DNA of 64,000 nucleotides from positions 62,001 through 126,000 of the forward strand of contig NZ_FOAZ01000025.1 of assembly GCF_900109465.1 (NCBI RefSeq), given 5' to 3'. The translations under genes were made by a program, and so were the position numbers. The stretch is from Streptacidiphilus jiangxiensis. GTDB taxonomy: Bacteria > Actinomycetota > Actinomycetes > Streptomycetales > Streptomycetaceae. The notes under the pieces were generated by a model, which was not told the origin of the DNA, made no database searches, and was given only the letters and a program-made list of their open reading frames with translations. This document shows, one piece after another, positions 1 through 64,000 of this stretch (its first letter is position 1; every line of letters begins with the position of its first letter).

Positions 1-1532
1 ACGTCCCGCAGCACGCCCGGGTGCGGGCCCGGGTGCACGGTGTCGTGCTCGTCGACGATGCCTGAGAAGTAGGACACGACGAGCGTGCCGCCGTTCTCCA
101 CGTATCGGGTCAGGTTCGCGCCGGTGGCTGTGGTGGCCAGGTAGAGCGCGGGGACGACGACCAGTGGGTAGGCGGAGAGGTCGGCCTCGGGGTGGGCGAA
201 GTCGACCGTCAGGTGCCGGTCGTACAGGGCCTCGTAGAAGGCGTCGGCGCGCTCGTCCGCACGGTGGTCGACGCTCGGGCGCCACTCCAGCGACTGCGCC
301 CACCACGAGTGCCAGTCCCACAGCACCGCCACGTCGGCGACGGTCCGGCTGCCGGCGACCTCGCCGAGGCGGGTCAGGTCCGCGCCGAGCTGCTTGACCT
401 CGCGCCACATCCGGCTGTCCGTGCCGGCGTGGGGCAGCATCGAGGAGTGGAACTTCTCCGCGCCGAAGCGGGAGGCCCGCCACTGGAAGAACATCGCGCC
501 GTCGGAGCCGCGGGCGACGTGGGCCAGGCTGTTGCGACCCAGCTCGCCGGGGCGCTTGGCGATGTTCCGCGGCTGCCAGTTGACCGCTCCGGTGGAGTGC
601 TCCAGCAGCAGCCACGGTGCGCCGCCCGCGACGGAGCGGGTGAGGTCCGCGGCCATGGCCAGGTTGACGTGGGTGCGTTCGGCCTCGCTGACCAGGTAGT
701 GGTCGTTGGTCACCAGGTCGACCTCGTCGCCCCACCGCCAGTAGTCGACGCTGCTGCACTGGCTGAGCGCCGTCATGAAGTTGGTGGTGACGGGCGTGCC
801 GGGGGAGAGCCGGTGCAGGATGTCGCGCTCGGCGGTGAAGTTGGCGAGCATCGCGTCGGAGGAGAACCGGGCGAAGTCCAGCTGCTGGCCCGGGTTCCCG
901 GCGGTGGGGGTGCGCAGCGGCGCGCCGACCTGGGTCCACTCGGTGTAGCGCTGGCCCCAGAAGGTGGTGCCCCAGGCCTCGTTCAGCCGCGCGAGGCCGT
1001 CCAGGCCCTCGCCGTGGCGGGCGCGCAGCCAGCGGCGGAAGTCGGCGGCGGAGGTGTCGCAGTAGCAGGCGGAGACGGGCGCGCCGTACTCGTTGTGGAC
1101 GTGCCACATGGCCAGCGCCGGGTGGTTCGCGTAGCGCTCGGCCAGGGCGGTGGTGATGCCGGTGACCGCGGCGCGGTAGGCGGGGGAGCTGTGGCAGATC
1201 GCGGCCCGGCCACCGAAGGCGAGACGCTGCCCGTCCTTGGTGACCGGCAGCGCCTCGGGATGACGCTGGTAGAACCAGGCCGGCGGGACGACGGTCGGGG
1301 TGCCGAGATCGGCGGCGATGCCGTTCGCGTGCAGCAGGTCCAGCAGGCGGTCCAGCCAGCCGAAGTCGTGGACGCCCGGTTCGGGCTCCAGCAGCGCCCA
1401 GGAGAAGATCCCGACGCTGACCATGGTGACGCCCGCCTCGCGCATGAGGGCCATGTCCTCGGCCCAGACGTGCTCGGGCCACTGCTCGGGGTTGTAGTCA
1501 CCGCCGAACGCGAGGCGGGGGGTGGACGGCAT
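1..1532 (-). CDS. Beta-galactosidase, glycoside hydrolase family 42 (3' end off the window)
   Basis: Hydrolyses terminal beta-D-galactosyl residues from oligosaccharides. The visible 510 residues start MPSTPRLAFGGDYNPEQWPE, a typical GH42 N-terminus of a TIM-barrel catalytic domain. The likely acid/base Glu148 is in HNEYG, and the likely nucleophile Glu311 is in WLLLEHSTG, followed by AVNWQ as expected for the family. No signal peptide is present, so it should act in the cytoplasm on imported sugar. GH42 enzymes are usually about 650-700 residues, so roughly a quarter is missing beyond base 1. The ATG at 1532 has a GGAG ribosome site just upstream. It is divergent from a sugar ABC transporter with a LacI regulator, and a near-palindromic operator half-match lies 23 bp upstream of the start. 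Exact substrate (lactose, galacto-oligosaccharide or arabinogalactan fragment) is not determined. Confidence 0.92.
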   Translation of the reverse strand, partial: MPSTPRLAFGGDYNPEQWPEHVWAEDMALMREAGVTMVSVGIFSWALLEPEPGVHDFGWLDRLLDLLHANGIAADLGTPTVVPPAWFYQRHPEALPVTKDGQRLAFGGRAAICHSSPAYRAAVTGITTALAERYANHPALAMWHVHNEYGAPVSACYCDTSAADFRRWLRARHGEGLDGLARLNEAWGTTFWGQRYTEWTQVGAPLRTPTAGNPGQQLDFARFSSDAMLANFTAERDILHRLSPGTPVTTNFMTALSQCSSVDYWRWGDEVDLVTNDHYLVSEAERTHVNLAMAADLTRSVAGGAPWLLLEHSTGAVNWQPRNIAKRPGELGRNSLAHVARGSDGAMFFQWRASRFGAEKFHSSMLPHAGTDSRMWREVKQLGADLTRLGEVAGSRTVADVAVLWDWHSWWAQSLEWRPSVDHRADERADAFYEALYDRHLTVDFAHPEADLSAYPLVVVPALYLATTATGANLTRYVENGGTLVVSYFSGIVDEHDTVHPGPHPGVLRD

Positions 1533-1554
1533 GGGCGTCTCCTGCGTTGCGCTT

Positions 1555-1570
1555 CTGTGAACGTGCACAC
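1555..1570. promoter_or_regulatory. Putative LacI operator, imperfect copy
   Basis: CTGTGAACGTGCACAC matches the perfect palindrome at 1731-1746 in 14 of 16 positions. It lies between the beta-galactosidase start (1532) and the intergenic centre, where a repressor could control the leftward gene. Assignment to the LacI protein encoded at 5047 is inference from proximity. Confidence 0.55.
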
Positions 1571-1703
1571 CGTAATGGACAACAGCCTTGTTCTGGCAAG
1601 TGGGTAGTTGTTGGATTCTGAGTGACTCGATGCCCTATTTGACCTGGTATTTCACGGGTTTTCTGGCTGTGGGACTCCATAGATAACCGCTCGGCAACAA
1701 GTC

Positions 1704-1746
1704 TTGACAGATGTCACGGCGGTTTCCGTACTGTGAACGTTCACAG
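1704..1746 (+). promoter_or_regulatory. Promoter and perfect palindromic operator of the sugar ABC operon
   Basis: A TTGACA -35 hexamer at 1704-1709 is followed after 19 bp by TACTGT (1729-1734) as a possible -10. The palindrome CTGTGAACGTTCACAG at 1731-1746 overlaps the -10, an ideal place for repression. It has the 16-bp, CG-centred form typical of LacI-family operators. The binding protein gene starts at 1788. The regulator is most likely the LacI protein at the end of the same operon. Confidence 0.7.
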
Positions 1747-1787
1747 CGCCAGTGCTGCTCATCCGCTGCTCATCCGTGGGAGGAACC

Positions 1788-3110
1788 ATGCTGTCCGCCG
1801 CCCCCAGAGGCCTCCGCCTCGCCCTCGGCCTCACCTCGGCGGCCGTCGCCGCCACCCTCGTCGCCGGCTGCAGCAGCAGCGGAACCACGAGCGCGGCGCC
1901 CGCCGCGTCGGGACCGGTCCACCTGACCTACTGGGCCTGGGCCCCCGGGCTGGACCAGGTCGCCGCGATCTGGAACAAGTCCCACCCGACCATCCAGGTC
2001 ACCGTCGAGAAGCAGGCCTCCGGCGACGACCTGCTCACCAAGGTGATCACCGCCTCCAAGGCGGGCAGCGCGCCGGACCTGGTCCAGGCCGAGTACCAGG
2101 CCCTGCCGACGCTGGTCAGCAACAGCGTCCTCGCCGACATCTCCGCGCAGGACGGCTCGGCCTCGTCCAAGTTCGCGCCGGGCATCTGGCAGCAGGTCAC
2201 TCTCGGCACGAACGCCGTCTACGCGATCCCGCAGGACAGCGGTCCGCTGATGTTCTACTACCGCACCGACCTCTTCACGAAGTACGGCCTGACCGTCCCC
2301 ACCACCTGGGACCAGTTCAAGGCCGACGCCGAGAAGCTGCGCGGCGAGGACAGCAGCAAGTACCTCACCACCTTCTCCGCCAACGACGCGGGCCTGTTCG
2401 CCGGCCTCGCCCAGCAGGCCGGCGCGCAGTGGTGGACCACCACCGGCAGCAGCTGGAAGGTCTCCCTCGACGACGCCGCCACACAGAAGGTCGCGAGCTT
2501 CTGGGGCGGCCTGGTCAAGGAGGGCGCCATCGACAACCAGCCGATGTACACCCCCGCCTGGAGCAAGGCCCTCGACGACGGCACCCAGCTCGCCTGGGTC
2601 AGCGCCGTCTGGGCGCCCGGCGTGCTGAGCAGCAGCGCCCCCTCCGGCAAGGGCAAGTGGGCGATGGCCCCGCTGCCGCAGTGGACCGCGGGCCAGAACG
2701 TCACCGGCAGCTGGGGCGGCTCCTCGACGGCCGTCACCGCCGACTCCAAGAACAAGGCCGCCGCCGCGCAGTTCGCGCTCTGGCTGAACACCGACCCGCA
2801 GGCCGTCGCCGCCCTGGTCAAGGACTCCTACGTGTACCCGGCCGCGACCGACGCCCAGACCGGCGGCGCACTGGCCACCGCGCCGGACTACTTCGGCAAC
2901 CAGCCCGACTTCTACACCCAGGCCGCGAAGATCGCCGCGACCACGGAGCCCGCGGCGTGGGGCCCGAACGTCAACACCGCCTACAGCGCCTTCAAGGACG
3001 CCTTCGGCAAGGCCGCGCAGAACAGGAGCGACTTCCTGGCCGCGCTGAGCAGCGTGCAGCAGACCACCCTCGCCGACATGAAGACCCAGGGCTTCACCGT
3101 CTCCGGCTGA
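1788..3110 (+). CDS. Sugar ABC transporter substrate-binding lipoprotein
   Basis: Extracellular solute-binding protein family 1 that captures a sugar and delivers it to the two permeases downstream. The 440-residue product has a lipoprotein signal: a hydrophobic stretch ending in the lipobox LVAGC with Cys28 as the likely lipidation site, then a Ser/Thr/Ala linker. The mature part begins LTYWAWAPG and has the usual two-lobe layout and length of the family. The ATG at 1788 follows a GGAGGAACC ribosome site; the frame is open to 1752 but without such a site. Three ABC genes and a lacI gene follow on the same strand. No ATPase gene is present, which is common for Streptomyces sugar importers that share one MsiK-type ATPase. 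The sugar is probably a beta-galactoside, judged only from the divergent GH42 enzyme. Confidence 0.93.
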   Translation: MLSAAPRGLRLALGLTSAAVAATLVAGCSSSGTTSAAPAASGPVHLTYWAWAPGLDQVAAIWNKSHPTIQVTVEKQASGDDLLTKVITASKAGSAPDLVQAEYQALPTLVSNSVLADISAQDGSASSKFAPGIWQQVTLGTNAVYAIPQDSGPLMFYYRTDLFTKYGLTVPTTWDQFKADAEKLRGEDSSKYLTTFSANDAGLFAGLAQQAGAQWWTTTGSSWKVSLDDAATQKVASFWGGLVKEGAIDNQPMYTPAWSKALDDGTQLAWVSAVWAPGVLSSSAPSGKGKWAMAPLPQWTAGQNVTGSWGGSSTAVTADSKNKAAAAQFALWLNTDPQAVAALVKDSYVYPAATDAQTGGALATAPDYFGNQPDFYTQAAKIAATTEPAAWGPNVNTAYSAFKDAFGKAAQNRSDFLAALSSVQQTTLADMKTQGFTVSG

Positions 3111-3145
3111 GCGGCCTCCGGCTGACCACCCGTCGGCACCCCCGA

Positions 3146-3174
3146 CCCCGGGCGCTCCTGCGCCGCGCCCGGGG
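3146..3174 (+). terminator. Intercistronic hairpin after the binding-protein gene
   Basis: A 10-bp perfect stem (CCCCGGGCGC with GCGCCCGGGG) and a 9-nt loop lie between the binding protein stop and the first permease. Such hairpins often stabilise or partly terminate transcripts so that the binding protein is made in excess over the permeases. CTTTCC follows, so partial termination is possible. Confidence 0.55.
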
Positions 3175-3204
3175 CTTTCCCCAGCACGAGTTACGGAGAC
3201 CCGC

Positions 3205-4113
3205 ATGGCCGCTCGCCGCGTCCGCAGCGCGCCCTACCTCTTCATCGCGCCCGCCGTCATCGCCTTCACGCTGCTGCTGGCGGTGCCCATCGGTTACGCC
3301 GTCTACCTCAGCTTCCGCGAGGTGCACATCACCGGTCTGGGCCTCGGCCCCGGCGCGCGCAGCGAGCGCTGGGCGGGCCTGGCCAACTACACCTCCGCGC
3401 TGGGCGACCACGAGCTGCTCGCGGGAGCCGGCCGGGTGCTCGTCTACGGCGGCCTGCTGGTGCCGGTCATGCTCGGGCTGGCGCTGCTCTTCGCGCTGCT
3501 GCTGGACGCGGACCGGACGCGGCTGCGCGCGTTCTCCCGGATCGCGATCTTCCTGCCCTACGCCATCCCCGGTGTGGTCGCCACTCTGCTGTGGGGCTTC
3601 CTCTACCTGCCGACCACCAGCCCCGGCTACTACGTCCTGCACCAGCTGGGCATGAGCGGCCCGCAGCTGCTCCAGGGCAACGGCATGTACGTGGCCCTGG
3701 CCAACATCGCCATCTGGGGCGGCACCGGCTTCAACATGATCGTCATCTACACCTCGCTGCGGTCCATCCCGGCCGAGCTCTACGAGGCCGCCCGCCTCGA
3801 CGGTGCGAGCGAGCTGCAGATCGCACTGCGGATCAAGATCCCGATGGTGCTGCCGTCGCTCGTGCTCACCTTCTTCTTCTCGCTCATCGCGACGCTCCAG
3901 GTCTTCGCCGAGCCGATGAACCTCAAGCCGCTGACCAACGGCATCTCCTCGACCTGGAGCCCGCTGATGAAGGTCTACCGCGACGCCTTCACCCGCGGCG
4001 ACATCTACTCCGCTTCGGCGACCTCCGTGGTCATCGCCTTCGTCACCCTGGCCGTCTCGTTCGGCTTCCTGAAGCTCGCCGGCCGCCGCGCCTACGGGGA
4101 GGACAACTCATGA
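3205..4113 (+). CDS. Sugar ABC transporter permease, MalF/UgpA type
   Basis: Membrane subunit of a carbohydrate importer. The 302 residues contain about six hydrophobic segments, the first around residues 12-30 (LFIAPAVIAFTLLLAVPIGY). The EAA loop that docks onto the ATPase reads EAARLDGASELQIALRIKIP near residues 194-213. The ATG at 3205 is preceded by ACGGAG. The downstream permease overlaps it by 4 bp (ATGA), so the two are translationally coupled, as expected for subunits that form a heterodimer. Confidence 0.92.
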   Translation: MAARRVRSAPYLFIAPAVIAFTLLLAVPIGYAVYLSFREVHITGLGLGPGARSERWAGLANYTSALGDHELLAGAGRVLVYGGLLVPVMLGLALLFALLLDADRTRLRAFSRIAIFLPYAIPGVVATLLWGFLYLPTTSPGYYVLHQLGMSGPQLLQGNGMYVALANIAIWGGTGFNMIVIYTSLRSIPAELYEAARLDGASELQIALRIKIPMVLPSLVLTFFFSLIATLQVFAEPMNLKPLTNGISSTWSPLMKVYRDAFTRGDIYSASATSVVIAFVTLAVSFGFLKLAGRRAYGEDNS

Positions 4114-5003
4114 GCAACGTCATCGCGGAGCGCACGCGCGCCGTCGTGCCCGTCACCGTCGCGGCCGGGCCGAAGCGCAAGGGCGGCTGGATCCCCACGC
4201 TGGGCCTGCTCGCCGGGGCCCTCTACACGCTCTTCCCGGTGCTGTGGGTGCTGATCGCCTCCACCAAGAGCATCGACCAGCTCTTCTCCACCTTCACCCT
4301 GCTGCCCGGCAGCGGCCTGCTCACCAACCTGCACCAGCTCTCCGCCTACCGAGGCGGCGAGTTCTGGGAGTGGATGGTCAACTCCGCCCTCTACGCCGGG
4401 GTCGGCGGCGCGCTGTCCGCGCTGCTCTCCGGTGTCACCGGCTACGCGCTGGCCAAGTACCGCTTCGCCGGACGGGGTGCGATCTTCAACATCCTGCTGG
4501 CGGGCGTGCTGATGCCGCCGGTCGTGCTGGCCGTGCCGCAGTACCTGCTCTTCGCCAAGGCCGGGCTGGCCGACTCCTACTGGTCGGTCCTGCTGCCCAG
4601 TGTGATCAGCCCCTACGGCATCTACCTCGCCCGGATCTACGCGGCCGGGGCGATCCCCGACGACGTGCTGGAGGCGGGCCGGATGGACGGCGCCTCGGAG
4701 TGGCGGCTGTTCCGCTCGGTCGCGCTGCCGATGATGGCGCCGGGCCTGGTCACCGTCTTCCTCTTCCAGTTCGTGGCCATCTGGAACAACTTCCTGCTGC
4801 CCTTCGTGATGCTCGGCGACGACCACAAGTTCCCGGTCACCGTCGGCCTCTACACGCTGCTGCTGCAGGGCGCGAACGCCCCGGCGCTGTACACGCTGGT
4901 CATCACGGGCGCGCTGCTGTCGGTGCTGCCACTGATCGCGCTGTTCCTCTCGCTCCAGCGCTTCTGGCGCCTCGATCTGCTCTCCGGAGCCGTAAAGTCC
5001 TGA
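4110..5003 (+). CDS. Sugar ABC transporter permease, MalG/UgpE type
   Basis: Second membrane subunit of the importer, 297 residues with six predicted membrane segments. The cytoplasmic EAA loop reads EAGRMDGASEWRLFRSVALP. The start ATG at 4110 overlaps the stop of the first permease in an ATGA junction. The N-terminal approximately 28 residues are basic and cytoplasmic before the first hydrophobic segment at GLLAGALYTLFPVLWVLIAS. The lacI regulator gene starts 43 bp downstream, so all four genes probably form one transcript. Confidence 0.92.
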   Translation: MSNVIAERTRAVVPVTVAAGPKRKGGWIPTLGLLAGALYTLFPVLWVLIASTKSIDQLFSTFTLLPGSGLLTNLHQLSAYRGGEFWEWMVNSALYAGVGGALSALLSGVTGYALAKYRFAGRGAIFNILLAGVLMPPVVLAVPQYLLFAKAGLADSYWSVLLPSVISPYGIYLARIYAAGAIPDDVLEAGRMDGASEWRLFRSVALPMMAPGLVTVFLFQFVAIWNNFLLPFVMLGDDHKFPVTVGLYTLLLQGANAPALYTLVITGALLSVLPLIALFLSLQRFWRLDLLSGAVKS

Positions 5004-5046
5004 GCAGCGCCCCCACCACGTCCGATCTCCCGTCAGAAAGCCTTCC

Positions 5047-6081
5047 ATGACCGATCCCGAGGCCACCCCCGCCCGCCGCCGACCGCCGACGATCCACGAC
5101 GTCGCGCGCGAGGCGGGGATATCGCGCGGAACGGTCTCCCGTGTGCTCCAGGGCGGCCACAACGTCAGCCCCGAGGCGCTGAAGGCGGTCAACGCGGCGA
5201 TCAAGAAGACCGGTTACGTCGTCAACCGGCACGCCCGCAGCCTGGTCACCCAGCGCTCGGACTCGGTCGCCTTCCTGCTGACGGAGCCGCAGGACCGGTT
5301 CTTCGAGGACCCGAACTTCGGGCACCTGCTGCGCGGCTGCACCGCCGCGCTGGCGGAGCACGACATCCCGCTGCTGCTGATGATCGCCGGCACCGAGGAG
5401 GAGCGGCGCAGGATAGGGCGCTACATCACCTCCGGTCACGTCGACGGGGTGCTGCTGGTCTCCTCCCACTCGGGCAACCCGATGGTGGAGCTGCTCCAGC
5501 AGGCGCAGATGCCCGTCGTCGCCTGCGGCAAACCGCTCGGCCACGCGACCGCCACGCCCTACGTCGCGGCCGACGACCGCGAGGGCGCGCGGCTGCTGGT
5601 CCGCCACCTGGTGGCGACGGGGCGGCGCCGGATCGCGACCATCACCGGTCCACTGGACACCCCCGGAGGGGTGGACCGTCTCTCCGGCTACCGCGAGATG
5701 CTGGCCGAGGCGGGCCTCGGCTACGACCCGGCCCTGGTGGTCGAGGGCGACTACTCCCGCGCGGGCGGCTCGGCCGGCATGGAGAGGCTGCTGGCCCAGG
5801 CGCCGGACCTGGACGCGGTCTTCGTCGCCTCCGACCTCATGGCCGACGGCGCCCTGGCCGCGCTGGACCGCGCGGGCCGCAGCGTCCCGCACGACGTCGC
5901 GGTGGGCGGCTTCGACGACTCGACGGTCGCTGCCTCCGCGCGTCCCGCGCTGACGACGGTCCGTCAGCCGTGGGAGCGGATCAGCGGCGAGATGGTCCGC
6001 GTGCTGCTCGACCTGATCGCGGGCCGTCCGCCGGCCTCGGTGATCCTGCCGACGGAGCTGGTGCGGAGGGAGTCGGCGTAG
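5047..6081 (+). CDS. LacI-family transcriptional regulator of the sugar locus
   Basis: Sugar-responsive repressor, 344 residues. The N-terminal helix-turn-helix and hinge helix are clear: TIHDVAREAGISRGTVSRVL at residues 15-34, then the SPEALKAVNAAIKKTGYVVN segment. The remainder is a periplasmic-binding-protein-like sensor domain ending in the usual TTVRQPWERIS region. It lies at the end of the ABC operon, so it is probably autoregulated. The palindromes at 1731 and 1555 are its likely operators. The effector is probably galactose or a galactoside, inferred from context. Confidence 0.92.
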   Translation: MTDPEATPARRRPPTIHDVAREAGISRGTVSRVLQGGHNVSPEALKAVNAAIKKTGYVVNRHARSLVTQRSDSVAFLLTEPQDRFFEDPNFGHLLRGCTAALAEHDIPLLLMIAGTEEERRRIGRYITSGHVDGVLLVSSHSGNPMVELLQQAQMPVVACGKPLGHATATPYVAADDREGARLLVRHLVATGRRRIATITGPLDTPGGVDRLSGYREMLAEAGLGYDPALVVEGDYSRAGGSAGMERLLAQAPDLDAVFVASDLMADGALAALDRAGRSVPHDVAVGGFDDSTVAASARPALTTVRQPWERISGEMVRVLLDLIAGRPPASVILPTELVRRESA

Positions 6082-6197
6082 GGACCGGACGAGTGGACTC
6101 GCGGGCGGGCGCGACCGCCTGCGCCCACCGGGGCGGAAGCGGCGGTGATGATGCCCGACAAGGTCACTTCATCGGAAGAACGGAAGAGTCGCCCGTC

Positions 6198-7394
6198 ATG
6201 CGCCGTGCCCACGCCCGCCGTCTCCTCTCCGCCGCCGTCGCCCTCGCCGCGCTCGCGCCGGTTGTCCTCGCCGCTCCGTCGGTCCAGGCCGCCCCACGCA
6301 CGGCGGCCCATCCGGCGAGTCAACGCGCGGCGGACGACTGTCCACTCGATCCGGTGCTGGCCGCCCGCCTCGACAAGGCGATCGAGCAGGTCCGCAAGGA
6401 GACCGGCACCCCCGGTGTCACCGTCGGCCTCTGGATGCCCGGCCGCGGCGACTACGTGCGCTCCTTCGGGGTCGCCGACAAGGCCACCGACGCGCCGATG
6501 CGGCCGGACCTGTTCCTGCGGATCGGCAGCGAGACGAAGACCTTCACGGCGACCGCGGTGCTCCAACTGGTCGACCAGGGCCGGGTGAAGCTCGACGCCC
6601 CGATCGCCGACTACCTCCGCGGCGTCCCGGACGGCCGGCACATCACCGTCCGTCAGCTGCTGGAGATGCGCAGCGGTCTCTTCTCCTACAGCGCCGACCC
6701 GACCTTCATCACGACGCTGCTCGCGGACCCGCACCGCCAGTGGGCCCCGAGGGAGCTGCTGGCGTACGCCTTCCGCCACAAGAACGTCTTCCCGCCGGGA
6801 ACGCAGTTCCAGTACTCCAACACCAACTACGTCCTGCTCGGCCTGCTGGTCGAGAAGCTCGGCCGGATGCCGCTGGCCGACTTCGTCCGCGAGCGGGTCC
6901 TGAAGCCGTCCCACCTGGACCACTCGCTCTTCCCGTACGCCGCCGAGTTCCCCAGGCCGCACGCGCACGGCTACACCGACCAGACCCCGACCGGCGCGGT
7001 GGCCGACGCGACGACCTGGAACCCCAGCGCCGCCTGGGCGGCGGGCGCGATGATCTCCGACCTGCGCGACATGCGCCGCTGGGCCAAGGACGTCGCCACC
7101 GGCACGCTGCTCTCCCCGGCGACCCAGGCGCAGCGCGTCAACTTCATCCCGGCCGGCTTCCCCGGCGCGGGCTACGGCCTGGGCCTGTTCGAGACCAACG
7201 GCTGGCAGGGTCACAACGGCTCGATCCCCGGCTACGAGAGCGCGGTGGTCTACCTGCCCGCGGAGGACGCCACCCTGGTGGTCCTCCTCAACACCGACGT
7301 CCTGTACCAGGGCGCCGAGCCCAGCACGGTGTTCGCCCACGCCATCACCCAGATCGCGACGCCGAACCACGTGTACACGCTGCCGAACGGGTAG
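6198..7394 (+). CDS. Secreted serine hydrolase, beta-lactamase / D-Ala-D-Ala carboxypeptidase family
   Basis: Penicillin-binding-protein-like hydrolase, 398 residues. The signal peptide has the arginine-rich start MRRAHARRLL, a hydrophobic core and an AQAA-like cleavage region near residue 35. The three active-site motifs are present: SETK with Ser111 and Lys114, YSN with Tyr206, and HNG with His339. This order is that of class C beta-lactamases, DD-carboxypeptidases and related esterases; streptomycete DD-peptidases of the R61 type are the closest guess. It probably acts on the cell wall outside the membrane. ATG 6198 was chosen because the signal peptide begins there, although the frame is open upstream. 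It converges with the CAP-domain gene, with only 6 bp between stops. Confidence 0.88.
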   Translation: MRRAHARRLLSAAVALAALAPVVLAAPSVQAAPRTAAHPASQRAADDCPLDPVLAARLDKAIEQVRKETGTPGVTVGLWMPGRGDYVRSFGVADKATDAPMRPDLFLRIGSETKTFTATAVLQLVDQGRVKLDAPIADYLRGVPDGRHITVRQLLEMRSGLFSYSADPTFITTLLADPHRQWAPRELLAYAFRHKNVFPPGTQFQYSNTNYVLLGLLVEKLGRMPLADFVRERVLKPSHLDHSLFPYAAEFPRPHAHGYTDQTPTGAVADATTWNPSAAWAAGAMISDLRDMRRWAKDVATGTLLSPATQAQRVNFIPAGFPGAGYGLGLFETNGWQGHNGSIPGYESAVVYLPAEDATLVVLLNTDVLYQGAEPSTVFAHAITQIATPNHVYTLPNG

Positions 7395-7400
7395 CCGCCC

Positions 7401-8195
7401 TCAGAAGCCGAAGTCCTGGGTCCACCAGGGGCCGCCCGGGCCCTGGAAGACGCCGACGCCGAGGGAGTGGTAGGCGCAGTCGAGGATGTTGGCGCGGTGG
7501 CCCGGGCTGTTCAGCCATGCGGTCATCACCTCGTCCGGGGTCTGCTGGCCGCGGGCGATGTTCTCGCCGCCGAGATCGGTGATGCCGAGGGCGCGGGCGC
7601 GGTCCCACGGGGTGCGGCCGTCCGGGTCGGTGTGGGAGAAGAAGCCACGCGCCGCCATCTCGTCGCTGAAGGACTGCGCCAGCGTCGTCAGCGCCGCCGA
7701 GGCGGCCAGGGGGGCGCAGCCGTGCTGCGCCCGCGCGGCGTTGACGAGGGTGAGGATCGCCGCCTGGTCCGTGCCCGTCGAGGCGGACGCGGACGCGGAC
7801 ACGGAGGAGGAGGCCGAGGGCGGCACCGACATGCTGGGTGACGCCGAGGGGATCGGGGACGCCGAGGCGCTCGTCGCGGACGGCGTGGAGGTGGGGGCCG
7901 CCGGCGTCGAGGGGTGCCGGCTCGGGTGGGCGCCGATCGGGGTCGGGTGCGTGCTCCGGCCGCCGGTCGTCGCCGCGACGGGTGTGCCGACCGCTCCGGC
8001 CGGATCGCCGGCCACGGCGATGCCCGGGGACAGGCCCGGGGGCATCGGCAGCGCGCCGCTCAGCACGACGCCTATGCCCGCCGCGGCGGCCGTCGCCGCC
8101 ACGGCCAGGACCGTCCGCGCCGGCCCACGGCGCCGAGGCGCCCGACGGTGTCCACGGTGACCGCCCCGCTGGGGGCTCTGCGCATGACGCGACAC
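7401..8195 (-). CDS. Secreted CAP/SCP-domain protein (YkwD-like)
   Basis: 264 residues. A basic N-terminus and one hydrophobic segment (about residues 27-50) suggest a signal anchor or signal peptide. A Pro/Ser/Thr/Ala-rich linker of about 80 residues with SAS repeats follows, then a CAP domain from about residue 139 to the end. The domain shows LVNAARAQHGCAPL, the GENIARG motif, HRANIL and a terminal WWTQDFGF, all standard for the cysteine-rich secretory/PR-1 superfamily. Function of bacterial CAP proteins is not settled; roles in cell envelope or spore biology have been proposed. The first codon is an ATG at 8195; shorter starts are possible. Confidence 0.85.
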   Translation of the reverse strand: MSRHAQSPQRGGHRGHRRAPRRRGPARTVLAVAATAAAAGIGVVLSGALPMPPGLSPGIAVAGDPAGAVGTPVAATTGGRSTHPTPIGAHPSRHPSTPAAPTSTPSATSASASPIPSASPSMSVPPSASSSVSASASASTGTDQAAILTLVNAARAQHGCAPLAASAALTTLAQSFSDEMAARGFFSHTDPDGRTPWDRARALGITDLGGENIARGQQTPDEVMTAWLNSPGHRANILDCAYHSLGVGVFQGPGGPWWTQDFGF

Positions 8196-8320
8196 GACCG
8201 TCGCCCTCCCCGCCCCCGAGTTGTCCGCTCGCCCGACCGAGTGATTGGTGAGGACTGTAGGGCATCACGGGGAGGCATGGGGAGCGGCCCGGTTTCGCCG
8301 CCGGTGGGAGACTTGCGCCC

Positions 8321-8599
8321 ATGAGTGCAGAGGTACGGATGACCGCCTGGGTGCGCGGCAAGGTGCAGCAGGTGGGCTTCCGCTGGTGGACCCGTTCCCG
8401 CGCGCTGGAGATCGGACTGACCGGCTACGCCTCGAACCTGGGGGACGGCCGCGTCCAGGTGGTCGCCCAGGGCCCACGTGAGCTGTGCGAACAGCTGCTG
8501 GAGCTGCTGCGCCACGGCGACACGCCCGGGCGGGTGGACGGGGTCACCGAGCTGTGGGGGAGCGTCGACTCCGCCTACGAGGGATTCGCCATCCGCTGA
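8321..8599 (+). CDS. acyP: Acylphosphatase
   Basis: Small cytosolic enzyme (92 residues) that hydrolyses the carboxyl-phosphate bond of acylphosphates. The acylphosphatase fold signature is present: [14 protein letters not shown] near residues 7-20, with the phosphate-loop Arg, then [20 protein letters not shown] with the catalytic Asn. The length is typical. Its placement two genes before smc agrees with other streptomycete chromosomes as I remember them. Confidence 0.95.
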
Positions 8600-8933
8600 G
8601 CGCCCCGTCGGTCCGGCGGCTGCCGGTTTGCCCAGGCCGGAAGTATTTCCCGGCTGTTGCGCATCTCGCCATCGCGTGGTTGACTGCGCACCAACGAAGT
8701 CGCCGGGATACGCAGCGTGACAACTCCGCCGCATCCGCCGGACGACTCAGGTAGCACGCTGTGATCGTGTTGACCGTCTGCGCGTTTGGTGAGACGCTGG
8801 AAACCCGCGCACCCGTACGTCCGCTCAGGGCTGATCGGCCCCGTACAGCCTTGCTCGGGCACGCGTTCCGGTGCGGCCCACTTCACACGACCCCACATCG
8901 CGGTCGGTCACTCAGCGTGGAGGACCATCCATC
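8600..8933. other. Intergenic region acyP to small coiled-coil gene
   Basis: 334 bases with no convincing gene. TTGAC hexamers occur at 8680-8685 and 8770-8775 but neither has a good -10 at 16-18 bp, so promoters are only suspected. The downstream gene has a GGAGGACC site at about 8920. Nothing else is recognised. Confidence 0.4.
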
Positions 8934-9128
8934 ATGGCAAAGGCGCTTCTCGGTTACGTCGGCGGACCCGACCCCCGACTGCTCGCCGAGATGCGACGTC
9001 TCCAGCAGCGTGTCCAGGACCTGGAATCCGAGCTCATCCGTATCCAGGCCGAGAACGATGCTCTGCAGGCCGTCGCGGACCACGAGCAGCTGCTCCGCAT
9101 GGACGCAACCCAGGCGGTGCTGGCCTGA
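8934..9128 (+). CDS. Small conserved-looking coiled-coil protein
   Basis: A 64-residue protein starting MAKALLGYVGGPDPRLLAEM, preceded by a strong GGAGGACC ribosome site; longer starts lack one. Residues 16-50 form a heptad-like helix (MRRLQQRVQDLESELIRIQA) predicted to be a short coiled coil. It has normal GC-rich codon usage, so it is probably a real gene. No function is known to me. It sits between acyP and smc and ends in its own terminator hairpin at 9182-9206. Confidence 0.75.
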   Translation: MAKALLGYVGGPDPRLLAEMRRLQQRVQDLESELIRIQAENDALQAVADHEQLLRMDATQAVLA

Positions 9129-9181
9129 TCCTGACCTTTCCGCGTAGGTCAGGAGCAGTCGGTGCCGTCACTGGATAGTGC

Positions 9182-9206
9182 AAGGGACGCCTACCCGGCG
9201 TCCCTT
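9182..9206 (+). terminator. Terminator after the small coiled-coil gene
   Basis: A 10-bp perfect stem (AAGGGACGCC with GGCGTCCCTT) and a 5-nt loop, about 54 bp after the stop. A weaker inverted repeat (CTGACC/GGTCAG) precedes it at about 9131-9152. This separates the small gene from smc. Confidence 0.65.
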
Positions 9207-9365
9207 CGTCGTTCCCCGGTGTTGCTGCTTTGTTCGTCCCCGCATCGTTGACCCCTCAACTGCGATATGCCCCTGACTCATCCTGACGAAACCGAGCCGT
9301 CACCCGGCTCGGACGGTGCCGACGGTTAGGGTGTCCCCGAGTCGTGGGAGTGGAGGTCGGCACCG

Positions 9366-12300
9366 GTGCACCTGAAGAGCCTCACGTTGCGCGGGTTCAA
9401 GTCCTTCGCCTCGGCCACCACGCTGCGCTTCGAACCCGGCATCACCTGCGTCGTCGGCCCCAACGGCTCCGGCAAGTCCAACGTCGTGGACGCGCTCAGC
9501 TGGGTCATGGGCGAGCAGGGCGCGAAGTCGCTGCGCGGCGGCAAGATGGAGGACGTCATCTTCGCCGGCACGACCGGCCGCGCGCCCCTCGGCCGCGCCG
9601 AGGTCGCGCTCACCATCGACAACACCGACGGCGCGCTGCCCATCGAGTACGCCGAGGTCACCATCTCGCGGACGATGTTCCGCAACGGCGGCAGCGAGTA
9701 CGCCATCAACGGCGGCACCTGCCGGCTCCTCGACATCCAGGAGCTGCTCTCCGACTCCGGCATCGGCCGGGAGATGCACGTCATCGTCGGTCAGGGCCAG
9801 CTCGACTCCGTCCTGCACGCCGACCCGATGGGCCGCCGCGCCTTCATCGAGGAGGCCGCCGGCGTCCTGAAGCACCGCAAGCGCAAGGAGAAGGCGCTGC
9901 GGAAGCTGGACGCGATGCAGGCGAACCTGACGCGTGTGCAGGACCTCGTCGGCGAGCTGCGCCGCCAGCTGAAGCCGCTCGGGCGACAGGCCGCGATCGC
10001 CCGACGGGCGGCCGTGATCCAGGCCGACCTGCGCGACGCGCGGCTGCGCCTGCTGGCCGACGACCTGGTGACGCTGCGCCGGGTCGTCGAGGAGGAGATC
10101 GCCGACGAGCTGGCGCTGCGGCTGCGGCGCAGTGGCGTCGAGCAGGAGCTGACGCAGCTTCAGCAGCGTGAGGCGGTGCTGGAGGCGCAGGTCGCCCAGC
10201 TCGGCCCGGCGGTGGAGCTGGCCCAGCAGACGTGGTTCGACCTCTCCTCGCTCGCGGAGCGGGCCCGGGGGACCATCGGCCTGGCGGAGGCCAGGGTCCG
10301 GCACGCCCGCACCCCCCAGGGGGAGGAGCGGCGCGGCCGGGACCCGGAGGACATGGAGCGCGAGGCCGCGCGGATCCGCGAGCAGGAGGCGGAGCTGGCC
10401 GAGGCGCTGGAGGAGGCGCAGTACGCCCTCGCGGAGACCGTGGAGCGCCGGGCCGAGCTGGAGCGCGAGCTCCAGGCCGAGGAGCAGGCGCTCCGCGCCG
10501 CGGCCCGCGCCCTGGCGGACCGGCGCGAGGGCCTGGCCCGCCTTCAGGGCAAGGTCGCGGCCGCCCGCTCACGCGCCTCCGGCTCCGCCGAGGAGATCGG
10601 CCGCCTCGCCGAGGCCCGCGACGCCGCGCTGGAGCGCGCGGCCGCCGCGCAGGAGGAGTACGAGACCCTCCAGGCCCAGTCCGACACCCTGGACACGGCG
10701 GACGAGGCCGCCGACGCGGAGCACGCCGCGCTCCGGTCGCAGCTCTCCACCGCGGAGGAGACCCAGTCCCGCGCCCGCGAGGCCCTCGCCACCGCGGACC
10801 GCGAGCACGCCGCGCTCACCGCCCGCCGCGACGCCCTCGCGCTGGCCCTGCGCCGCAAGGACGGTACGGCCGCGCTCCTCTCCGCCACCGACCGCCTCGC
10901 CGGCCTCCTCGGCCCGGCCGCCGGCCGGCTCACGATCACCCCGGGCATGGAAACACCCGTCGCCGCCGCCCTCGACCGCGCGGCGGACGCCGTCGCCGTG
11001 ACCTCCGTCGCCACGGCCGCCGACGCCCTCCGGCTGCTCCGCAAGGACGACGCAGGCCGCGCCGCCCTCCTCATCGCCTCGCCGACCGCCCCCTCAGCCG
11101 AACGCACGCCGCAGGCAGCCGCCTCCGGCGGCTTCGCCGCGCCGGGCGGCGCCGCTGCCGCAGGTGGTGCGGGATCGTCGGGCGGGCTGGGCGTGGTGCC
11201 CGAGCTGGGCGGTTCCACGGCCGGAAGCACGCCGCAGGCGGGTGGCGCTGCGGGGGCTCTGCCTGCCGGGGCCGTGTGGGCGGGCACCCTCGTGGCCGGT
11301 TCTGCCGAGGTCGTCGCCGCGGCGCAGGCGCTGCTGCGTGGGTACGTCGTGGTCGAGGGACTCGAAGAGGCGGAGTCCGTGGTCGCGGCGCACCCCGACC
11401 TCGTCGCCGTCACGGCCGAAGGCGATGTCCTTGGTGCCGCGTACGCCTACGGCGGGTCCGCCGGGGCGCCGAGTGTGCTGGAGACGCAGGCGGCCGTCGA
11501 CGAGGCCGAGGCGGGGCTGGAGGCGCTGCTCGCGCGGCGGGATGCGCTGCGTGGGGAGCTGGACGAGGCGACCGTGCAGCGGAAGGAGCTCACCGCCCGC
11601 GTCGAGGAGATCGCCGTGACGCGCCGCGCCGCCGAGAAGGAGAAGTCCGCCGTCGCGCAGCAGGTGGGGCGGCTCGCGGGGCAGGCCCGTGGCGCGGCCG
11701 GAGAGGCCGAACGGCTCGCCGCCGCCGCCGCGAAGGCCGCCGACGCGCAGGAGCAGGCCGCGATGGAGCTCGCCGAGCTCGAGGAGCGGCTGCTCGTCGC
11801 CGAGGAGCTGCCCGCCGACGAGGAGCCGGACACGGCCACCCGCGACCGACTCGATGCCGAGGCGTCCCGCACCCGCGCGGCCGAGATGGAGGCCCGACTG
11901 GCCGTGCGCACGCACGAGGAGCGGGTGCGCGGCCTGGCCGGCCGTGCCGACGGCCTCGACCGCGCCGCTCGCGCCGAGCGCGACACCCGGGCGCGCGCCG
12001 CGGCGCGGGCCGCCCGCGCCGCGCACGACGCGCAGGTCGCGTCCGCCGTCGCCGACGGTGCGCGGCAGCTGCTCGCCCACGTCGAGCACTCCCTCGCGGA
12101 GGCCGCCGCGGCCAAGGCGACCGCCGAGCAGGACCGCGCCGCGCGCGAGGCCGAGCTGACCCGCGAGCGCGCCCGCAGCCGGGACCTCAAGAACGAGCTC
12201 GACAAGCTCACCGACTCCGTCCACCGGGACGAGGTGCTCCGCGCCGAGAAGCGGCTGCGTATCGAGCAGCTGGAGAGCAAGGCGCTGGAGGAGCACGGCA

Positions 12301-13157
12301 TCGAGTCCGACGCGCTGCTCGCCGAGTACGGCCCGGACCAGCTCGTCCCGCCGTCGCTGCCCGCCGAGGGCGAGGAGCCGACGGAGGCTGGCACATCATC
12401 GGCTGACGCCGAGGAGCCCCAGCCGCGCCCCTACAAGCGGGCCGAGCAGGAGCGCAGGCTCAAGGCCGCCGAGAAGGCCTACACCCAGCTCGGCAAGGTC
12501 AACCCGCTCGCGCTGGAGGAGTTCGCCGCGCTGGAGGAGCGCCACCAGTTCCTCTCCGAGCAGTTGGAGGACCTCAAGACCACCCGCCGCGACCTGCTGA
12601 CCGTGGTCAAGGAGGTCGACGAGCGGGTCGAGCAGGTGTTCACCGCCGCGTACCACGACACCGCGCGCGAGTTCGAGGGCGTCTTCTCCCGGCTCTTCCC
12701 GGGCGGCGAGGGCCGGCTGATCCTCACCGACCCGGAGAACATGCTGACGACCGGCGTCGAGGTGGAGGCGCGTCCGCCGGGCAAGAAGGTCAAGCGGCTC
12801 TCCCTGCTCTCCGGCGGCGAGCGCTCGCTCACCGCCGTCGCGCTGCTGGTCTCGATCTTCAAGGCGCGCCCGAGCCCGTTCTACGTCATGGACGAGGTCG
12901 AGGCCGCGTTGGACGAGACCAACCTGCGGCGCCTGATCGCGATCATGGAGGAGCTGCGCGACAACTCCCAGCTGATCGTGATCACGCACCAGAAGCTGAC
13001 GATGGAGTGCGCCGACGCGCTCTACGGCGTCTCGATGCGCGGCGACGGCATCTCCCAGGTGATCAGCCAGCGCCTGCGTGACGAACCTCGCAAGCCGCCG
13101 CGCCAACTGCGCCGGACAGAGGAACCGACACCGGAACCCGAGGTGGCTTCCGAATAG
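9366..13157 (+). CDS. smc: Chromosome segregation ATPase SMC
   Basis: Condensin ATPase that organises and segregates the chromosome, 1263 residues. The Walker A motif GPNGSGKSN is at residues 31-39. Two long coiled-coil arms flank a hinge around residues 515-690. The C-terminal head has the signature LLSGGERS near 1147-1153 and Walker B Asp1176-Glu1177. The start is a GTG at 9366; the protein begins MHLKSLTLRGFKSF, as usual. The hinge contains an unusual Ala/Gly/Ser/Pro-rich insertion at about residues 575-637 with a duplicated 13-bp DNA segment. A second acidic, low-complexity patch is at about 1000-1020. ftsY starts 33 bp downstream and may be co-transcribed. Confidence 0.97.
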   Translation: MHLKSLTLRGFKSFASATTLRFEPGITCVVGPNGSGKSNVVDALSWVMGEQGAKSLRGGKMEDVIFAGTTGRAPLGRAEVALTIDNTDGALPIEYAEVTISRTMFRNGGSEYAINGGTCRLLDIQELLSDSGIGREMHVIVGQGQLDSVLHADPMGRRAFIEEAAGVLKHRKRKEKALRKLDAMQANLTRVQDLVGELRRQLKPLGRQAAIARRAAVIQADLRDARLRLLADDLVTLRRVVEEEIADELALRLRRSGVEQELTQLQQREAVLEAQVAQLGPAVELAQQTWFDLSSLAERARGTIGLAEARVRHARTPQGEERRGRDPEDMEREAARIREQEAELAEALEEAQYALAETVERRAELERELQAEEQALRAAARALADRREGLARLQGKVAAARSRASGSAEEIGRLAEARDAALERAAAAQEEYETLQAQSDTLDTADEAADAEHAALRSQLSTAEETQSRAREALATADREHAALTARRDALALALRRKDGTAALLSATDRLAGLLGPAAGRLTITPGMETPVAAALDRAADAVAVTSVATAADALRLLRKDDAGRAALLIASPTAPSAERTPQAAASGGFAAPGGAAAAGGAGSSGGLGVVPELGGSTAGSTPQAGGAAGALPAGAVWAGTLVAGSAEVVAAAQALLRGYVVVEGLEEAESVVAAHPDLVAVTAEGDVLGAAYAYGGSAGAPSVLETQAAVDEAEAGLEALLARRDALRGELDEATVQRKELTARVEEIAVTRRAAEKEKSAVAQQVGRLAGQARGAAGEAERLAAAAAKAADAQEQAAMELAELEERLLVAEELPADEEPDTATRDRLDAEASRTRAAEMEARLAVRTHEERVRGLAGRADGLDRAARAERDTRARAAARAARAAHDAQVASAVADGARQLLAHVEHSLAEAAAAKATAEQDRAAREAELTRERARSRDLKNELDKLTDSVHRDEVLRAEKRLRIEQLESKALEEHGIESDALLAEYGPDQLVPPSLPAEGEEPTEAGTSSADAEEPQPRPYKRAEQERRLKAAEKAYTQLGKVNPLALEEFAALEERHQFLSEQLEDLKTTRRDLLTVVKEVDERVEQVFTAAYHDTAREFEGVFSRLFPGGEGRLILTDPENMLTTGVEVEARPPGKKVKRLSLLSGGERSLTAVALLVSIFKARPSPFYVMDEVEAALDETNLRRLIAIMEELRDNSQLIVITHQKLTMECADALYGVSMRGDGISQVISQRLRDEPRKPPRQLRRTEEPTPEPEVASE

Positions 13158-13190
13158 GGCCCTTCCCGCGTACCCGATACTGGGAGGGTC

Positions 13191-14426
13191 ATGGAAACCG
13201 TCATTCTTGCTGTAGTCATCGCTGTGGTCGCCGTCGTGGCGGCCACCGGTCTCGTCGTCACCGGTCGACGGCGCAAGCAGCTGCCAGCTCCCGAGGCGCA
13301 GCCGCAGATCACCAAGCCCGCCGCCGAACCGAAGGCCGAGCCGCAGGTCGGCGAGGATGCCGCGGTCAGTGCGCCCGAGGAGCGGCGCACCGTCGAGGAG
13401 GTCATCCTCCCCGCCCAGGCCGAGGCGCAGGCCGAGACGGCGGAGGCCGAGACGGCCGAGGCCGCACCGGCCGAGCCCGAGCTGGAGGTGCCCGAGCCGA
13501 CGGCCGGCCGTCTGGTCCGGCTCCGCTCGCGCCTCGCGCGCTCGCAGAACACCCTCGGCAAGGGCCTGCTGTCGCTGCTCTCCCGGGACCGCCTCGACGA
13601 GGACACCTGGGAGGAGATCGAGGAGCTGCTGCTCACCGCGGACGTCGGTGTCACGCCCACCCAGGAGCTGGTCGAGCGCCTGCGCACCCGCGTCAAGGTG
13701 CTCGGCACCCGCAGCCCGGAGGAGCTGCGCGGCCTGCTGCGCGAGGAGCTCGTCGCGCTGATCGACCCCGAGCTGGACCGCACCCTGCACGTCTCGCGCC
13801 ACGACGAGGAGACCCCGGCCCGCCCGGCCGTCCTGCTGGTCGTCGGCGTCAACGGCGTCGGCAAGACCACCACCAGCGGCAAGCTCGCGCGCGTGCTCGT
13901 CGCCGACGGCCACACGGTCGTCCTCGGCGCGGCCGACACCTTCCGTGCCGCCGCCGCCGACCAGCTGCAGACGTGGGGCGAGCGCGTCGGCGCCCGCACC
14001 GTGCGCGGCCCGGAGGCCGGCGACCCGGCGTCGGTGGCCTTCGACGCGGTCAAGGAGGGCATCGCCGAGGGTGCGGACACCGTGCTCGTCGACACCGCCG
14101 GCCGTCTGCACACCAAGACCGGTCTGATGGACGAGCTCGGCAAGGTCAAGCGCGTCGTCGAGAAGCACGGCCCGGTCGACGAGGTGCTGCTCGTCCTCGA
14201 CGCCACCACCGGCCAGAACGGCCTGGTCCAGGCGAAGGTCTTCGCCGAGGTCGTCGACATCACCGGCATCGTGCTGACCAAGCTCGACGGCACCGCCAAG
14301 GGCGGCATCGTCATCTCCGTCCAGCGTCAGCTGGGCGTCCCCGTCAAGCTCATCGGCCTCGGCGAGGGCGCGGACGACCTCGCCCCGTTCGAGCCCGGCG
14401 CCTTCGTCGACGCCCTCCTGGGCTGA
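13191..14426 (+). CDS. ftsY: Signal recognition particle receptor FtsY
   Basis: GTPase that docks the SRP-ribosome complex at the membrane, 411 residues. An N-terminal hydrophobic segment (residues 2-23) anchors it, followed by an acidic Ala/Glu-rich A domain (about residues 30-110) and the NG GTPase domain. G1 is GVNGVGKT at residues 219-226; DTAGR and TKLDGTAKGG follow. The membrane anchor is usual in actinobacteria, whereas E. coli FtsY lacks one. It partners the Ffh protein encoded at 22108. A strong bidirectional terminator follows. Confidence 0.97.
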   Translation: METVILAVVIAVVAVVAATGLVVTGRRRKQLPAPEAQPQITKPAAEPKAEPQVGEDAAVSAPEERRTVEEVILPAQAEAQAETAEAETAEAAPAEPELEVPEPTAGRLVRLRSRLARSQNTLGKGLLSLLSRDRLDEDTWEEIEELLLTADVGVTPTQELVERLRTRVKVLGTRSPEELRGLLREELVALIDPELDRTLHVSRHDEETPARPAVLLVVGVNGVGKTTTSGKLARVLVADGHTVVLGAADTFRAAAADQLQTWGERVGARTVRGPEAGDPASVAFDAVKEGIAEGADTVLVDTAGRLHTKTGLMDELGKVKRVVEKHGPVDEVLLVLDATTGQNGLVQAKVFAEVVDITGIVLTKLDGTAKGGIVISVQRQLGVPVKLIGLGEGADDLAPFEPGAFVDALLG

Positions 14427-14446
14427 GACCCGCTCCCCACGCACCC

Positions 14447-14481
14447 AAGCCGCCGCCCGCTCACCGAGCGGGCGGCGGCTT
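14447..14481. terminator. Bidirectional terminator between ftsY and the PrimPol-like gene
   Basis: A perfect 16-bp stem (14447-14462 with 14466-14481) and 3-nt loop. It is flanked by AA on the left and TT then CGTCTTTG on the right. It lies between convergent genes and should serve both. Confidence 0.85.
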
Positions 14482-14517
14482 CGTCTTTGCCTTGCCGCCC
14501 GCCCCGGCCCCAGCGCC

Positions 14518-15033
14518 TCAGCGTCGGCCGACGAGCTCCGGGGCGCGCTGGTGGCTGGCGTAGGCGAGCGTGCCGAGCAGCAGCTTCGGGTCCGGGAGGC
14601 GGAGGGCGTTGTCGGACGTCGGCGGGCGGAGCCAGCGCGCGCCCGGGGTGGGCGGGGCCGGGACCGAGGAGCCGGGGCCGTGGGGGAGGAGGTCGAGCTC
14701 GGCGTCGTCCCAGCCGGTGCGGTACAGCAGCTCCGGCAGGCGGGACGCCGTCTGCGGCGCGACGAAGAAGTACGCGCGGCCGTGGGCGGCCAGCACGGGG
14801 CCGGGGCGGATGCCCATCCGCTCCAGGCGGACCAGCGCCGCGCAGCCGGCCGGCTCTGCCACGTCGAGCGCGTCGAAGCCCTGGCCGGTGAGCAGCTGGA
14901 GGGCGGAACCCTCCAACTCCGAGGCCCAGCCCCAGCGTGAGCGGTACTCCGCGGCGGCCTCGGATCGGGTCAGCTTGGCCCGGCGCCGCTGGACCCGGAG
15001 CCAGCTGTCGCCGAACAGGGAGTCGGTGCTCAT
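14518..15033 (-). CDS. PrimPol-like small protein (bifunctional primase/polymerase-related, uncertain)
   Basis: A 171-residue cytosolic protein starting MSTDSLFGDSWLRVQRRRAK. The ATG at 15033 has a GGAGGT site 11 nt upstream; a GTG at 15042 is too close to that site. Fragments such as GPVLAAHGRAYFFVAP and GARWLRPPT resemble the end of prokaryotic PrimPol (PF09250-type) domains, and streptomycete proteins of this kind are often annotated as bifunctional DNA primase/polymerase. The catalytic acidic residues of true PrimPol are not obvious to me, so enzymatic activity is doubtful. It is divergent from nsdA across 411 bp. A distant relative may be encoded at 62182. Confidence 0.55.
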   Translation of the reverse strand: MSTDSLFGDSWLRVQRRRAKLTRSEAAAEYRSRWGWASELEGSALQLLTGQGFDALDVAEPAGCAALVRLERMGIRPGPVLAAHGRAYFFVAPQTASRLPELLYRTGWDDAELDLLPHGPGSSVPAPPTPGARWLRPPTSDNALRLPDPKLLLGTLAYASHQRAPELVGRR

Positions 15034-15444
15034 CAAGTCCACTCACCTCCAACCGATCGGGGGAGACCTTGGTTACGGGGCGCATGCCTGCGGCCTTCGC
15101 GCCTGAACAATTCGGGCACCGGGCGCCGCAGTTCGTGCGGTGTGCTATTCAGGAGCTACGGCAGTGAACGGCCTGCTCACCAGTGAAGCGCGAGTGAGTC
15201 GCGGGAAGTTCACTCGATGGGGTGGCGAAAGGTGGCGTTTCTTCGCGCAAGCTCCCCCGGTCGGCGCAAATCGCGCTACGTTCCTGATGCAGGGTCGGCA
15301 GACCCGGCGAGACATGAGCACATCAGCGGGTATGCCAGTGGCACGACCGACAGCCTGTTCGGTCATCGCTCAACTCAGCCCGCTTCCATGCCAATTGGCA
15401 GCACAGCAAACTGACGGCCGCGAGCCCGGGATGGGGGCGTTCCG
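15034..15444. other. Intergenic region upstream of nsdA
   Basis: 411 bases between divergent genes, with no supported ORF. It holds an inverted repeat CGAGTGA (15191-15197) and TCACTCG (15210-15216) separated by 12 nt that could be a regulator site. It also has locally lower GC around 15240-15420. No clear -10/-35 pair was found. Confidence 0.4.
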
Positions 15445-16905
15445 GTGGGCGACAAGCAACCCAACGACAAGCTGACGGCGTGGTTCGTCAGGAGTGGCTG
15501 GTCCAAGGGCGAGTTGGCCCGTCAGGTCAACCGCCGCGCCCGCCAGATGGGCGCCGCGCACATCAGCACCGACACCTCGCGGGTGCGGCGCTGGCTCGAC
15601 GGCGAGCAGCCGCGTGAGCCGATCCCGAAGATCCTCTCCGAGCTGTTCTCGGACCGCTTCGGCTCGCCGGTCCCGGTCGAGGATCTCGGGCTCAAGGCCA
15701 TCGCACCGCTGACCCCGGGCTCCGGCATCGACCTGCCCTGGGGCGGCGACCAGACGGTCCAGCTGATCTCCGAGTACTCGCGCAGCGACCTGATGCTCAA
15801 CCGCCGCGGCTTCCTCGGCACCTCCCTCGCGCTGACGGCCGGTTCCGCCCTGATCGAGCCGATGCAGCGCTGGCTGACGCCCAATGCGCACGGCCGGCCC
15901 ACCCCCGTGCTGGCCGCCGCCCGCGAGGGCGAGCCGGTCACCGGCCGGCTCTCCGGCCCCGAGCTGGACCTGCTCGAGTCCACGGTCATGATGTTCCGTC
16001 AGTGGGATGCGCAGAACGGCGGCGGGCTGCGCCGCAAGGCGGTCGTCGGCCAGCTGCACGAGGTCTGCGACCTGCTGCAGGAGAGCTACAGCCCGCAGAC
16101 CACCCAGCGCCTCTTCCAGACCACGGCCCAACTCGCCCACCTGGCCGGCTGGATGTCCTACGACGTCGGGATGCACCCGAGCGCGCAGAAGTACTACGTC
16201 CTCGCGCTGCACGCCGCCAAGGAGGCGGGGGACCGGCCCTTCGGCGCGTTGATCCTGACGGACATGTGCCGCCAGATGATCCACCTGAACCGTCCCGGCG
16301 ACGCGCTCGAGCTGATCCACCTGGCCCAGTACGGCTCGCGCGACACGGCGAGTTCACGCCAACTGGCACTCATGCACGCCATGGAGGCCCGCGCGTACGC
16401 CAATCTCGGCGAGGCGGGCAAGTGCTACCGAGCCGCCCGGCACGCCGAGGACTGCTTCGACGAGGCGGGCAAGGAGGACCCGAAGCCGGACTGGCTGGGC
16501 TTCTTCTCCGAGGCCGAGCTGCACGCCGAGAACGGCCACTCCTACCGCGACCTCTGCTACCACACCGGCCGCAGCCAGGTGTACGCGCTGCAGGCGGAGC
16601 CCGAGATCGGCGAGGCCGTGCGGCTCTTCTCGGAGGATCCGAGCCACAAGCGCTCCTACGCCCTCAACCTGATCGGCATGGCCAGCGTCCACGTGCTCAA
16701 CCGTGAGCCGGAGCAGGCGGCGGCCACCGCCGAGCAGGCCATGGAGATCGCTGCCCGGATCCGCTCCGAGCGTGTCAATACGCGCCTGCGCAAGACGACC
16801 GAGGCGGCCGAGCGCGAGTTCAAGGACGTTCCGAGCGTGCGCCGGCTGCGTGAGCAGATCGACCAGACCATCCCCGAGACCCTGGCCAACCGGCACACCG
16901 CCTGA
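15445..16905 (+). CDS. nsdA: NsdA, negative regulator of differentiation (TPR-type)
   Basis: 486 residues. In S. coelicolor, disruption of nsdA raises antibiotic production and sporulation. The N-terminal 80 residues (DKLTAWFVRSGWSKGELARQ and VRRWLDGEQPREPIPKIL) resemble an XRE-like DNA-binding region. An odd twin-arginine stretch NRRGFLGTSLALTAGSALI occurs at residues 119-137. The C-terminal 330 residues are helical and rich in Ala/Leu, consistent with TPR repeats. The GTG at 15445 follows a G-rich stretch and was chosen because the sequence matches the expected NsdA start. Neighbours ftsY and amtB agree with its position in other streptomycetes as I recall. Confidence 0.88.
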   Translation: MGDKQPNDKLTAWFVRSGWSKGELARQVNRRARQMGAAHISTDTSRVRRWLDGEQPREPIPKILSELFSDRFGSPVPVEDLGLKAIAPLTPGSGIDLPWGGDQTVQLISEYSRSDLMLNRRGFLGTSLALTAGSALIEPMQRWLTPNAHGRPTPVLAAAREGEPVTGRLSGPELDLLESTVMMFRQWDAQNGGGLRRKAVVGQLHEVCDLLQESYSPQTTQRLFQTTAQLAHLAGWMSYDVGMHPSAQKYYVLALHAAKEAGDRPFGALILTDMCRQMIHLNRPGDALELIHLAQYGSRDTASSRQLALMHAMEARAYANLGEAGKCYRAARHAEDCFDEAGKEDPKPDWLGFFSEAELHAENGHSYRDLCYHTGRSQVYALQAEPEIGEAVRLFSEDPSHKRSYALNLIGMASVHVLNREPEQAAATAEQAMEIAARIRSERVNTRLRKTTEAAEREFKDVPSVRRLREQIDQTIPETLANRHTA

Positions 16906-17040
16906 CCGCTCCCGAGCAGCACGTTCCTCACCGAAACACCGTGGTCTCCGGCCGCGAGCGCCGTCCCCCTTCACCCGACTCGGCTCCCCCACGCCAGGTC
17001 ATTCGGACGGTTCTCGCGGCCGGTTTTCGGTGAGGCTTCG

Positions 17041-17110
17041 TTCACCGTCGCGTAACACCGGCGTCAGCTTCGTCACCCACGCGAAACAACAGCAGGTCAT
17101 CGGCGGAAAC
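17041..17110 (+). promoter_or_regulatory. Tandem GlnR-box candidates upstream of amtB
   Basis: The actinobacterial GlnR consensus is roughly gTnAc-n6-GaAAc repeated. Here GTCAC (17072-17076) and GAAAC (17083-17087) are separated by exactly 6 bp. GGTCA (17095-17099) and GAAAC (17106-17110) are again 6 bp apart. Upstream, TTCAC (17041), GTAAC (17052) and GTCAG (17063) continue the same 6-bp spacing. GlnR controls amtB-glnK-glnD in S. coelicolor. The amtB start is at 17209. Confidence 0.8.
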
Positions 17111-17208
17111 CGGCCTGCGTCAATCTCCTCAGCATCAGCCGAACGACCCCGGGGGCACGGGACGGGATACCCGGGATCGGATCGGCCCGACATTTCGAGG
17201 AGACGCCG

Positions 17209-18916
<1,708 letters not shown>

Positions 18917-19012
18917 CGAAGAACTGATGGTGAAGCGGGCTCGCGACCGAGGAGGGTCGCGGGTCCGCTCCGCCGTATCCGCAGGCGGCAGTCCCGAGGA
19001 ACGGGGAAGAAC

Positions 19013-21445
19013 GTGACGGACCAGCAGGCGGCTGAATCCGGCTACGCGGCGGCACGGCTCGCGTTGCTGCGCGAGGACGGCCGCACCGGCGCCGCGCGGC
19101 GCCAGGCACTGTCGCACTTGTCGGACCGTTGGCTGAGCGGCCTGCTGGCCGACGCCCTGCAGGGCGCGCCCGCGCAGGGCGTCGCGCTGGTCGCGGTCGG
19201 TGGCTACGGGCGCGGCGAGCTCTCCCCACGCAGCGATCTGGACGTGCTGCTGCTGCACGACGGCGGCGCCCGGGCAGCCGCCGTCCCCGCCCTGGCCGAG
19301 CGGGTCTGGTACCCGGTCTGGGACCAGGGCGTGGCCCTGGACCACTCCGTGCGCGACCTCGGCCAGGCCCGCAAGGTGGCCGCCGAGGACCTCAAGGCCC
19401 AGCTGGGCCTGCTCGACGCCCGCCACATCGCGGGCGACCAGGAGCTGACCGCCTCGCTGCGCTCCGCGGTCCTGGCCGACTGGCGTGCGACCGCGCCCAA
19501 GCGGCTGCCGGAGCTGCGCGAACTGTGCCGGGAGCGCGCGGAGCGGCAGGGCGAGCTCGCGTTCCTGCTGGAGCCGGACCTGAAGGAGGCCCGCGGCGGT
19601 CTGCGCGACGTCACCGCGCTCGACGCGGTGGCCGCCTCCTGGGTCGCCGACGCCCCACGTGCGGGCCTGGCCGAGGCGGCCACCCGGCTGCGCGACGTCC
19701 GTGACGCGCTGCACCTGGTCACCGGCCGCGCCACGGACCGGCTCAGCCTGCAGGAGCAGGACGCCGTCGCCGCCGATCTGGGCCTGCTGGACGCGGACAT
19801 CCTGCTGCGGCAGGTCTACGAGTCCGCCCGGGTCATCGCCTACGCCGCCGACGTGACCTGGCGCGAGGTCGAGCGGGTGCTGCGCGCCCGCGGCGGGCGC
19901 GGCACCCGCCGGATGTTCGGCTTCGGCGGCGCCGCGGCCGCCGCCCGCGGTCCGGTGCCGCGGCGGCCGCTGGCCGAGGGCGTGGTGGAGATGGAGGGCG
20001 AGGCCGTGCTGGCCGCGCCCGCGCGGCCCGACCACGACGTGGTGCTGCCGCTGCGCGCCGCCGCCGCAGCAGCCCAGGCGGGTCTGCCGCTGGCGCTCAG
20101 CACGGTGCGCCGGCTGGCCGTGGAGTCCAAGCCGTTGCCGGTGCCGTGGCCGGACGAGGCCCGCGAGCAGCTGATCACGTTGCTGGGCGCCGGGGAGAGT
20201 GCGATCCCGGTCTGGGAGGCGCTGGAGGCCGAGGGCCTGGTGGCCCGGCTGCTGCCGGACTGGGAGCGGGTGCGCTGCCGCCCGCAGCGCAACGCCGTCC
20301 ACCGCTGGACGGTGGACCGCCACCTGGTCGAGACGGCCGTGCGCGCGGCGGCGATGACCCGCCGGGTGGCCCGCCCCGACCTGTTGCTGGTCGCCGCCTT
20401 CCTGCACGACATCGGCAAGGGCTGGCCGGGTGACCACTCCGAGGCGGGCGAGGTGATCACCCGCGACGTGGCCACCCGCATCGGCTTCCCCAAGCAGGAC
20501 GTGGAGACCCTCGCGCTGCTGGTCCGCCACCACCTGCTGCTGGTGGAGACCGCCATGCGCCGTGATCCGGACGACCCGGCCACGGTCGCCGTCGTCACCG
20601 ATGCGGTCGGCACCGTCGGCACGCTGGAGCTGCTGCACGCGCTGACCGAGGCCGACGCGCTGGCCACCGGCCCGGCGGCGTGGAGCAACTGGCGGGCCAC
20701 GCTCGTCGGCGAGCTGGTCCAGCGCGCGGCCGCCGCGCTCGCGGGCGACGCGGGGCCGTCCGACAGCGCCGTCGACGCGACGGCGGAGGAGGAGCGGCTG
20801 GCCGTGGAGGCGGCCCGCACCGTCGGCCCGGTGCTGTCCGTCCGGGCGGAGGCGGAGGGGGGCGAGGGCTCCGGCAGCGAGCCGATGGGCGTCGAGCTCA
20901 CCCTCGCGCTGCCGGACCGCCCGGACGTGCTGCCGACCGTCGCGGGCGTCCTGGCGCTGCACCGGCTGACCGTGCGCACCGCCGCGATCCGCGAGCTGGA
21001 CCCGATCGGCGCCGGGCCGGTGCTCGTGCTGACCTGGAAGGTCGCCGCCGAGTTCGGCGACGTCCCGGAGGCGGCCCGGCTGCGCGCCGACATCCGCCGG
21101 GCGTTGGACGGCGGCCTGGACGTCGCCCGTCGCCTCGCCGAGCGCGACGCGTCCGCGCCCAGGCGGCGCGGCGTGGTCGCCCCGCCGCCGCGGGTGACGG
21201 TGGCCCGGGGGAGCAGTGCCTCGGCGACGGTGCTGGAGGTCCGCGCCCACGACGCGCCCGGCCTGCTGCACCGGATCGGCCGCGCCCTGGAGGGCACCGG
21301 CGTGCGCGTCCACCGCGCCCGCATCTCCACGCTGGGTGCGGACGCGGTCGATGCGTTCTACCTCACCGACGCGGCCGGTCAGCCGCTGTCGGACGCGGCG
21401 GCGACGGAGCTGGCGCGCTCGGTGGAGCGGGCACTGCTGGCCTGA
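19013..21445 (+). CDS. glnD: PII nucleotidylyltransferase GlnD
   Basis: Modifies and demodifies GlnK, 810 residues. The nucleotidyltransferase motif GGYGRGELSPRSDLDVL is at about residues 63-79. The HD hydrolase motif LHDIGKGWPGDHSEAG starts at His465-Asp466. Two ACT-like glutamine-binding regions occupy about residues 625-705 and 735-805. In Streptomyces the reaction is adenylylation. The start is a GTG at 19013 after GGGGAAG. Its last 67 bp overlap the acyltransferase gene on the opposite strand. Confidence 0.95.
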   Translation: MTDQQAAESGYAAARLALLREDGRTGAARRQALSHLSDRWLSGLLADALQGAPAQGVALVAVGGYGRGELSPRSDLDVLLLHDGGARAAAVPALAERVWYPVWDQGVALDHSVRDLGQARKVAAEDLKAQLGLLDARHIAGDQELTASLRSAVLADWRATAPKRLPELRELCRERAERQGELAFLLEPDLKEARGGLRDVTALDAVAASWVADAPRAGLAEAATRLRDVRDALHLVTGRATDRLSLQEQDAVAADLGLLDADILLRQVYESARVIAYAADVTWREVERVLRARGGRGTRRMFGFGGAAAAARGPVPRRPLAEGVVEMEGEAVLAAPARPDHDVVLPLRAAAAAAQAGLPLALSTVRRLAVESKPLPVPWPDEAREQLITLLGAGESAIPVWEALEAEGLVARLLPDWERVRCRPQRNAVHRWTVDRHLVETAVRAAAMTRRVARPDLLLVAAFLHDIGKGWPGDHSEAGEVITRDVATRIGFPKQDVETLALLVRHHLLLVETAMRRDPDDPATVAVVTDAVGTVGTLELLHALTEADALATGPAAWSNWRATLVGELVQRAAAALAGDAGPSDSAVDATAEEERLAVEAARTVGPVLSVRAEAEGGEGSGSEPMGVELTLALPDRPDVLPTVAGVLALHRLTVRTAAIRELDPIGAGPVLVLTWKVAAEFGDVPEAARLRADIRRALDGGLDVARRLAERDASAPRRRGVVAPPPRVTVARGSSASATVLEVRAHDAPGLLHRIGRALEGTGVRVHRARISTLGADAVDAFYLTDAAGQPLSDAAATELARSVERALLA

Positions 21446-21900
21446 GCCCGCTCGATCTCGTCCAGGGGCTGCCGGAACCCGACGCGGCGGGCCGGCACCC
21501 CCGCCCAGATCTCGTTCGGACCGGTGGACCGCGTCAGCACGGCGTTGGCGCCGACGATGGTGCCCGCGCCGACGGTGAGCACTCCTTGCTTGCAGACCAC
21601 GCGTACACCCGAGCACAGCACGGCGCCGTCCTCGACCACGACCCGCTCCATCCGGCTGAGCTCCTGCGGCACCCAGGGGTCGGCGCGGCCGATGGTGACG
21701 TTGTTGTAGAGGACGACGTCGGCGCCCAGGGTCGTGTAGGGGTGGAGGACCAGCCCGAAGCCCCGGTGGAAGACGACGAGCCCGGGACCGATCTCGGCGG
21801 CGGCGGGCACCTCGACGCCGTAGAGCGCGAGGACCTCCTGCACGACGCGTTTCAGCAGCGGGTGACGGCGGGCGTAGATCAGCTTGGCGACCAGCGACAT
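21379..21900 (-). CDS. Hexapeptide-repeat acyltransferase, serine acetyltransferase-like
   Basis: 173 residues with a left-handed beta-helix: repeating hexapeptides such as AAEIGPGLVV, PYTTLGADVV and VLTVGAGTIVGANAVLTR. The His-rich turn FHRGFGLVLH resembles the active region of serine O-acetyltransferase and related sugar acetyltransferases. It lacks the long N-terminal domain of CysE, so it is a short form with unknown acceptor. The 3' end overlaps the glnD 3' end by 67 bp. The last approximately 25 residues are Ala/Ser/Arg-rich and outside the fold, so this part may be under little constraint. Confidence 0.8.
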   Translation of the reverse strand: MSLVAKLIYARRHPLLKRVVQEVLALYGVEVPAAAEIGPGLVVFHRGFGLVLHPYTTLGADVVLYNNVTIGRADPWVPQELSRMERVVVEDGAVLCSGVRVVCKQGVLTVGAGTIVGANAVLTRSTGPNEIWAGVPARRVGFRQPLDEIERAQASSARSTERASSVAAASDSG

Positions 21901-22107
21901 ACACCCATGCTGGTGACGTCCCGCCGCGCCCGGGGGAGGACTCGCGCACGGTCCCCCGTACGAGTGGCTGCGCGCGTCCGGGCGACGCGACGCCGGCCCC
22001 CTGCCGTCGGCCCCTCTTACGGGTGCATTCCCAGGACCGTCGGGCGGGCAGATACCCTGGAAGGCGAATCAGTTTCCGCCCCCGAGCAACGAGGACCCGC
22101 GACCGAC

Positions 22108-23661
22108 GTGTTCGACACCCTTTCCGACCGCCTCGCAGCGACGTTCAAGAACCTCCGGGGCAAGGGCCGCCTCTCCGAGGCGGACATCGACGCCACCGCC
22201 CGTGAGATCCGCATCGCCCTGCTGGAGGCGGACGTCGCCCTCCCGGCGGTGCGTGCCTTCATCTCCCGGATCAAGGAGCGCGCGGCCGGCGCCGAGGTCA
22301 GCGCCGCGCTGAACCCCGCCCAGCAGGTCATCAAGATCGTCAACGAGGAGCTCATCAGCATCCTCGGTGGCGAGACCCGCCGCCTGCGCTACGCCAAGAC
22401 CGGCCCGACGGTCATCATGCTGGCCGGTCTCCAGGGTGCCGGTAAGACCACCCTGGCCGGAAAGCTGGCCAAGTGGCTCAAGGACCAGAAGCACACCCCG
22501 CTGCTGGTCGCCTGTGACCTCCAGCGCCCGAACGCGGTCACCCAGCTCGGCGTCATGGCCGAGCGCGCCGGTGTCGCGATCTACGCCCCCGAGCCGGGCA
22601 ACGGCGTCGGCGACCCGGTCAAGGTCGCGCGCGACTCGATCGACTACGCCAAGAACAAGCAGTACGACGTCGTCATCGTCGACACCGCCGGTCGCCTCGG
22701 CATCGACGCCGAGATGATGCAGCAGGCCGCGGACATCCGCGCCGCGATCAACCCGGACGAGGTCCTCTTCGTCGTCGACGCGATGATCGGCCAGGACGCG
22801 GTCACGACCGCGCAGGCGTTCCTCGAGGGCGTCGACTTCACCGGTGTCGTGCTCTCCAAGCTCGACGGTGACGCGCGTGGTGGTGCGGCCCTGTCGGTGG
22901 CGCACGTCACCGGCCGCCAGATCATGTTCGCCTCCAACGGCGAGAAGCTCGAGGACTTCGACGCGTTCCACCCGGACCGGATGGCCTCGCGCATCCTGGG
23001 CATGGGTGACGTCCTCTCCCTGATCGAGCAGGCCGAGAAGACCTTCTCCCAGGAGGAGGCCGCCAAGGTCCACGCCAAGCTCGCCAGCAAGGGCGGTAAG
23101 GAGTTCGGCCTCGGCGACTTCCTGGCCCAGCTGGAGCAGGTCTCCAAGATGGGCTCGATCACCAAGCTCCTGGGCATGCTCCCGGGCATGGCGCAGATGC
23201 GCGACCAGATCAACAACATCGACGACAAGGACGTCGCCCGGGTGGGCGCGATCATCAAGTCGATGACGCAGGCCGAGCGCGACGACCCGAAGCTGATCAA
23301 CGGTTCGCGTCGGGCCCGTATCGCCAAGGGTTCCGGCGTCCACGTCTCCGAGGTCTCCAGCCTGGTCGAGCGCTTCTTCGAGGCGCGCAAGATGATGTCG
23401 GCGATGGCCGGCGGCAAGGGCATCCCCGGGATGCCGGGCATGCCGGGCATGGGCGGCGGCGCGTCGCGCAAGCCCAAGCAGCAGAAGGCGGCCAAGGGCC
23501 GTCGCCAGAGCGGCAACCCGCTCAAGCGCCAGCAGGACGCCCAGCAGGCGGCCCAGAAGAAGACCGACGGCGCGGTCCAGCCGGGCGGCGCGTTCGGCCT
23601 GGGTGCCGGGCAGGGACCGTCGGACTTCGAGCTCCCCAAGGAGTTCAAGGACCTGCTGTAG
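22108..23661 (+). CDS. ffh: Signal recognition particle protein Ffh
   Basis: GTPase of the SRP that binds signal sequences and SRP RNA, 517 residues. It has an N domain, the G domain with GLQGAGKTT, DTAGR and SKLDGDARGG, and a Met-rich M domain starting near residue 330. Residues 435-452 are a Gly/Met/Pro run (GMPGMPGMGGG) typical of the actinobacterial tail. The GTG at 22108 gives the standard start VFDTLSDRL; the frame is open far upstream but only as antisense-like sequence. It acts with FtsY (13191). A hairpin follows at 23690. Confidence 0.96.
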   Translation: MFDTLSDRLAATFKNLRGKGRLSEADIDATAREIRIALLEADVALPAVRAFISRIKERAAGAEVSAALNPAQQVIKIVNEELISILGGETRRLRYAKTGPTVIMLAGLQGAGKTTLAGKLAKWLKDQKHTPLLVACDLQRPNAVTQLGVMAERAGVAIYAPEPGNGVGDPVKVARDSIDYAKNKQYDVVIVDTAGRLGIDAEMMQQAADIRAAINPDEVLFVVDAMIGQDAVTTAQAFLEGVDFTGVVLSKLDGDARGGAALSVAHVTGRQIMFASNGEKLEDFDAFHPDRMASRILGMGDVLSLIEQAEKTFSQEEAAKVHAKLASKGGKEFGLGDFLAQLEQVSKMGSITKLLGMLPGMAQMRDQINNIDDKDVARVGAIIKSMTQAERDDPKLINGSRRARIAKGSGVHVSEVSSLVERFFEARKMMSAMAGGKGIPGMPGMPGMGGGASRKPKQQKAAKGRRQSGNPLKRQQDAQQAAQKKTDGAVQPGGAFGLGAGQGPSDFELPKEFKDLL

Positions 23662-23689
23662 GGCCTGATGTAGGGCCGGCAAGGCGATT

Positions 23690-23717
23690 CTCAGGGGCAC
23701 GGGGACGTGCCCCTGAG
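23690..23717 (+). terminator. Hairpin between ffh and the GNAT gene
   Basis: A 12-bp perfect stem (CTCAGGGGCACG with CGTGCCCCTGAG) and a 4-nt loop, 28 bp after the ffh stop and 13 bp before the next start. No long T-run follows, so it may be a partial terminator. Confidence 0.6.
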
Positions 23718-23729
23718 TAGTCTCACCCC

Positions 23730-24266
23730 ATGCGTGTAGAGATCAGGTTCCCTCAACTCTCCGATGCTGCCGCGTACTACGAGGCCGTCACCCGTTCGGC
23801 GGAGCACATCGGGCGGTGGAATCCCGTCGAGCCGGACGCGCTGCCGGACATGGTGCGGCGTCAGGGGGAGGCCCTGCGCACCTACCTGGTGTTCGACACC
23901 GAGGACGGCGGGCTCGTCGGAACCTGCAACGTGGCGAACATCGTGCGCGGTCGGTTCCAGAACGCCTCGCTCGGCTACAACTCCTACCTGCCGTACAACG
24001 GGACCGGACGGATGTCCGAGGGCATGCGCCTGGTCGTCGACGCCTGCTTCCGGCCGCAGGCCGAGGGCGGTCTGGGCCTGCACCGTCTGGAGATCAACGT
24101 GCAGCCGGAGAACGGCCCCTCCATCGCGATGGCCAAGCGCCTCGGGTTCCGACTGGAGGGGTACACCCCGCGCATGCTCTTCCTGCAGAACGCCTGGCGG
24201 GACCACGAGCGGTACGCGCTGACCATGGAGGAGTGGCCCGGCGCGGGCGCTGGCAAGCTGTCCTGA
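23730..24266 (+). CDS. GNAT acetyltransferase, RimJ/RimL type
   Basis: 178 residues. The acetyl-CoA binding core is seen at [34 protein letters not shown] and [20 protein letters not shown], the last being the classic motif A/B end of RimJ/RimL-like N-acetyltransferases. These modify the alpha-amino group of proteins or small molecules; the substrate here is unknown. The frame starts at ATG 23730 and ends 20 bp before the ftsH-type gene, so the two may be co-transcribed. Confidence 0.85.
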
Positions 24267-24286
24267 TTGTCCGTATTGTCGCAAGG

Positions 24287-26194
24287 GTGACCAGCCCTGT
24301 GCCGCCTCGTGAGGACCCCGACAAGCTCTGGCGGTCGGAGGGCGCCCCGTCCACGCCCCCGCCGCCGCGGAAGACCTCGCGGGGCAACTGGTTCAGCATG
24401 ATCCTCACCGCGCTGGTGGTCTTCCTCCTGGTGGACCTGCTGCTCAGCGCGTTCGGCGGCGGGCGCAAGACCAACATCCCGTACACGGAGTTCACCAAGC
24501 AGTTGAGCGCCGGTCAGGTCTCCGAGATCTACGCCAAGGGCGACTCGATCGAGGGCAAGCTCAAGAGCGCCCAACCGAACCCGGGCAACAGCAAGCAGAC
24601 CTACGAGAACTTCACCACCACCCGTCCCACCTTCGCCAACGACAACCTGTGGTCCGAACTGACGACCCAGAACGTCAAGGTCGACGCCGAGCCGGTGGTG
24701 AAGGAGCGCGGCTTCCTCGCCAACCTGCTGATCTCGCTCGCGCCGATGCTGCTGCTGATCGTGCTCTGGATCTTCATCGCGCGCCGGATGAGCGCCGGCG
24801 GCGGCATGGGCGGGCTGGCCCGCAAGGCCCCGCCGAAGCCGGTGGAGCTCGCGCCCGGGGCCAAGCGCACCACCTTCGACGACGTGGCCGGCATCGACGA
24901 GGTCAAGGACGAGCTCGCCGAGGTGGTCGACTTCCTGCGCCGTCCCGAGGACTACCGCAAGCTCGGCGCGAAGATGCCGCGCGGCGTGCTGCTGGCGGGC
25001 CCTCCAGGCACCGGCAAGACGCTGCTTGCCCGCGCCGTCGCGGGGGAGGCGAACGTCCCGTTCTTCTCCGCCTCCGCCTCCGAGTTCATCGAGATGATCG
25101 TCGGGGTCGGCGCGTCGCGCGTGCGCGAACTGTTCGCGGAGGCGCGCAAGGTCGCGCCCGCGATCATCTTCATCGACGAGATCGACACCATCGGCCGGTC
25201 CCGGGGTGGTGGCAACTCGATGGGCGGTCACGACGAGCGCGAGCAGACGCTCAACCAGATCCTCACCGAGATGGACGGCTTCTCCGGGGCCGAGGGCGTC
25301 GTCGTCCTCGCCGCCACCAACCGCTCCGACGTCCTGGATCCGGCACTGCTGCGGCCCGGCCGCTTCGACCGCACGGTCATGGTCAGCCCCCCGGACCGCA
25401 CCGGTCGCGAGGCGATCCTGAAGATCCACACCCGTGACAAGCCGCTCGGTGCGGACGTCGACCTGGAGCAGGTCGCCAAGACCACCCCCGGCATGACCGG
25501 CGCGGAGCTCGCCAACCTCGCCAACGAGGCGGCGCTGCTCGCGGTCAAGCGCAAGGACGACGCCCTCTCGGCGCGAGACTTCTCCGAGGCGTTGGAGAAG
25601 GTGCAGCTCGGCGCCGTCCGCGCGCTGGTCATGCCCGACGCGGACCGGCTGCGCACGGCGTACCACGAGTCCGGCCACGCCCTGCTCGGCATGTTGCAGC
25701 CGGGCGCGGACCCGGTCCGGAAGATCACCATCGTGCCGCGCGGGCGGGCGCTGGGCGTCACCCTCTCCACGCCCGAGGCGGACCGGTACTCCTACACGGA
25801 GGAGTACCTGCGCGGCCGCATCATCGGGGCGCTCGGCGGGATGGCCGCGGAGCAGGTGGTCTACGGCGTGATCACCACGGGCGCGGAGAGCGATCTGGAG
25901 CAGGTCACCAACATCGCGCGCGGCATGGCCGGCCGCTGGGGCATGAGCGAGCGCGTCGGCCGCCTCACCGCGATCCCGAACGACGCCCAGGGCGCGTACG
26001 GCCTCGCGGCGGCGCCCAGCACGCTCGACGCCGTCGACGAGGAGACCCGCCGCATCGTGGCGGAGTGCTACGACGAGGCCTGCCGCAAGCTGGTGGCCCA
26101 CCGCGAGCAACTGGACGCGCTGGCGAGCGCCCTGATGGAACACGAGACCCTCGACGAGGACGAGGCCTATCGGGTCGCAGGCCTGTCGGCGTAG
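24287..26194 (+). CDS. ftsH: ATP-dependent zinc metalloprotease, FtsH family
   Basis: Membrane AAA+ protease, 635 residues. Two membrane segments flank an extracytoplasmic region (about residues 38-52 and 145-163). The AAA module has Walker A GPPGTGKT at 238-245, Walker [10 protein letters not shown] and the second-region RPGRFDR. The zinc site HESGH is at 460-464. The length is normal for FtsH. I recall that streptomycetes have more than one FtsH; this one, close to ffh, may be the second paralogue. The GTG at 24287 lacks a strong ribosome site and sits 20 bp after the GNAT stop, so translation may be coupled. Confidence 0.93.
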
Positions 26195-26197
26195 CCG

Positions 26198-26329
26198 CCA
26201 GGGGCGCGAGGCTCTACCGACATGCGGCTCCGCCGCGTGGGCGCGAGCAACCACCCTGTGCGGATGGCCCTGCGCGTCGAGGACCATCCGCCCATCGGTG
26301 GCTTGTCGCGCGGTTCCCCGCGCCCCTGG
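26198..26329. repeat. Streptomyces-type dispersed intergenic palindromic repeat
   Basis: A 132-bp element begins with CCAGGGGCGCG (26198-26208) and ends with its exact reverse complement CGCGCCCCTGG (26319-26329). The right part, read on the minus strand, gives GGGGCGCGGGGAACCGCGCG followed by ACAAGCC, a pattern I know from many copies in streptomycete intergenic regions. It fills the gap between the convergent ftsH-type and methyltransferase genes. It could act as a bidirectional terminator or be a remnant non-autonomous repeat. Confidence 0.75.
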
Positions 26330-26344
26330 ATGGTGCAGCGTCCC

Positions 26345-27112
26345 TCAGTGAATACGTTCCGCGATCACGTACCGGAAGACGTTCTCCATCCGGACCGACC
26401 CGTCCCCCCGTGCGAACGGGAACAGCGCTTCGCGCAGTTCCTTCTCCACCTGCCGTTCGCCCGCCGACTCCGTCGCCGAGTCGAAGACGCCCGTCGAGAG
26501 CAGTCCGCGCAGGGCGCTCTCCAGGTCCGGGTAGGCGTACGGGCAGTACACCCGCCCGCCGCCCGCGGGCCGCAGGCCGGCTGCGGTGACCAGGGACTCG
26601 ACCGCGCCCGGCGCGGCCAGCGCGAACGCGTCGTAGCCGCCGTGGCGGCGGGCGACGTCCAGGACGCCGGCGGTCTCGCAGCGCTCCTCGGGGCCCCAGA
26701 CCGCGAGGGCGACGTGGCCGCCGCGGAGCGTGAGCGCGGCGGCGTCGCGGACCAGGGCCTGCGGGTCCGCCGCGCAGGAGAGGTGTTCGAAGGCGGTGAC
26801 CACGGAGTGGGTCGCGGCCAGTCCGGGGGAGAGCTCGCGGTAGACGTCGGACAGCACGCGCAGCGCGCGGTCCTGGGCCAGCTCCCGCAGTTCCGCCTCC
26901 GGTTCCAGCCCGGCGACCTCCGCGCCGCGCGCCGCGGCCAGCAGCAGAGCCAGCCCCGAGCGGCAGCCGAGACCCAGGACGGAGGTGGCCGGGCCGACGT
27001 CGAGCCGGTCGTAGACCGCCTCGTAGAGCGGTACGAGCATCCGCTCCTGGATCTCCGCCCAGTCACGGGCCCGTTGTCGCGCGCGCGTCCGGGTCGGCTG
27101 CGTCGAAACCAT
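26345..27112 (-). CDS. Class I SAM-dependent methyltransferase-like protein
   Basis: 255 residues starting MVSTQPTRTRARQRARDWAE. The SAM-binding motif I reads VLGLGCRSGLALLLAAARGA at about residues 45-64, followed by an acidic turn (GLEPE). The segment GGHVALAVWGPEERCETAGV fits the later strand of the fold and resembles UbiE/Cyp8-like methyltransferases. The usual E/DxGxGxG is altered to LGCRSG, with Leu in place of the acidic residue, so activity should be tested. Substrate is unknown. The ATG at 27112 was preferred over an upstream extension, which runs into the proS promoter region. It is divergent from proS. Confidence 0.75.
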   Translation of the reverse strand: MVSTQPTRTRARQRARDWAEIQERMLVPLYEAVYDRLDVGPATSVLGLGCRSGLALLLAAARGAEVAGLEPEAELRELAQDRALRVLSDVYRELSPGLAATHSVVTAFEHLSCAADPQALVRDAAALTLRGGHVALAVWGPEERCETAGVLDVARRHGGYDAFALAAPGAVESLVTAAGLRPAGGGRVYCPYAYPDLESALRGLLSTGVFDSATESAGERQVEKELREALFPFARGDGSVRMENVFRYVIAERIH

Positions 27113-27275
27113 GTGACGGCTCCTCACCACGGGCGGCCGGGGGGTCTGCGGGGGTCTGCCTCCAATCAAGCGCGCGATCCGCCCGGCGTCCATAGGCCGG
27201 ACGGTCCCCCTTGGGCGGTATCGCGGGACGGATCTGATTGGAGCCGGAGCCTTTCCGCGCCGTACCATTCGCCCC

Positions 27276-28688
27276 ATGGCAAAGGCTCCCATTCTCACCC
27301 CCCAGGCGGAGGACTTCCCGCGCTGGTACCAGGATCTGATCAACAAGGCCGAGCTGGCCGACAACGGTCCGGTGCGCGGCACCATGGTCATCCGACCGTA
27401 CGGCTACGGCCTGTGGGAGCGGATGCAGCAGGAGATGGACGCGCGGATCAAGAAGGCCGGCGCCCAGAACGCCTACTTCCCCATGTTCATCCCGCAGTCG
27501 TACCTGACCCGTGAGGCCGAGCACGTCGAGGGCTTCGCCCCGGAGCTGGCCGTGGTCACCCACGGTGGCGGCAAGGAGCTCGAGGAGCCCGTCGTCGTCC
27601 GGCCGACCTCCGAGACGATCATCAACGAGTACTTCTCGAAGTGGGTCCAGAGCCACCGCGACCTGCCGCTGCTGATCAACCAGTGGGCCAACGTGGTCCG
27701 CTGGGAGCTGCGTCCGCGCGTGTTCCTGCGCACCACCGAGTTCCTCTGGCAGGAGGGCCACACGGCCCACGCCACCTACGAGGACGCGCACGCCTACGCC
27801 TCGATGATCCACACCGACGTGTACGGCGACTTCATGACCAACGTGCTGGGCATCGACGTGGTCCTCGGCCGCAAGACCGCCAAGGAGCGCTTCGCGGGCG
27901 CCATCAACACCCTCACCCTCGAGGGCATGATGGGCGACGGCAAGGCGCTGCAGATGGGCACCAGCCACGAGCTGGGCCAGAACTTCGCCAAGGCGTTCAA
28001 CACCACCTACCTCAAGGGCGAGGGCGAGCGCGAGCACGTCTGGCAGACCTCCTGGGGTGTCTCCACCCGCATGGTCGGCGGCCTGATCATGTCGCACGGC
28101 GACGACAGCGGTCTGCGCGTGCCGCCGCGTCTCGCCGCCGTCCAGGCCGTCGTGCTGGCGATCAAGGGCGACGACGCCGTGCTGGCCAAGGTGCGCGAGA
28201 TCGGCGCCCAGCTGGAGGCCGCCGGCGTCCGCGTGGTCGTCGACGACAAGACGGACACCCCGTTCGGCCGCCGCGCGGTCGACTGGGAGCTCAAGGGCGT
28301 TCCGCTGCGCATCGAGGTCGGCCCGCGCGACCTGGAGAACGGCACCGCGATGCTGGTCCGCCGCATCGCCGGCGGCAAGGAGCCGGTCAACGCCGACGCG
28401 CTGGCCACGCTGGTGCCGACGATCCTCGAGGAGGACCAGGCGCTGCTGCTGCAGCAGTCCCGTGAGCGTCGCCTGGCCCGCACGGTGGACGTCGCCTCGA
28501 TCGAGGAGGCCCGCGAGGCCGCGGCGACCGGCTGGGGTCGCATCTCCTGGGCCGACCTGGGCCCCGAGGGCGAGGCCAAGCTGGCCGCCGAGGGTGTCTC
28601 GGTCCGCTGCATCGTCGCCGAGGACGGCTCGGTGCCGGCCGAGGACGACCAGCCCGGCAACATCGCGATCGTGGCGCGCGCCTACTGA
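27276..28688 (+). CDS. proS: Prolyl-tRNA synthetase (short, eukaryote/archaea-like type)
   Basis: Charges tRNA-Pro, 470 residues. Class II motifs are present: motif 2 around RWELRPRVFLRTTEFLWQEG and motif 3 around GVSTRMVGGLIMSHGDD, with RPTSE near residue 109. It lacks the bacterial editing insertion and ends in the C-terminal zinc-like/anticodon region of the ProS type 3 group (Cys at CIVAEDGSVP). Some actinobacteria have this type alongside or instead of the long form. It is followed by a strong hairpin. Confidence 0.95.
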   Translation: MAKAPILTPQAEDFPRWYQDLINKAELADNGPVRGTMVIRPYGYGLWERMQQEMDARIKKAGAQNAYFPMFIPQSYLTREAEHVEGFAPELAVVTHGGGKELEEPVVVRPTSETIINEYFSKWVQSHRDLPLLINQWANVVRWELRPRVFLRTTEFLWQEGHTAHATYEDAHAYASMIHTDVYGDFMTNVLGIDVVLGRKTAKERFAGAINTLTLEGMMGDGKALQMGTSHELGQNFAKAFNTTYLKGEGEREHVWQTSWGVSTRMVGGLIMSHGDDSGLRVPPRLAAVQAVVLAIKGDDAVLAKVREIGAQLEAAGVRVVVDDKTDTPFGRRAVDWELKGVPLRIEVGPRDLENGTAMLVRRIAGGKEPVNADALATLVPTILEEDQALLLQQSRERRLARTVDVASIEEAREAAATGWGRISWADLGPEGEAKLAAEGVSVRCIVAEDGSVPAEDDQPGNIAIVARAY

Positions 28689-28742
28689 GCCACTGACCCT
28701 CGTCCTGGGCGCTGAGAAGCCGCTCGGTCGATCGTCGTAGAC

Positions 28743-28785
28743 GGGCCGGTTCGGGTCCCTCGTTCGAGGGATGCCGGACCGGCCC
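28743..28785 (+). terminator. Terminator after proS
   Basis: Nested stems: GGGCCGGT pairs with ACCGGCCC, and inside them TCCCTC pairs with GAGGGA around a GTTC loop. It starts 54 bp after the proS stop. The GTTCGAGGG piece looks like a tRNA T-arm, but no tRNA can be folded around it. Confidence 0.75.
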
Positions 28786-28899
28786 GGTCCATTTGGTCAA
28801 CTTCCCTTCTCAGATGGGAAGGTGGCGAACCGACGCCGCGAGCGGCCCCGGTGACCCCGGGATGTGTCCCAGGTCACGGAAAAATAAAGCCTTCAACAA

Positions 28900-28927
28900 T
28901 TCCCGGATCTGCGGAACATCCCGGGAA
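28900..28927. promoter_or_regulatory. Inverted repeat upstream of the SprT-like gene
   Basis: TTCCCGG (28900-28906) and CCGGGAA (28921-28927) are separated by 14 nt, 20 bp before the GTG at 28947. The surrounding stretch is A/T-richer than the rest of the window (AAAATAAAG at 28880), so it may hold the promoter and an operator. Binding protein unknown. Confidence 0.4.
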
Positions 28928-28946
28928 CCTTCCTCGTTTGCGTTGC

Positions 28947-29546
28947 GTGAGCACGACACAACCTCTGGTTCTTGCCGCTGAGCTGGCCGTCGCCTGGGGC
29001 GACATCCAGCGCTTCCACTCCGACCTGCCGAACCTCGCAGCCCCGGAGTCGCTGATCGGGGAGTCCTCCTCGGCCTGCGGCACCGAGCTGGGTTTCGAGC
29101 GGCTGCTGCACGAGGCCGCACACGGCCTCGCCGCCGCGCGCGGCATCCGGGACACCTCCCGGGCCGGGCGCTACCACAACCGTCGCTTCCTGGCCCTGGC
29201 CGACGAGCTCGGTCTGGACCACAACGCCGACCCGCATCCGAGCTCCGGATTCTCCCTGGTCACCATGCGACCGGAGACCCGCGAGCGCTATGCGGAAACG
29301 ATTGAGCGCCTCCAGCAGGCGCTCGGCGACCACGCCGCCGCGACCAGCGGTGTGGTGGACCGGTCGCGGACCTTCCGTGGTCCGGCCACCCGGCACGGCT
29401 CCTCCGGGGGCGGCGTCCGCGTCAAGGCCGTCTGCGGTTGCGGCCGCAACGTCCGGGTGGTCCCCTCCGTGCTGTCCCAGGCGCCGATCGTCTGCGGAAA
29501 CTGCGGAGAGACCTTCCAGATCGCCGAGCCCCGCACCCGTCGCTGA
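28947..29546 (+). CDS. SprT-like putative zinc metalloprotease with C-terminal zinc ribbon
   Basis: A 199-residue protein with HEAAH at residues 55-59 and a third His in RYHNRRF (His77), the spacing of SprT/Spartan-type zinc peptidases. The C-terminus has a zinc ribbon with Cys163-x-Cys165 and Cys183-x2-Cys186. Residues 137-157 are a basic, flexible linker. The role is unknown; eukaryotic Spartan cleaves DNA-protein crosslinks, but that is only an analogy. The GTG at 28947 was chosen because upstream sequence lacks coding character; an ATG at 28851 is in frame. It lies between proS and rpsP. Confidence 0.7.
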   Translation: MSTTQPLVLAAELAVAWGDIQRFHSDLPNLAAPESLIGESSSACGTELGFERLLHEAAHGLAAARGIRDTSRAGRYHNRRFLALADELGLDHNADPHPSSGFSLVTMRPETRERYAETIERLQQALGDHAAATSGVVDRSRTFRGPATRHGSSGGGVRVKAVCGCGRNVRVVPSVLSQAPIVCGNCGETFQIAEPRTRR

Positions 29547-29706
29547 TCCCGGTGTGCGGTCCGTGGTCCCGCCGGTCCACGGCCCGCTGCCGGCGGGTTG
29601 CCCGGTGGTCGGCCGTCCCGCGCCGATATGGCAGAATGGACAGCTGAGTACTCGGCAGCCGAGCAGGACCCCTCTCTCCTCCGGCTGACGTGTCCGTCGA
29701 GCAGCC

Positions 29707-29741
29707 AGCAGCCGCAACCCCACGTGGAATGCGCGGCTGCT
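29707..29741 (+). promoter_or_regulatory. Leader hairpin upstream of rpsP
   Basis: AGCAGCCGC pairs with GCGGCTGCT (9 bp, 17-nt loop) in the untranslated leader about 30 bp before the rpsP start. A CAGAAT -10-like hexamer lies at 29632-29637. Possible leader control of the ribosomal cluster; no known class was recognised. Confidence 0.4.
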
Positions 29742-29772
29742 CAACCACGTCAAAACCAGGAGAACCACTCCC

Positions 29773-30210
29773 GTGGCAGTCAAGATCAAGCTGAAGCGTC
29801 TCGGCAAGATTCGCTCCCCGCACTACCGCATCGTCGTCGCCGACTCGCGCACCAAGCGTGACGGCCGCGCGATCGAGGAGATCGGCATCTACCAGCCGAC
29901 CTACGACCCCTCGATCATCCAGGTCGACGGCGAGCGTGCGCAGTACTGGCTGAGCGTCGGCGCCCAGCCGACCGAGGCCGTCCTCGCCATCCTGAAGCTC
30001 ACCGGTGACTGGCAGAAGTTCAAGGGCCTGGAGGCCCCGGCGCCGCTGAAGGTCGCCGAGCCGAAGACCACCGACTTCTCGCACCTCTTCGCCAAGGCCG
30101 TCGCCGGCTTCGAGGACTCGACGACCGGTGTCGCCATCACCCCGAAGGCGAAGAAGACGGAGAAGAAGGACGAGGCCGCTGCCGAGTCCGACGCTTCCGC
30201 CGAGGCGTGA
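29773..30210 (+). CDS. rpsP: 30S ribosomal protein S16
   Basis: 145 residues. The S16 core [20 protein letters not shown] is standard, followed by [15 protein letters not shown] and [11 protein letters not shown]. The C-terminal 60 residues are an acidic/lysine-rich extension typical of actinobacteria ([15 protein letters not shown]). GTG start at 29773 with AGGAGAA upstream. It begins a translation cluster with khpA immediately downstream. Confidence 0.98.
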
Positions 30211-30212
30211 GC

Positions 30213-30452
30213 ATGCTGGAGGAAGCCCTCGAGCACCTGGTGAAGGGCATCGTCGAGAACCCGGACGAGGTCCAGGTCCGCTCGCGTGAGCTCCGCCGGG
30301 GCCGGGTCCTGGAGGTGCGGGTGCACCCCGAGGACCTGGGCAAGGTCATCGGCCGCGGTGGGCGCACGGCTCGTGCGCTGCGCACCGTGGTCACCGCCCT
30401 CGGCGGTCGCAGCGTCCGCGTCGACCTCGTCGACGTGGACAGCGCTCGCTGA
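30213..30452 (+). CDS. khpA: KH-domain RNA-binding protein KhpA
   Basis: 79-residue single KH domain protein with the GxxG loop in KVIGRGGRTARALR. It binds RNA and in other Gram-positives partners KhpB in cell-shape control and sRNA regulation. I chose ATG 30213 (MLEEALEHLV), the usual start, although a GTG at 30207 overlaps the rpsP stop. The rpsP-khpA pair is a conserved unit. A strong terminator follows. Confidence 0.92.
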   Translation: MLEEALEHLVKGIVENPDEVQVRSRELRRGRVLEVRVHPEDLGKVIGRGGRTARALRTVVTALGGRSVRVDLVDVDSAR

Positions 30453-30476
30453 CGGGCTGCTGAGAGGCACCTCTAC

Positions 30477-30510
30477 GGACCGGCTGGGATCATTGGATCC
30501 CAGCCGGTCC
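30477..30510 (+). terminator. Strong intrinsic terminator between khpA and rimM
   Basis: A perfect 15-bp stem (GGACCGGCTGGGATC with GATCCCAGCCGGTCC) and an ATTG loop, followed by TTGCG, TTTC and CTTTTC. It starts 25 bp after the khpA stop and ends 50 bp before the rimM start. Confidence 0.85.
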
Positions 30511-30559
30511 TTGCGTTTCATGCCTTGCTTTTCATGATGTCCGAAGGAGACACGGAACA

Positions 30560-31144
30560 GTGCAGCTGATCGTCGGCCGGATCGGCCGCGCCCACGGGAT
30601 CAAGGGCGACGTCACCGTGGAGGTGCGCACCGACGAGCCCGAGCTGCGGCTCGGCCCCGGCGCGGTGCTGATGACCGACCCGAGCTCGGCCGGTCCGCTC
30701 ACCGTCGCCTCCGGCAAGGTGCACAGCGGACGACTGCTGCTGCGCTTCGAGGGAGTCAACGACCGCAACGGCGCCGAGGCGCTGCGCGGCACCATGCTGA
30801 TCGCCGAGATCGACCCGGAGGACACCCCGGAGGACCCGGACGAGTACTACGACCACCAGCTGGTCGGTCTGGACGTGGTGCTGAGCGACGGCACCCTCGT
30901 CGGCGAGCTGACCGAGGTGCTGCACCTGCCGTACCAGGACCTGCTGACCGTCGTCCGTCCGGACGGCACCGAGGTGCTGGTGCCCTTCGTGAGCGAGATC
31001 GTCCCGGAGATCGACCTGGAGGCGCAGCGCGCCGTCATCACCCCGCCGCCGGGACTGATCGACGCCGCCCAGGCCGTCGTCGCCTCCTCCCGCGACGAGG
31101 AGCCGGAAGCCGCGGACGAGAAGAGCGGCGAGGCCGACGCCTGA
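30560..31144 (+). CDS. rimM: Ribosome maturation factor RimM
   Basis: 194 residues that assist 30S 3' domain assembly around S19. The N-terminal beta-barrel starts [18 protein letters not shown], and a PRC barrel begins near [12 protein letters not shown] (about residue 95). A GTG start with GAAGGAGA upstream. The stop overlaps the trmD start by one base (TGATG), so they are coupled. Confidence 0.96.
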
Positions 31145-31965
31145 TGCGCATCGACGTCGTCACGATCTTCCCCGAGTACCTCGCCCCGCTCGACCTCTCC
31201 CTGGTCGGCAAGGCCCGCGCCCGTGGGCAGCTGGACGTGCGCCTGCACGAGCTGCGCGAGTTCACCCACGACATCCACCGCACCGTCGACGACACCCCGT
31301 ACGGCGGTGGCCCCGGCATGGTGATGAAGCCCGAGCCGTGGTCCGAGGCGCTCGACACCGTCGTCGCCTCCGGCCCGGGGGAGGGCGCGGTGCCGACGCT
31401 GGTCGTGCCGACCCCCAGCGGACGGCCGTTCACCCAGGAACTGGCCCAGCAGCTGGCCGCCGAGCCGTGGCTGGCCTTCGCGCCCGCCCGCTACGAGGGC
31501 ATCGACCGCCGCGTGATCGAGGACGCCGCCGACCGGATGCCGGTCGTCGAGGTCTCCATCGGCGACTACGTGCTGGCCGGCGGCGAGGTCGCGGTGCTGG
31601 TCATCGTCGAGGCCGTGGCGCGACTGCTGCCCGGCGTGCTGGGCAACGCCGAGTCGCACCAGGACGACTCCTTCGCGCCCGGGCGGATGGCGGACCTGCT
31701 GGAGGGCCCCGTCTACACCAAGCCCGCCGATTGGCGCGGCCGCGAGGTGCCGGAGGTGCTGCTCAGCGGCCACCACGGCAAGATCGCCCGCTGGCGCCGG
31801 GAGCAGGCCTTCGCCCGCACCCTCGCCCACCGCCCGGACCTCGTGGCCCGCTGGCGCCGCGAGGAGATGGACAAGCACGACCTGAAGGCGCTGGCCGCGC
31901 TGGGTGTCTGGTGGGACGAGCCGAGCGGCCGATTTCTCCAGTCGCCCGAGGCCGTGGCAGAATAA
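31144..31965 (+). CDS. trmD: tRNA (guanine37-N1)-methyltransferase TrmD
   Basis: 273 residues. SPOUT-fold enzyme that makes m1G37 to prevent frameshifting. Conserved motifs: [15 protein letters not shown] near residues 55-69 and the SAM/trefoil-knot piece [12 protein letters not shown] near 138-149. It is coupled to rimM and is followed by a 155-bp gap before rplS. Confidence 0.97.
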
Positions 31966-32120
31966 GCCGTTGCTGCCTGTCTCCGGCCGCCGCGGCCTTC
32001 GCGCCGCACCCAGGACCGCCGCCTCTGCCTCAGGGGGGACGACGGGAACCGGCTGACACACAGCTCCTCATCTGGAGAACTATTCCGCGGGCGGCCTGTG
32101 GCGCCTGTGATGGAGAGATC

Positions 32121-32471
32121 ATGGCCAACCTGATCAGCGAGATCGACTCCGCGTCGGTCCGTTCTGACATCCCGACGTTCCGCGCCGGTGACACCGTGAA
32201 CGTCCACGTTCGCGTCATCGAGGGCAACCGCTCCCGTATCCAGCAGTTCAAGGGTGTTGTCATCCGTCGCCAGGGTGCGGGCGTCCGCGAGACCTTCACG
32301 GTCCGCAAGGTCTCCTTCAACGTCGGCGTCGAGCGCACCTTCCCGGTGCACACCCCGATCGTCGAGAAGATCGAGGTCGTCAGCCGCGGCGCCGTCCGTC
32401 GCGCCAAGCTGTACTACCTGCGCGACCTGCGCGGCAAGGCCGCCAAGATCAAGGAGAAGCGCGAGAGCTGA
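32121..32471 (+). CDS. rplS: 50S ribosomal protein L19
   Basis: 116 residues at the 30S-50S interface. It shows [20 protein letters not shown] and the [20 protein letters not shown] ending typical of L19. ATG 32121 has GGAGAGATC upstream. The 155-bp leader after trmD has weak hairpins but no known leader class recognised. Four signal peptidases follow. Confidence 0.98.
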
Positions 32472-32510
32472 GCTCCGCGCCAAGCTTGATGGCTTAGGCT
32501 GCTGCCCGCC

Positions 32511-33248
32511 ATGGATACGCAGCAGCTTCCCGAGGACCGCGACAGCGCTCCGTCCCCCGTCCAGGACGAGGGGACCGATGCGCCGTCGCGGTCCTTCGGC
32601 GTTTCGAGGAGGGTCAAGGAGCTGGCGGCGCTCGTCGCCGTCTGTGTCCTGGCCCTGGTGCTGCTGAACCGTTTCGTCGCGCAGCCGTTCACGATCCCGT
32701 CGAGCTCGATGGAGAACACCCTCGCGGTCGGCGACCGGGTGCTGGTCAACAAGCTCTCCTACGACTTCGGCGGCTCCCCGAAGCGCGGTGACGTCGTGGT
32801 CTTCGACGGCCGCGGCTCGTTCATCGACACCGTGACGCAGGACACGACGGACGGCTCGGGGAACGACTTCGTCAAGCGCGTGATCGGGATCGGCGGCGAC
32901 ACCGTCAAGTGCTGCGACGCCCGCGGCCGGATCACCGTCGACGGGGTCGAGCTCGACGAGAGCTCCTACCTCCACCCGGGCGCCGCGCCCTCCAGCTTCC
33001 CGTTCGTGGTGCAGGTGCCGGCCGGTGAGCTGTTCGTGCTCGGCGACAACCGGGCCGTCTCCGCCGACTCCCGCGCCCACCTCGGCGACCCGGGCGGTGG
33101 CTTCGTGCCGGTGAGCAAGGTCGTCGGACGCGCGGAGTGGGTGATCATGCCGGTCGGCCACTGGCGTTCGCTGGGCCGCCCGTCGGTCTTCGCCGGGCTG
33201 GACCGCGCGATCGCGGCAGGGGGTGCGTCCCGTGGGCACCAGGGGTAG
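32511..33248 (+). CDS. Type I signal peptidase, copy 1
   Basis: Membrane peptidase that cleaves Sec/Tat signal peptides, 245 residues. One N-terminal membrane segment (about residues 37-56) precedes the catalytic Ser66 in SSSMENT. The general base is Lys122 in FVKRVIGIGGDTV. The C-terminal box GDNRAVSADSRAHLG is complete. A vicinal Cys pair (VKCCD) follows the Lys box. It is the first of four tandem paralogues, matching the sipW-X-Y-Z cluster of S. coelicolor as I remember it; I do not assign the individual letter. Confidence 0.93.
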   Translation: MDTQQLPEDRDSAPSPVQDEGTDAPSRSFGVSRRVKELAALVAVCVLALVLLNRFVAQPFTIPSSSMENTLAVGDRVLVNKLSYDFGGSPKRGDVVVFDGRGSFIDTVTQDTTDGSGNDFVKRVIGIGGDTVKCCDARGRITVDGVELDESSYLHPGAAPSSFPFVVQVPAGELFVLGDNRAVSADSRAHLGDPGGGFVPVSKVVGRAEWVIMPVGHWRSLGRPSVFAGLDRAIAAGGASRGHQG

Positions 33249-34170
33249 ACCGCGCCACGCGTCCGAGGAGAACGCGCTGCCCGAGCCGGCCGCCCCGGAG
33301 CAGGCCGCGCCGGGCCAGGCCGTGTCGGGCCAGGCCGTGTCGGCCGACGCGTCCCGCGCCGGGCGTGGCCGGGCGGAGCGGCGGCGCACGGCCCAGCGCG
33401 CCAAGCGGCGCCGGCAGCGCTCGCTGGTGCGCGAGGTGCCGCTCGTCATCGGTGTGGCCCTCGCCATCACGCTGCTGCTGCAGACCTTCCTGGTCCAGGT
33501 CTTCTCGATCCCCTCGGGTTCGATGCAGAACACCATCGCCATCGGCGACCGGGTGGCCGTGGACAAGCTCTCGCCCTGGCTCGGCTGGACCCCGCAGCGC
33601 GGCGACGTGGTGGTCTTCAACGACCCGAGCGACTGGCTCAGGAACGACCCGGTGCCCTCCTCGGGGCCGGTGCTCGGTGCGGTCAAGAGCACCTTCACCT
33701 TCCTCGGACTGCTGCCCTCGGACCGCGACCTGATCAAGCGCGTCATCGGTCTGCCCGGCGACACCGTCGCCTGCTGCGGCGCGGACGGGAAGATCACCGT
33801 CAACGGCCACGAGATCGACGAGCCCTACCTCTACGCCGGCAACGCGCCCTCGCGGATCCCGTTCAAGGTGACGGTGCCGGCGGGGGAGTTGTGGGTGATG
33901 GGTGACCATCGCGACATCTCGGCCGACTCCCGGTACCACATGAGCGAGCCCGGCGGCGGTTTCGTGCCGGAGAAGGACGTGGTCGGACGGGCCGTGGCGA
34001 TCGTGTGGCCGATCTCGCGCTGGCAGACACTGCCGGGCGGCCAGCAAAGTGTTCGTCAAGTTTCCTCCGCGGGGCCACTCCACCCGGTTCCTGCGGAACT
34101 CCCGATCGTTATGGGTGTGGTCGCGGCTGCGCCAGGGGTGGGGCGTCTGCGTCGTGGCCGCCGCGGGTGA
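33232..34170 (+). CDS. Type I signal peptidase, copy 2
   Basis: 312 residues. A basic, Ala/Arg-rich cytoplasmic tail (about 70 residues) precedes the membrane segment near residues 70-90. Ser97 is in SGSMQN and Lys169 in LIKRVIGLPGDTV; GDHRDISADSRYH completes the site. A CC pair is present (VACCG). The GTG at 33232 begins VGTRGRPRH, has a G-rich ribosome site at good distance, and overlaps the end of copy 1; a GTG at 33223 is too close to that site. The C-terminus ends in a weak hydrophobic segment and basic residues. Confidence 0.9.
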   Translation: MGTRGRPRHASEENALPEPAAPEQAAPGQAVSGQAVSADASRAGRGRAERRRTAQRAKRRRQRSLVREVPLVIGVALAITLLLQTFLVQVFSIPSGSMQNTIAIGDRVAVDKLSPWLGWTPQRGDVVVFNDPSDWLRNDPVPSSGPVLGAVKSTFTFLGLLPSDRDLIKRVIGLPGDTVACCGADGKITVNGHEIDEPYLYAGNAPSRIPFKVTVPAGELWVMGDHRDISADSRYHMSEPGGGFVPEKDVVGRAVAIVWPISRWQTLPGGQQSVRQVSSAGPLHPVPAELPIVMGVVAAAPGVGRLRRGRRG

Positions 34171-34242
34171 GGTGTCGCCGGTGGGTGCGGTGATAGGTCA
34201 GGCGTGGACGGGTGCCGTCCACGGTTCAGCTGAGGAGGCGGT

Positions 34243-35337
34243 GTGGGGGACTTGGTGATCGGTGCCCGATCTGGTGTCGGCGAGCCCGAGGACTCCAGCG
34301 GCCGTACCGTAGGGTCCGTGGACGACAAGGCACGCGGGGAAGCCGCCGAGGAGAAGAGCGAGGCTGCGGAGAAGATGGGCGACCAGGCGGGGAGTTCGAC
34401 CCCGGACCTCTCGAAGGAGGACGGTCTCCGCGGAGCCACCGGCCTCGGTGCGGGCGGAGGCGGCGGCCACGACGACCTCGACGACGACCTCGACGGCGGG
34501 GCCGGCGCGTCCGGTGCCTCCGGCGCGGCGCGGACGGCGACGTCGAAGAAGGCGGCGAAGAAGCAGCGCTCCTTCTGGAAGGAGTTGCCGATCCTCGTCG
34601 TCGTGGCGCTCGCGCTGGCGCTGCTGATCAAGACCTTCCTGGTGCAGGCCTTCTCGATCCCCTCCGGCTCGATGGAGAACACCCTCCAGATCGGCGACCG
34701 CGTCCTGGTCGACAAGCTGACGCCCAACTTCGGTGCCAAGCCCTCGCGCGGCGAGGTCGTCGTCTTCCACGACCCGAGCGACTGGCTCGCGGGCGAGCCC
34801 GGCCAGCAGCAGAGCAGCAACGGTTTCGTCCGCGGCTTCCAGGACGTGCTGTCCTGGATCGGCCTCATGCCCTCGGTCAACGAGAAGGACCTGATCAAGC
34901 GCGTCATCGCGGTCGGCGGCGATACCATCAGCTGCAAGGGCACCGGCCCGGTCTTCGTCAACGGCAAGCCGCTGAACGAGCCCTACCTCTACCCCGGCAG
35001 CACCGCCTGCGGTGACAAGAACATCCCCACCTTCAAGGTCCCGGCCGACTCGATCTACGTGATGGGTGACCACCGCCAGGACTCCCTCGACTCCCGCTAC
35101 CACGCGGACGAGCCGGGCGGCGGCTCCGTGCCGGACAAGGACGTCGTCGGCCGTGCGATCGTCGTGGCCTGGCCGATCTCCCACTGGAAGACCCTGCCGA
35201 TCCCGGACACCTTCTCCCAGCCCGGCATCAACAACCAGGCCCTCGCCTTCGGCGCCGGCCACCCGGGCTTCGTCGGCCTCGCCGCCGCCGTCCCGCTCAC
35301 CTGGCTGAACCGGCGCCGCAAGCTGCGCCAGAAGTAG
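34243..35337 (+). CDS. Type I signal peptidase, copy 3
   Basis: 364 residues, the longest of the four. The acidic/Gly-rich N-terminal region of about 110 residues contains GGGGGHDDLDDDLDGG. The first membrane segment is ILVVVALALALLIK. Ser143 is in SGSMEN and Lys219 in LIKRVIAVGGDTI; GDHRQDSLDSRYH is intact. A C-terminal membrane segment (LAAAVPLTWL) ends in basic residues, giving two membrane anchors. The GTG at 34243 follows GAGGAGG. The usual Cys pair is absent; single Cys residues are elsewhere. Confidence 0.92.
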   Translation: MGDLVIGARSGVGEPEDSSGRTVGSVDDKARGEAAEEKSEAAEKMGDQAGSSTPDLSKEDGLRGATGLGAGGGGGHDDLDDDLDGGAGASGASGAARTATSKKAAKKQRSFWKELPILVVVALALALLIKTFLVQAFSIPSGSMENTLQIGDRVLVDKLTPNFGAKPSRGEVVVFHDPSDWLAGEPGQQQSSNGFVRGFQDVLSWIGLMPSVNEKDLIKRVIAVGGDTISCKGTGPVFVNGKPLNEPYLYPGSTACGDKNIPTFKVPADSIYVMGDHRQDSLDSRYHADEPGGGSVPDKDVVGRAIVVAWPISHWKTLPIPDTFSQPGINNQALAFGAGHPGFVGLAAAVPLTWLNRRRKLRQK

Positions 35338-35360
35338 CCGCCCCGGTTTGTGGTGAACCC

Positions 35361-35413
35361 TTGCGAGGGCCGTGGTACCGACGAGTAATCTGCTCGGACG
35401 CGCCACGGCCCTC
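35361..35413. promoter_or_regulatory. Inverted repeat and possible promoter upstream of signal peptidase copy 4
   Basis: TTGCGA (35361-35366) and TAATCT (35386-35391) could be a -35/-10 pair with 19-bp spacing. An 11-bp perfect inverted repeat GAGGGCCGTGG (35365-35375) and CCACGGCCCTC (35403-35413) brackets the -10. It could equally be a terminator for copy 3. Confidence 0.45.
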
Positions 35414-35471
35414 CGCCGTGTGCGTCGGCGCGGCGGCGCGGCAGAGCGGGATCGAGCGGGGAGCGGCACTC

Positions 35472-36203
35472 ATGGCGGGACGGAAGCCCACGGCGGGCGC
35501 GGTGGTCCAGGCGCTGGGCATCGGGATCGGACTGGTCGCGATGGTCGGCGGCTTCGTGCTGCTCGCCCTCCAGTACCGCCCCTACGCGGTGCCGACCGGC
35601 TCCATGGAGCCGACGGTCATGGCCGGCCAGACGGTGCTCGCGGAGAAGGTCTCCGGGAGCGAGGTCGGCCGCGGCGACGTAGTCGTCTTCAAGGACACCG
35701 ACTGGGGCAACACCGCCATGGTCAAGCGGGTCATCGGCGTCGGCGGCGACACGGTGAAGTGCTGCGACACCCAGGGCCGGGTGACGGTCAACGGCGTGCC
35801 GCTGGACGAGACCTACCTCGACGAGAACCCGACCATCGGTCGCGCCGGCCCCGCCGACCAGCAGTTCTCCGCCACGGTCCCGGCCGGTCGGCTCTGGCTG
35901 ATGGGAGACAACCGCTCGATCTCGGAGGACTCCCGGGTCCACATCGACCAGCTCGGCGGCACCGTCCCGGCCTCGGCCGTGGTCGGCCGGGTCGAGGGCG
36001 TGGTCTTCCCGGTCGGCTCGATGCACACCATCGACCGCACCGCCGTCTTCGACACCCTGCCCGGTGGCCACGCGGCGACGGACCACGGCCCGCTGGGTCT
36101 GGCCGCCTACGCCGCGGTCGGCGGCGGGGCGCTGGTGTTGATCACCGCGGGGGCGGGTACGGTCGCTGGCATAGTGACTCGTCGGCGCACGCGCGAGGCG
36201 TGA
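35472..36203 (+). CDS. Type I signal peptidase, copy 4
   Basis: 243 residues and divergent from the others. It has a short cytoplasmic N-terminus and a first membrane segment at about residues 12-35. Ser44 is in TGSMEPT, more like the archaeal/Bacillus SipW-like wording, but the base is Lys85 (MVKRVIGVGGDTV), so it is a bacterial-type Ser/Lys enzyme. A CC pair is present. A C-terminal membrane segment is near residues 205-233. The ATG at 35472 was chosen because the upstream frame is not coding-like. Confidence 0.9.
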   Translation: MAGRKPTAGAVVQALGIGIGLVAMVGGFVLLALQYRPYAVPTGSMEPTVMAGQTVLAEKVSGSEVGRGDVVVFKDTDWGNTAMVKRVIGVGGDTVKCCDTQGRVTVNGVPLDETYLDENPTIGRAGPADQQFSATVPAGRLWLMGDNRSISEDSRVHIDQLGGTVPASAVVGRVEGVVFPVGSMHTIDRTAVFDTLPGGHAATDHGPLGLAAYAAVGGGALVLITAGAGTVAGIVTRRRTREA

Positions 36204-36233
36204 GCCGGGGCCGACCGGACGGAAAGGCGGGGG

Positions 36234-36752
36234 ATGGGACCGAAGCGGCGCAGGGCGGCACGGGTCCTGCTCCTCGATCCGCAGGACCGGATCCTGCTGC
36301 TGCACGGCTTCGACCCGCAGGAACCCGGCCGCCAGTGGTGGTTCACCCCGGGCGGCGGCGTCGAGGAGGGGGAGGACCACGCGGAGGCCGCACAACGCGA
36401 GATCGCGGAGGAGACGGGCATCCGCGACGCCCGCATCGGCGGGCTGCTCGCCACACGGGCGACCGAGTTCCAGTTCGACGGTCGCATGTACGCGCAGGAC
36501 GAGTGGTACTACCTGGCCCGCACCGACACGGTCGAGACCGATGTCTCGGGCCAGACCGAGCTGGAACAGCGCAGCACGGACGAGCTGCGCTGGTGGACCC
36601 TGGAACAGCTGACCGCCACCCGCGAGACGATCTATCCGAACGGGTTGGCGAAGCTGCTGGGCACGGTTCTGCGCGAAGGCCCACCGGCCCGCCCGGTCAG
36701 GCTCTCCGGGCCGCGCCTGTGGTCCACAATGGTTGGACGTACGCACAGCTGA
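36234..36752 (+). CDS. Nudix hydrolase
   Basis: 172 residues. The Nudix box is seen from GGGVEEGEDHAEAAQREIAE to ETGI at residues 40-63 (GX5EX7REUXEEXGU). It hydrolyses a nucleoside diphosphate linked to another group; the substrate is not evident. A basic start MGPKRRRAARVLLLDP is typical of small housekeeping Nudix proteins. It is 30 bp after the last signal peptidase and 13 bp before the DUF2469 gene, so co-transcription is likely. Confidence 0.9.
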   Translation: MGPKRRRAARVLLLDPQDRILLLHGFDPQEPGRQWWFTPGGGVEEGEDHAEAAQREIAEETGIRDARIGGLLATRATEFQFDGRMYAQDEWYYLARTDTVETDVSGQTELEQRSTDELRWWTLEQLTATRETIYPNGLAKLLGTVLREGPPARPVRLSGPRLWSTMVGRTHS

Positions 36753-36765
36753 GGGGAACGTAGGG

Positions 36766-37098
36766 ATGAGTGCCGAGGATCTCGAGAAGTACGAGACCGA
36801 GATGGAGCTCAAGCTCTACCGGGAGTACCGGGACGTCGTCGGTCTGTTCAAGTACGTCATCGAGACCGAGCGCCGCTTCTACCTGACCAACGACTACGAG
36901 CTCAAGGTCCACTCGCTCCAGGGCGAGGTGTTCTTCGAGGTCACGATGGCCGACGCGTGGGTCTGGGACATGTACCGCCCGGCGCGCTTCGTGCGGCAGG
37001 TACGGGTGCTCACCTTCAAGGACGTGAACGTCGAGGAGCTCGCCAAGAGCGACCTCGAGCTGCCGCAGGACGACGCGGGCTTCGGCGGCGGGCACTGA
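36766..37098 (+). CDS. DUF2469 family protein
   Basis: 110-residue acidic cytosolic protein. MSAEDLEKYETEMELKLYRE is the hallmark start, with YYLTNDYELKVH-like and FVRQVRVLTFKDVNVEEL segments. The family is common in actinobacteria and has no established function. ATG 36766 is preceded by GTAGGG. It lies between a Nudix hydrolase and yraN. Confidence 0.88.
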   Translation: MSAEDLEKYETEMELKLYREYRDVVGLFKYVIETERRFYLTNDYELKVHSLQGEVFFEVTMADAWVWDMYRPARFVRQVRVLTFKDVNVEELAKSDLELPQDDAGFGGGH

Positions 37099-37224
37099 GG
37101 CCGTCCTCCGATCCCTCGTGCGGGTGAGCGGGTTTTCCACAGGCCCGGGTTGTCCACAGACCGACTGAGGTCGGTGGATTCGCGCTCCGCGCAGCGGAAG
37201 GCTGCTGCGCGGAGGTGATCCCCG

Positions 37225-37608
37225 ATGACCGCACGGACCCAGGCGCTCGGCGCCTACGGAGAGCGCGCCGCCGTCCGCCACCTGGAGTCGGCCGGACTGC
37301 GCATCCTCGACCGCAACTGGCGCTGCCGGGCCGGTGAGCTCGACGTCGTCGCGCTGGACCCGTTGCCGGACGGCCAGGTCCTGGCCGTGTGCGAGGTGAA
37401 GACCCGCACCGAGGGCGGTCCGCAGAGCCCGACCGAGGCCATCGACGAGGCCAAGGCGACGCGTCTGGCCGACCTCGCGGAACGCTGGCTCGCGGAGCGC
37501 TGGTCCGGGCCGCCGCCCCCGGGCGGGGTCCGCATCGACCTTCTCAGCGTGGTCCACGGCCGCCGGGGCCCGGCGCGGGTCACGCATCTGCGCGGGGCGG
37601 TGGCCTGA
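37225..37608 (+). CDS. YraN family (UPF0102) endonuclease-like protein
   Basis: 127 residues with the restriction-endonuclease-like fold: GERAAVRHLESAGLRILDRN, then the catalytic series GELDVVALD (Glu/Asp) and VCEVKTRTEGG (ExK). Function is unproven; a role in DNA uptake or Holliday-junction processing has been guessed because it neighbours comM and dprA. The next gene starts one base after its stop region. Confidence 0.9.
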   Translation: MTARTQALGAYGERAAVRHLESAGLRILDRNWRCRAGELDVVALDPLPDGQVLAVCEVKTRTEGGPQSPTEAIDEAKATRLADLAERWLAERWSGPPPPGGVRIDLLSVVHGRRGPARVTHLRGAVA

Positions 37609-37609
37609 G

Positions 37610-39223
37610 ATGGCCTTCGCCCGCACCGGCTCCGTCGCCCTCCTCGGCGTGGACGGCGTCGTGGTCGAGGTCCAGGCGGACATCGAGCCGGGGCTCGCCG
37701 CGTTCACCATCGTCGGCCTGCCGGACAAGGCGATCAACGAGTCCCGGGACCGGGTCCGTGCCGCCCTGGTCAACAGCGGTGAGAAGTGGCCGCTGCGCAA
37801 ACTCACCGTCGGGCTCTCCCCGGCGTCGGTGCCCAAGTCGGGCTCCGGCTTCGACCTGGCCATCGCCTGCGCCGTGCTGGCCGCGTCCGAGCGGCTGAAG
37901 CCTGCCAGCATCGAGCGGCTGCTGCTCGTCGGCGAGCTCGGCCTGGACGGCCGCGCGCGCCCGGTGCGCGGCGTGCTGCCGGCCGTGCTGGCCGCCGCCG
38001 AGGCCGGGTACGCCAGGGTCGCCGTCGCCGCGGCCACCGCCGCCGAGGCGGCGCTGGTCCCCGGAGTCGAGGTGCTCGCCGTCCGCTCCTTGCGGCAGCT
38101 GATCGCGCTGCTGTGCGGCGAGCCGGAGCCGGAGGAGCCGCCCGAGCCGCTCTTCGGCTGCGGCCCCGATCCGGCCCTCGCGGGCCTCTCCCTGCCCGGC
38201 CTGGGCGTGCGCCACGTGGACGCCGCCGACGGCTGGCGCAAGGACCTCTCCGACGTGGCCGGCCAGTTCGAGGCTCGTCGCGCCCTGGAGCTGGCCGCGG
38301 CGGGCGGGCACCATCTCTTCCTCAAGGGCCCGCCCGGTGCGGGCAAGACGATGCTGGCCGAGCGACTGCCCGGCATCCTGCCGCCGCTCGGGCAGAAGGA
38401 GGCCCTGGAGGTCACCGCCATCCACTCCATCGCCGGTCTGCTCCCGGCCGGTCGGCCCCTGGTGCGGCACCCGCCGTACTGCGCGCCTCATCACAGCGCG
38501 ACGATGCCCGCGATCGTCGGCGGCGGCAGCGGCCTGCCCCGGCCCGGTGCCGCGTCCCTCGCCCACCGCGGAGTCCTCTTCCTCGACGAGGCCCCGGAGT
38601 TCAGCGCCCGCGTGCTGGACGCGCTGCGGCAGCCGCTGGAGGCCGGGGAGGTGCTGGTCGCCCGCTCGGCGGGGTCGATGCGCCTGCCCGCCCGGTTCCT
38701 GCTCCTGCTCGCCGCGAACCCCTGCCCGTGCGGGCGCTGGTCCCGGCGCGGCGACGGGTGCGAGTGCACGCCGACGATGGTGACGCGCTATCAGGCGCGG
38801 CTGAGCGGTCCGCTGTTGGATCGGGTGGACCTCCGGGTCGAGGTGGACGCGGTGAGCCGCAGTGCGCTGCTGCAGCGGGACACGGCCGCCGAGTCCAGCG
38901 CGTCGGTCGCCGCGCGCGTCCTGGCGGCCCGTGAGCGCGCGGCGGCGCGGTACCGGGAGGCGCCCTGGGGGCTGAACGGCGAGGTCCCCGGCCACGAGCT
39001 GCGCACCCGCCATCCGCTCGGCCCCGACGCCCTGCGGGACGCGGAACGCGAGATGGAGCGGGGCTTCCTCACCGCGCGCGGCCTCGACCGTGTCCTGCGT
39101 GTCGCCTGGACCGCCGCCGACCTCGCCGGCGCAGACCGCCCCCACCGCGACCACGTCCGCACCGCCCTCGCCCTCCGCGGCACCGCGTTCCGCACCGCCC
39201 CAGCCCCGGACCCCTGCTTCTGA
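37610..39223 (+). CDS. YifB/ComM-like AAA+ ATPase (Mg chelatase-related)
   Basis: 537 residues. The N-terminal S5-like domain starts FARTGSVALLGVDGVVVEVQ. The AAA+ domain has Walker A GPPGAGKT (about residues 241-248) and Walker B VLFLDEAPEFS. The C-terminal lobe has a Cys-rich NPCPCGRWSRRGDGCEC zinc motif. ComM in other bacteria aids branch migration of donor DNA; Streptomyces is not known to be naturally competent, so the role may be recombination in general. It forms a conserved triad with yraN and dprA. Confidence 0.92.
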   Translation: MAFARTGSVALLGVDGVVVEVQADIEPGLAAFTIVGLPDKAINESRDRVRAALVNSGEKWPLRKLTVGLSPASVPKSGSGFDLAIACAVLAASERLKPASIERLLLVGELGLDGRARPVRGVLPAVLAAAEAGYARVAVAAATAAEAALVPGVEVLAVRSLRQLIALLCGEPEPEEPPEPLFGCGPDPALAGLSLPGLGVRHVDAADGWRKDLSDVAGQFEARRALELAAAGGHHLFLKGPPGAGKTMLAERLPGILPPLGQKEALEVTAIHSIAGLLPAGRPLVRHPPYCAPHHSATMPAIVGGGSGLPRPGAASLAHRGVLFLDEAPEFSARVLDALRQPLEAGEVLVARSAGSMRLPARFLLLLAANPCPCGRWSRRGDGCECTPTMVTRYQARLSGPLLDRVDLRVEVDAVSRSALLQRDTAAESSASVAARVLAARERAAARYREAPWGLNGEVPGHELRTRHPLGPDALRDAEREMERGFLTARGLDRVLRVAWTAADLAGADRPHRDHVRTALALRGTAFRTAPAPDPCF

Positions 39224-39236
39224 TCCCTTCGTCCGT

Positions 39237-39275
39237 CCGTGCCGCGCCTCGTCCAGAAGCGAGGCGTCGGCACGG
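39237..39275 (+). terminator. Hairpin between the comM-like gene and dprA
   Basis: CCGTGCCG pairs with CGGCACGG and GCCTC with GAGGC, with one or two mismatched bases between. It begins 14 bp after the comM-like stop. A pyrimidine-rich tract follows rather than a clear T-run. Confidence 0.5.
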
Positions 39276-39329
39276 GGCCCGCCCCTTGCCCCTCCCTCCT
39301 CAGAACTCCCTCCTCAGACCGGAGCCCTC

Positions 39330-40469
39330 ATGGACACCCCTCATCCCGCCCCCTCCGCTGGTGCCGACTCCGGGCAGCTCCCCGAGCGTGAGCGCGTGCT
39401 GTGGGCGGCGCTGGGGCGGGTGGTGGAGCCGGGGGACGAGCGGGCAGGGGAGCTGATCGAGGAGTGGGGGCCTCGGGAGGCGCTGGCGCGGATCGTGCGG
39501 GCGTTGCCGGGCGGGGTGGTGCCGCCCGACGGGGCGCGGGAGATCGCGCGGGGCGCGCTGATCGGGGCGCGGCTGGTGTGCCGGGGTGAGTCCGGGTGGC
39601 CGACGCAGTTGGACGACCTGGGGCCGGTGCGGCCGGTGGCCCTGTGGGTGCGCGGCGCGGCTTCGCTGCGGGTGCTGGCGGTGCGGTCGGTCGCCGTCGT
39701 CGGCGCGCGGGCCTGCACCGGCTACGGGCAGCGGCTCGCGGCGGACCTGTCGGCGAGCCTGACCGAGCGCGGCTGGACGGTCTTCTCGGGTGCGGCCTAC
39801 GGGATCGACGCCGCCGCCCACCGCGGTGCCCTCGTCGTCGGCGGCCCCACCGTCGGGGTGCTCGCCTGCGGCGTGGACCAGGTCTACCCGCGCGCCAACG
39901 AGAACCTGCTGCGCCGCATCACCGAGTGCGGCGGCCTGGTGGTCAGCGAGCTGCCGCTCGGGGCCCACCCCAACCGGCCCAGGTTCCTGCAGCGCAACCG
40001 CATCATCGCCGCGCTCACCCGCGGCACGGTCGTGGTGGAGGCGGCGCGCCGCAGCGGCTCGCTGAACACCGCCCGTTGGGCGGGCGACCTGTGCCGGCAG
40101 GTGATGGCCGTGCCGGGCCCGGCCAACAGTTCGCTCTCCGCCGGCACGCACGAACTGATCCGCCGCGGCGCGGTCCTCGTCGCCGACGCGGGGGAGGTGG
40201 TCGAACAGGTCGGCGAGATCGGAACGGATCTCGTGGCCACGCCGGAGGGGCGTGAACGCCTTCGCGACGCGCTCGCTCCCGAGACTCTGCGCGTGCTCGA
40301 ATCGCTCCCCGCCTCGACACGCGGCGCGAGCCCGGAAACGCTGGTCCAGCGGTGTCTGTTGGGCCCGGACGTGGTGCTGCGGCGCCTGTACGAGCTCGCC
40401 TCGCTCGGTCTGGTCGAACGTCTCGGGGCGCACTGGAGGCTGAATCCGGCGTGCAAGGCGACTTCATAG
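39330..40469 (+). CDS. dprA: DNA-processing protein DprA
   Basis: 379 residues. DprA loads RecA onto single-stranded DNA. The Rossmann fold is seen at VAVVGARACTGYG, VFSGAAYGIDAAAHRGAL and FLQRNRIIAALTRGTVVVEA. A C-terminal winged-helix-like domain ends near RRLYELASLGLVERLGAHWR. ATG 39330 has GGAG five bases upstream; an upstream open frame is antisense to comM. Two 14-bp direct repeats lie just before the ribosome site. Confidence 0.94.
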   Translation: MDTPHPAPSAGADSGQLPERERVLWAALGRVVEPGDERAGELIEEWGPREALARIVRALPGGVVPPDGAREIARGALIGARLVCRGESGWPTQLDDLGPVRPVALWVRGAASLRVLAVRSVAVVGARACTGYGQRLAADLSASLTERGWTVFSGAAYGIDAAAHRGALVVGGPTVGVLACGVDQVYPRANENLLRRITECGGLVVSELPLGAHPNRPRFLQRNRIIAALTRGTVVVEAARRSGSLNTARWAGDLCRQVMAVPGPANSSLSAGTHELIRRGAVLVADAGEVVEQVGEIGTDLVATPEGRERLRDALAPETLRVLESLPASTRGASPETLVQRCLLGPDVVLRRLYELASLGLVERLGAHWRLNPACKATS

Positions 40470-40564
40470 CGCTCAGAAACCGCATCGTCACGCTACGCTC
40501 GCAACCATTCCGTTGAATGGCCCAATGGATCGCCAATGGATCGTCAGAACGGCTCAAGCGACGC

Positions 40565-41392
40565 ATGCCCAGGTACGCCAGCTCCCCTGCGGGGGAACCC
40601 CGCAGCATCCCCGGCCCGCGCACCGCGCGGGTGCGTACGGTGGACGAGCTCTGGCGTGCCTACAAGGAGTCCGGCGACCCACGCCTGCGCGAGCAGCTGA
40701 TCCTGCACTACTCGCCGCTGGTGAAGTACGTGGCCGGGCGTGTGGGGGTGGGCCTGCCGGCCAACGTGGAGCAGGCGGACTTCGTCTCCTCCGGGATCTT
40801 CGGCCTGATCGACGCGATCGAGAAGTTCGACCCCGAGCGGGCGATCAAGTTCGAGACGTACGCGATCAGTCGGATCCGCGGCGCGATCATCGACGAACTG
40901 CGCGCGCTCGACTGGATCCCGCGCTCCATCCGGCAGAAGGCGCGCGCGGTGGAACGTGCCTACGCGACGCTGGAGGTGAGCCTGCGCCGCACGCCCGGCG
41001 ACTCGGAGGTCGCGGCGGCGATGGGCATCGCGATCGAGGAGCTCCACGGCATCTTCAGCCAGCTCTCGCTGGCCAACGTCGTCGCCCTCGACGAGTTGCT
41101 GCACACGTCGGGGGAGAGCGGCGAGGCGCGCGGCAGCCTGGTCGACACGCTGGTCGACACCGCGGCGGACGACCCGGAGGAGGTCGCCGAGACCCGCGAG
41201 GTCCGCAGGCTGCTGGCGCGGGCGATCAACACACTCCCGGAGCGGGAGAAGACGGTGGTGAGCCTGTACTACTACGAGGGGTTCACCCTTGCCGAGATCG
41301 GCAACGTGCTCGGGGTGACCGAGAGCCGGGTGAGCCAGATCCACACGAAGGCCGTCCTCCAGCTGCGGGCGAAACTCTCCGACGCCCGGTAG
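40565..41392 (+). CDS. whiG: Sporulation sigma factor WhiG
   Basis: RNA polymerase sigma-28 family factor that commits aerial hyphae to sporulation, 275 residues. Region 2 is seen at LRQEL-like [20 protein letters not shown] and [20 protein letters not shown]. Region 4 ends in [21 protein letters not shown] chose ATG 40565 ([10 protein letters not shown]), whose length matches the roughly 280-residue S. coelicolor WhiG; ATG 40517 is also in frame and neither has a strong ribosome site. It follows dprA and precedes tetR, the expected order. Confidence 0.94.
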
Positions 41393-41438
41393 GGCCCCTG
41401 GGGGATATGCGGCGGCTCGTCCCAGTAACCTGAACGAC

Positions 41439-42038
41439 GTGCCGAGAATCCGAGCCGCCTCCGTCGCCGAGCACCGCAAGCTGCAGCACGACGCGCTGCT
41501 CGCCGCCGCACGCGAGCTGCTGGCGGAGGGCGGGACGGAGGCGCTGACCTTCCCCAACCTCGCCTCCCGGACCGGGCTGGCCCGCTCCTCGGTCTACGAG
41601 TACTTCAAGTCCCGCGGCGCGGTCGTGGAGGCGCTGTGCGCCGTCGACCTGCCGGTGTGGGCCGCCGAGGTCGCCGACGCGGTGCGCGCCGAGCGCACGC
41701 CCCGGGCGCGCGTGGAGGCCTACGTGCGGGCGCAGCTCGCACTCGTGGGGGACGCCCGGCACCGCGCGCTCGCGGCCCTGTCCGCGCTGGAGCTGGACGC
41801 CGCCGCGCGCGAGCGCATCCGCGCCGCGCACGGGCTGCTGGTGGGCCCGCTCGTCGCCGCCCTGACCGAGCTCGGGCATCCGCGTCCGGCGCTCGCCGCA
41901 CAGCTGCTCCAGGGCACGGTGGAGGCGGCCGCCCGGCGGCTGGAGATCTGCGAGGCGGCCGACGAGTCGCCCGTGACGGTGGTGGACGCGGCGGTCGCCC
42001 TGCTGCTGGACGGAGTCAGCGGGAGCAGCCGCGCCTGA
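41439..42038 (+). CDS. TetR-family transcriptional regulator
   Basis: 199 residues. The N-terminal helix-turn-helix reads ALTFPNLASRTGLARSSVYE at about residues 33-52, preceded by HDALLAAARELLAEGGTEAL. The C-terminal ligand domain is Ala-rich and has no clear ligand prediction. A GTG start. Most of its 3' half is antisense to an open frame that continues from the M23 peptidase gene. Confidence 0.88.
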   Translation: MPRIRAASVAEHRKLQHDALLAAARELLAEGGTEALTFPNLASRTGLARSSVYEYFKSRGAVVEALCAVDLPVWAAEVADAVRAERTPRARVEAYVRAQLALVGDARHRALAALSALELDAAARERIRAAHGLLVGPLVAALTELGHPRPALAAQLLQGTVEAAARRLEICEAADESPVTVVDAAVALLLDGVSGSSRA

Positions 42039-42589
42039 CCGGGGGCGACCAGGGCCAGCGGATCGAGGTAGTGCCGGCCACGCAGCAGCCCCCAGTGCAG
42101 GCAGCTGACCGGGCAGTGCCCGCCCCTCCCGGCCAGCGTGCCGAGCACGCTGCCCGCGCCCACCGCCTCGCCGACCGCGACCTTGGCCTCCACCGGCTCG
42201 AAGGTCGTCCGCAGTGGTGGCGAGCCGGTGCCGGACAGTTCCACCGCGACGACCGGCTTGCCCGCGATCACCCCGACGTAGGAGACGACTCCGGTCCGCA
42301 CCGAGCGGACGGGCGCGCCGACGGCCGCTGCCAGGTCCACACCGCGGTGCCCGGCCGCCCAGCGCACCGCGGGCGGGGCGAACCGGCGCAGCACGTCCGC
42401 GAGCGTCCCGCCCGTCGGCAGCGGCCGCACCAGCACCTCGGACGGCCCGGTGGCGTGCGCCCGGCCCGGCGGGCCGAGCGCGGCGGCGGCCAGCCAGAGC
42501 AGCAGCCCGAGCACCAGCAGCAGCCGGCGTCCGCCCGGGAGCGGCGGCAGCGGCGGAGGGGGAGCGGGAGCGACCGTGGTGTGCGTCAT
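41720..42589 (-). CDS. M23-family peptidase (LytM-like), frame running antisense into tetR
   Basis: Cell-wall endopeptidase-like protein. The start is [20 protein letters not shown], with a signal/anchor segment (residues 21-40). The M23 core shows [15 protein letters not shown] (His81, Asp85) and [10 protein letters not shown] (His165), which form the zinc site. The domain should end near residue 192 (RLLPLTP), but there is no stop codon and the frame continues 97 residues, to 41720, through the tetR gene on the opposite strand. The extension is Ser/Ala/Arg-rich, as expected of an antisense frame. Confidence 0.75.
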
Positions 42590-42732
42590 GCCCGCAGCGT
42601 CCCGCGCCGCCCGGACAACACCGGTCCCGGCCGCCGAAGTTGTGGACAACCTGGGCCCTGTGGAAAACCGCGTCACCCCTGAGGGTGAGCCCCTGCGACC
42701 TGGCGCGGTCGCCCGCTGTCCGGCGCGTCCCG
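42590..42732. other. Intergenic stretch between the M23 gene and the rpsB leader
   Basis: 143 bases without a gene. TCACCC and GGGTGA (42673-42688) form a short hairpin. No other site was recognised. Confidence 0.35.
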
Positions 42733-42920
42733 TACACTTCTTTCGCGACCCGGCGTGCCGGGTCGACTTCGCACGCCCCCGCGCCGGTCCTCCGGCGCAG
42801 TGCCGCTCGGTCCTCGGTCAGCCCCTCGCGGGGAGCCCAGGAACCGGCACGCAGCAGGGCGTCAGGCGCCACGGCCACCGGCCGCGGCGGAACAACCGAG
42901 CAAACTCAAGGAGCACGGCC
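42733..42920 (+). promoter_or_regulatory. rpsB promoter -10 candidate and structured leader
   Basis: TACACT at 42733-42738 is a good -10 but no matching -35 was found. Directly after it is a 9-bp stem CGACCCGGC (42746-42754) with GCCGGGTCG (42757-42765). Two further hairpins follow: GCGCCGG with CCGGCGC at 42781-42798, and GCCCC/GGGGC-type at about 42821-42834. The leader ends with AAGGAG and the rpsB ATG at 42921. Ribosomal protein autoregulation is possible but not shown. Confidence 0.5.
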
Positions 42921-43829
42921 ATGGCCGTCGTCACGATGCGGGAGCTGCTGGAGAGCGGCGTCCACTTCGGTCACCAGACCCGTCGTTGGAACCCGAAGAT
43001 GAAGCGCTTCATCTTCACGGAGCGCAACGGCATCTACATCATCGACCTGCTGCAGTCGCTGAACTACATCGACCGCGCGTACGAGTTCGTCAAGGAGACG
43101 GTCGCCCACGGCGGCTCCGTCCTCTTCGTCGGCACCAAGAAGCAGGCCCAGGAGGCCATTGCCGAGCAGGCCGGTCGCGTGGGCATGCCCTACGTCAACC
43201 AGCGCTGGCTCGGCGGCATGCTGACCAACTTCTCCACCGTCTACAAGCGTCTGCAGCGCCTCAAGGAGCTCAGCGAGATCGACTTCACGGATGTGGCCGG
43301 CTCCGGTCTCACCAAGAAGGAGCTCCTCGTCCTCCAGCGCGAGTACGAGAAGCTGGAGAAGACGCTCGGCGGTATCCGCGACATGCAGCGCGTGCCGTCC
43401 GCGGTGTGGATCGTCGACACCAAGAAGGAGCACATCGCCGTCGGCGAGGCTCGCAAGCTGAACATCCCGGTCGTCGCGATCCTCGACACCAACTGCGACC
43501 CCGACGAGGTCGACTACAAGATCCCGGGTAACGACGACGCCATCCGCTCGGTCACCCTGCTGACCCGCGTGGTTGCCGACGCCGTCGCCGAGGGCCTGAT
43601 CGCCCGTTCCGGTGCCGCCAAGGCCGACGCCAAGCCGGCCGAGTCGGGTGCCGACCAGCCGCTGGCCGAGTGGGAGCTCGAGCAGCTCGCCGGCGCCGAG
43701 AAGAAGGCCGAGGAGGCCGAGGCCCCCGCCGCCGAGGCCGAGGTCCAGACCTCCGCCGAGACCGAGAAGGTCGCCGACGCCGAGGCTGCCGAGGCCCCCG
43801 AGGCCGCGGCCGAGGCCGAGCAGGCCTGA
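42921..43829 (+). CDS. rpsB: 30S ribosomal protein S2
   Basis: 302 residues. [20 protein letters not shown] is the classic start, with [20 protein letters not shown] following. It ends in a 60-residue acidic, Ala/Glu-rich tail typical of actinobacteria. AAGGAG lies upstream of the ATG. It is co-transcribed with tsf. Confidence 0.99.
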
Positions 43830-43953
43830 ACCGCCTGACTGCTTGACCGTGGGAGGGGTACGGCGGCAACCGCCGACGTACCCCTTCCGTGTGTCGAGCG
43901 CCCGCGATTCTTCGCTCACTTCACAAGACAACGCGAGAAGAGACTCAGGAACC

Positions 43954-44787
43954 ATGGCGAACTTTTCCGCCGCGGACGTCAAGAAGCTCCGCGAGCTCAC
44001 CGGCGCCGGGATGATGGACTGCAAGAAGGCCCTGGACGAGAGCGAGGGCGACGTCGAGAAGGCGGTCGAGCTGCTCCGCATCAAGGGCCAGAAGGGTGTC
44101 GCCAAGCGTGAGGGCCGCGACGCCTCCAACGGCGCCGTCGTCTCCCTCATCGAGGGCACCTCGGGCGTCCTGGTCGAGCTGAACTGCGAGACCGACTTCG
44201 TCGCCAAGGGTGACCGCTTCGTGGCCGTCGCCAACGAGCTGGCCGCCTTCGTCGCCAAGACCTCCCCGGCCGACATCGACGCCGCGCTGGCCTCCGAGAT
44301 CGAGCCCGGCAAGACCGTCCAGCAGTTCGTGGACGAGGCCAACGCGGGCCTGGGCGAGAAGATCGTCTTCCGTCGCTTCGCCCAGTTCAACGACGGCAAC
44401 TACGTCAACGTCTACATGCACCGCACCGACCCGGACCTGCCGCCGGCCATCGGCGTCATGGTCGAGCTGGACGGCGAGAACGAGGACGTCGCCAAGGGCG
44501 TCGCCCAGCACATCGCCGCCTTCGGCCCGAACTTCCTCTCCCGTGAGGAGATCCCGGCCGAGGTGCTCGACAACGAGCGCCGCATCGCCGAGGCCACCGC
44601 GCGCGAGGAGGGCAAGCCCGAGGCTGCCCTGCCGAAGATCGTCGAGGGTCGCGTCACCGGCTTCGTCAAGGAGAACGCCGTTCTCGAGCAGGCCTACGCC
44701 CGCGACAACAAGAAGACCGTTCAGCAGGTGCTGAACGAGGCCGGCGTCAAGCTGGTCCGCTTCGTCCGCTTCCGCGTCGGCGCCTGA
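43954..44787 (+). CDS. tsf: Elongation factor Ts
   Basis: Nucleotide exchange factor for EF-Tu, 277 residues. The N-terminal UBA-like domain and TDFV motif are seen at LRELTGAGMMDCKKALDES and ELNCETDFVAKGDRF. The length is typical. It is 124 bp after rpsB and is followed by a terminator hairpin. Confidence 0.98.
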   Translation: MANFSAADVKKLRELTGAGMMDCKKALDESEGDVEKAVELLRIKGQKGVAKREGRDASNGAVVSLIEGTSGVLVELNCETDFVAKGDRFVAVANELAAFVAKTSPADIDAALASEIEPGKTVQQFVDEANAGLGEKIVFRRFAQFNDGNYVNVYMHRTDPDLPPAIGVMVELDGENEDVAKGVAQHIAAFGPNFLSREEIPAEVLDNERRIAEATAREEGKPEAALPKIVEGRVTGFVKENAVLEQAYARDNKKTVQQVLNEAGVKLVRFVRFRVGA

Positions 44788-44853
44788 TCCTCGGATCGAG
44801 CAGCGGGGTCGGCCTCGGCCAGCCCCTACGATGTGAGTCGTGAGAACGACGAG

Positions 44854-44903
44854 GAGGCCACTGCCCTGCGGGTGACCTAACAGGTTCCGGCGGCAGTGGC
44901 CTC
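44854..44903 (+). terminator. Terminator of the rpsB-tsf operon
   Basis: A 12-bp perfect stem GAGGCCACTGCC (44854-44865) with GGCAGTGGCCTC (44892-44903), a 26-nt loop, then TTTCTCA. It lies between tsf and pyrH. Confidence 0.75.
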
Positions 44904-45000
44904 TTTCTCATACCCCCTGTCTTTCTCATAGGTGCAGCCCTGATCCGGGGTATGCGCACCACCAGTGCACCACCCAGTTGTGCTTCACAAGGAGGAGCCG

Positions 45001-45750
45001 ATGCAGATGACCGCTGACGAGGGCACCACGCGTCGCCGCGTACTGCTCAAGCTTTCCGGCGAGGCGTTCGCCGGTGGCGGCGGCCTCGGCGTGGACCCGG
45101 ACGTGGTGCACGCGATCGCGCGCGAGATCGCGACCGTGGTGCGTGGCGGCACCGAGGTGGCCGTGGTCATCGGCGGCGGAAACTTCTTCCGCGGTGCCGA
45201 ACTCCAGCAGCGCGGCATGGACCGGGCCCGCTCGGACTACATGGGCATGCTCGGCACCGTGATGAACTCCCTCGCGCTGCAGGACTTCCTGAACAAGGAG
45301 GGCATCGAGACGCGGGTGCAGACCGCGATCACGATGGGCCAGGTCGCCGAGCCCTACCTGCCGCTGCGCGCCGTGCGCCACCTGGAGAAGGGCCGCGTCG
45401 TGATCTTCGGCGCCGGTATGGGCATGCCCTACTTCTCCACCGACACCACGGCCGTTCAGCGCGCGCTGGAGATCCACGCCGAGGTGCTGCTCATGGGCAA
45501 GAACGGTGTCGACGGCGTCTACGACTCGGACCCGCGGACCAACCCGGACGCCGTCAAGTTCGACGCCCTGGAATACTCCGAGGTGATCGCCCGGGATCTC
45601 AAGGTCGCCGATCTGACCGCGATCACGCTGTGCAAGGACAACAACCTGCCGATCCGCGTCTTCGAGCTGCTCAGGGAGGGCAATATCGCCCGGGCGGTTC
45701 GCAATGAGAAGATCGGAACGCTGATCAGCACGGACGCGCCCACCGCCTGA
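45001..45750 (+). CDS. pyrH: UMP kinase
   Basis: 249 residues. Phosphorylates UMP to UDP for pyrimidine synthesis. Motifs: [28 protein letters not shown] and the allosteric/UMP region [20 protein letters not shown] 45001 follows AAGGAGGAG. An ATG at 45007 is an alternative. frr lies 128 bp downstream. Confidence 0.97.
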
Positions 45751-45878
45751 GGCGCCCGCCGCCGCGCGCTGCCCGCGCGCGGGGGATGGACAACCGGGTG
45801 GTCCTCGGCAAACGTGCCCGGTAGAAGCGATGTAGTTCCAGCAGTTCGAGACCGGGTCGCCCCGGACAGGAGCAGATT

Positions 45879-46436
45879 GTGATCGAAGAGACCCTCCTCG
45901 AGGCCGAGGAGAAGATGGAGAAGGCCGTCAGCGTCGCCAAGGACGACTTCGCCGCGATCCGCACCGGCCGTGCGCACCCCGCGATGTTCGCGAAGATCGT
46001 CGCCGAGTACTACGGCACGATGACTCCGATCAACCAGCTCGCGTCCTTCTCGGTGCCGGAGCCCCGGATGGCGGTCATCTCGCCGTTCGACAAGAGCTCG
46101 CTGCGGGTCATCGAGGAGGCCATCCGCAACTCGGACCTCGGCGTCAACCCGAGCAACGACGGCTCCATCATCCGCGTGAACTTCCCGCAGCTCACCGAGG
46201 AGCGGCGCAAGGAGTACATCAAGGTCGCCCGCACCAAGGCGGAGGACTGCAAGATCTCCATCCGCAACGTGCGTCGCAAGGCCAAGGACACGCTCGACAA
46301 GCTCGTCAAGGACGGCGAGGCGGGCGAGGACGAGGTGCGCCGCGCCGAGAAGGAGCTCGACGACGTCACCGGCCGCTACGTCGCCCAGGTGGACGAGCTG
46401 CTCAAGCACAAGGAAGCCGAGCTGCTCGAGGTCTGA
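45879..46436 (+). CDS. frr: Ribosome recycling factor
   Basis: 185 residues. Splits post-termination ribosomes together with EF-G. The tRNA-like start [20 protein letters not shown] (GTG-initiated) and the conserved [13 protein letters not shown] and [12 protein letters not shown] regions are present. The stop overlaps the cdsA start by one base (TGATG). Confidence 0.98.
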
Positions 46437-47713
46437 TGAACGACGATTCCTTCTGGGGGCCGACTCTTGGAGACAAGGGTGCCGGGGCCCGCGCACAGGG
46501 CCACGGACTGCCACCGGAGGGAACGGCGCCGGACGGAACGGCGCCGCTCGGTGACGACCAGGCCACCACGCTGCTGCCGCCCGTGATCTCCCACGGGCCG
46601 GCAGCGGGGCCTGCCCAGCCTCCGTACGGCTCCTCGCAGCAGCCGGGCCACGGCGGTGATCCGGGCTACGGGCACCAGCCGGGGTACGGGCAGCAGTCCG
46701 GCCACGGCCAGCAGTCCGGTCACGGGCAGCAGCCCGGGTACGGACAGCAGCCCCTCGGTCTGCACGGCGACCCGGCCATGGCGCACACTCAGTACATGCC
46801 TCCCGTCCCGCCGGCCCCCGAGCAGCAGCCCGGCGGCCCGGCCAAGGCCGCGTCCGACGCCGCCGCACCGCAGACCCCGGCGCCGGCCAAGGCCGCACCC
46901 AAGGGCGGCCGCGACCTGCGGGCCGCGGTCGGCGTGGGCCTCGGCCTCGGCGCGGTCATCCTGGCCTCGCTCTTCGTGGTCAAGTGGCTCTTCGTCGGTG
47001 TGGTCGTGGCGGCGGTCAGCGTCGGCATGTGGGAGCTGACCAGCAGGCTCACGGAGGCCAAGGGCATCCGCGTCCCGCTGGTCCCGCTGCTGGTCGGCGG
47101 CGCGGCGATGCAGGTCGCCGCGTACCTCGGCGGCCCGGAGGCCGCGGTGGTGGCGCTTGCCCTGACCAGCCTCGCGGTCCTGGTCTGGCGGATGACGGAG
47201 CCGCCGGAGAACTACCTGCGGGACGTGACGGCCGGGATCTTCACGGCCTTCTACGTCCCCTTCCTGGCGACCTTCGTGATGCTGATGCTGGCGGCGCACG
47301 ACGGTCCGCAGCGGGTGGTCCTCTTCCTGGTGCTCACCATCTGCAGCGACACCGGCGCCTACGCGGCGGGCTCGCGCTTCGGCAGGCACAAGCTCGCCCC
47401 GCGGATCAGCCCCGGCAAGACCCGCGAGGGCCTGGCCGGTGGCGTGCTGCTGTGCATGATCGCCGGCGCGGCGGGCATGCAGCTGATGATCACCGGCGGC
47501 AGCTGGTGGCAGGGCCTGGTCCTCGGGGCGTGCGTCGCGATCTCGGCCACCCTGGGCGACCTCGGTGAGTCGATGATCAAGCGGGATCTCGGCATCAAGG
47601 ACATGGGCACGCTGCTCCCGGGCCACGGCGGCATCATGGACCGCCTCGACTCGCTGCTGCCCACCGCACCGGTGGTCTGGCTGGTCCTGGTCGGCTTCGT
47701 CGGCGCCGGCTGA
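46436..47713 (+). CDS. cdsA: Phosphatidate cytidylyltransferase
   Basis: Makes CDP-diacylglycerol for phospholipids, 425 residues. Residues 1-155 are a cytoplasmic Gly/Gln/Pro-rich tail with repeats such as GYGQQSGHGQQSGHGQQPGY (46663-46752). Eight or so membrane segments follow from residue 164. The CdsA signature SDTGAYAAGSRFGRHKLAPR and the C-terminal PGHGGIMDRLDSLL are intact. The tail is far longer than in enteric CdsA. A 17-bp terminator follows. Confidence 0.95.
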   Translation: MNDDSFWGPTLGDKGAGARAQGHGLPPEGTAPDGTAPLGDDQATTLLPPVISHGPAAGPAQPPYGSSQQPGHGGDPGYGHQPGYGQQSGHGQQSGHGQQPGYGQQPLGLHGDPAMAHTQYMPPVPPAPEQQPGGPAKAASDAAAPQTPAPAKAAPKGGRDLRAAVGVGLGLGAVILASLFVVKWLFVGVVVAAVSVGMWELTSRLTEAKGIRVPLVPLLVGGAAMQVAAYLGGPEAAVVALALTSLAVLVWRMTEPPENYLRDVTAGIFTAFYVPFLATFVMLMLAAHDGPQRVVLFLVLTICSDTGAYAAGSRFGRHKLAPRISPGKTREGLAGGVLLCMIAGAAGMQLMITGGSWWQGLVLGACVAISATLGDLGESMIKRDLGIKDMGTLLPGHGGIMDRLDSLLPTAPVVWLVLVGFVGAG

Positions 47714-47732
47714 GCCCCGCCGCACGCACCCC

Positions 47733-47770
47733 CACCGCAGGCCCCGCCCCCTCGGGCGGGGCCTGCGGTG
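47733..47770 (+). terminator. Terminator after cdsA
   Basis: A perfect 17-bp stem (47733-47749 with 47754-47770) and CCTC loop, then TTTCCCGG. Among the strongest in the window. Its stem core CCGCAGGCCCCG is shared with the next terminator at 48241. Confidence 0.88.
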
Positions 47771-47871
47771 TTTCCCGGTTCCGTTTTCTGCCACAACTCT
47801 TGACCGGTGTCCGTGGCGGCTCTACGTTCCTCCCGGCTCGCACGCGCGGGCGAGGACACCGAGGGGGATCC

Positions 47872-48228
47872 GTGAACTGGTATGTCGCAGTGCTCAAGAA
47901 CTACGTGGGCTTCACCGGCCGGGCCGGGCGCCAGGAGTTCTGGATGTTCGTCCTGTTCAACATCGTGATCGACATCGTGCTGTCGATCGTCGACCTGGCC
48001 ATCAACTCCCAGCTTCTGGCCGGCCTCTACGGCCTGGCCGTGCTGCTGCCCTCGCTGGCCGTCGCGGTCCGCCGCCTCCACGACACCGGCCGCTCCGGCT
48101 GGTGGATCCTGATCGGCATCATCCCGATCATCGGCTGGATCGTCCTGATCGTCTTCTACGCCGCCGAGGGCCAGCCCAACGCCAACCAGTTCGGCCCGAC
48201 CCCGCGCCGCACCCCGGTCGAGGCCTGA
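47872..48228 (+). CDS. DUF805 family membrane protein
   Basis: 118 residues. The family signature WYVAVLKNYVGFTGRAGRQE and RRLHDTGRSGWWIL are obvious. Three to four membrane segments. Function unknown; the family is widespread in bacteria. GTG start at 47872 after GAGGGGGATC; the frame upstream has no coding character. Confidence 0.92.
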   Translation: MNWYVAVLKNYVGFTGRAGRQEFWMFVLFNIVIDIVLSIVDLAINSQLLAGLYGLAVLLPSLAVAVRRLHDTGRSGWWILIGIIPIIGWIVLIVFYAAEGQPNANQFGPTPRRTPVEA

Positions 48229-48240
48229 TCCTCGCCCACC

Positions 48241-48275
48241 CCGCAGGCCCCGTCCGAGGAGGGCGGGGCCTGCGG
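48241..48275 (+). terminator. Terminator after the DUF805 gene
   Basis: CCGCAGGCCCC (48241-48251) pairs with GGGGCCTGCGG (48265-48275), extendable to about 15 bp with one G-T pair. No T-run follows; a GGCATGCCG tract comes next. Confidence 0.7.
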
Positions 48276-48386
48276 CATGCCGCGGGACATTCAGCAAACC
48301 CGGACCGCGGCAACCGGGAGCGTCGCACCGCCCCCAGAGCTGCCCCCCCAGGGAACGGGTCCCTGATCTGAGACACTGGGTGAATC

Positions 48387-49520
48387 ATGCCTAAGCCACT
48401 CCCCGGTGAACTCACCTTTGTCGCGCCTCGCGGGGCCAAGCCGCCGCGTCACCTCGCCGACCTGTCCGCAGCCGAGCGGAAGGAGGCGATCGTCGCGCTG
48501 GGCGAGAAGCCGTTCCGCGCCGACCAGCTGTCGCGTCAGTACTTCGGGCGCCTCGCCGCGCGCCCGGAGGAGTGGACGGACATTCCCGCCGCGTCGCGCG
48601 ACAAGCTCGCCGAGGCGATGCTGCCGCAACTGATGACGGAGGTGCGGCACGTCTCCTGCGACGACGACACCACCCGCAAGACGCTGTGGAAGCTCTTCGA
48701 CGGCGTGCTGGTCGAGTCGGTGCTGATGAAGTACCCCGACCGGGTGACGATGTGCATCAGCTCGCAGGCCGGCTGCGGCATGAACTGCCCCTTCTGCGCC
48801 ACCGGCCAGGCCGGGCTCACCCGCAACCTCTCCACCGCGGAGATCGTCGAGCAGATCGCCGCGGGCATGCGCGCGATCAAGGCCGGCGACTTCGGCGGCG
48901 CGCAGCCCGGCGAGGACGGCGAGGCGCGGGCCGTCCGGCTGTCCAACGTCGTGTTCATGGGCATGGGCGAGCCGCTCGCCAACTACAAGCGCGTCATCGC
49001 GGCCATCCACCGTCTCACCGACCCCGCTCCCGCCGGCTTCGGGTTGTCGCAGCGCGGCATCACCGTCTCCACGGTCGGCCTCGTCCCCGCGATCAACAAG
49101 CTCGCGGAGGAGGGCCTGAGCGTCCGTCTCGCGGTCTCCCTGCACGCACCGGACGACGAGCTGCGCAACGAGCTGGTGCCGGTCAACACCCGCTGGAACG
49201 TCGCCGAGGTCCTGGACGCGGCGTGGGACTACGCGGCGCAGTCCAGCCGCCGGGTCTCCATCGAGTACGCGCTGATCAAGGACATCAACGACCAGGCGTG
49301 GCGCGCGGACCTGCTGGGCCGCCTGCTGAAGAACCGCAACGCCCACGTCAACCTGATCCCGCTGAACCCCACCCCGGGCTCCAAGTGGACGGCCTCCCGC
49401 CCGGAGGACGAGCGCGAGTTCGTCCGCCGCCTCCAGTCCCACGGCGTCCCCGTCACCGTCCGCGACACCCGCGGCCAGGAGATCGACGGCGCCTGCGGCC
49501 AGCTGGCCGCCGCGGGCTGA
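48387..49520 (+). CDS. rlmN: Dual-specificity RNA methyltransferase RlmN
   Basis: Radical-SAM enzyme that makes m2A in 23S rRNA and tRNA, 377 residues. The iron-sulfur motif is CGMNCPFC with Cys130, Cys134 and Cys137. The catalytic Cys is in the C-terminal [14 protein letters not shown]. Landmarks [14 protein letters not shown] and [13 protein letters not shown] are standard. ATG 48387 with a GAATC leader; the upstream frame is not coding-like. Confidence 0.97.
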
Positions 49521-49649
49521 GCGCGTTCGCCGTCACTCGTCGATGGAGCGCCCGGCCGGCGTGGTGACGGCGACGACCTGGCCGCCATGAGCCTCGCGTG
49601 CGTTCACGGGCGCCGCCCAGGCACGGGAGGCGCCGCGCACCAGCGGGTC

Positions 49650-50888
49650 TCAGACCCGCAGCAGCGCCGCGCGCAGCGCCAGGGGCGGGTGGGTGAGCCA
49701 CCCCAGCGTGGTGCGCCGGAGGCGGGCGCGCGGGGACGGGTCGTCGTGGTGGAGTGCCCGGTGGAGTCGGATCCAGTCGGTGGCCGCGTCGTGACCGGCC
49801 CAGCGAAGGGCCTTGGCGTCGCAGGCGAGCTCGGAGATCCAGCAGGTGGCGGTCCACAGCAGCAGCCCGCCGCCGACGAGGACGCCCGCGGCCGCGAGGG
49901 AGCCGCTGGCAGGGGCCAGCCAGATCAGGGTCACCAGGAGTGTCGCCGCCACCCGGCGGATACGGGGGTCGTTGCGCAGGAGGTGGGACACCTCGTGGCG
50001 GGACACGAAGGCCAGCGCCTTCGGGCGGGCCAGATGGGCCTGGGCGATCACGATGTAGGCGCGGTGTCCGGCCCGGCTGCAGCGGCTGCGCACCTTCTGA
50101 CCCTCGCGGTACAGGTGAACCTCGGTCATGCCGTAGTCGGCGAGCAGCAGGGGCAGCTCGGGTGGCAGCGTGGCGGGCTGCGTCGGCGCGGCGCGTCGGC
50201 GCTCTGCCATGCGGTCGAAGGCGCGCTGCGTGCGGAGCGTGCCGAGCGCCACGGAGACCGGCGGGGCGGCGACGGCCGCCGCGATCAGCGGGGCCTCGCC
50301 CAGAATGCCCTGCCCGATCCGGATGCCCACGAAGGCGCAGGCCGCGTAGGCGAGCAGGAGCACGGCCAGCGTGCGGGTCACGGTGCCGCGCCGGGGGAGG
50401 GCTCCCGCAGGAGGCCCCTGGTCCGGTAACGAGGTCGGCCCGGCCGCGGCAGGGAGATCGGTGGTGGCGAGGGTGGTGCGCGCCTGCTCGGCGACGCGAT
50501 CGGCGTCCACGCCGTTGGCCCGGAGGGTCCGGCGGGCCTGGCCGTCCGGCGCCGCCAGCACGCCGAGCAGCAGGTGCAGGGGAGCGATCACGTTGTGCCC
50601 GGCCGCCAGCGAGGCGCGCAGGGTGTCCAGCAGCGACTGCTTGGCCTCGTCCGTGAACGGGATGTTCCCGGCCGGCCCGGGTGGGCCCGCGACGTGCAGT
50701 GTCTCCGCGCGCAGCCTGGCGGCCCGGAGCACCCGCGTCGCCGGCTCGTCACCGGGGAGGAGCAGGATCCCGCCGAGCAGGTCACTGCTCTCGATCCGGT
50801 CGCTGCCGCGTCGTCGTGCCGACTCCTGGGCCAGCACGACGACCTGTCGCGCACCTGACGTGAACCGATCGAACACCATTCCCCCCAT
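49650..50888 (-). CDS. Clp_N-domain fused to an M48-type membrane metalloprotease
   Basis: 412 residues with an unusual architecture. Residues 5-140 resemble the ClpA/ClpC N-domain ([20 protein letters not shown], then the second helical repeat). Residues 173-215 form two membrane segments. The catalytic HEVSH is at 298-302 within FVSRHEVSHLLRNDP, followed by more membrane segments (313-350) and ELACD (353-357), the third zinc ligand region. The tail THPPLALRAALL is M48-like. Starts at 50888, 50879 or 50876 are possible. It lies downstream of an ABC pair on the same strand. Confidence 0.82.
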   Translation of the reverse strand: MGGMVFDRFTSGARQVVVLAQESARRRGSDRIESSDLLGGILLLPGDEPATRVLRAARLRAETLHVAGPPGPAGNIPFTDEAKQSLLDTLRASLAAGHNVIAPLHLLLGVLAAPDGQARRTLRANGVDADRVAEQARTTLATTDLPAAAGPTSLPDQGPPAGALPRRGTVTRTLAVLLLAYAACAFVGIRIGQGILGEAPLIAAAVAAPPVSVALGTLRTQRAFDRMAERRRAAPTQPATLPPELPLLLADYGMTEVHLYREGQKVRSRCSRAGHRAYIVIAQAHLARPKALAFVSRHEVSHLLRNDPRIRRVAATLLVTLIWLAPASGSLAAAGVLVGGGLLLWTATCWISELACDAKALRWAGHDAATDWIRLHRALHHDDPSPRARLRRTTLGWLTHPPLALRAALLRV

Positions 50889-50946
50889 GGCTGCGGTGAG
50901 CGGCTCATGGTGGCACGGCGGTCCGGAGTGGGACGTCCCCTTGCGA

Positions 50947-50967
50947 GTGAACAGGTGGTGAGTTCAC
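50947..50967. promoter_or_regulatory. Inverted repeat upstream of the Clp_N-M48 gene
   Basis: GTGAAC (50947-50952) and GTTCAC (50962-50967) are separated by 9 bp, in the 115-bp gap before the metalloprotease. It resembles an operator half-site pair; the binding protein is unknown. Confidence 0.4.
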
Positions 50968-51003
50968 GGCGCCGCCCTGCCCCGGAGCCCCCGGAGCCAG
51001 GTC

Positions 51004-52134
51004 TCAGACGCTCAGTGCCGCAGCCGCCAGCAACCCCGCGCCGGCGGCGGCGGCCAGGACGACCGCGCCCGCCGCGGCCGTGCGGAGGGCGACGGATCCC
51101 TGCAGGACGGAGGTCGGCGAGCCCATGCGTCGCAGCGGCGTGTACGCGGCGCGGTGGGCGCCGGCGAGTTCGGCCAGGCGGGTGAGGAGCGCGCCGAGGA
51201 CGCAGAGGGCGACCAGGCAGGCCTCGACGAGGGGGAGCGGCCCCAGGCGCCGGTGGGGGTCGTCGGCGTACTGGTACCAGGCGACCGCGCCGAGCGCGGC
51301 CGCGACGGAGAGGACGGCGAGGGGAGTGCCGAGGCGCCAGGCCTGGGCCTGGAGCCCGCGGCCGGCGAGGAGGCGGGTGGCCCGGGGGCGACCCCAGGCG
51401 AGCGCCTGTCCCGCGCCGTAGAGCAGGACGGGGACGGCGAGGGCGATGCCGGTGGTCGCGACGAACCAGCCGACGGCCGCCGCCTCGGGCGCGTTCACCC
51501 GGACGGCGGTCACCACGATGAGCGTGCCGAGGGCGGGCAGCCCGGCTGCGAGCGCGATGCGGCGCAGAGTGGGGCGGCGCTGCGGCTGGTCGGAGCCGTC
51601 GACGGGGATGACGTCGGAGGGTCGGACCGCGGCCGCCGCGGCGACACCGCCGAACAGCGGGACCAGCGCGAGCAGCGTGACGGTGCCGGCGGCCGGCAGG
51701 GAGCCGCGCGTGCCGAGCGCGTCGTCGAGACGGCCACCGGGCACCAGGTCCACGACGTGGGCGCGCAGCAGCAGGAAGCCGACGAGGGCGACCACCGCGC
51801 CGAACGCGCAGGCGAGGGCCATCTCCCCGGCGAGCAGCAGCCGCATCCGCACCGGGCCGACACCGGCCGCGACCAGGCCTGTCATCCGTTCGGGCTGCTG
51901 CAGCGGCAGAGCGCGGGCCCAGGCCCCGGCGAGGTAGGCGACGGCGGCAAGAGCGGGCAGGCACCACAGCAGCCGGTCCAGCGCCGGTCCGGCCGGGGCC
52001 GGTGCGGGGGTGGAGACGGCGCGGCCGAGGGCGCGCAGCAGCAGCGCGGCCACGATCGCCGACGCGACGCTGGTCAGCGTCCAGCGCAGCAGGTCCAGCG
52101 CACGGTATCCGCGCGCTACACGGAGGTAGAACAC
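51004..52134 (-). CDS. ABC transporter permease, FtsX/MacB-like
   Basis: 376 residues with about eight to ten hydrophobic segments, beginning MFYLRVARGYRALDLLRWTL. The C-terminal segment LRTAAAGAVVLAAAAGAGLL and a large central loop fit FtsX-like permeases. No peptidase or known domain was seen. Its start overlaps the end of the ATPase gene by 19 bp. Substrate unknown. Confidence 0.75.
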   Translation of the reverse strand: MFYLRVARGYRALDLLRWTLTSVASAIVAALLLRALGRAVSTPAPAPAGPALDRLLWCLPALAAVAYLAGAWARALPLQQPERMTGLVAAGVGPVRMRLLLAGEMALACAFGAVVALVGFLLLRAHVVDLVPGGRLDDALGTRGSLPAAGTVTLLALVPLFGGVAAAAAVRPSDVIPVDGSDQPQRRPTLRRIALAAGLPALGTLIVVTAVRVNAPEAAAVGWFVATTGIALAVPVLLYGAGQALAWGRPRATRLLAGRGLQAQAWRLGTPLAVLSVAAALGAVAWYQYADDPHRRLGPLPLVEACLVALCVLGALLTRLAELAGAHRAAYTPLRRMGSPTSVLQGSVALRTAAAGAVVLAAAAGAGLLAAAALSV

Positions 52135-52901
52135 GTAGGGGCGTCCTCTTCGAGCTCACTCAGCGCGACGGCGTCCCGGGCGTCGACAGGGGTGGCGAGT
52201 CGTCCATCGGCCATCACCGCCACCCGGTTGGCATATCTGGCCACGCTCGCGTCGTGCGTCGCCAGAATAAGCGTGATCTTGTGCGATCGCGACGCGGTGA
52301 GCAGTATCCGCATCACCTGGTCCTGCGACTCGCGGTGCAGGGGGGCCGTCGGCTCGTCGGCGAAGACCACCGCGGGCTGTGCGGCGAGCGCCCGGGCGAC
52401 GGCGATCCGCTGGCGCTGGTCCTGGAGCAGCTCGGCGGGGCGGCGCTTGGCGCAGTCGGCGACGTCGAGCCGTTCCAGCCACTCGGCGGCGGAGGTCGCG
52501 GCGATCTTGCGGGAGGTGCCGGCCAGCAGCATCGGCAGGGCGACGTTCTCACGGGCGTTCAGCTCCGGCACGAGCTGCGGCTCGGGGCCGACGTAGCCGA
52601 AGCGTTCCCGGCGCAACCTCTCCCGTGCCGTTCGGCCGAGCGTGTGAACGGGGGAGCTGTTGAACCAGATCTCGCCCTCGTCGGCCGGGAGCATTCCGGA
52701 GAGCACGTCGAGCAGGGTGGACTTGCCGCAGCCGCGCGGCCCGGCCACCGCCAGGACCTCGCCCTCGCGGACGTTCAGGGAGACGCCACGCAGCGCCGGG
52801 GTGCCGTGGTGCGACTTGACCAGCGACCGTGCCCAGAGCACGTCGTTGTCGGGTGGTGCGACGCTCACGGCTTCCTCCGCCTCTGTGAGTGTGTGGCTCA
52901 C
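52116..52901 (-). CDS. ABC transporter ATP-binding protein with degenerate motifs
   Basis: 261 residues. Walker A GPRGCGKS is at 54-61 and Walker B VVFADEPT at 178-185 with Glu183 kept; the H-loop ATHDAS is present. But the signature LSGGQ is replaced by LLQDQ (158-162), the Q-loop Gln is Pro in GYVGPE (Pro106), and the D-loop SALD is replaced by APLH. It is otherwise like LolD/MacB ATPases. The coupling with the permease suggests a working pair, perhaps with weak or regulated ATPase activity. Confidence 0.8.
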   Translation of the reverse strand: MSHTLTEAEEAVSVAPPDNDVLWARSLVKSHHGTPALRGVSLNVREGEVLAVAGPRGCGKSTLLDVLSGMLPADEGEIWFNSSPVHTLGRTARERLRRERFGYVGPEPQLVPELNARENVALPMLLAGTSRKIAATSAAEWLERLDVADCAKRRPAELLQDQRQRIAVARALAAQPAVVFADEPTAPLHRESQDQVMRILLTASRSHKITLILATHDASVARYANRVAVMADGRLATPVDARDAVALSELEEDAPTCSTSV

Positions 52902-52999
52902 AGATTATGAACGAGAGAAAGGTGTGCCGGTTGCGTGGCGGTTTTTTGCCTCGTGTCGCGTTTATCACTCACACGAGTGAACGAATCTTCACGAAAGCA

Positions 53000-53042
53000 C
53001 CGCAGGGCGGCCCCGGCTGGAGTAGCTGGGGCCGCCCTGCGG
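53000..53042. terminator. Terminator between the aminotransferase and ABC genes
   Basis: A 15-bp perfect stem (53000-53014 with 53028-53042) and 13-nt loop with internal GGCT/AGCT pairing. It lies downstream of the aminotransferase (minus strand); CTTTCG follows on that strand. Confidence 0.8.
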
Positions 53043-53076
53043 CGGAGGGTGGTGACGGAAAGTCAGCCGGAAGCCT

Positions 53077-54456
53077 TTACAGCTTCGTCCACGCCTCGGT
53101 CAGCACGTTGCGCAGGATCTGCTCGATCTCGTCGAACGTGGACTGGTCCGCGGTCAGCGGCGGCGAGAGCTGGATGACCGGGTCGCCACGGTCGTCGGCG
53201 CGGCAGTACAGGCCGTTCTCGAAGAGCGCCTTGGAGAGGAAGCCGTACAGCACCCGCTCGCACTGCTCGTCGGTGAACGACGCCTTGGTGGCCTTGTCGG
53301 TCACCAGCTCGATGCCGTAGAAGTAGCCGTTGCCGCGGACGTCGCCGACGATCGGCAGGTCGTGCAGCTTCTGCAGCGTCGAGAGGAACGCGCCCTCGTT
53401 CTCCAGGACGTGCTTGTTCAGGCCCTCGTTCTCGAAGATGTCGAGGTTGGCCAGCGCCACCGCGGAGGAGACCGGGTGGCCACCGAAGGTGTAGCCGTGC
53501 AGGAAGGTGTTGTCCTGCTTGTAGAACGGCTCGGCGATGCGGTCGGAGATGATGCAGGCGCCGATCGGGGAGTAGCCCGAGGTCATGCCCTTGGCGCAGG
53601 TGATCATGTCCGGGACGTAGCCGAACTTGTCGCAGGCGAACATCGTGCCGAGGCGGCCGAAGGCGCAGATCGTCTCGTCCGAGACGAGCAGCACGTCGTA
53701 CTCGTCGCAGATCTCGCGCACGCGCTCGAAGTACCCGGGCGGCGGCGGGAAGCAGCCACCGGCGTTCTGCACCGGCTCGAGGAAGACGGCGGCGACGGTC
53801 TCCGGGCCCTCGAACAGGATCTGCTGCTCGATCTGGTCGGCGCACCAGCGGCCGAAGGCCACCGGGTCGTCGCCGAAGAGCGGGGCGCGGTAGATGTTGG
53901 TGTTCGGGACCTTGTGGGCACCCGGGACCAGCGGCTCGAAGGGGGCCTTCAGGGCCGGCAGGCCGGTGATGGACAGGGCGCCCTGGGGGGTGCCGTGGTA
54001 CGCCACCGCGCGGGAGATGACCTTGTACTTGGTCGGCTTGCCCTGCAGCTTGAAGTACTGCTTGGCGAGCTTCCAGGCGGTCTCGACGGCCTCGCCGCCA
54101 CCGGTGGTGAAGAAGACCTTGTTCAGGTCGCCCGGGGCGTAGTTGGCCAGACGCTCGGCCAGCTCGATGCCGGCCGGGTGCGCGTAGCTCCAGAGGGGGA
54201 AGAAGGCCAGCTGCTCGGCCTGCTTGCGCGCGACCTCGGCCAGCTCCTTGCGGCCGTGACCGGCCTGCACGACGAACAGGCCCGCGAGACCGTCCAGGTA
54301 CTTGCGGCCGTTCGAGTCGAAGATGTACTCACCCTCGCCGCGCACGATCGTGGGCACGGGGTTGTTCTCGTACGACGACATGCGGGTGAAGTGCATCCAC
54401 AGGTGGTCGTAGGCGGATTTGGACAGGTCCTTGTTGGCGACCGCGTCGGCGCTCAT
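53077..54456 (-). CDS. Class III aminotransferase, putrescine/polyamine type
   Basis: 459 residues, PLP-dependent. The PLP lysine is Lys289 in CAKGMTSGYSP. Also seen: TTGGGEAVETAWKLAKQYFK and SDETICAFGRLG. The start MSADAVANKDLSKSAYDHLW suits aspartate/putrescine/omega-amino acid pyruvate transaminases. Its start overlaps the upstream Lrp gene by 4 bp (ATGA). With the aldehyde dehydrogenase across the promoter region it probably converts a diamine to an aminoaldehyde; exact amine not known. Confidence 0.87.
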   Translation of the reverse strand: MSADAVANKDLSKSAYDHLWMHFTRMSSYENNPVPTIVRGEGEYIFDSNGRKYLDGLAGLFVVQAGHGRKELAEVARKQAEQLAFFPLWSYAHPAGIELAERLANYAPGDLNKVFFTTGGGEAVETAWKLAKQYFKLQGKPTKYKVISRAVAYHGTPQGALSITGLPALKAPFEPLVPGAHKVPNTNIYRAPLFGDDPVAFGRWCADQIEQQILFEGPETVAAVFLEPVQNAGGCFPPPPGYFERVREICDEYDVLLVSDETICAFGRLGTMFACDKFGYVPDMITCAKGMTSGYSPIGACIISDRIAEPFYKQDNTFLHGYTFGGHPVSSAVALANLDIFENEGLNKHVLENEGAFLSTLQKLHDLPIVGDVRGNGYFYGIELVTDKATKASFTDEQCERVLYGFLSKALFENGLYCRADDRGDPVIQLSPPLTADQSTFDEIEQILRNVLTEAWTKL

Positions 54457-54926
54457 CGGGTACCCCAGGTGTAGGTCTGTTTCCGGAGTTTCAGGTAAAC
54501 GAAACTCTCGGTCCTCCGCACGCCGGGAAGCGCGCGGATACGTTTGTTGATCAGTTCGAGCAGATGTTCGTCGTCCTCGCAGATCAGTTCGGCCATCAGG
54601 TCGAACGAACCCGCGGTGACCACGACGTAGTCCACCTCGTCCATGGCGGCCAGCGCGTCGGCGACGGCGTCCACGTCACCTTCGACGGTGATGCCGACCA
54701 TCGCCTGTCGGGTGAATCCCACGGTGCGCGGATCCGTCACGGCGACGATCTGCATGACACCCTGGTCGAGCAGCTTCTGGACGCGTTGCCGCACCGCCGC
54801 CTCGGAGAGGCCGACGGCCTTGCCGATGGTCGCGTAGGCGCGTCGCCCGTCCTCCTGCAGCTGCTCGATGATCGCCTTGGAGACGGAGTCGAGTGGAACG
54901 TTGGCGTTCCGGTCGCGGTTGGCCAC
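54453..54926 (-). CDS. Lrp/AsnC-family regulator 1
   Basis: 157 residues. The helix-turn-helix reads DGRRAYATIGKAVGLSEAAV (about residues 26-45), followed by the RAM/ACT-like effector domain (VAVTDPRTVGFTRQAMVGIT). It forms an operon with the aminotransferase and is divergent from the patD-like dehydrogenase at 55103, so it likely controls both in response to an amine or amino acid. Confidence 0.92.
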   Translation of the reverse strand: MANRDRNANVPLDSVSKAIIEQLQEDGRRAYATIGKAVGLSEAAVRQRVQKLLDQGVMQIVAVTDPRTVGFTRQAMVGITVEGDVDAVADALAAMDEVDYVVVTAGSFDLMAELICEDDEHLLELINKRIRALPGVRRTESFVYLKLRKQTYTWGTR

Positions 54927-55102
54927 GTCGCCACCTTGCCTGATCGTCCGCTTGTACGCAAGTGATTCCGTCGCTGATGCTTGAAACCGATACTGAATCC
55001 ATCGTCTTCGCCGCCCGGACCTGTCGATAACCGCAGCACAGAGTTACCCTGGGCGCGACGACAACGACGTCGCCCAAGCTGGAAGTCGAGAAGAGGTCCG
55101 AA

Positions 55103-56539
55103 GTGAGCGAGCTTCTGAAGCTGCGCAACTACATCAACGGCGCGTTCACCGATGCGGCGGACGGCCGTACCACCGAGGTCATCGACCCGACGACGGGCGA
55201 GGTCTACGCCACCGCGCCGCTCTCGGCGCAGGCCGACGTCGACGCCGCCATGGACGCCGCCGCGGCCGCGTTCGAGGCCTGGCGCGACACCACCCCGTCG
55301 CAGCGTCAGCTCGCCCTGCTGAAGATCGCCGACGCGATCGAGGCCCGGGCCGAGGAGCTCGTCGCCACCGAGTCGAAGAACACCGGCAAGCCGCTCGCGC
55401 TGACCGCGTCGGAGGAGATTCCTCCGATGGTGGACCAGATCCGCTTCTTCGCCGGTGCCGCCCGCATGCTCGAGGGCAAGTCGGCCGGCGAGTACATGGA
55501 CGGCATGACCTCGATCATCCGCCGCGAGCCGGTCGGCGTCTGCGCCCAGGTGGCGCCGTGGAACTACCCGATGATGATGGCCGTGTGGAAGTTCGCCCCG
55601 GCGATCGCCGCGGGCAACACCGTCGTGCTCAAGCCCTCGGACACCACCCCGGCCTCCACCGTGCTGCTCGCCGAGATCATCGGTGAGATCCTCCCCGCCG
55701 GTGTCTTCAACGTCATCTGTGGTGACCGCGAGACCGGCCGCGCCATGGTCGAGCACGAGACCCCGGCGATGGCCTCCATCACCGGCTCCGTCCGCGCCGG
55801 CATGCAGGTGGCCGCGTCGGCCGCCAAGGACGTCAAGCGCGTCCACCTGGAGCTGGGCGGCAAGGCCCCCGTCGTCGTCTTCGCCGACGCCGACATCCCG
55901 GCCGCCGTCGAGGGCATCTCCGTCGCCGGCTACTTCAACGCCGGCCAGGACTGCACCGCGGCCACCCGCGTGCTGGTGCACGAGTCGATCCACGACGAGT
56001 TCGTGGCCCAGCTCGCCAAGGCCGCCGCCGAGACCAAGACCGGTCAGCCGGACGACGAGGACGTGCTCTACGGCCCGCTGAACAACGCCAACCAGCTCGC
56101 CCAGGTGACCGGCTTCATCGACCGCCTGCCGGCCCACGCCAAGGTCGAGGCCGGTGGCCACCGCGTCGGCGACAAGGGCTACTTCTACGCCCCGACCGTC
56201 GTCTCGGGCCTCCAGCAGGACGACGAGATCATCCAGAACGAGGTCTTCGGCCCGGTCATCACCGTGCAGAAGTTCTCCGACGAGGCCGAGGCCGTCCGCA
56301 ACGCCAACGGCGTGGAGTTCGCCCTCGCCTCCTCCGTCTGGACCAAGGACCACGCGACCGCGATGCGCATGGCCAAGCGCCTCGACTTCGGCGCGGTGTG
56401 GATCAACACCCACATCCCGCTGGTCGCCGAGATGCCGCACGGTGGCTTCAAGAAGTCCGGCTACGGCAAGGACCTCTCCGCCTACGGCTTCGAGGACTAC
56501 ACCCGCATCAAGCACGTCATGACCTCCATCTCGGAGTGA
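55103..56539 (+). CDS. Aldehyde dehydrogenase, gamma-aminobutyraldehyde (PatD)-like
   Basis: NAD-dependent enzyme, 478 residues, likely oxidising 4-aminobutyraldehyde to GABA. Catalytic Cys284 is in GQDCTAA, and Glu250 in LELGGKAP. The start is GTG at 55103 after GAAGAGGTC. Only 176 bp separate it from the divergent Lrp gene. A bidirectional terminator follows. Confidence 0.88.
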   Translation: MSELLKLRNYINGAFTDAADGRTTEVIDPTTGEVYATAPLSAQADVDAAMDAAAAAFEAWRDTTPSQRQLALLKIADAIEARAEELVATESKNTGKPLALTASEEIPPMVDQIRFFAGAARMLEGKSAGEYMDGMTSIIRREPVGVCAQVAPWNYPMMMAVWKFAPAIAAGNTVVLKPSDTTPASTVLLAEIIGEILPAGVFNVICGDRETGRAMVEHETPAMASITGSVRAGMQVAASAAKDVKRVHLELGGKAPVVVFADADIPAAVEGISVAGYFNAGQDCTAATRVLVHESIHDEFVAQLAKAAAETKTGQPDDEDVLYGPLNNANQLAQVTGFIDRLPAHAKVEAGGHRVGDKGYFYAPTVVSGLQQDDEIIQNEVFGPVITVQKFSDEAEAVRNANGVEFALASSVWTKDHATAMRMAKRLDFGAVWINTHIPLVAEMPHGGFKKSGYGKDLSAYGFEDYTRIKHVMTSISE

Positions 56540-56552
56540 CGACGCACTGACT

Positions 56553-56584
56553 GTGAGGCCCGCGGCTCGCGCCGCGGGCCTCAC
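56553..56584. terminator. Bidirectional terminator between PatD-like and Lrp 2 genes
   Basis: A 14-bp perfect stem GTGAGGCCCGCGGC (56553-56566) with GCCGCGGGCCTCAC (56571-56584) and a TCGC loop, then GGCTTTTT on the plus strand. It lies 14 bp after the dehydrogenase stop and serves convergent genes. Confidence 0.88.
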
Positions 56585-56600
56585 GGCTTTTTCCGGAGGT

Positions 56601-57044
56601 TCAGACGTTCCAGGCGAAGCGGTGCGTGTGGATGCCGAAGTACGGGAAGTTGTCCACCGCCGTCACGCCCTCGACGGGGCGGATCACGTCGTTGATGAAG
56701 TCCAGCAGCGCGCGCGGGTCCTGACAGACCACCTCGGCGAACAGGTCGTAGCCGCCCGAGGTCAGCACCGAGTAGACGACCTCGTCCCGCTGTCCCAGCA
56801 CGTCCGCGACCACGCGCGCGTCCCCGTCGACCCTGATGCCGAGCAGCGCCATCGCCTGGCCGCCCATGGCCATGGGATCGGTGACCCCGACGACCTGCAC
56901 CACCTTCGCGTCGATCAGCCGCTGCAGCCGCTGCCGCGCGGCGGAGGGGGACAGGCCCACCCGGGGCCCGAGATCCGCGTAGGGGATCCGGCCGTCGCTC
57001 TGCAGCTCCCGCAGGATGGCCCGGTCGATGTCGTCCACGGGCAC
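56601..57044 (-). CDS. Lrp/AsnC-family regulator 2
   Basis: 147 residues. The helix-turn-helix reads DGRIPYADLGPRVGLSPSAA and a RAM domain follows (VGVTDPMAMGGQAMALLGIR). It is similar to the regulator at 54453 in layout, suggesting a paralogous pair. GTG start. It sits 24 bp after the PucR gene on the same strand and may be co-transcribed. Confidence 0.92.
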   Translation of the reverse strand: MPVDDIDRAILRELQSDGRIPYADLGPRVGLSPSAARQRLQRLIDAKVVQVVGVTDPMAMGGQAMALLGIRVDGDARVVADVLGQRDEVVYSVLTSGGYDLFAEVVCQDPRALLDFINDVIRPVEGVTAVDNFPYFGIHTHRFAWNV

Positions 57045-57068
57045 TAGCGTGCCAGGTCGCCCGTCGGC

Positions 57069-58733
57069 CTACCGCCGCACCGCGTCCAGCGCGAGCAGGG
57101 CCACGTGCAGCGACAGGCAGGACTCGACCTGGTCCAGGTCCACACCGAGCACCCGCTCCACCTTGTGCAGGCGGTCGTAGAAGGACGGCCGCGACAGGTG
57201 TGCCGCGTCCGCCGCCGCGGACTTGTTGCGGCCCTGCTCCAGGTAGATGCGCAGCATCGCGATCAACTGGCTGTTGTGCTCCGCGTCGTAGGCCAGCAGG
57301 GGGCCGAGTTCCCGCTCCACGTACGTCTGCAGGCGGGCGTCGTCGCGCAGCAGGTGCAGCAGGCCGCGCAGGCGGACGTCGGGGAGGCGGTAGTAGGAGG
57401 CGCTGCGCGTGCCCGGGGCGGAGGGGGTGTCGTGCAGTGCGGCGTCGGCGACCTGGGTGGCCTCCACCAGCGTGCGGCGGGCGTCGCGGACCGAGCCGAC
57501 GGAGGAGCCGACCGCTATGACCGGCTCCGGGCCGTCCTCCTGCTCGAGGATCAGGCGTCTCAGTGCGCCGGCGAAGCCGTCGAGCGCGGTGTGCTCGTCG
57601 TCCTTCGGGCCGAGGGACACCAGCAGCCCGACCGCCTCGTCGTCCAGCGCGCCGACCAGCGCCGTCATCCGGCGCTCGCGGACGGCGGCGGCCGCCGTCT
57701 CGGTGAAGTCCCGCAGGCGCGCCTGCGCCTCCAGCGCCGCCGGCAGCGGGCCGCGCCGCTGGCGCAGCACCACGCCGACCAGGCGGCGGCCCTCCAGCGG
57801 GACACCGAGCGCGGAGGCGCGCAGCGCCACGTCGGAGACGGTCAGCGCGTGCGTCAGGATGCCGGAGAGCAGTGTGCGGTGGGTCTGCCGCTCCAACGAC
57901 TCGCGGTCGCGGACCATCAGTCGGTTCAGTGCCAGCGTCGCGGCGGCGCGCTCGACCAGCATGGTGTGCCGGTGCGAGGCCGTCGCCGGGGCGGCGTCCT
58001 CCTGTGCGGAGCCGGGCTTGCCGATCAGGACCAGCCGGCCCCAGTCGTGGCCGCGTGCGCCCACCGCCGTCGTCAGCCAGCCCGTGCGCGGGTCGTAGCC
58101 GGTGCGGCCCTGGGCGCGGACCCCGCGTGAGCGCGACTCCCAACCGGCCAGCACCACCTGGGCGTTCTGCCCGGCGGTGTCGTAGGCCAGAACCTGGTGC
58201 GAGAGGTTCTCCAGGATCACCGGCGCGCCGGCCATCCGCGCCACCTCGCGCACGACCTCGACCGGCTCCGCGCCCTCGACCGCCAGTTCGTTGAAGGTCT
58301 GGTGGATCTCCTCCGACGAACGCAGCTCCTCCAGCTGAGCGTTGACGACCAGCGCGTGCACGGCCTCGGTCACCGCGACGAAGCGCAGCTCGCGCCGGAG
58401 CACGATCAGGGGCAGCCCGCGCTGCTCGGCGGCGTGCACCAGCGCGCGCGGGAGCGAGTCGAAGTAGCGCCGACCGAACTCGACGACCAGGCCCGCCGCG
58501 CCGATGTCGGCCAGCTCCCGGACGTACTGGGCCAGACCGTCGCGGCTCTCGGGCAGCGCGATGCCGGTGGTCAGGATCAGCTCGCCGCCCTGCAGCATCT
58601 CCGCCACGTCGGCCAGCTCACTCACGTGGACCCAGCGCACCGGGCGCTCCAGGTGCTGCGCCCCGGCCACGACCTCGGGCAGGCCCCGGCTGACCACGTC
58701 CAGCTCCAGGACGCGGGCGACGGTGGGGAACAT
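57069..58733 (-). CDS. PucR-family transcriptional regulator
   Basis: 554 residues. An N-terminal PucR-type domain (about residues 7-125; GELILTTGIALPES) is followed by a GGDEF-like central region and a C-terminal helix-turn-helix (LEQGRNKSAAADAAHLSRPS, about 495-514). Such regulators control purine, polyamine or amino-acid catabolism genes. It is divergent from the aldehyde dehydrogenase at 58953 across 219 bp and probably regulates it. Confidence 0.9.
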   Translation of the reverse strand: MFPTVARVLELDVVSRGLPEVVAGAQHLERPVRWVHVSELADVAEMLQGGELILTTGIALPESRDGLAQYVRELADIGAAGLVVEFGRRYFDSLPRALVHAAEQRGLPLIVLRRELRFVAVTEAVHALVVNAQLEELRSSEEIHQTFNELAVEGAEPVEVVREVARMAGAPVILENLSHQVLAYDTAGQNAQVVLAGWESRSRGVRAQGRTGYDPRTGWLTTAVGARGHDWGRLVLIGKPGSAQEDAAPATASHRHTMLVERAAATLALNRLMVRDRESLERQTHRTLLSGILTHALTVSDVALRASALGVPLEGRRLVGVVLRQRRGPLPAALEAQARLRDFTETAAAAVRERRMTALVGALDDEAVGLLVSLGPKDDEHTALDGFAGALRRLILEQEDGPEPVIAVGSSVGSVRDARRTLVEATQVADAALHDTPSAPGTRSASYYRLPDVRLRGLLHLLRDDARLQTYVERELGPLLAYDAEHNSQLIAMLRIYLEQGRNKSAAADAAHLSRPSFYDRLHKVERVLGVDLDQVESCLSLHVALLALDAVRR

Positions 58734-58952
58734 AAGCAGGGTCCTTGGGCTCTGTGGGGCGGCGGAGGGACCTCCATAGTGTCAGGTCAGAGCGACATTC
58801 CGGCAACGAGGTGTCGCCCGGCATCTGCTTTGCACTGTGTGATGCTGGTAGTGATCCGCCTTGCAGACTGTCGCTTGCCCGGTCCTTCTCCGAGCAGGCA
58901 TCGTCGCAGGATGGGCGCACCGCCCATCGCATGCTCCCGAGGAGAGATACCC

Positions 58953-60482
58953 ATGGACCGGACCATCGTCGGCACCCGCTTCGACGCCGGAGCCCAGTAC
59001 ATCGACGGTGCCCTGCGCAAGGGCACCTCGGGAGACACCTTCGACGTCACCAGCCCCGCGGACGGCACCCTGGTGCAGCGCGTCGACCTGGCCTCCACGG
59101 CCGACGTCGACGCCGCCGTGGCCGCCGCCAAGCGCGCCTTCCCGGCGTGGTCGACCGCCACCCCGGCCGAGCGCAGCACCGCGCTGACCAGGCTCGCCGC
59201 GATCCTGGAGGAGCGCGCCGAGGACTTCGCCCGGGTCGAGTCCGCGCAGACCGGCAAGCCGATCAAGCTGACCACCGAGTTCGACGTACCCGGCACCATC
59301 GACAACACCGCGTTCTTCGCCGGTGCCGCCCGCAACCTGGAGGGCAAGGCGAGCGGCGAGTGGTCCGGCACGCACACCTCCTCGATCCGCCGCGAGGCGA
59401 TCGGCGTGGTCGGCTCCATCGCGCCGTGGAACTACCCGCTGCAGATGGCCGCCTGGAAGATCCTCCCGGCCATCGCCGCCGGCAACACCATCGTGCTCAA
59501 GCCGGCCGAGCTGACGCCGCTGACCTCGCTGATGTTCGCGCAGGCGTGCACCGACGCGGGCATCCCCGACGGCGTCGTCAACGTCATCACCGGCAAGGGC
59601 CGCAGCGTCGGCGAGTACCTGATCGGCCACCCGGACGTCTCGATGGTCTCCTTCACCGGCTCCACCGGTGTCGGCACCCGCGTCGGCGAGGTCGCGATCC
59701 AGGGCGTCAAGCGTACCCACCTGGAGCTCGGCGGCAAGGCCCCGTTCGTGGTCTTCGACGACGCCGACCTGGAGGCCGCGATCAACGGTGCCGCCGCCGG
59801 CTCGCTGATCAACACCGGCCAGGACTGCACCGCCGCCACCCGCGCGTACGTGCAGCGCCCGCTGTTCGACGCCTTCGTGGCCGGTGCCGCGGAGATCTTC
59901 GACTCGATCCGCCTCGGTGACCCGTTCAACGCGCAGACCGACCTCGGCCCGCTGGTCTCCGAGCGCCAGCGCGACTCCGTCGCCGGCTTCGTCGACCGCG
60001 CCCGCGGCTACGGCGCCACCATCGCCGCCGGCGGCTTCGCCCCCGAGAAGGGCCACGACGGCACCGACCTCACCGTCGGCGCCTACTACCGCCCGACCCT
60101 GGTGACCGGCATCGCCCAGGACGCCGAGATCGTCCAGCAGGAGCTGTTCGGCCCGGTCCTGGTCGTGCTGCCCTTCGACACCGACGACGAGGGCATCGAG
60201 CTGGCCAACGACACCCCCTACGGCCTGGCCGCCTCCGCCTGGACCACCAACACCTTCCGTGCCCTGCGCGCCACCCGCGAGATCCAGGCCGGGTGCGTGT
60301 GGGTCAACGACCACATCCCGATCATCAGCGAGATGCCCCACGGCGGCTACAAGGCCTCCGGCTACGGCAAGGACATGTCCCAGTACTCGCTGGACGAGTA
60401 CACGCAGGTCAAGCACGTGATGCAGGACATCACCGCCGTGGCCCGCAAGGACTGGCACCGCACCATCTTCGGCGACCGGTAA
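58953..60482 (+). CDS. Aldehyde dehydrogenase, aminobutyraldehyde/betaine-aldehyde type
   Basis: 509 residues. Cys292 lies in GQDCTAA and Glu258 in LELGGKAP; the ending HGGYKASGYGKDMSQYSL is family-typical. The ATG at 58953 has GGAGAG upstream; the long upstream frame is antisense to pucR. It resembles the enzyme at 55103 but is longer and distinct. A hairpin separates it from the FAD oxidase downstream. Confidence 0.9.
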   Translation: MDRTIVGTRFDAGAQYIDGALRKGTSGDTFDVTSPADGTLVQRVDLASTADVDAAVAAAKRAFPAWSTATPAERSTALTRLAAILEERAEDFARVESAQTGKPIKLTTEFDVPGTIDNTAFFAGAARNLEGKASGEWSGTHTSSIRREAIGVVGSIAPWNYPLQMAAWKILPAIAAGNTIVLKPAELTPLTSLMFAQACTDAGIPDGVVNVITGKGRSVGEYLIGHPDVSMVSFTGSTGVGTRVGEVAIQGVKRTHLELGGKAPFVVFDDADLEAAINGAAAGSLINTGQDCTAATRAYVQRPLFDAFVAGAAEIFDSIRLGDPFNAQTDLGPLVSERQRDSVAGFVDRARGYGATIAAGGFAPEKGHDGTDLTVGAYYRPTLVTGIAQDAEIVQQELFGPVLVVLPFDTDDEGIELANDTPYGLAASAWTTNTFRALRATREIQAGCVWVNDHIPIISEMPHGGYKASGYGKDMSQYSLDEYTQVKHVMQDITAVARKDWHRTIFGDR

Positions 60483-60510
60483 TCCGGACGTCGCTTCTCC
60501 CACCCTCTAC

Positions 60511-60541
60511 GTCCCGGGCGGCAAGACAGGCCGCCCGGGAC
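60511..60541 (+). terminator. Hairpin between aldehyde dehydrogenase and FAD oxidoreductase
   Basis: A 12-bp perfect stem (GTCCCGGGCGGC with GCCGCCCGGGAC) and 7-nt loop, ending about 9 bp before the next ribosome site. It may cause partial termination or stabilise the upstream mRNA. Confidence 0.6.
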
Positions 60542-60560
60542 CAAGAAAGCAGTGAGATCT

Positions 60561-61955
60561 ATGGATCCGGCCCATTCGATCGCCGACGTCCAGTACACGC
60601 CCTTCTGGCTCGCGGACCCCGCGAAGCCGGAGCCCGAGCCGGCCCTGGTCGGCGACACCCACTGCGACCTGCTGGTCGTCGGCGGCGGTTACACCGGCCT
60701 GTGGACCGCCCTGATCGCCAAGGAGCGCGACCCCTCCCGCGACGTCGTGCTGCTGGAGGGCAAGGAGATCGGCTGGGCCGCCTCCGGCCGCAACGGCGGC
60801 TTCTGCGCCGCCAGCCTCACCCACGGCTTCTTCAACGGCCTGGAGCGCTGGCCGAACGAGCTGCGCACCCTGGAGCGCCTGGGCCGGGAGAACCTCGACG
60901 CCATCGAGGCCGCCGTCAAGCGCTACGACATCGACTGCGACTGGGAGCGCACCGGCGAGCTGGACGTGGCCACCGAGCCGCACCAGGTCGAGGAGCTGCG
61001 CGAGGGCGCGGAGCTGATGCGCGAGTACGGCGTGGAGTCGGAGTTCCTCGACGCCGACGCCGTGCGCGAGCAGGTGAACTCGCCGACGTTCCTGGCGGGC
61101 CTGTGGCACCGCGACGACGTCGCCATGGTGCACCCGGCCAAGCTGGCGTGGGGCCTCAAGCGGGCCTGCATGGAGCTGGGTGTGCGGGTGTACGAGAACA
61201 CCAGCGCCGACGACCTCGCGCCCAAGGGCGACGGCATGGCCGTGAAGACGCCCTACGGCCGGGTCTTCGCCGCTCACGTGGCGCTGGGCACCAACATCTT
61301 CCCGAACCTGGTCAAGCGGGTGCGCCCGTTCCTGGCTCCGGTCTACGACTACGCGCTGATGACGGAGCCGCTGAGCGAGGAGCAGCTCGCCTCGATCGGC
61401 TGGAAGAACCGCCAGGGCCTGGGCGACTCCAACAACCAGTTCCACTACTTCCGCATCTCGGCCGACAACCGGATCCTGTGGGGCGGCTACGACGCGGTCT
61501 ACCACTACGGCTCCAAGGTCCGCGACGAGTACGACCACCGGCCCGAGACGTACGTGAAGCTGGCCGGGCACTTCTTCAAGGCCTTCCCGCAGTTGGAGGG
61601 CCTGAGGTTCACCCACGCCTGGGGCGGCGCGATCGACACCTGCAGCCGCTTCTCGGCGTTCTTCGGCACCGCGCACAAGGGGCGTGTCTCCTACGCCCTG
61701 GGCTACACCGGCCTGGGTGTCGGGGCGACCCGGTTCGGCGCCGAGGTGATGCTGGACCTGCTCTCGGGCGAGAAGACCGAGCGGACCGAGCTGGAGATGG
61801 TCAAGTCCAAGCCGCTGCCGTTCCCGCCCGAGCCGGTCAAGTGGGTGGGCATCGAGATGACCAAGTGGTCGCTCGATCGTGCCGACCACAACGCCGGCAA
61901 GCGCAACCTCTGGCTGAAGACGATGGACGCCCTCGGCCTCGGCTTCGACAGCTGA
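60561..61955 (+). CDS. FAD-dependent oxidoreductase, DAO/glycine-oxidase-like (amine oxidase)
   Basis: 464 residues. The dinucleotide motif is VVGGGYTGLW with Gly41 near the start. WAASGRNGGFCAAS is typical of gamma-glutamylputrescine oxidase (PuuB)-like enzymes, as is LGYTGLGVGATRFGAE near the end. It would oxidise a secondary or primary amine with H2O2 production. ATG 60561 was chosen; GTG 60552 is also in frame. A strong hairpin follows. Confidence 0.85.
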   Translation: MDPAHSIADVQYTPFWLADPAKPEPEPALVGDTHCDLLVVGGGYTGLWTALIAKERDPSRDVVLLEGKEIGWAASGRNGGFCAASLTHGFFNGLERWPNELRTLERLGRENLDAIEAAVKRYDIDCDWERTGELDVATEPHQVEELREGAELMREYGVESEFLDADAVREQVNSPTFLAGLWHRDDVAMVHPAKLAWGLKRACMELGVRVYENTSADDLAPKGDGMAVKTPYGRVFAAHVALGTNIFPNLVKRVRPFLAPVYDYALMTEPLSEEQLASIGWKNRQGLGDSNNQFHYFRISADNRILWGGYDAVYHYGSKVRDEYDHRPETYVKLAGHFFKAFPQLEGLRFTHAWGGAIDTCSRFSAFFGTAHKGRVSYALGYTGLGVGATRFGAEVMLDLLSGEKTERTELEMVKSKPLPFPPEPVKWVGIEMTKWSLDRADHNAGKRNLWLKTMDALGLGFDS

Positions 61956-61993
61956 TGCGCGACAGCTGACGCGCCTTTCTCGGCATGTGCATG

Positions 61994-62025
61994 GCGGCGC
62001 ACACCCTATACAGGGTGTGCGCCGC
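61994..62025 (+). terminator. Terminator after the FAD oxidoreductase
   Basis: A 14-bp perfect stem (61994-62007 with 62012-62025) and an ATAC loop, then TTTCGCG. Confidence 0.85.
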
Positions 62026-62181
62026 TTTCGCGCCCATACGCACCTTCTCGCCACCACAAGCCGGGCCGGATTCACGATGGTCCCGAAAACGCTGTAAGAG
62101 TCGGACGGCGGACCGCTCTCTCCCGGTGACCCCGGATTCGCCACCCCCGGGGCCCGGTAGCCGATGTGGAGGGCGAGAACC

Positions 62182-62709
62182 ATGGGAAGTGTGGAACCGA
62201 GCGGCGCGGTCGAGTGGCTCGCCGCAGCCGCCCCCGACCCGCAGGCGTGCCGCTGGGAATGGGAACGCAGCGCCCTGGGCATCGCCCTGCTCCCGGCCGG
62301 CCGGCTCTGGGACGTCCTGATCGTGCCCGGCGACCTCGGCCGCTTCACCGCCGACGTGCTGCTGCAGCTCGACAGCGACCCCGGCCCGATCCTGGTCGAC
62401 TTCGGGGACTACCGCTTCGGCTTCTTCGTCCCGCCGGGCACCGCCGCGCGCTGGGTCGGCACCGGCATCCGCACCGCCGGGCCCGGCACCTGGATCGCCG
62501 TCCCCCACCCCTCCCGGGCCGGCCGCGGCCTGCGCTGGCTCGTCCCGCCGGACGGCAGCGGCCTGCTGGGCGACCCGGTGCTGCTGGAACTCGCCATGCA
62601 CGAGGCCGCCGCCCTGCTCACCGCAGGACTCGCCGGAGAACTGGGCGACGCCCCGGGTCAGAGTGACGGCCGAGGCGACCACGATCCCAGGGAGCCGGAC
62701 GAGGTGTAA
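62182..62709 (+). CDS. Small protein of unknown function, possibly PrimPol-related
   Basis: 175 residues starting MGSVEPSGAVEWLAAAAPDP; ATG 62182 has GGAGGGCGAG upstream. No family is certain. It has fold-like pieces FGDYRFGFFVPPGTAARW, IAVPHPSRAGRG and GLRWLVPPDGSGLLGDPVLL. These recall the protein at 14518, which ends GARWLRPPT...LPDPKLLL, and PrimPol C-terminal wording. The spread of similarity is weak and must be tested. It is a separate unit before the mmsA-like gene. Confidence 0.6.
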   Translation: MGSVEPSGAVEWLAAAAPDPQACRWEWERSALGIALLPAGRLWDVLIVPGDLGRFTADVLLQLDSDPGPILVDFGDYRFGFFVPPGTAARWVGTGIRTAGPGTWIAVPHPSRAGRGLRWLVPPDGSGLLGDPVLLELAMHEAAALLTAGLAGELGDAPGQSDGRGDHDPREPDEV

Positions 62710-62831
62710 GGCAGATCGCGAATCACCCGACAGGCTGCTGATTGAGGGCGCCCCCGAGCCGAAACAGAATGGTAGGGAGCGCGGCACCGCACAGCAGCCC
62801 GTAGTGCCCCGCCTGGACTCGGAGGCAGACG

Positions 62832-64000
62832 TTGAGCAAGCACATCACCCACTGGATCGCCGGAGAGGCCGTCGCGACGGCCGGAGCCGCTCCGCGTCGC
62901 GGTGACATCTACGACCCGGCGACCGGCAAGGTCTCCGGCCAGGTGGACTTCGCGACCATCGCCGAGGTGGACGCCGCCGTCTCCGCCGCCGTCACCGCGT
63001 TCGCCGACTGGCGCAATGCCTCGCTGGCCAAGCGCAGCACCGTACTGTTCCGCTTCCGCGAGCTGCTGAACGAGCGCAAGGACGAGCTGGCCTCGATCAT
63101 CGTCTCCGAGCACGGCAAGGTGCACTCGGACGCCCTCGGCGAGATCGCCCGTGGTCTCGAGGTCGTCGAGTACGCCTGTGGCATCCCGCAGCTGCTCAAG
63201 GGCGGCTTCAGCGAGCAGGCCTCCACCGGCATCGACGTCTACTCGATCCGCCAGCCGCTGGGCCCGGTCGCGATCATCTCGCCGTTCAACTTCCCGGCGA
63301 TGGTCCCGATGTGGTTCTTCCCGATCGCCATCGCGGCCGGCAACACCGTCATCCTCAAGCCGTCGGAGAAGGACCCGTCCGCGGCGCAGTTCCTGGCCGA
63401 GCTGTGGGCCGAGGCCGGCCTGCCGGCCGGTGTCTTCAACGTCGTCCACGGCGACAAGGTCTCGGTCGACCGCCTGCTGGAGCACCCGGACGTCAAGTCC
63501 GTGTCGTTCGTGGGCTCGACCCCGATCGCCCGCTACGTCTACGAGACCGGCACCCGCTACGGCAAGCGCGTCCAGGCGCTGGGCGGCGCGAAGAACCACA
63601 TGCTGGTCCTGCCGGACTCCGACCTCGACCTGGCTGCCGACGCGGCGATCAACGCCGGCTTCGGGGCGGCCGGCGAGCGCTGCATGGCCATCTCCGTCCT
63701 GGTCGCGGTCGAGCCGATCGCCGACGAGCTGATCGAGAAGATCAAGAGCCGCATGGCGACCCTGACGGTCGGCCCGGGCTGCAACGGCGACTCGGACATG
63801 GGCCCGCTGGTCACCGGCGTGCACCGCGACAAGGTCACCTCCTACCTGGAGTCGGGCGTCGCCGACGGTGCCGACCTGGTGGTCGACGGCCGAAAGCACC
63901 CGATCTCCGGCGAGGACACCACCGACGGTTTCTGGCTCGGCCCGACGCTGTTCGACAACGTCAAGCCCGGCATGTCCGTCTACAACGACGAGATCTTCGG
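62832..64000 (+). CDS. mmsA: Methylmalonate-semialdehyde dehydrogenase, CoA-acylating (right edge cut)
   Basis: Converts malonate/methylmalonate semialdehyde to acetyl- or propionyl-CoA in valine, inositol and beta-alanine catabolism. The first 389 of about 500 residues are in the window. Start TTG at 62832 (LSKHITHWIAGEAV) is set by GGAGG at 62821-62825; no ATG fits. Catalytic Cys284 is in AGERCMAIS, and the MMSDH motif SPFNFPAMVPMWFFPIAIAA is present. The C-terminus lies beyond 64000. Confidence 0.88.
   Translation, partial: MSKHITHWIAGEAVATAGAAPRRGDIYDPATGKVSGQVDFATIAEVDAAVSAAVTAFADWRNASLAKRSTVLFRFRELLNERKDELASIIVSEHGKVHSDALGEIARGLEVVEYACGIPQLLKGGFSEQASTGIDVYSIRQPLGPVAIISPFNFPAMVPMWFFPIAIAAGNTVILKPSEKDPSAAQFLAELWAEAGLPAGVFNVVHGDKVSVDRLLEHPDVKSVSFVGSTPIARYVYETGTRYGKRVQALGGAKNHMLVLPDSDLDLAADAAINAGFGAAGERCMAISVLVAVEPIADELIEKIKSRMATLTVGPGCNGDSDMGPLVTGVHRDKVTSYLESGVADGADLVVDGRKHPISGEDTTDGFWLGPTLFDNVKPGMSVYNDEIF

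Follow-up and report, generated by a model that had tools for sequence, protein, structure and literature searches.

A candidate membrane zinc protease carrying a ClpC-type N-domain, encoded between rlmN and a conserved ABC gene pair in Streptacidiphilus jiangxiensis

Introduction

What would the N-domain of a Clp ATPase do on a membrane protease? The question is raised by a gene of Streptacidiphilus jiangxiensis that lies in a stretch of 64,000 nucleotides (contig NZ_FOAZ01000025.1, positions 62,001 to 126,000), the whole of which is referred to below as the window and numbered from its first letter. A sequence-only reading had described this gene as a Clp N-domain fused to an M48-like membrane metalloprotease and had suggested that the product could be a membrane protease recruited by adaptors. 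Here we analyze both halves of the predicted protein, their distribution among other genomes, and the genomic spot at which the gene is found.

Results

The fusion gene

The gene and its parts are located in the window as follows.

49650..50888, minus strand: Clp_N / M48-type membrane protease fusion gene, a single open frame of 412 aa
50874..50876, minus strand: GTG at codon 5, a possible true start, suggested by the sequence and by the N-terminus of ClpC
50445..50882, minus strand: ClpC-type N-domain of two repeats, residues 3-148, from matches to Pfam and to solved structures
50388..50462, minus strand: linker rich in Pro, Ala and Gly, approximately residues 143-167, read from the sequence
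50232..50387, minus strand: predicted transmembrane helices 1 and 2, residues 168-219, from hydropathy
49983..49997, minus strand: HEVSH, the zinc-binding HExxH motif, residues 298-302 (H, E and H invariant in 15 of 15 aligned sequences)
49833..49952, minus strand: hydrophobic stretch, residues 313-352, from hydropathy, presumably split into transmembrane helices 3 and 4
49818..49832, minus strand: ELACD, residues 353-357, with the presumed third zinc ligand E353 and with D357 (E and D present in all 15 sequences)
49680..49694, minus strand: THPPL close to the C-terminus, residues 399-403 (HPP present in all 15 sequences)

The frame is continuous over its 412 codons, and both halves look coding: GC3 amounts to 0.893 over the 150 codons at the start and to 0.940 over the 248 at the end, so the same frame is apparently used throughout. 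The GC content of the gene (0.752, compared with 0.648 to 0.783 in seven other genes) gave no sign of foreign composition. Four bases upstream of the GTG at codon 5 there is a run of six G (50881-50886), and initiation at this GTG would give fMet-F-D-R-F-T, a possible counterpart of M-F-E-R-F-T in the ClpC of the same genome. Patterns of sigma-70 promoters and terminators were not found at the fusion gene, which carries little weight in such a genome, and none of the models of anti-phage defence systems matched the fusion with an E of 0.01 or lower.

The N-terminal half is a ClpC-type N-domain

The claim of a Clp N-domain was borne out by a significant match to Pfam Clp_N (PF02861; 39.1 bits against a cut-off of 20.7, E 8.6e-10), strongest over residues 93-135 in the second repeat. 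The best PDB match was the ClpC1 N-domain 3wdb, aligned with residues 3-137 of the fusion (E 4.2e-17); the ClpC1 N-domain 6cn8 aligned with residues 5-148 (E 7.4e-17). With a score above the curated cut-off and both repeats aligned to solved N-domains, this half belongs with the ClpC-type N-domains, to which it shows a two-repeat likeness with 36-43% identity in the matches listed (mostly frames of ClpC length). In ClpC and ClpC1 the N-domain is followed by AAA+ modules, whereas the fusion has none. NCBIfam gave three Clp ATPase matches, all below their cut-offs and all on the N-domain.

The use of a Clp N-domain without an AAA+ ring is shared with mycobacterial ClpC2 and other Clp_N proteins that lack AAA+ modules. 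According to PMC10030653, ClpC2 protects mycobacteria by binding cyclomarin A, residues F2, F80 and E89 being critical; a protease domain, which the fusion has, is not mentioned for ClpC2 in the available part of that source. Clp_N and a protease are combined in cyanobacterial orthocaspases, among whose 473 putative members an accessory Clp_N is counted twice in the account given in PMC8283722, but there the protease is a caspase homologue and not a membrane zinc protease. Fusions of Clp_N repeats to vWA proteins also occur, though rarely, in conflict systems (PMC7159879). In the literature, available mostly as titles and abstracts, no fusion of Clp_N to M48 was apparent.

The genome of S. jiangxiensis itself contains at least four further Clp_N frames of 188 to 259 aa without AAA+ modules (L106-L109, on contigs C41, C40, C67 and C30); in L106 and L108 about 75-80 residues stand ahead of the Clp_N part.

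The C-terminal half resembles M48 membrane proteases

The protease half (residues 165-412) contains the motifs of M48, that is, HExxH (H298, E299, H302) and a downstream ExxxD (E353, D357); from what is known of clan MA we take E353 to be the third zinc ligand. In addition to the residues listed above, the W before ELACD, the A of ELACD, a G and the final R are invariant in the 15 aligned sequences. This alignment was made without L044, L049 and L097-L101, which look truncated or broken (L044 in its C-terminal part), and without L084-L088, L102 and L103, two of which read as ordinary HtpX-like proteases and the rest as more distant zinc proteases.

On the fusion protein both Pfam M48 (12.8 bits, cut-off 20.3) and Pfam M56 (12.5 bits, cut-off 31) remained sub-threshold, and the protease half alone had no Pfam match at E up to 0.01. 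In the aligned family, at E up to 0.01, M48 matched 11 of the 15 sequences and M56 matched two, the window's member being matched by neither; when three relatives were scanned singly against the M48 cut-off, two passed (20.8 and 24.6) and one did not (18.7). NCBIfam, including its HtpX equivalog, gave no match to the protease half. A profile search against solved structures returned only 3cqb, a homologue of HtpX, as a weak match (E 0.29), and a single-sequence AlphaFold2 model was too poor for use (mean pLDDT 41.5).

The protease half is best described as M48-like, with a presumed HtpX-like topology, on the strength of the matches of its relatives, the fusion's own protease half being sub-threshold. 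It shares with M48 HtpX-like membrane proteases the HExxH between hydrophobic stretches, the ExxxD and the HPP near the end, and differs from them by its M48 score below the cut-off, the missing NCBIfam match and the extra Clp_N. The M48-like membrane zinc protease of the sequence-only reading is thus upheld by motifs and family, but not by the protein's own Pfam score.

Hydropathy gave segments at residues 168-219, before HEVSH, and overlapping segments at 313-354, between HEVSH and ELACD. A further peak at 93-113 falls inside the soluble Clp_N domain, so these helix calls are rough. The loops of the two presumed helix pairs contain one and no K/R, respectively, whereas the other segments counted contain two to eight. 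Read by the positive-inside rule for the orientation of membrane proteins, the few K/R in these loops suggest an N-in arrangement with both the Clp domain and the zinc site in the cytosol; in HtpX the zinc site is on the cytosolic side.

The groove is kept and the pocket glutamates are replaced

Comparison with the ClpC of the same genome has shown that F2, R10, F80 and K85 are kept in the fusion, the equivalents of F2, F80 and K85 being F6, F78 and K83, while E31 is replaced by S35, E106 by L104, H77 by N75 and E89 by L87. The groove formed by F2, F80 and K85 is therefore common to the fusion and the N-domain of ClpC and ClpC1, whereas both glutamates of the phosphoarginine pockets (E32 and E106 in S. 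aureus numbering) are replaced (S35 and L104). As to the residues critical for cyclomarin, two of the three are kept (F6, F78); the third, E89, is kept in ClpC2 and lost in the fusion.

Both pocket glutamates are present in all 33 comparison Clp_N domains (17 of them distinct), a set of phmmer matches of more than 110 residues with E no higher than 1e-4 that excludes divergent Clp_N proteins and includes 31 domains from ClpC-like frames of 366 aa or more. Among seven aligned Clp_N proteins of this genome, three of which are also in the set of 33, five keep both glutamates, two (L106 and L112) lack the first, and in no case are both missing. The double replacement, judged by these alignments, is unusual within the compared set; the loss of one glutamate is not, since the position of E31 is also altered in the two proteins from the same genome.

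MecA is described as occupying both phosphoarginine pockets of the ClpC N-domain, and the groove and K85 as contact points for cyclic peptides and MdfA (PMC12583610); the cyclomarin pocket lies far from the sites for phosphoarginine (PMC9240326). Because the pocket glutamates used by MecA are both replaced, recruitment of the fusion by a MecA-like adaptor, which had been proposed for this protein, appears unlikely. By analogy with MdfA, an adaptor that uses the hydrophobic groove and K85 may serve instead. A protease directed at phosphoarginine was considered and is disfavoured, both pocket glutamates being lost.

The intact fusion was found in one genome

When the full-length protein was used as the query, both halves were matched only in the window's genome, among the matches listed for 199 relatives, 284 genomes of the order (those better than 1e-18) and 296 genomes of the phylum (those better than 1e-19); all remaining listed matches (E from 5.2e-21 to about 5e-18) end at residue 171 or earlier. 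The protease half was found in none of the 13 other genomes of the genus, for which all candidates were scored. It had matches in 11 of 393 other genomes of the family: seven were confirmed as relatives and four (L047, L048, L050, L051) are unconfirmed. The protease alignment as a query matched 8 of 394 genomes of the class, including the window's own, and 15 of 392 genomes of the genus of G294, including G294 itself, some of these matches being fragments or distant zinc proteases.

No Clp_N was detected beside the relatives of the protease half in 36 loci (phmmer with the Clp_N part as query, all frames of at least 80 aa), which overlap in part (L041, L080 and L090 are the same gene of G294) and most of which reach 1.5 kb to each side. 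In the same bacterial family, the loci L041-L046 and L091-L096 encode M48-like proteins that, in the members aligned, share the motifs with the fusion, with a best match of 42% over 137 residues (L041); unlike in the fusion, Clp_N was not found there. The M48-like family at large (L041-L046, L049, L091-L105) is sparse, often fragmentary, and by eye situated among accessory-looking genes; no constant neighbour was noticed by eye.

Plasmids yielded seven records for the full fusion protein, all matching the Clp_N half only, and none for the protease half at E up to 1e-3. On viral contigs the protease alignment gave 78 pattern stretches, none of which was confirmed. A contig scan identified one Gemmatimonadetes locus with a 26% match to residues 9-173 of the fusion.

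In summary, the intact fusion was seen only in this genome across seven overlapping surveys (1989 genome draws, the highest genome number being G1317), and the combination of Clp_N with a membrane zinc protease, unfamiliar to the sequence-only reading, is indeed rare. Except in the survey of the 13 genomes of the genus, scoring was confined to the best 6 to 9 candidates of each genome, and a fusion that has diverged strongly might therefore have escaped detection. The architecture looks new, and is built from known parts.

The fusion gene is an accessory gene beside a conserved ABC pair

Upstream of the fusion gene lie two genes that are conserved in the genus.

51004..52134, minus strand: membrane protein, taken as an ABC permease (matched by neither Pfam nor NCBIfam; conserved across the genus and outside the fusion unit)
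52116..52901, minus strand: ABC ATPase with the non-canonical signature LLQDQ (likewise conserved across the genus and outside the fusion unit)

The sequence-only reading had seen here an ABC pair with degenerate ATPase motifs. The pair is real, and in the window the ATPase has LLQDQ at the position of the signature, but its Walker A and Walker B motifs are normal. The canonical ABC signature is LSGGQ; all 13 aligned relatives have LLQDQ or, in some, LRQDQ, LRQDE or LRQEQ. The Walker A lysine is replaced by M in three relatives (L076, L077, L078), and in L079 Walker A is unreadable in the alignment. In G007 (L079) the permease homologue is split across frames, which may be decay or a sequencing error (the assembly is 76% complete).

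The permease was matched in 14 of 14 genomes of the genus, the window's included, and occurs together with the ATPase in all 13 relatives, where the protease half had no match, so the constant linkage between the fusion and the ABC pair that had been envisaged did not hold. In 12 of these relatives the permease and rlmN are convergent neighbours without the fusion; in the remaining one (G004) the piece ended before rlmN. A functional link between the fusion and the ABC pair was rejected (permease in 14 of 14 genomes, protease half in 1 of 14, gene absent from the 12 readable gaps). By its genomic context, the fusion gene is an accessory gene situated between rlmN and the conserved ABC pair and not a part of the transporter.

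The gap between rlmN and the permease gene varies in the genus: it is about 80 bases in G010, contains a small ORF in G006, and in G012 spans about 1.8 kb (L072:2692-4484) with genes that, from reading their translations, resemble a SAM methyltransferase and an XRE-cupin regulator. These extra genes in G012 suggest that the spot accepts insertions. A search for ends of a mobile element at the fusion gene found no clear flanking repeat; the best direct pair has 72% identity over 32 nt, and the inverted pairs, judged without a control, look like the level expected in GC-rich DNA.

A putative remnant of the Clp_N domain in a related genome

Genome G002 has the closest RlmN among those compared (97%), and its gap between rlmN and the permease gene is 301 bases long. 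A stretch of this gap aligns with residues 4-29 of the fusion with a score of 75, which was reached by none of 600 pieces of the window, 400 pieces from relatives (maximum 72) and 100 base shuffles (maximum 66); the other 11 readable gaps gave nothing above their own shuffles. The peptide APLHLLLG recurs downstream in G002 in another frame. Within the window and all loci examined, no occurrence was seen besides those in the fusion and in G002; the peptide includes the fusion's replacement of the second GTEH motif.

We read the G002 stretch as a decayed relic of Clp_N; no relic of the protease was seen in G002. Given this relic, the Clp_N domain of the fusion was probably present at the spot before the lineages of the window and of G002 parted. 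A DNA search of the insert against G002, in which 40 of 673 first-look candidates were scored, yielded 49 weak matches (the best at 1.3e-4), none of them listed on the syntenic contig C243. As the syntenic spot did not stand out in this search, the case for a remnant is made by the comparison at the protein level. The remnant suggests that the fusion gene is dispensable. Together with the high GC3 of both halves, the apparent decayed Clp_N piece at the same spot makes a frame misjoined in one strain unlikely, an objection that is weakened rather than removed as the remnant covers Clp_N and not the protease.

Discussion

We propose that the fusion would be a zinc protease of the M48 (HtpX-like) type, anchored in the membrane and facing the cytosol, with its ClpC-type N-domain as a built-in receptor that would work independently of ATP. 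The hydrophobic groove (F6, F78, K83), and not the phosphoarginine pockets, would capture peptides or exposed hydrophobic segments on the inner side of the membrane, and the flexible linker would pass the captured segments to the zinc site beside the transmembrane helices. We favour such groove-based capture over, in this order, a neutral fusion, an antibiotic decoy or sensor, a regulator of ClpC and a sensor of the M56 type; on the residues and motifs described above we hold it tentatively, at somewhat under an even chance. The topology, catalytic activity, use of the groove and hand-over of substrate are all inferred. The loss of E89, critical for cyclomarin binding in ClpC1, speaks against the groove, and with no intact homologous fusion found there is no conserved architecture to argue from.

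It is rather unlikely, but to be taken seriously, that two accessory parts were joined by chance and have no selected joint function. A single intact copy was seen, G002 retains fragments only, short fragments and frames interrupted by stops occur among the matches to the protease family, and the gap between rlmN and the permease gene is variable across the genus, all of which speaks for such a neutral fusion; the intact catalytic motifs and groove residues and the high GC3 of both halves are, however, unlike a decaying gene. The kept equivalents of F2, F80 and K85 would also suit a tethered N-domain whose groove binds ClpC-targeting cyclic peptides and either soaks them up or activates the protease, and the binding of cyclomarin A by mycobacterial ClpC2 (PMC10030653, as far as that source was available) provides a precedent. 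With leucine in place of E89 and no peptide-biosynthesis gene recognised adjoining the fusion, we consider this decoy or sensor unlikely.

A role as a membrane regulator of ClpC, in which the extra N-domain competes for the contacts of the ClpC resting state or for adaptors and thereby modulates ClpCP near the membrane, seems improbable. ClpC is encoded in the same genome, and K85, which is reported to pair with D356 in the resting state, is kept as K83; but mutation of the phosphoarginine-pocket glutamates, both lost in the fusion, is reported to destabilise that state (PMC12583610), and this genome already has four Clp_N proteins without AAA+ modules. Least probable is a BlaR1-like (M56) sensor protease that cleaves a repressor. 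The sub-threshold M56 score and the two M56 matches in the aligned family point towards it; against it, M48 fits most of that family, and no BlaI-type gene was recognised by eye, whether in the ORFs adjoining the fusion or in the surroundings of 13 relatives' loci.

Returning to groove-based capture, its broadest form would be a self-contained membrane protease that reads ClpC-type ligands (groove adaptors, unfolded segments, ClpC-targeting peptide antibiotics) at the membrane and cleaves without ATP, possibly as the strain's own answer to ClpC-directed antibiotics; we regard this extension as speculative and doubtful. If the N-domain does aim the protease, the fusion would amount to an experiment of nature in which the recognition of substrates is uncoupled from their unfolding by ATP. 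The loss of the pocket glutamates with retention of the groove yields a sharp prediction about which ligands the fusion uses. An N-domain that does aim the protease would also mean that a protease unrelated to ClpC can be guided by a ClpC N-domain, a point of interest for work in which this domain serves as the docking site of degraders and antibiotics.
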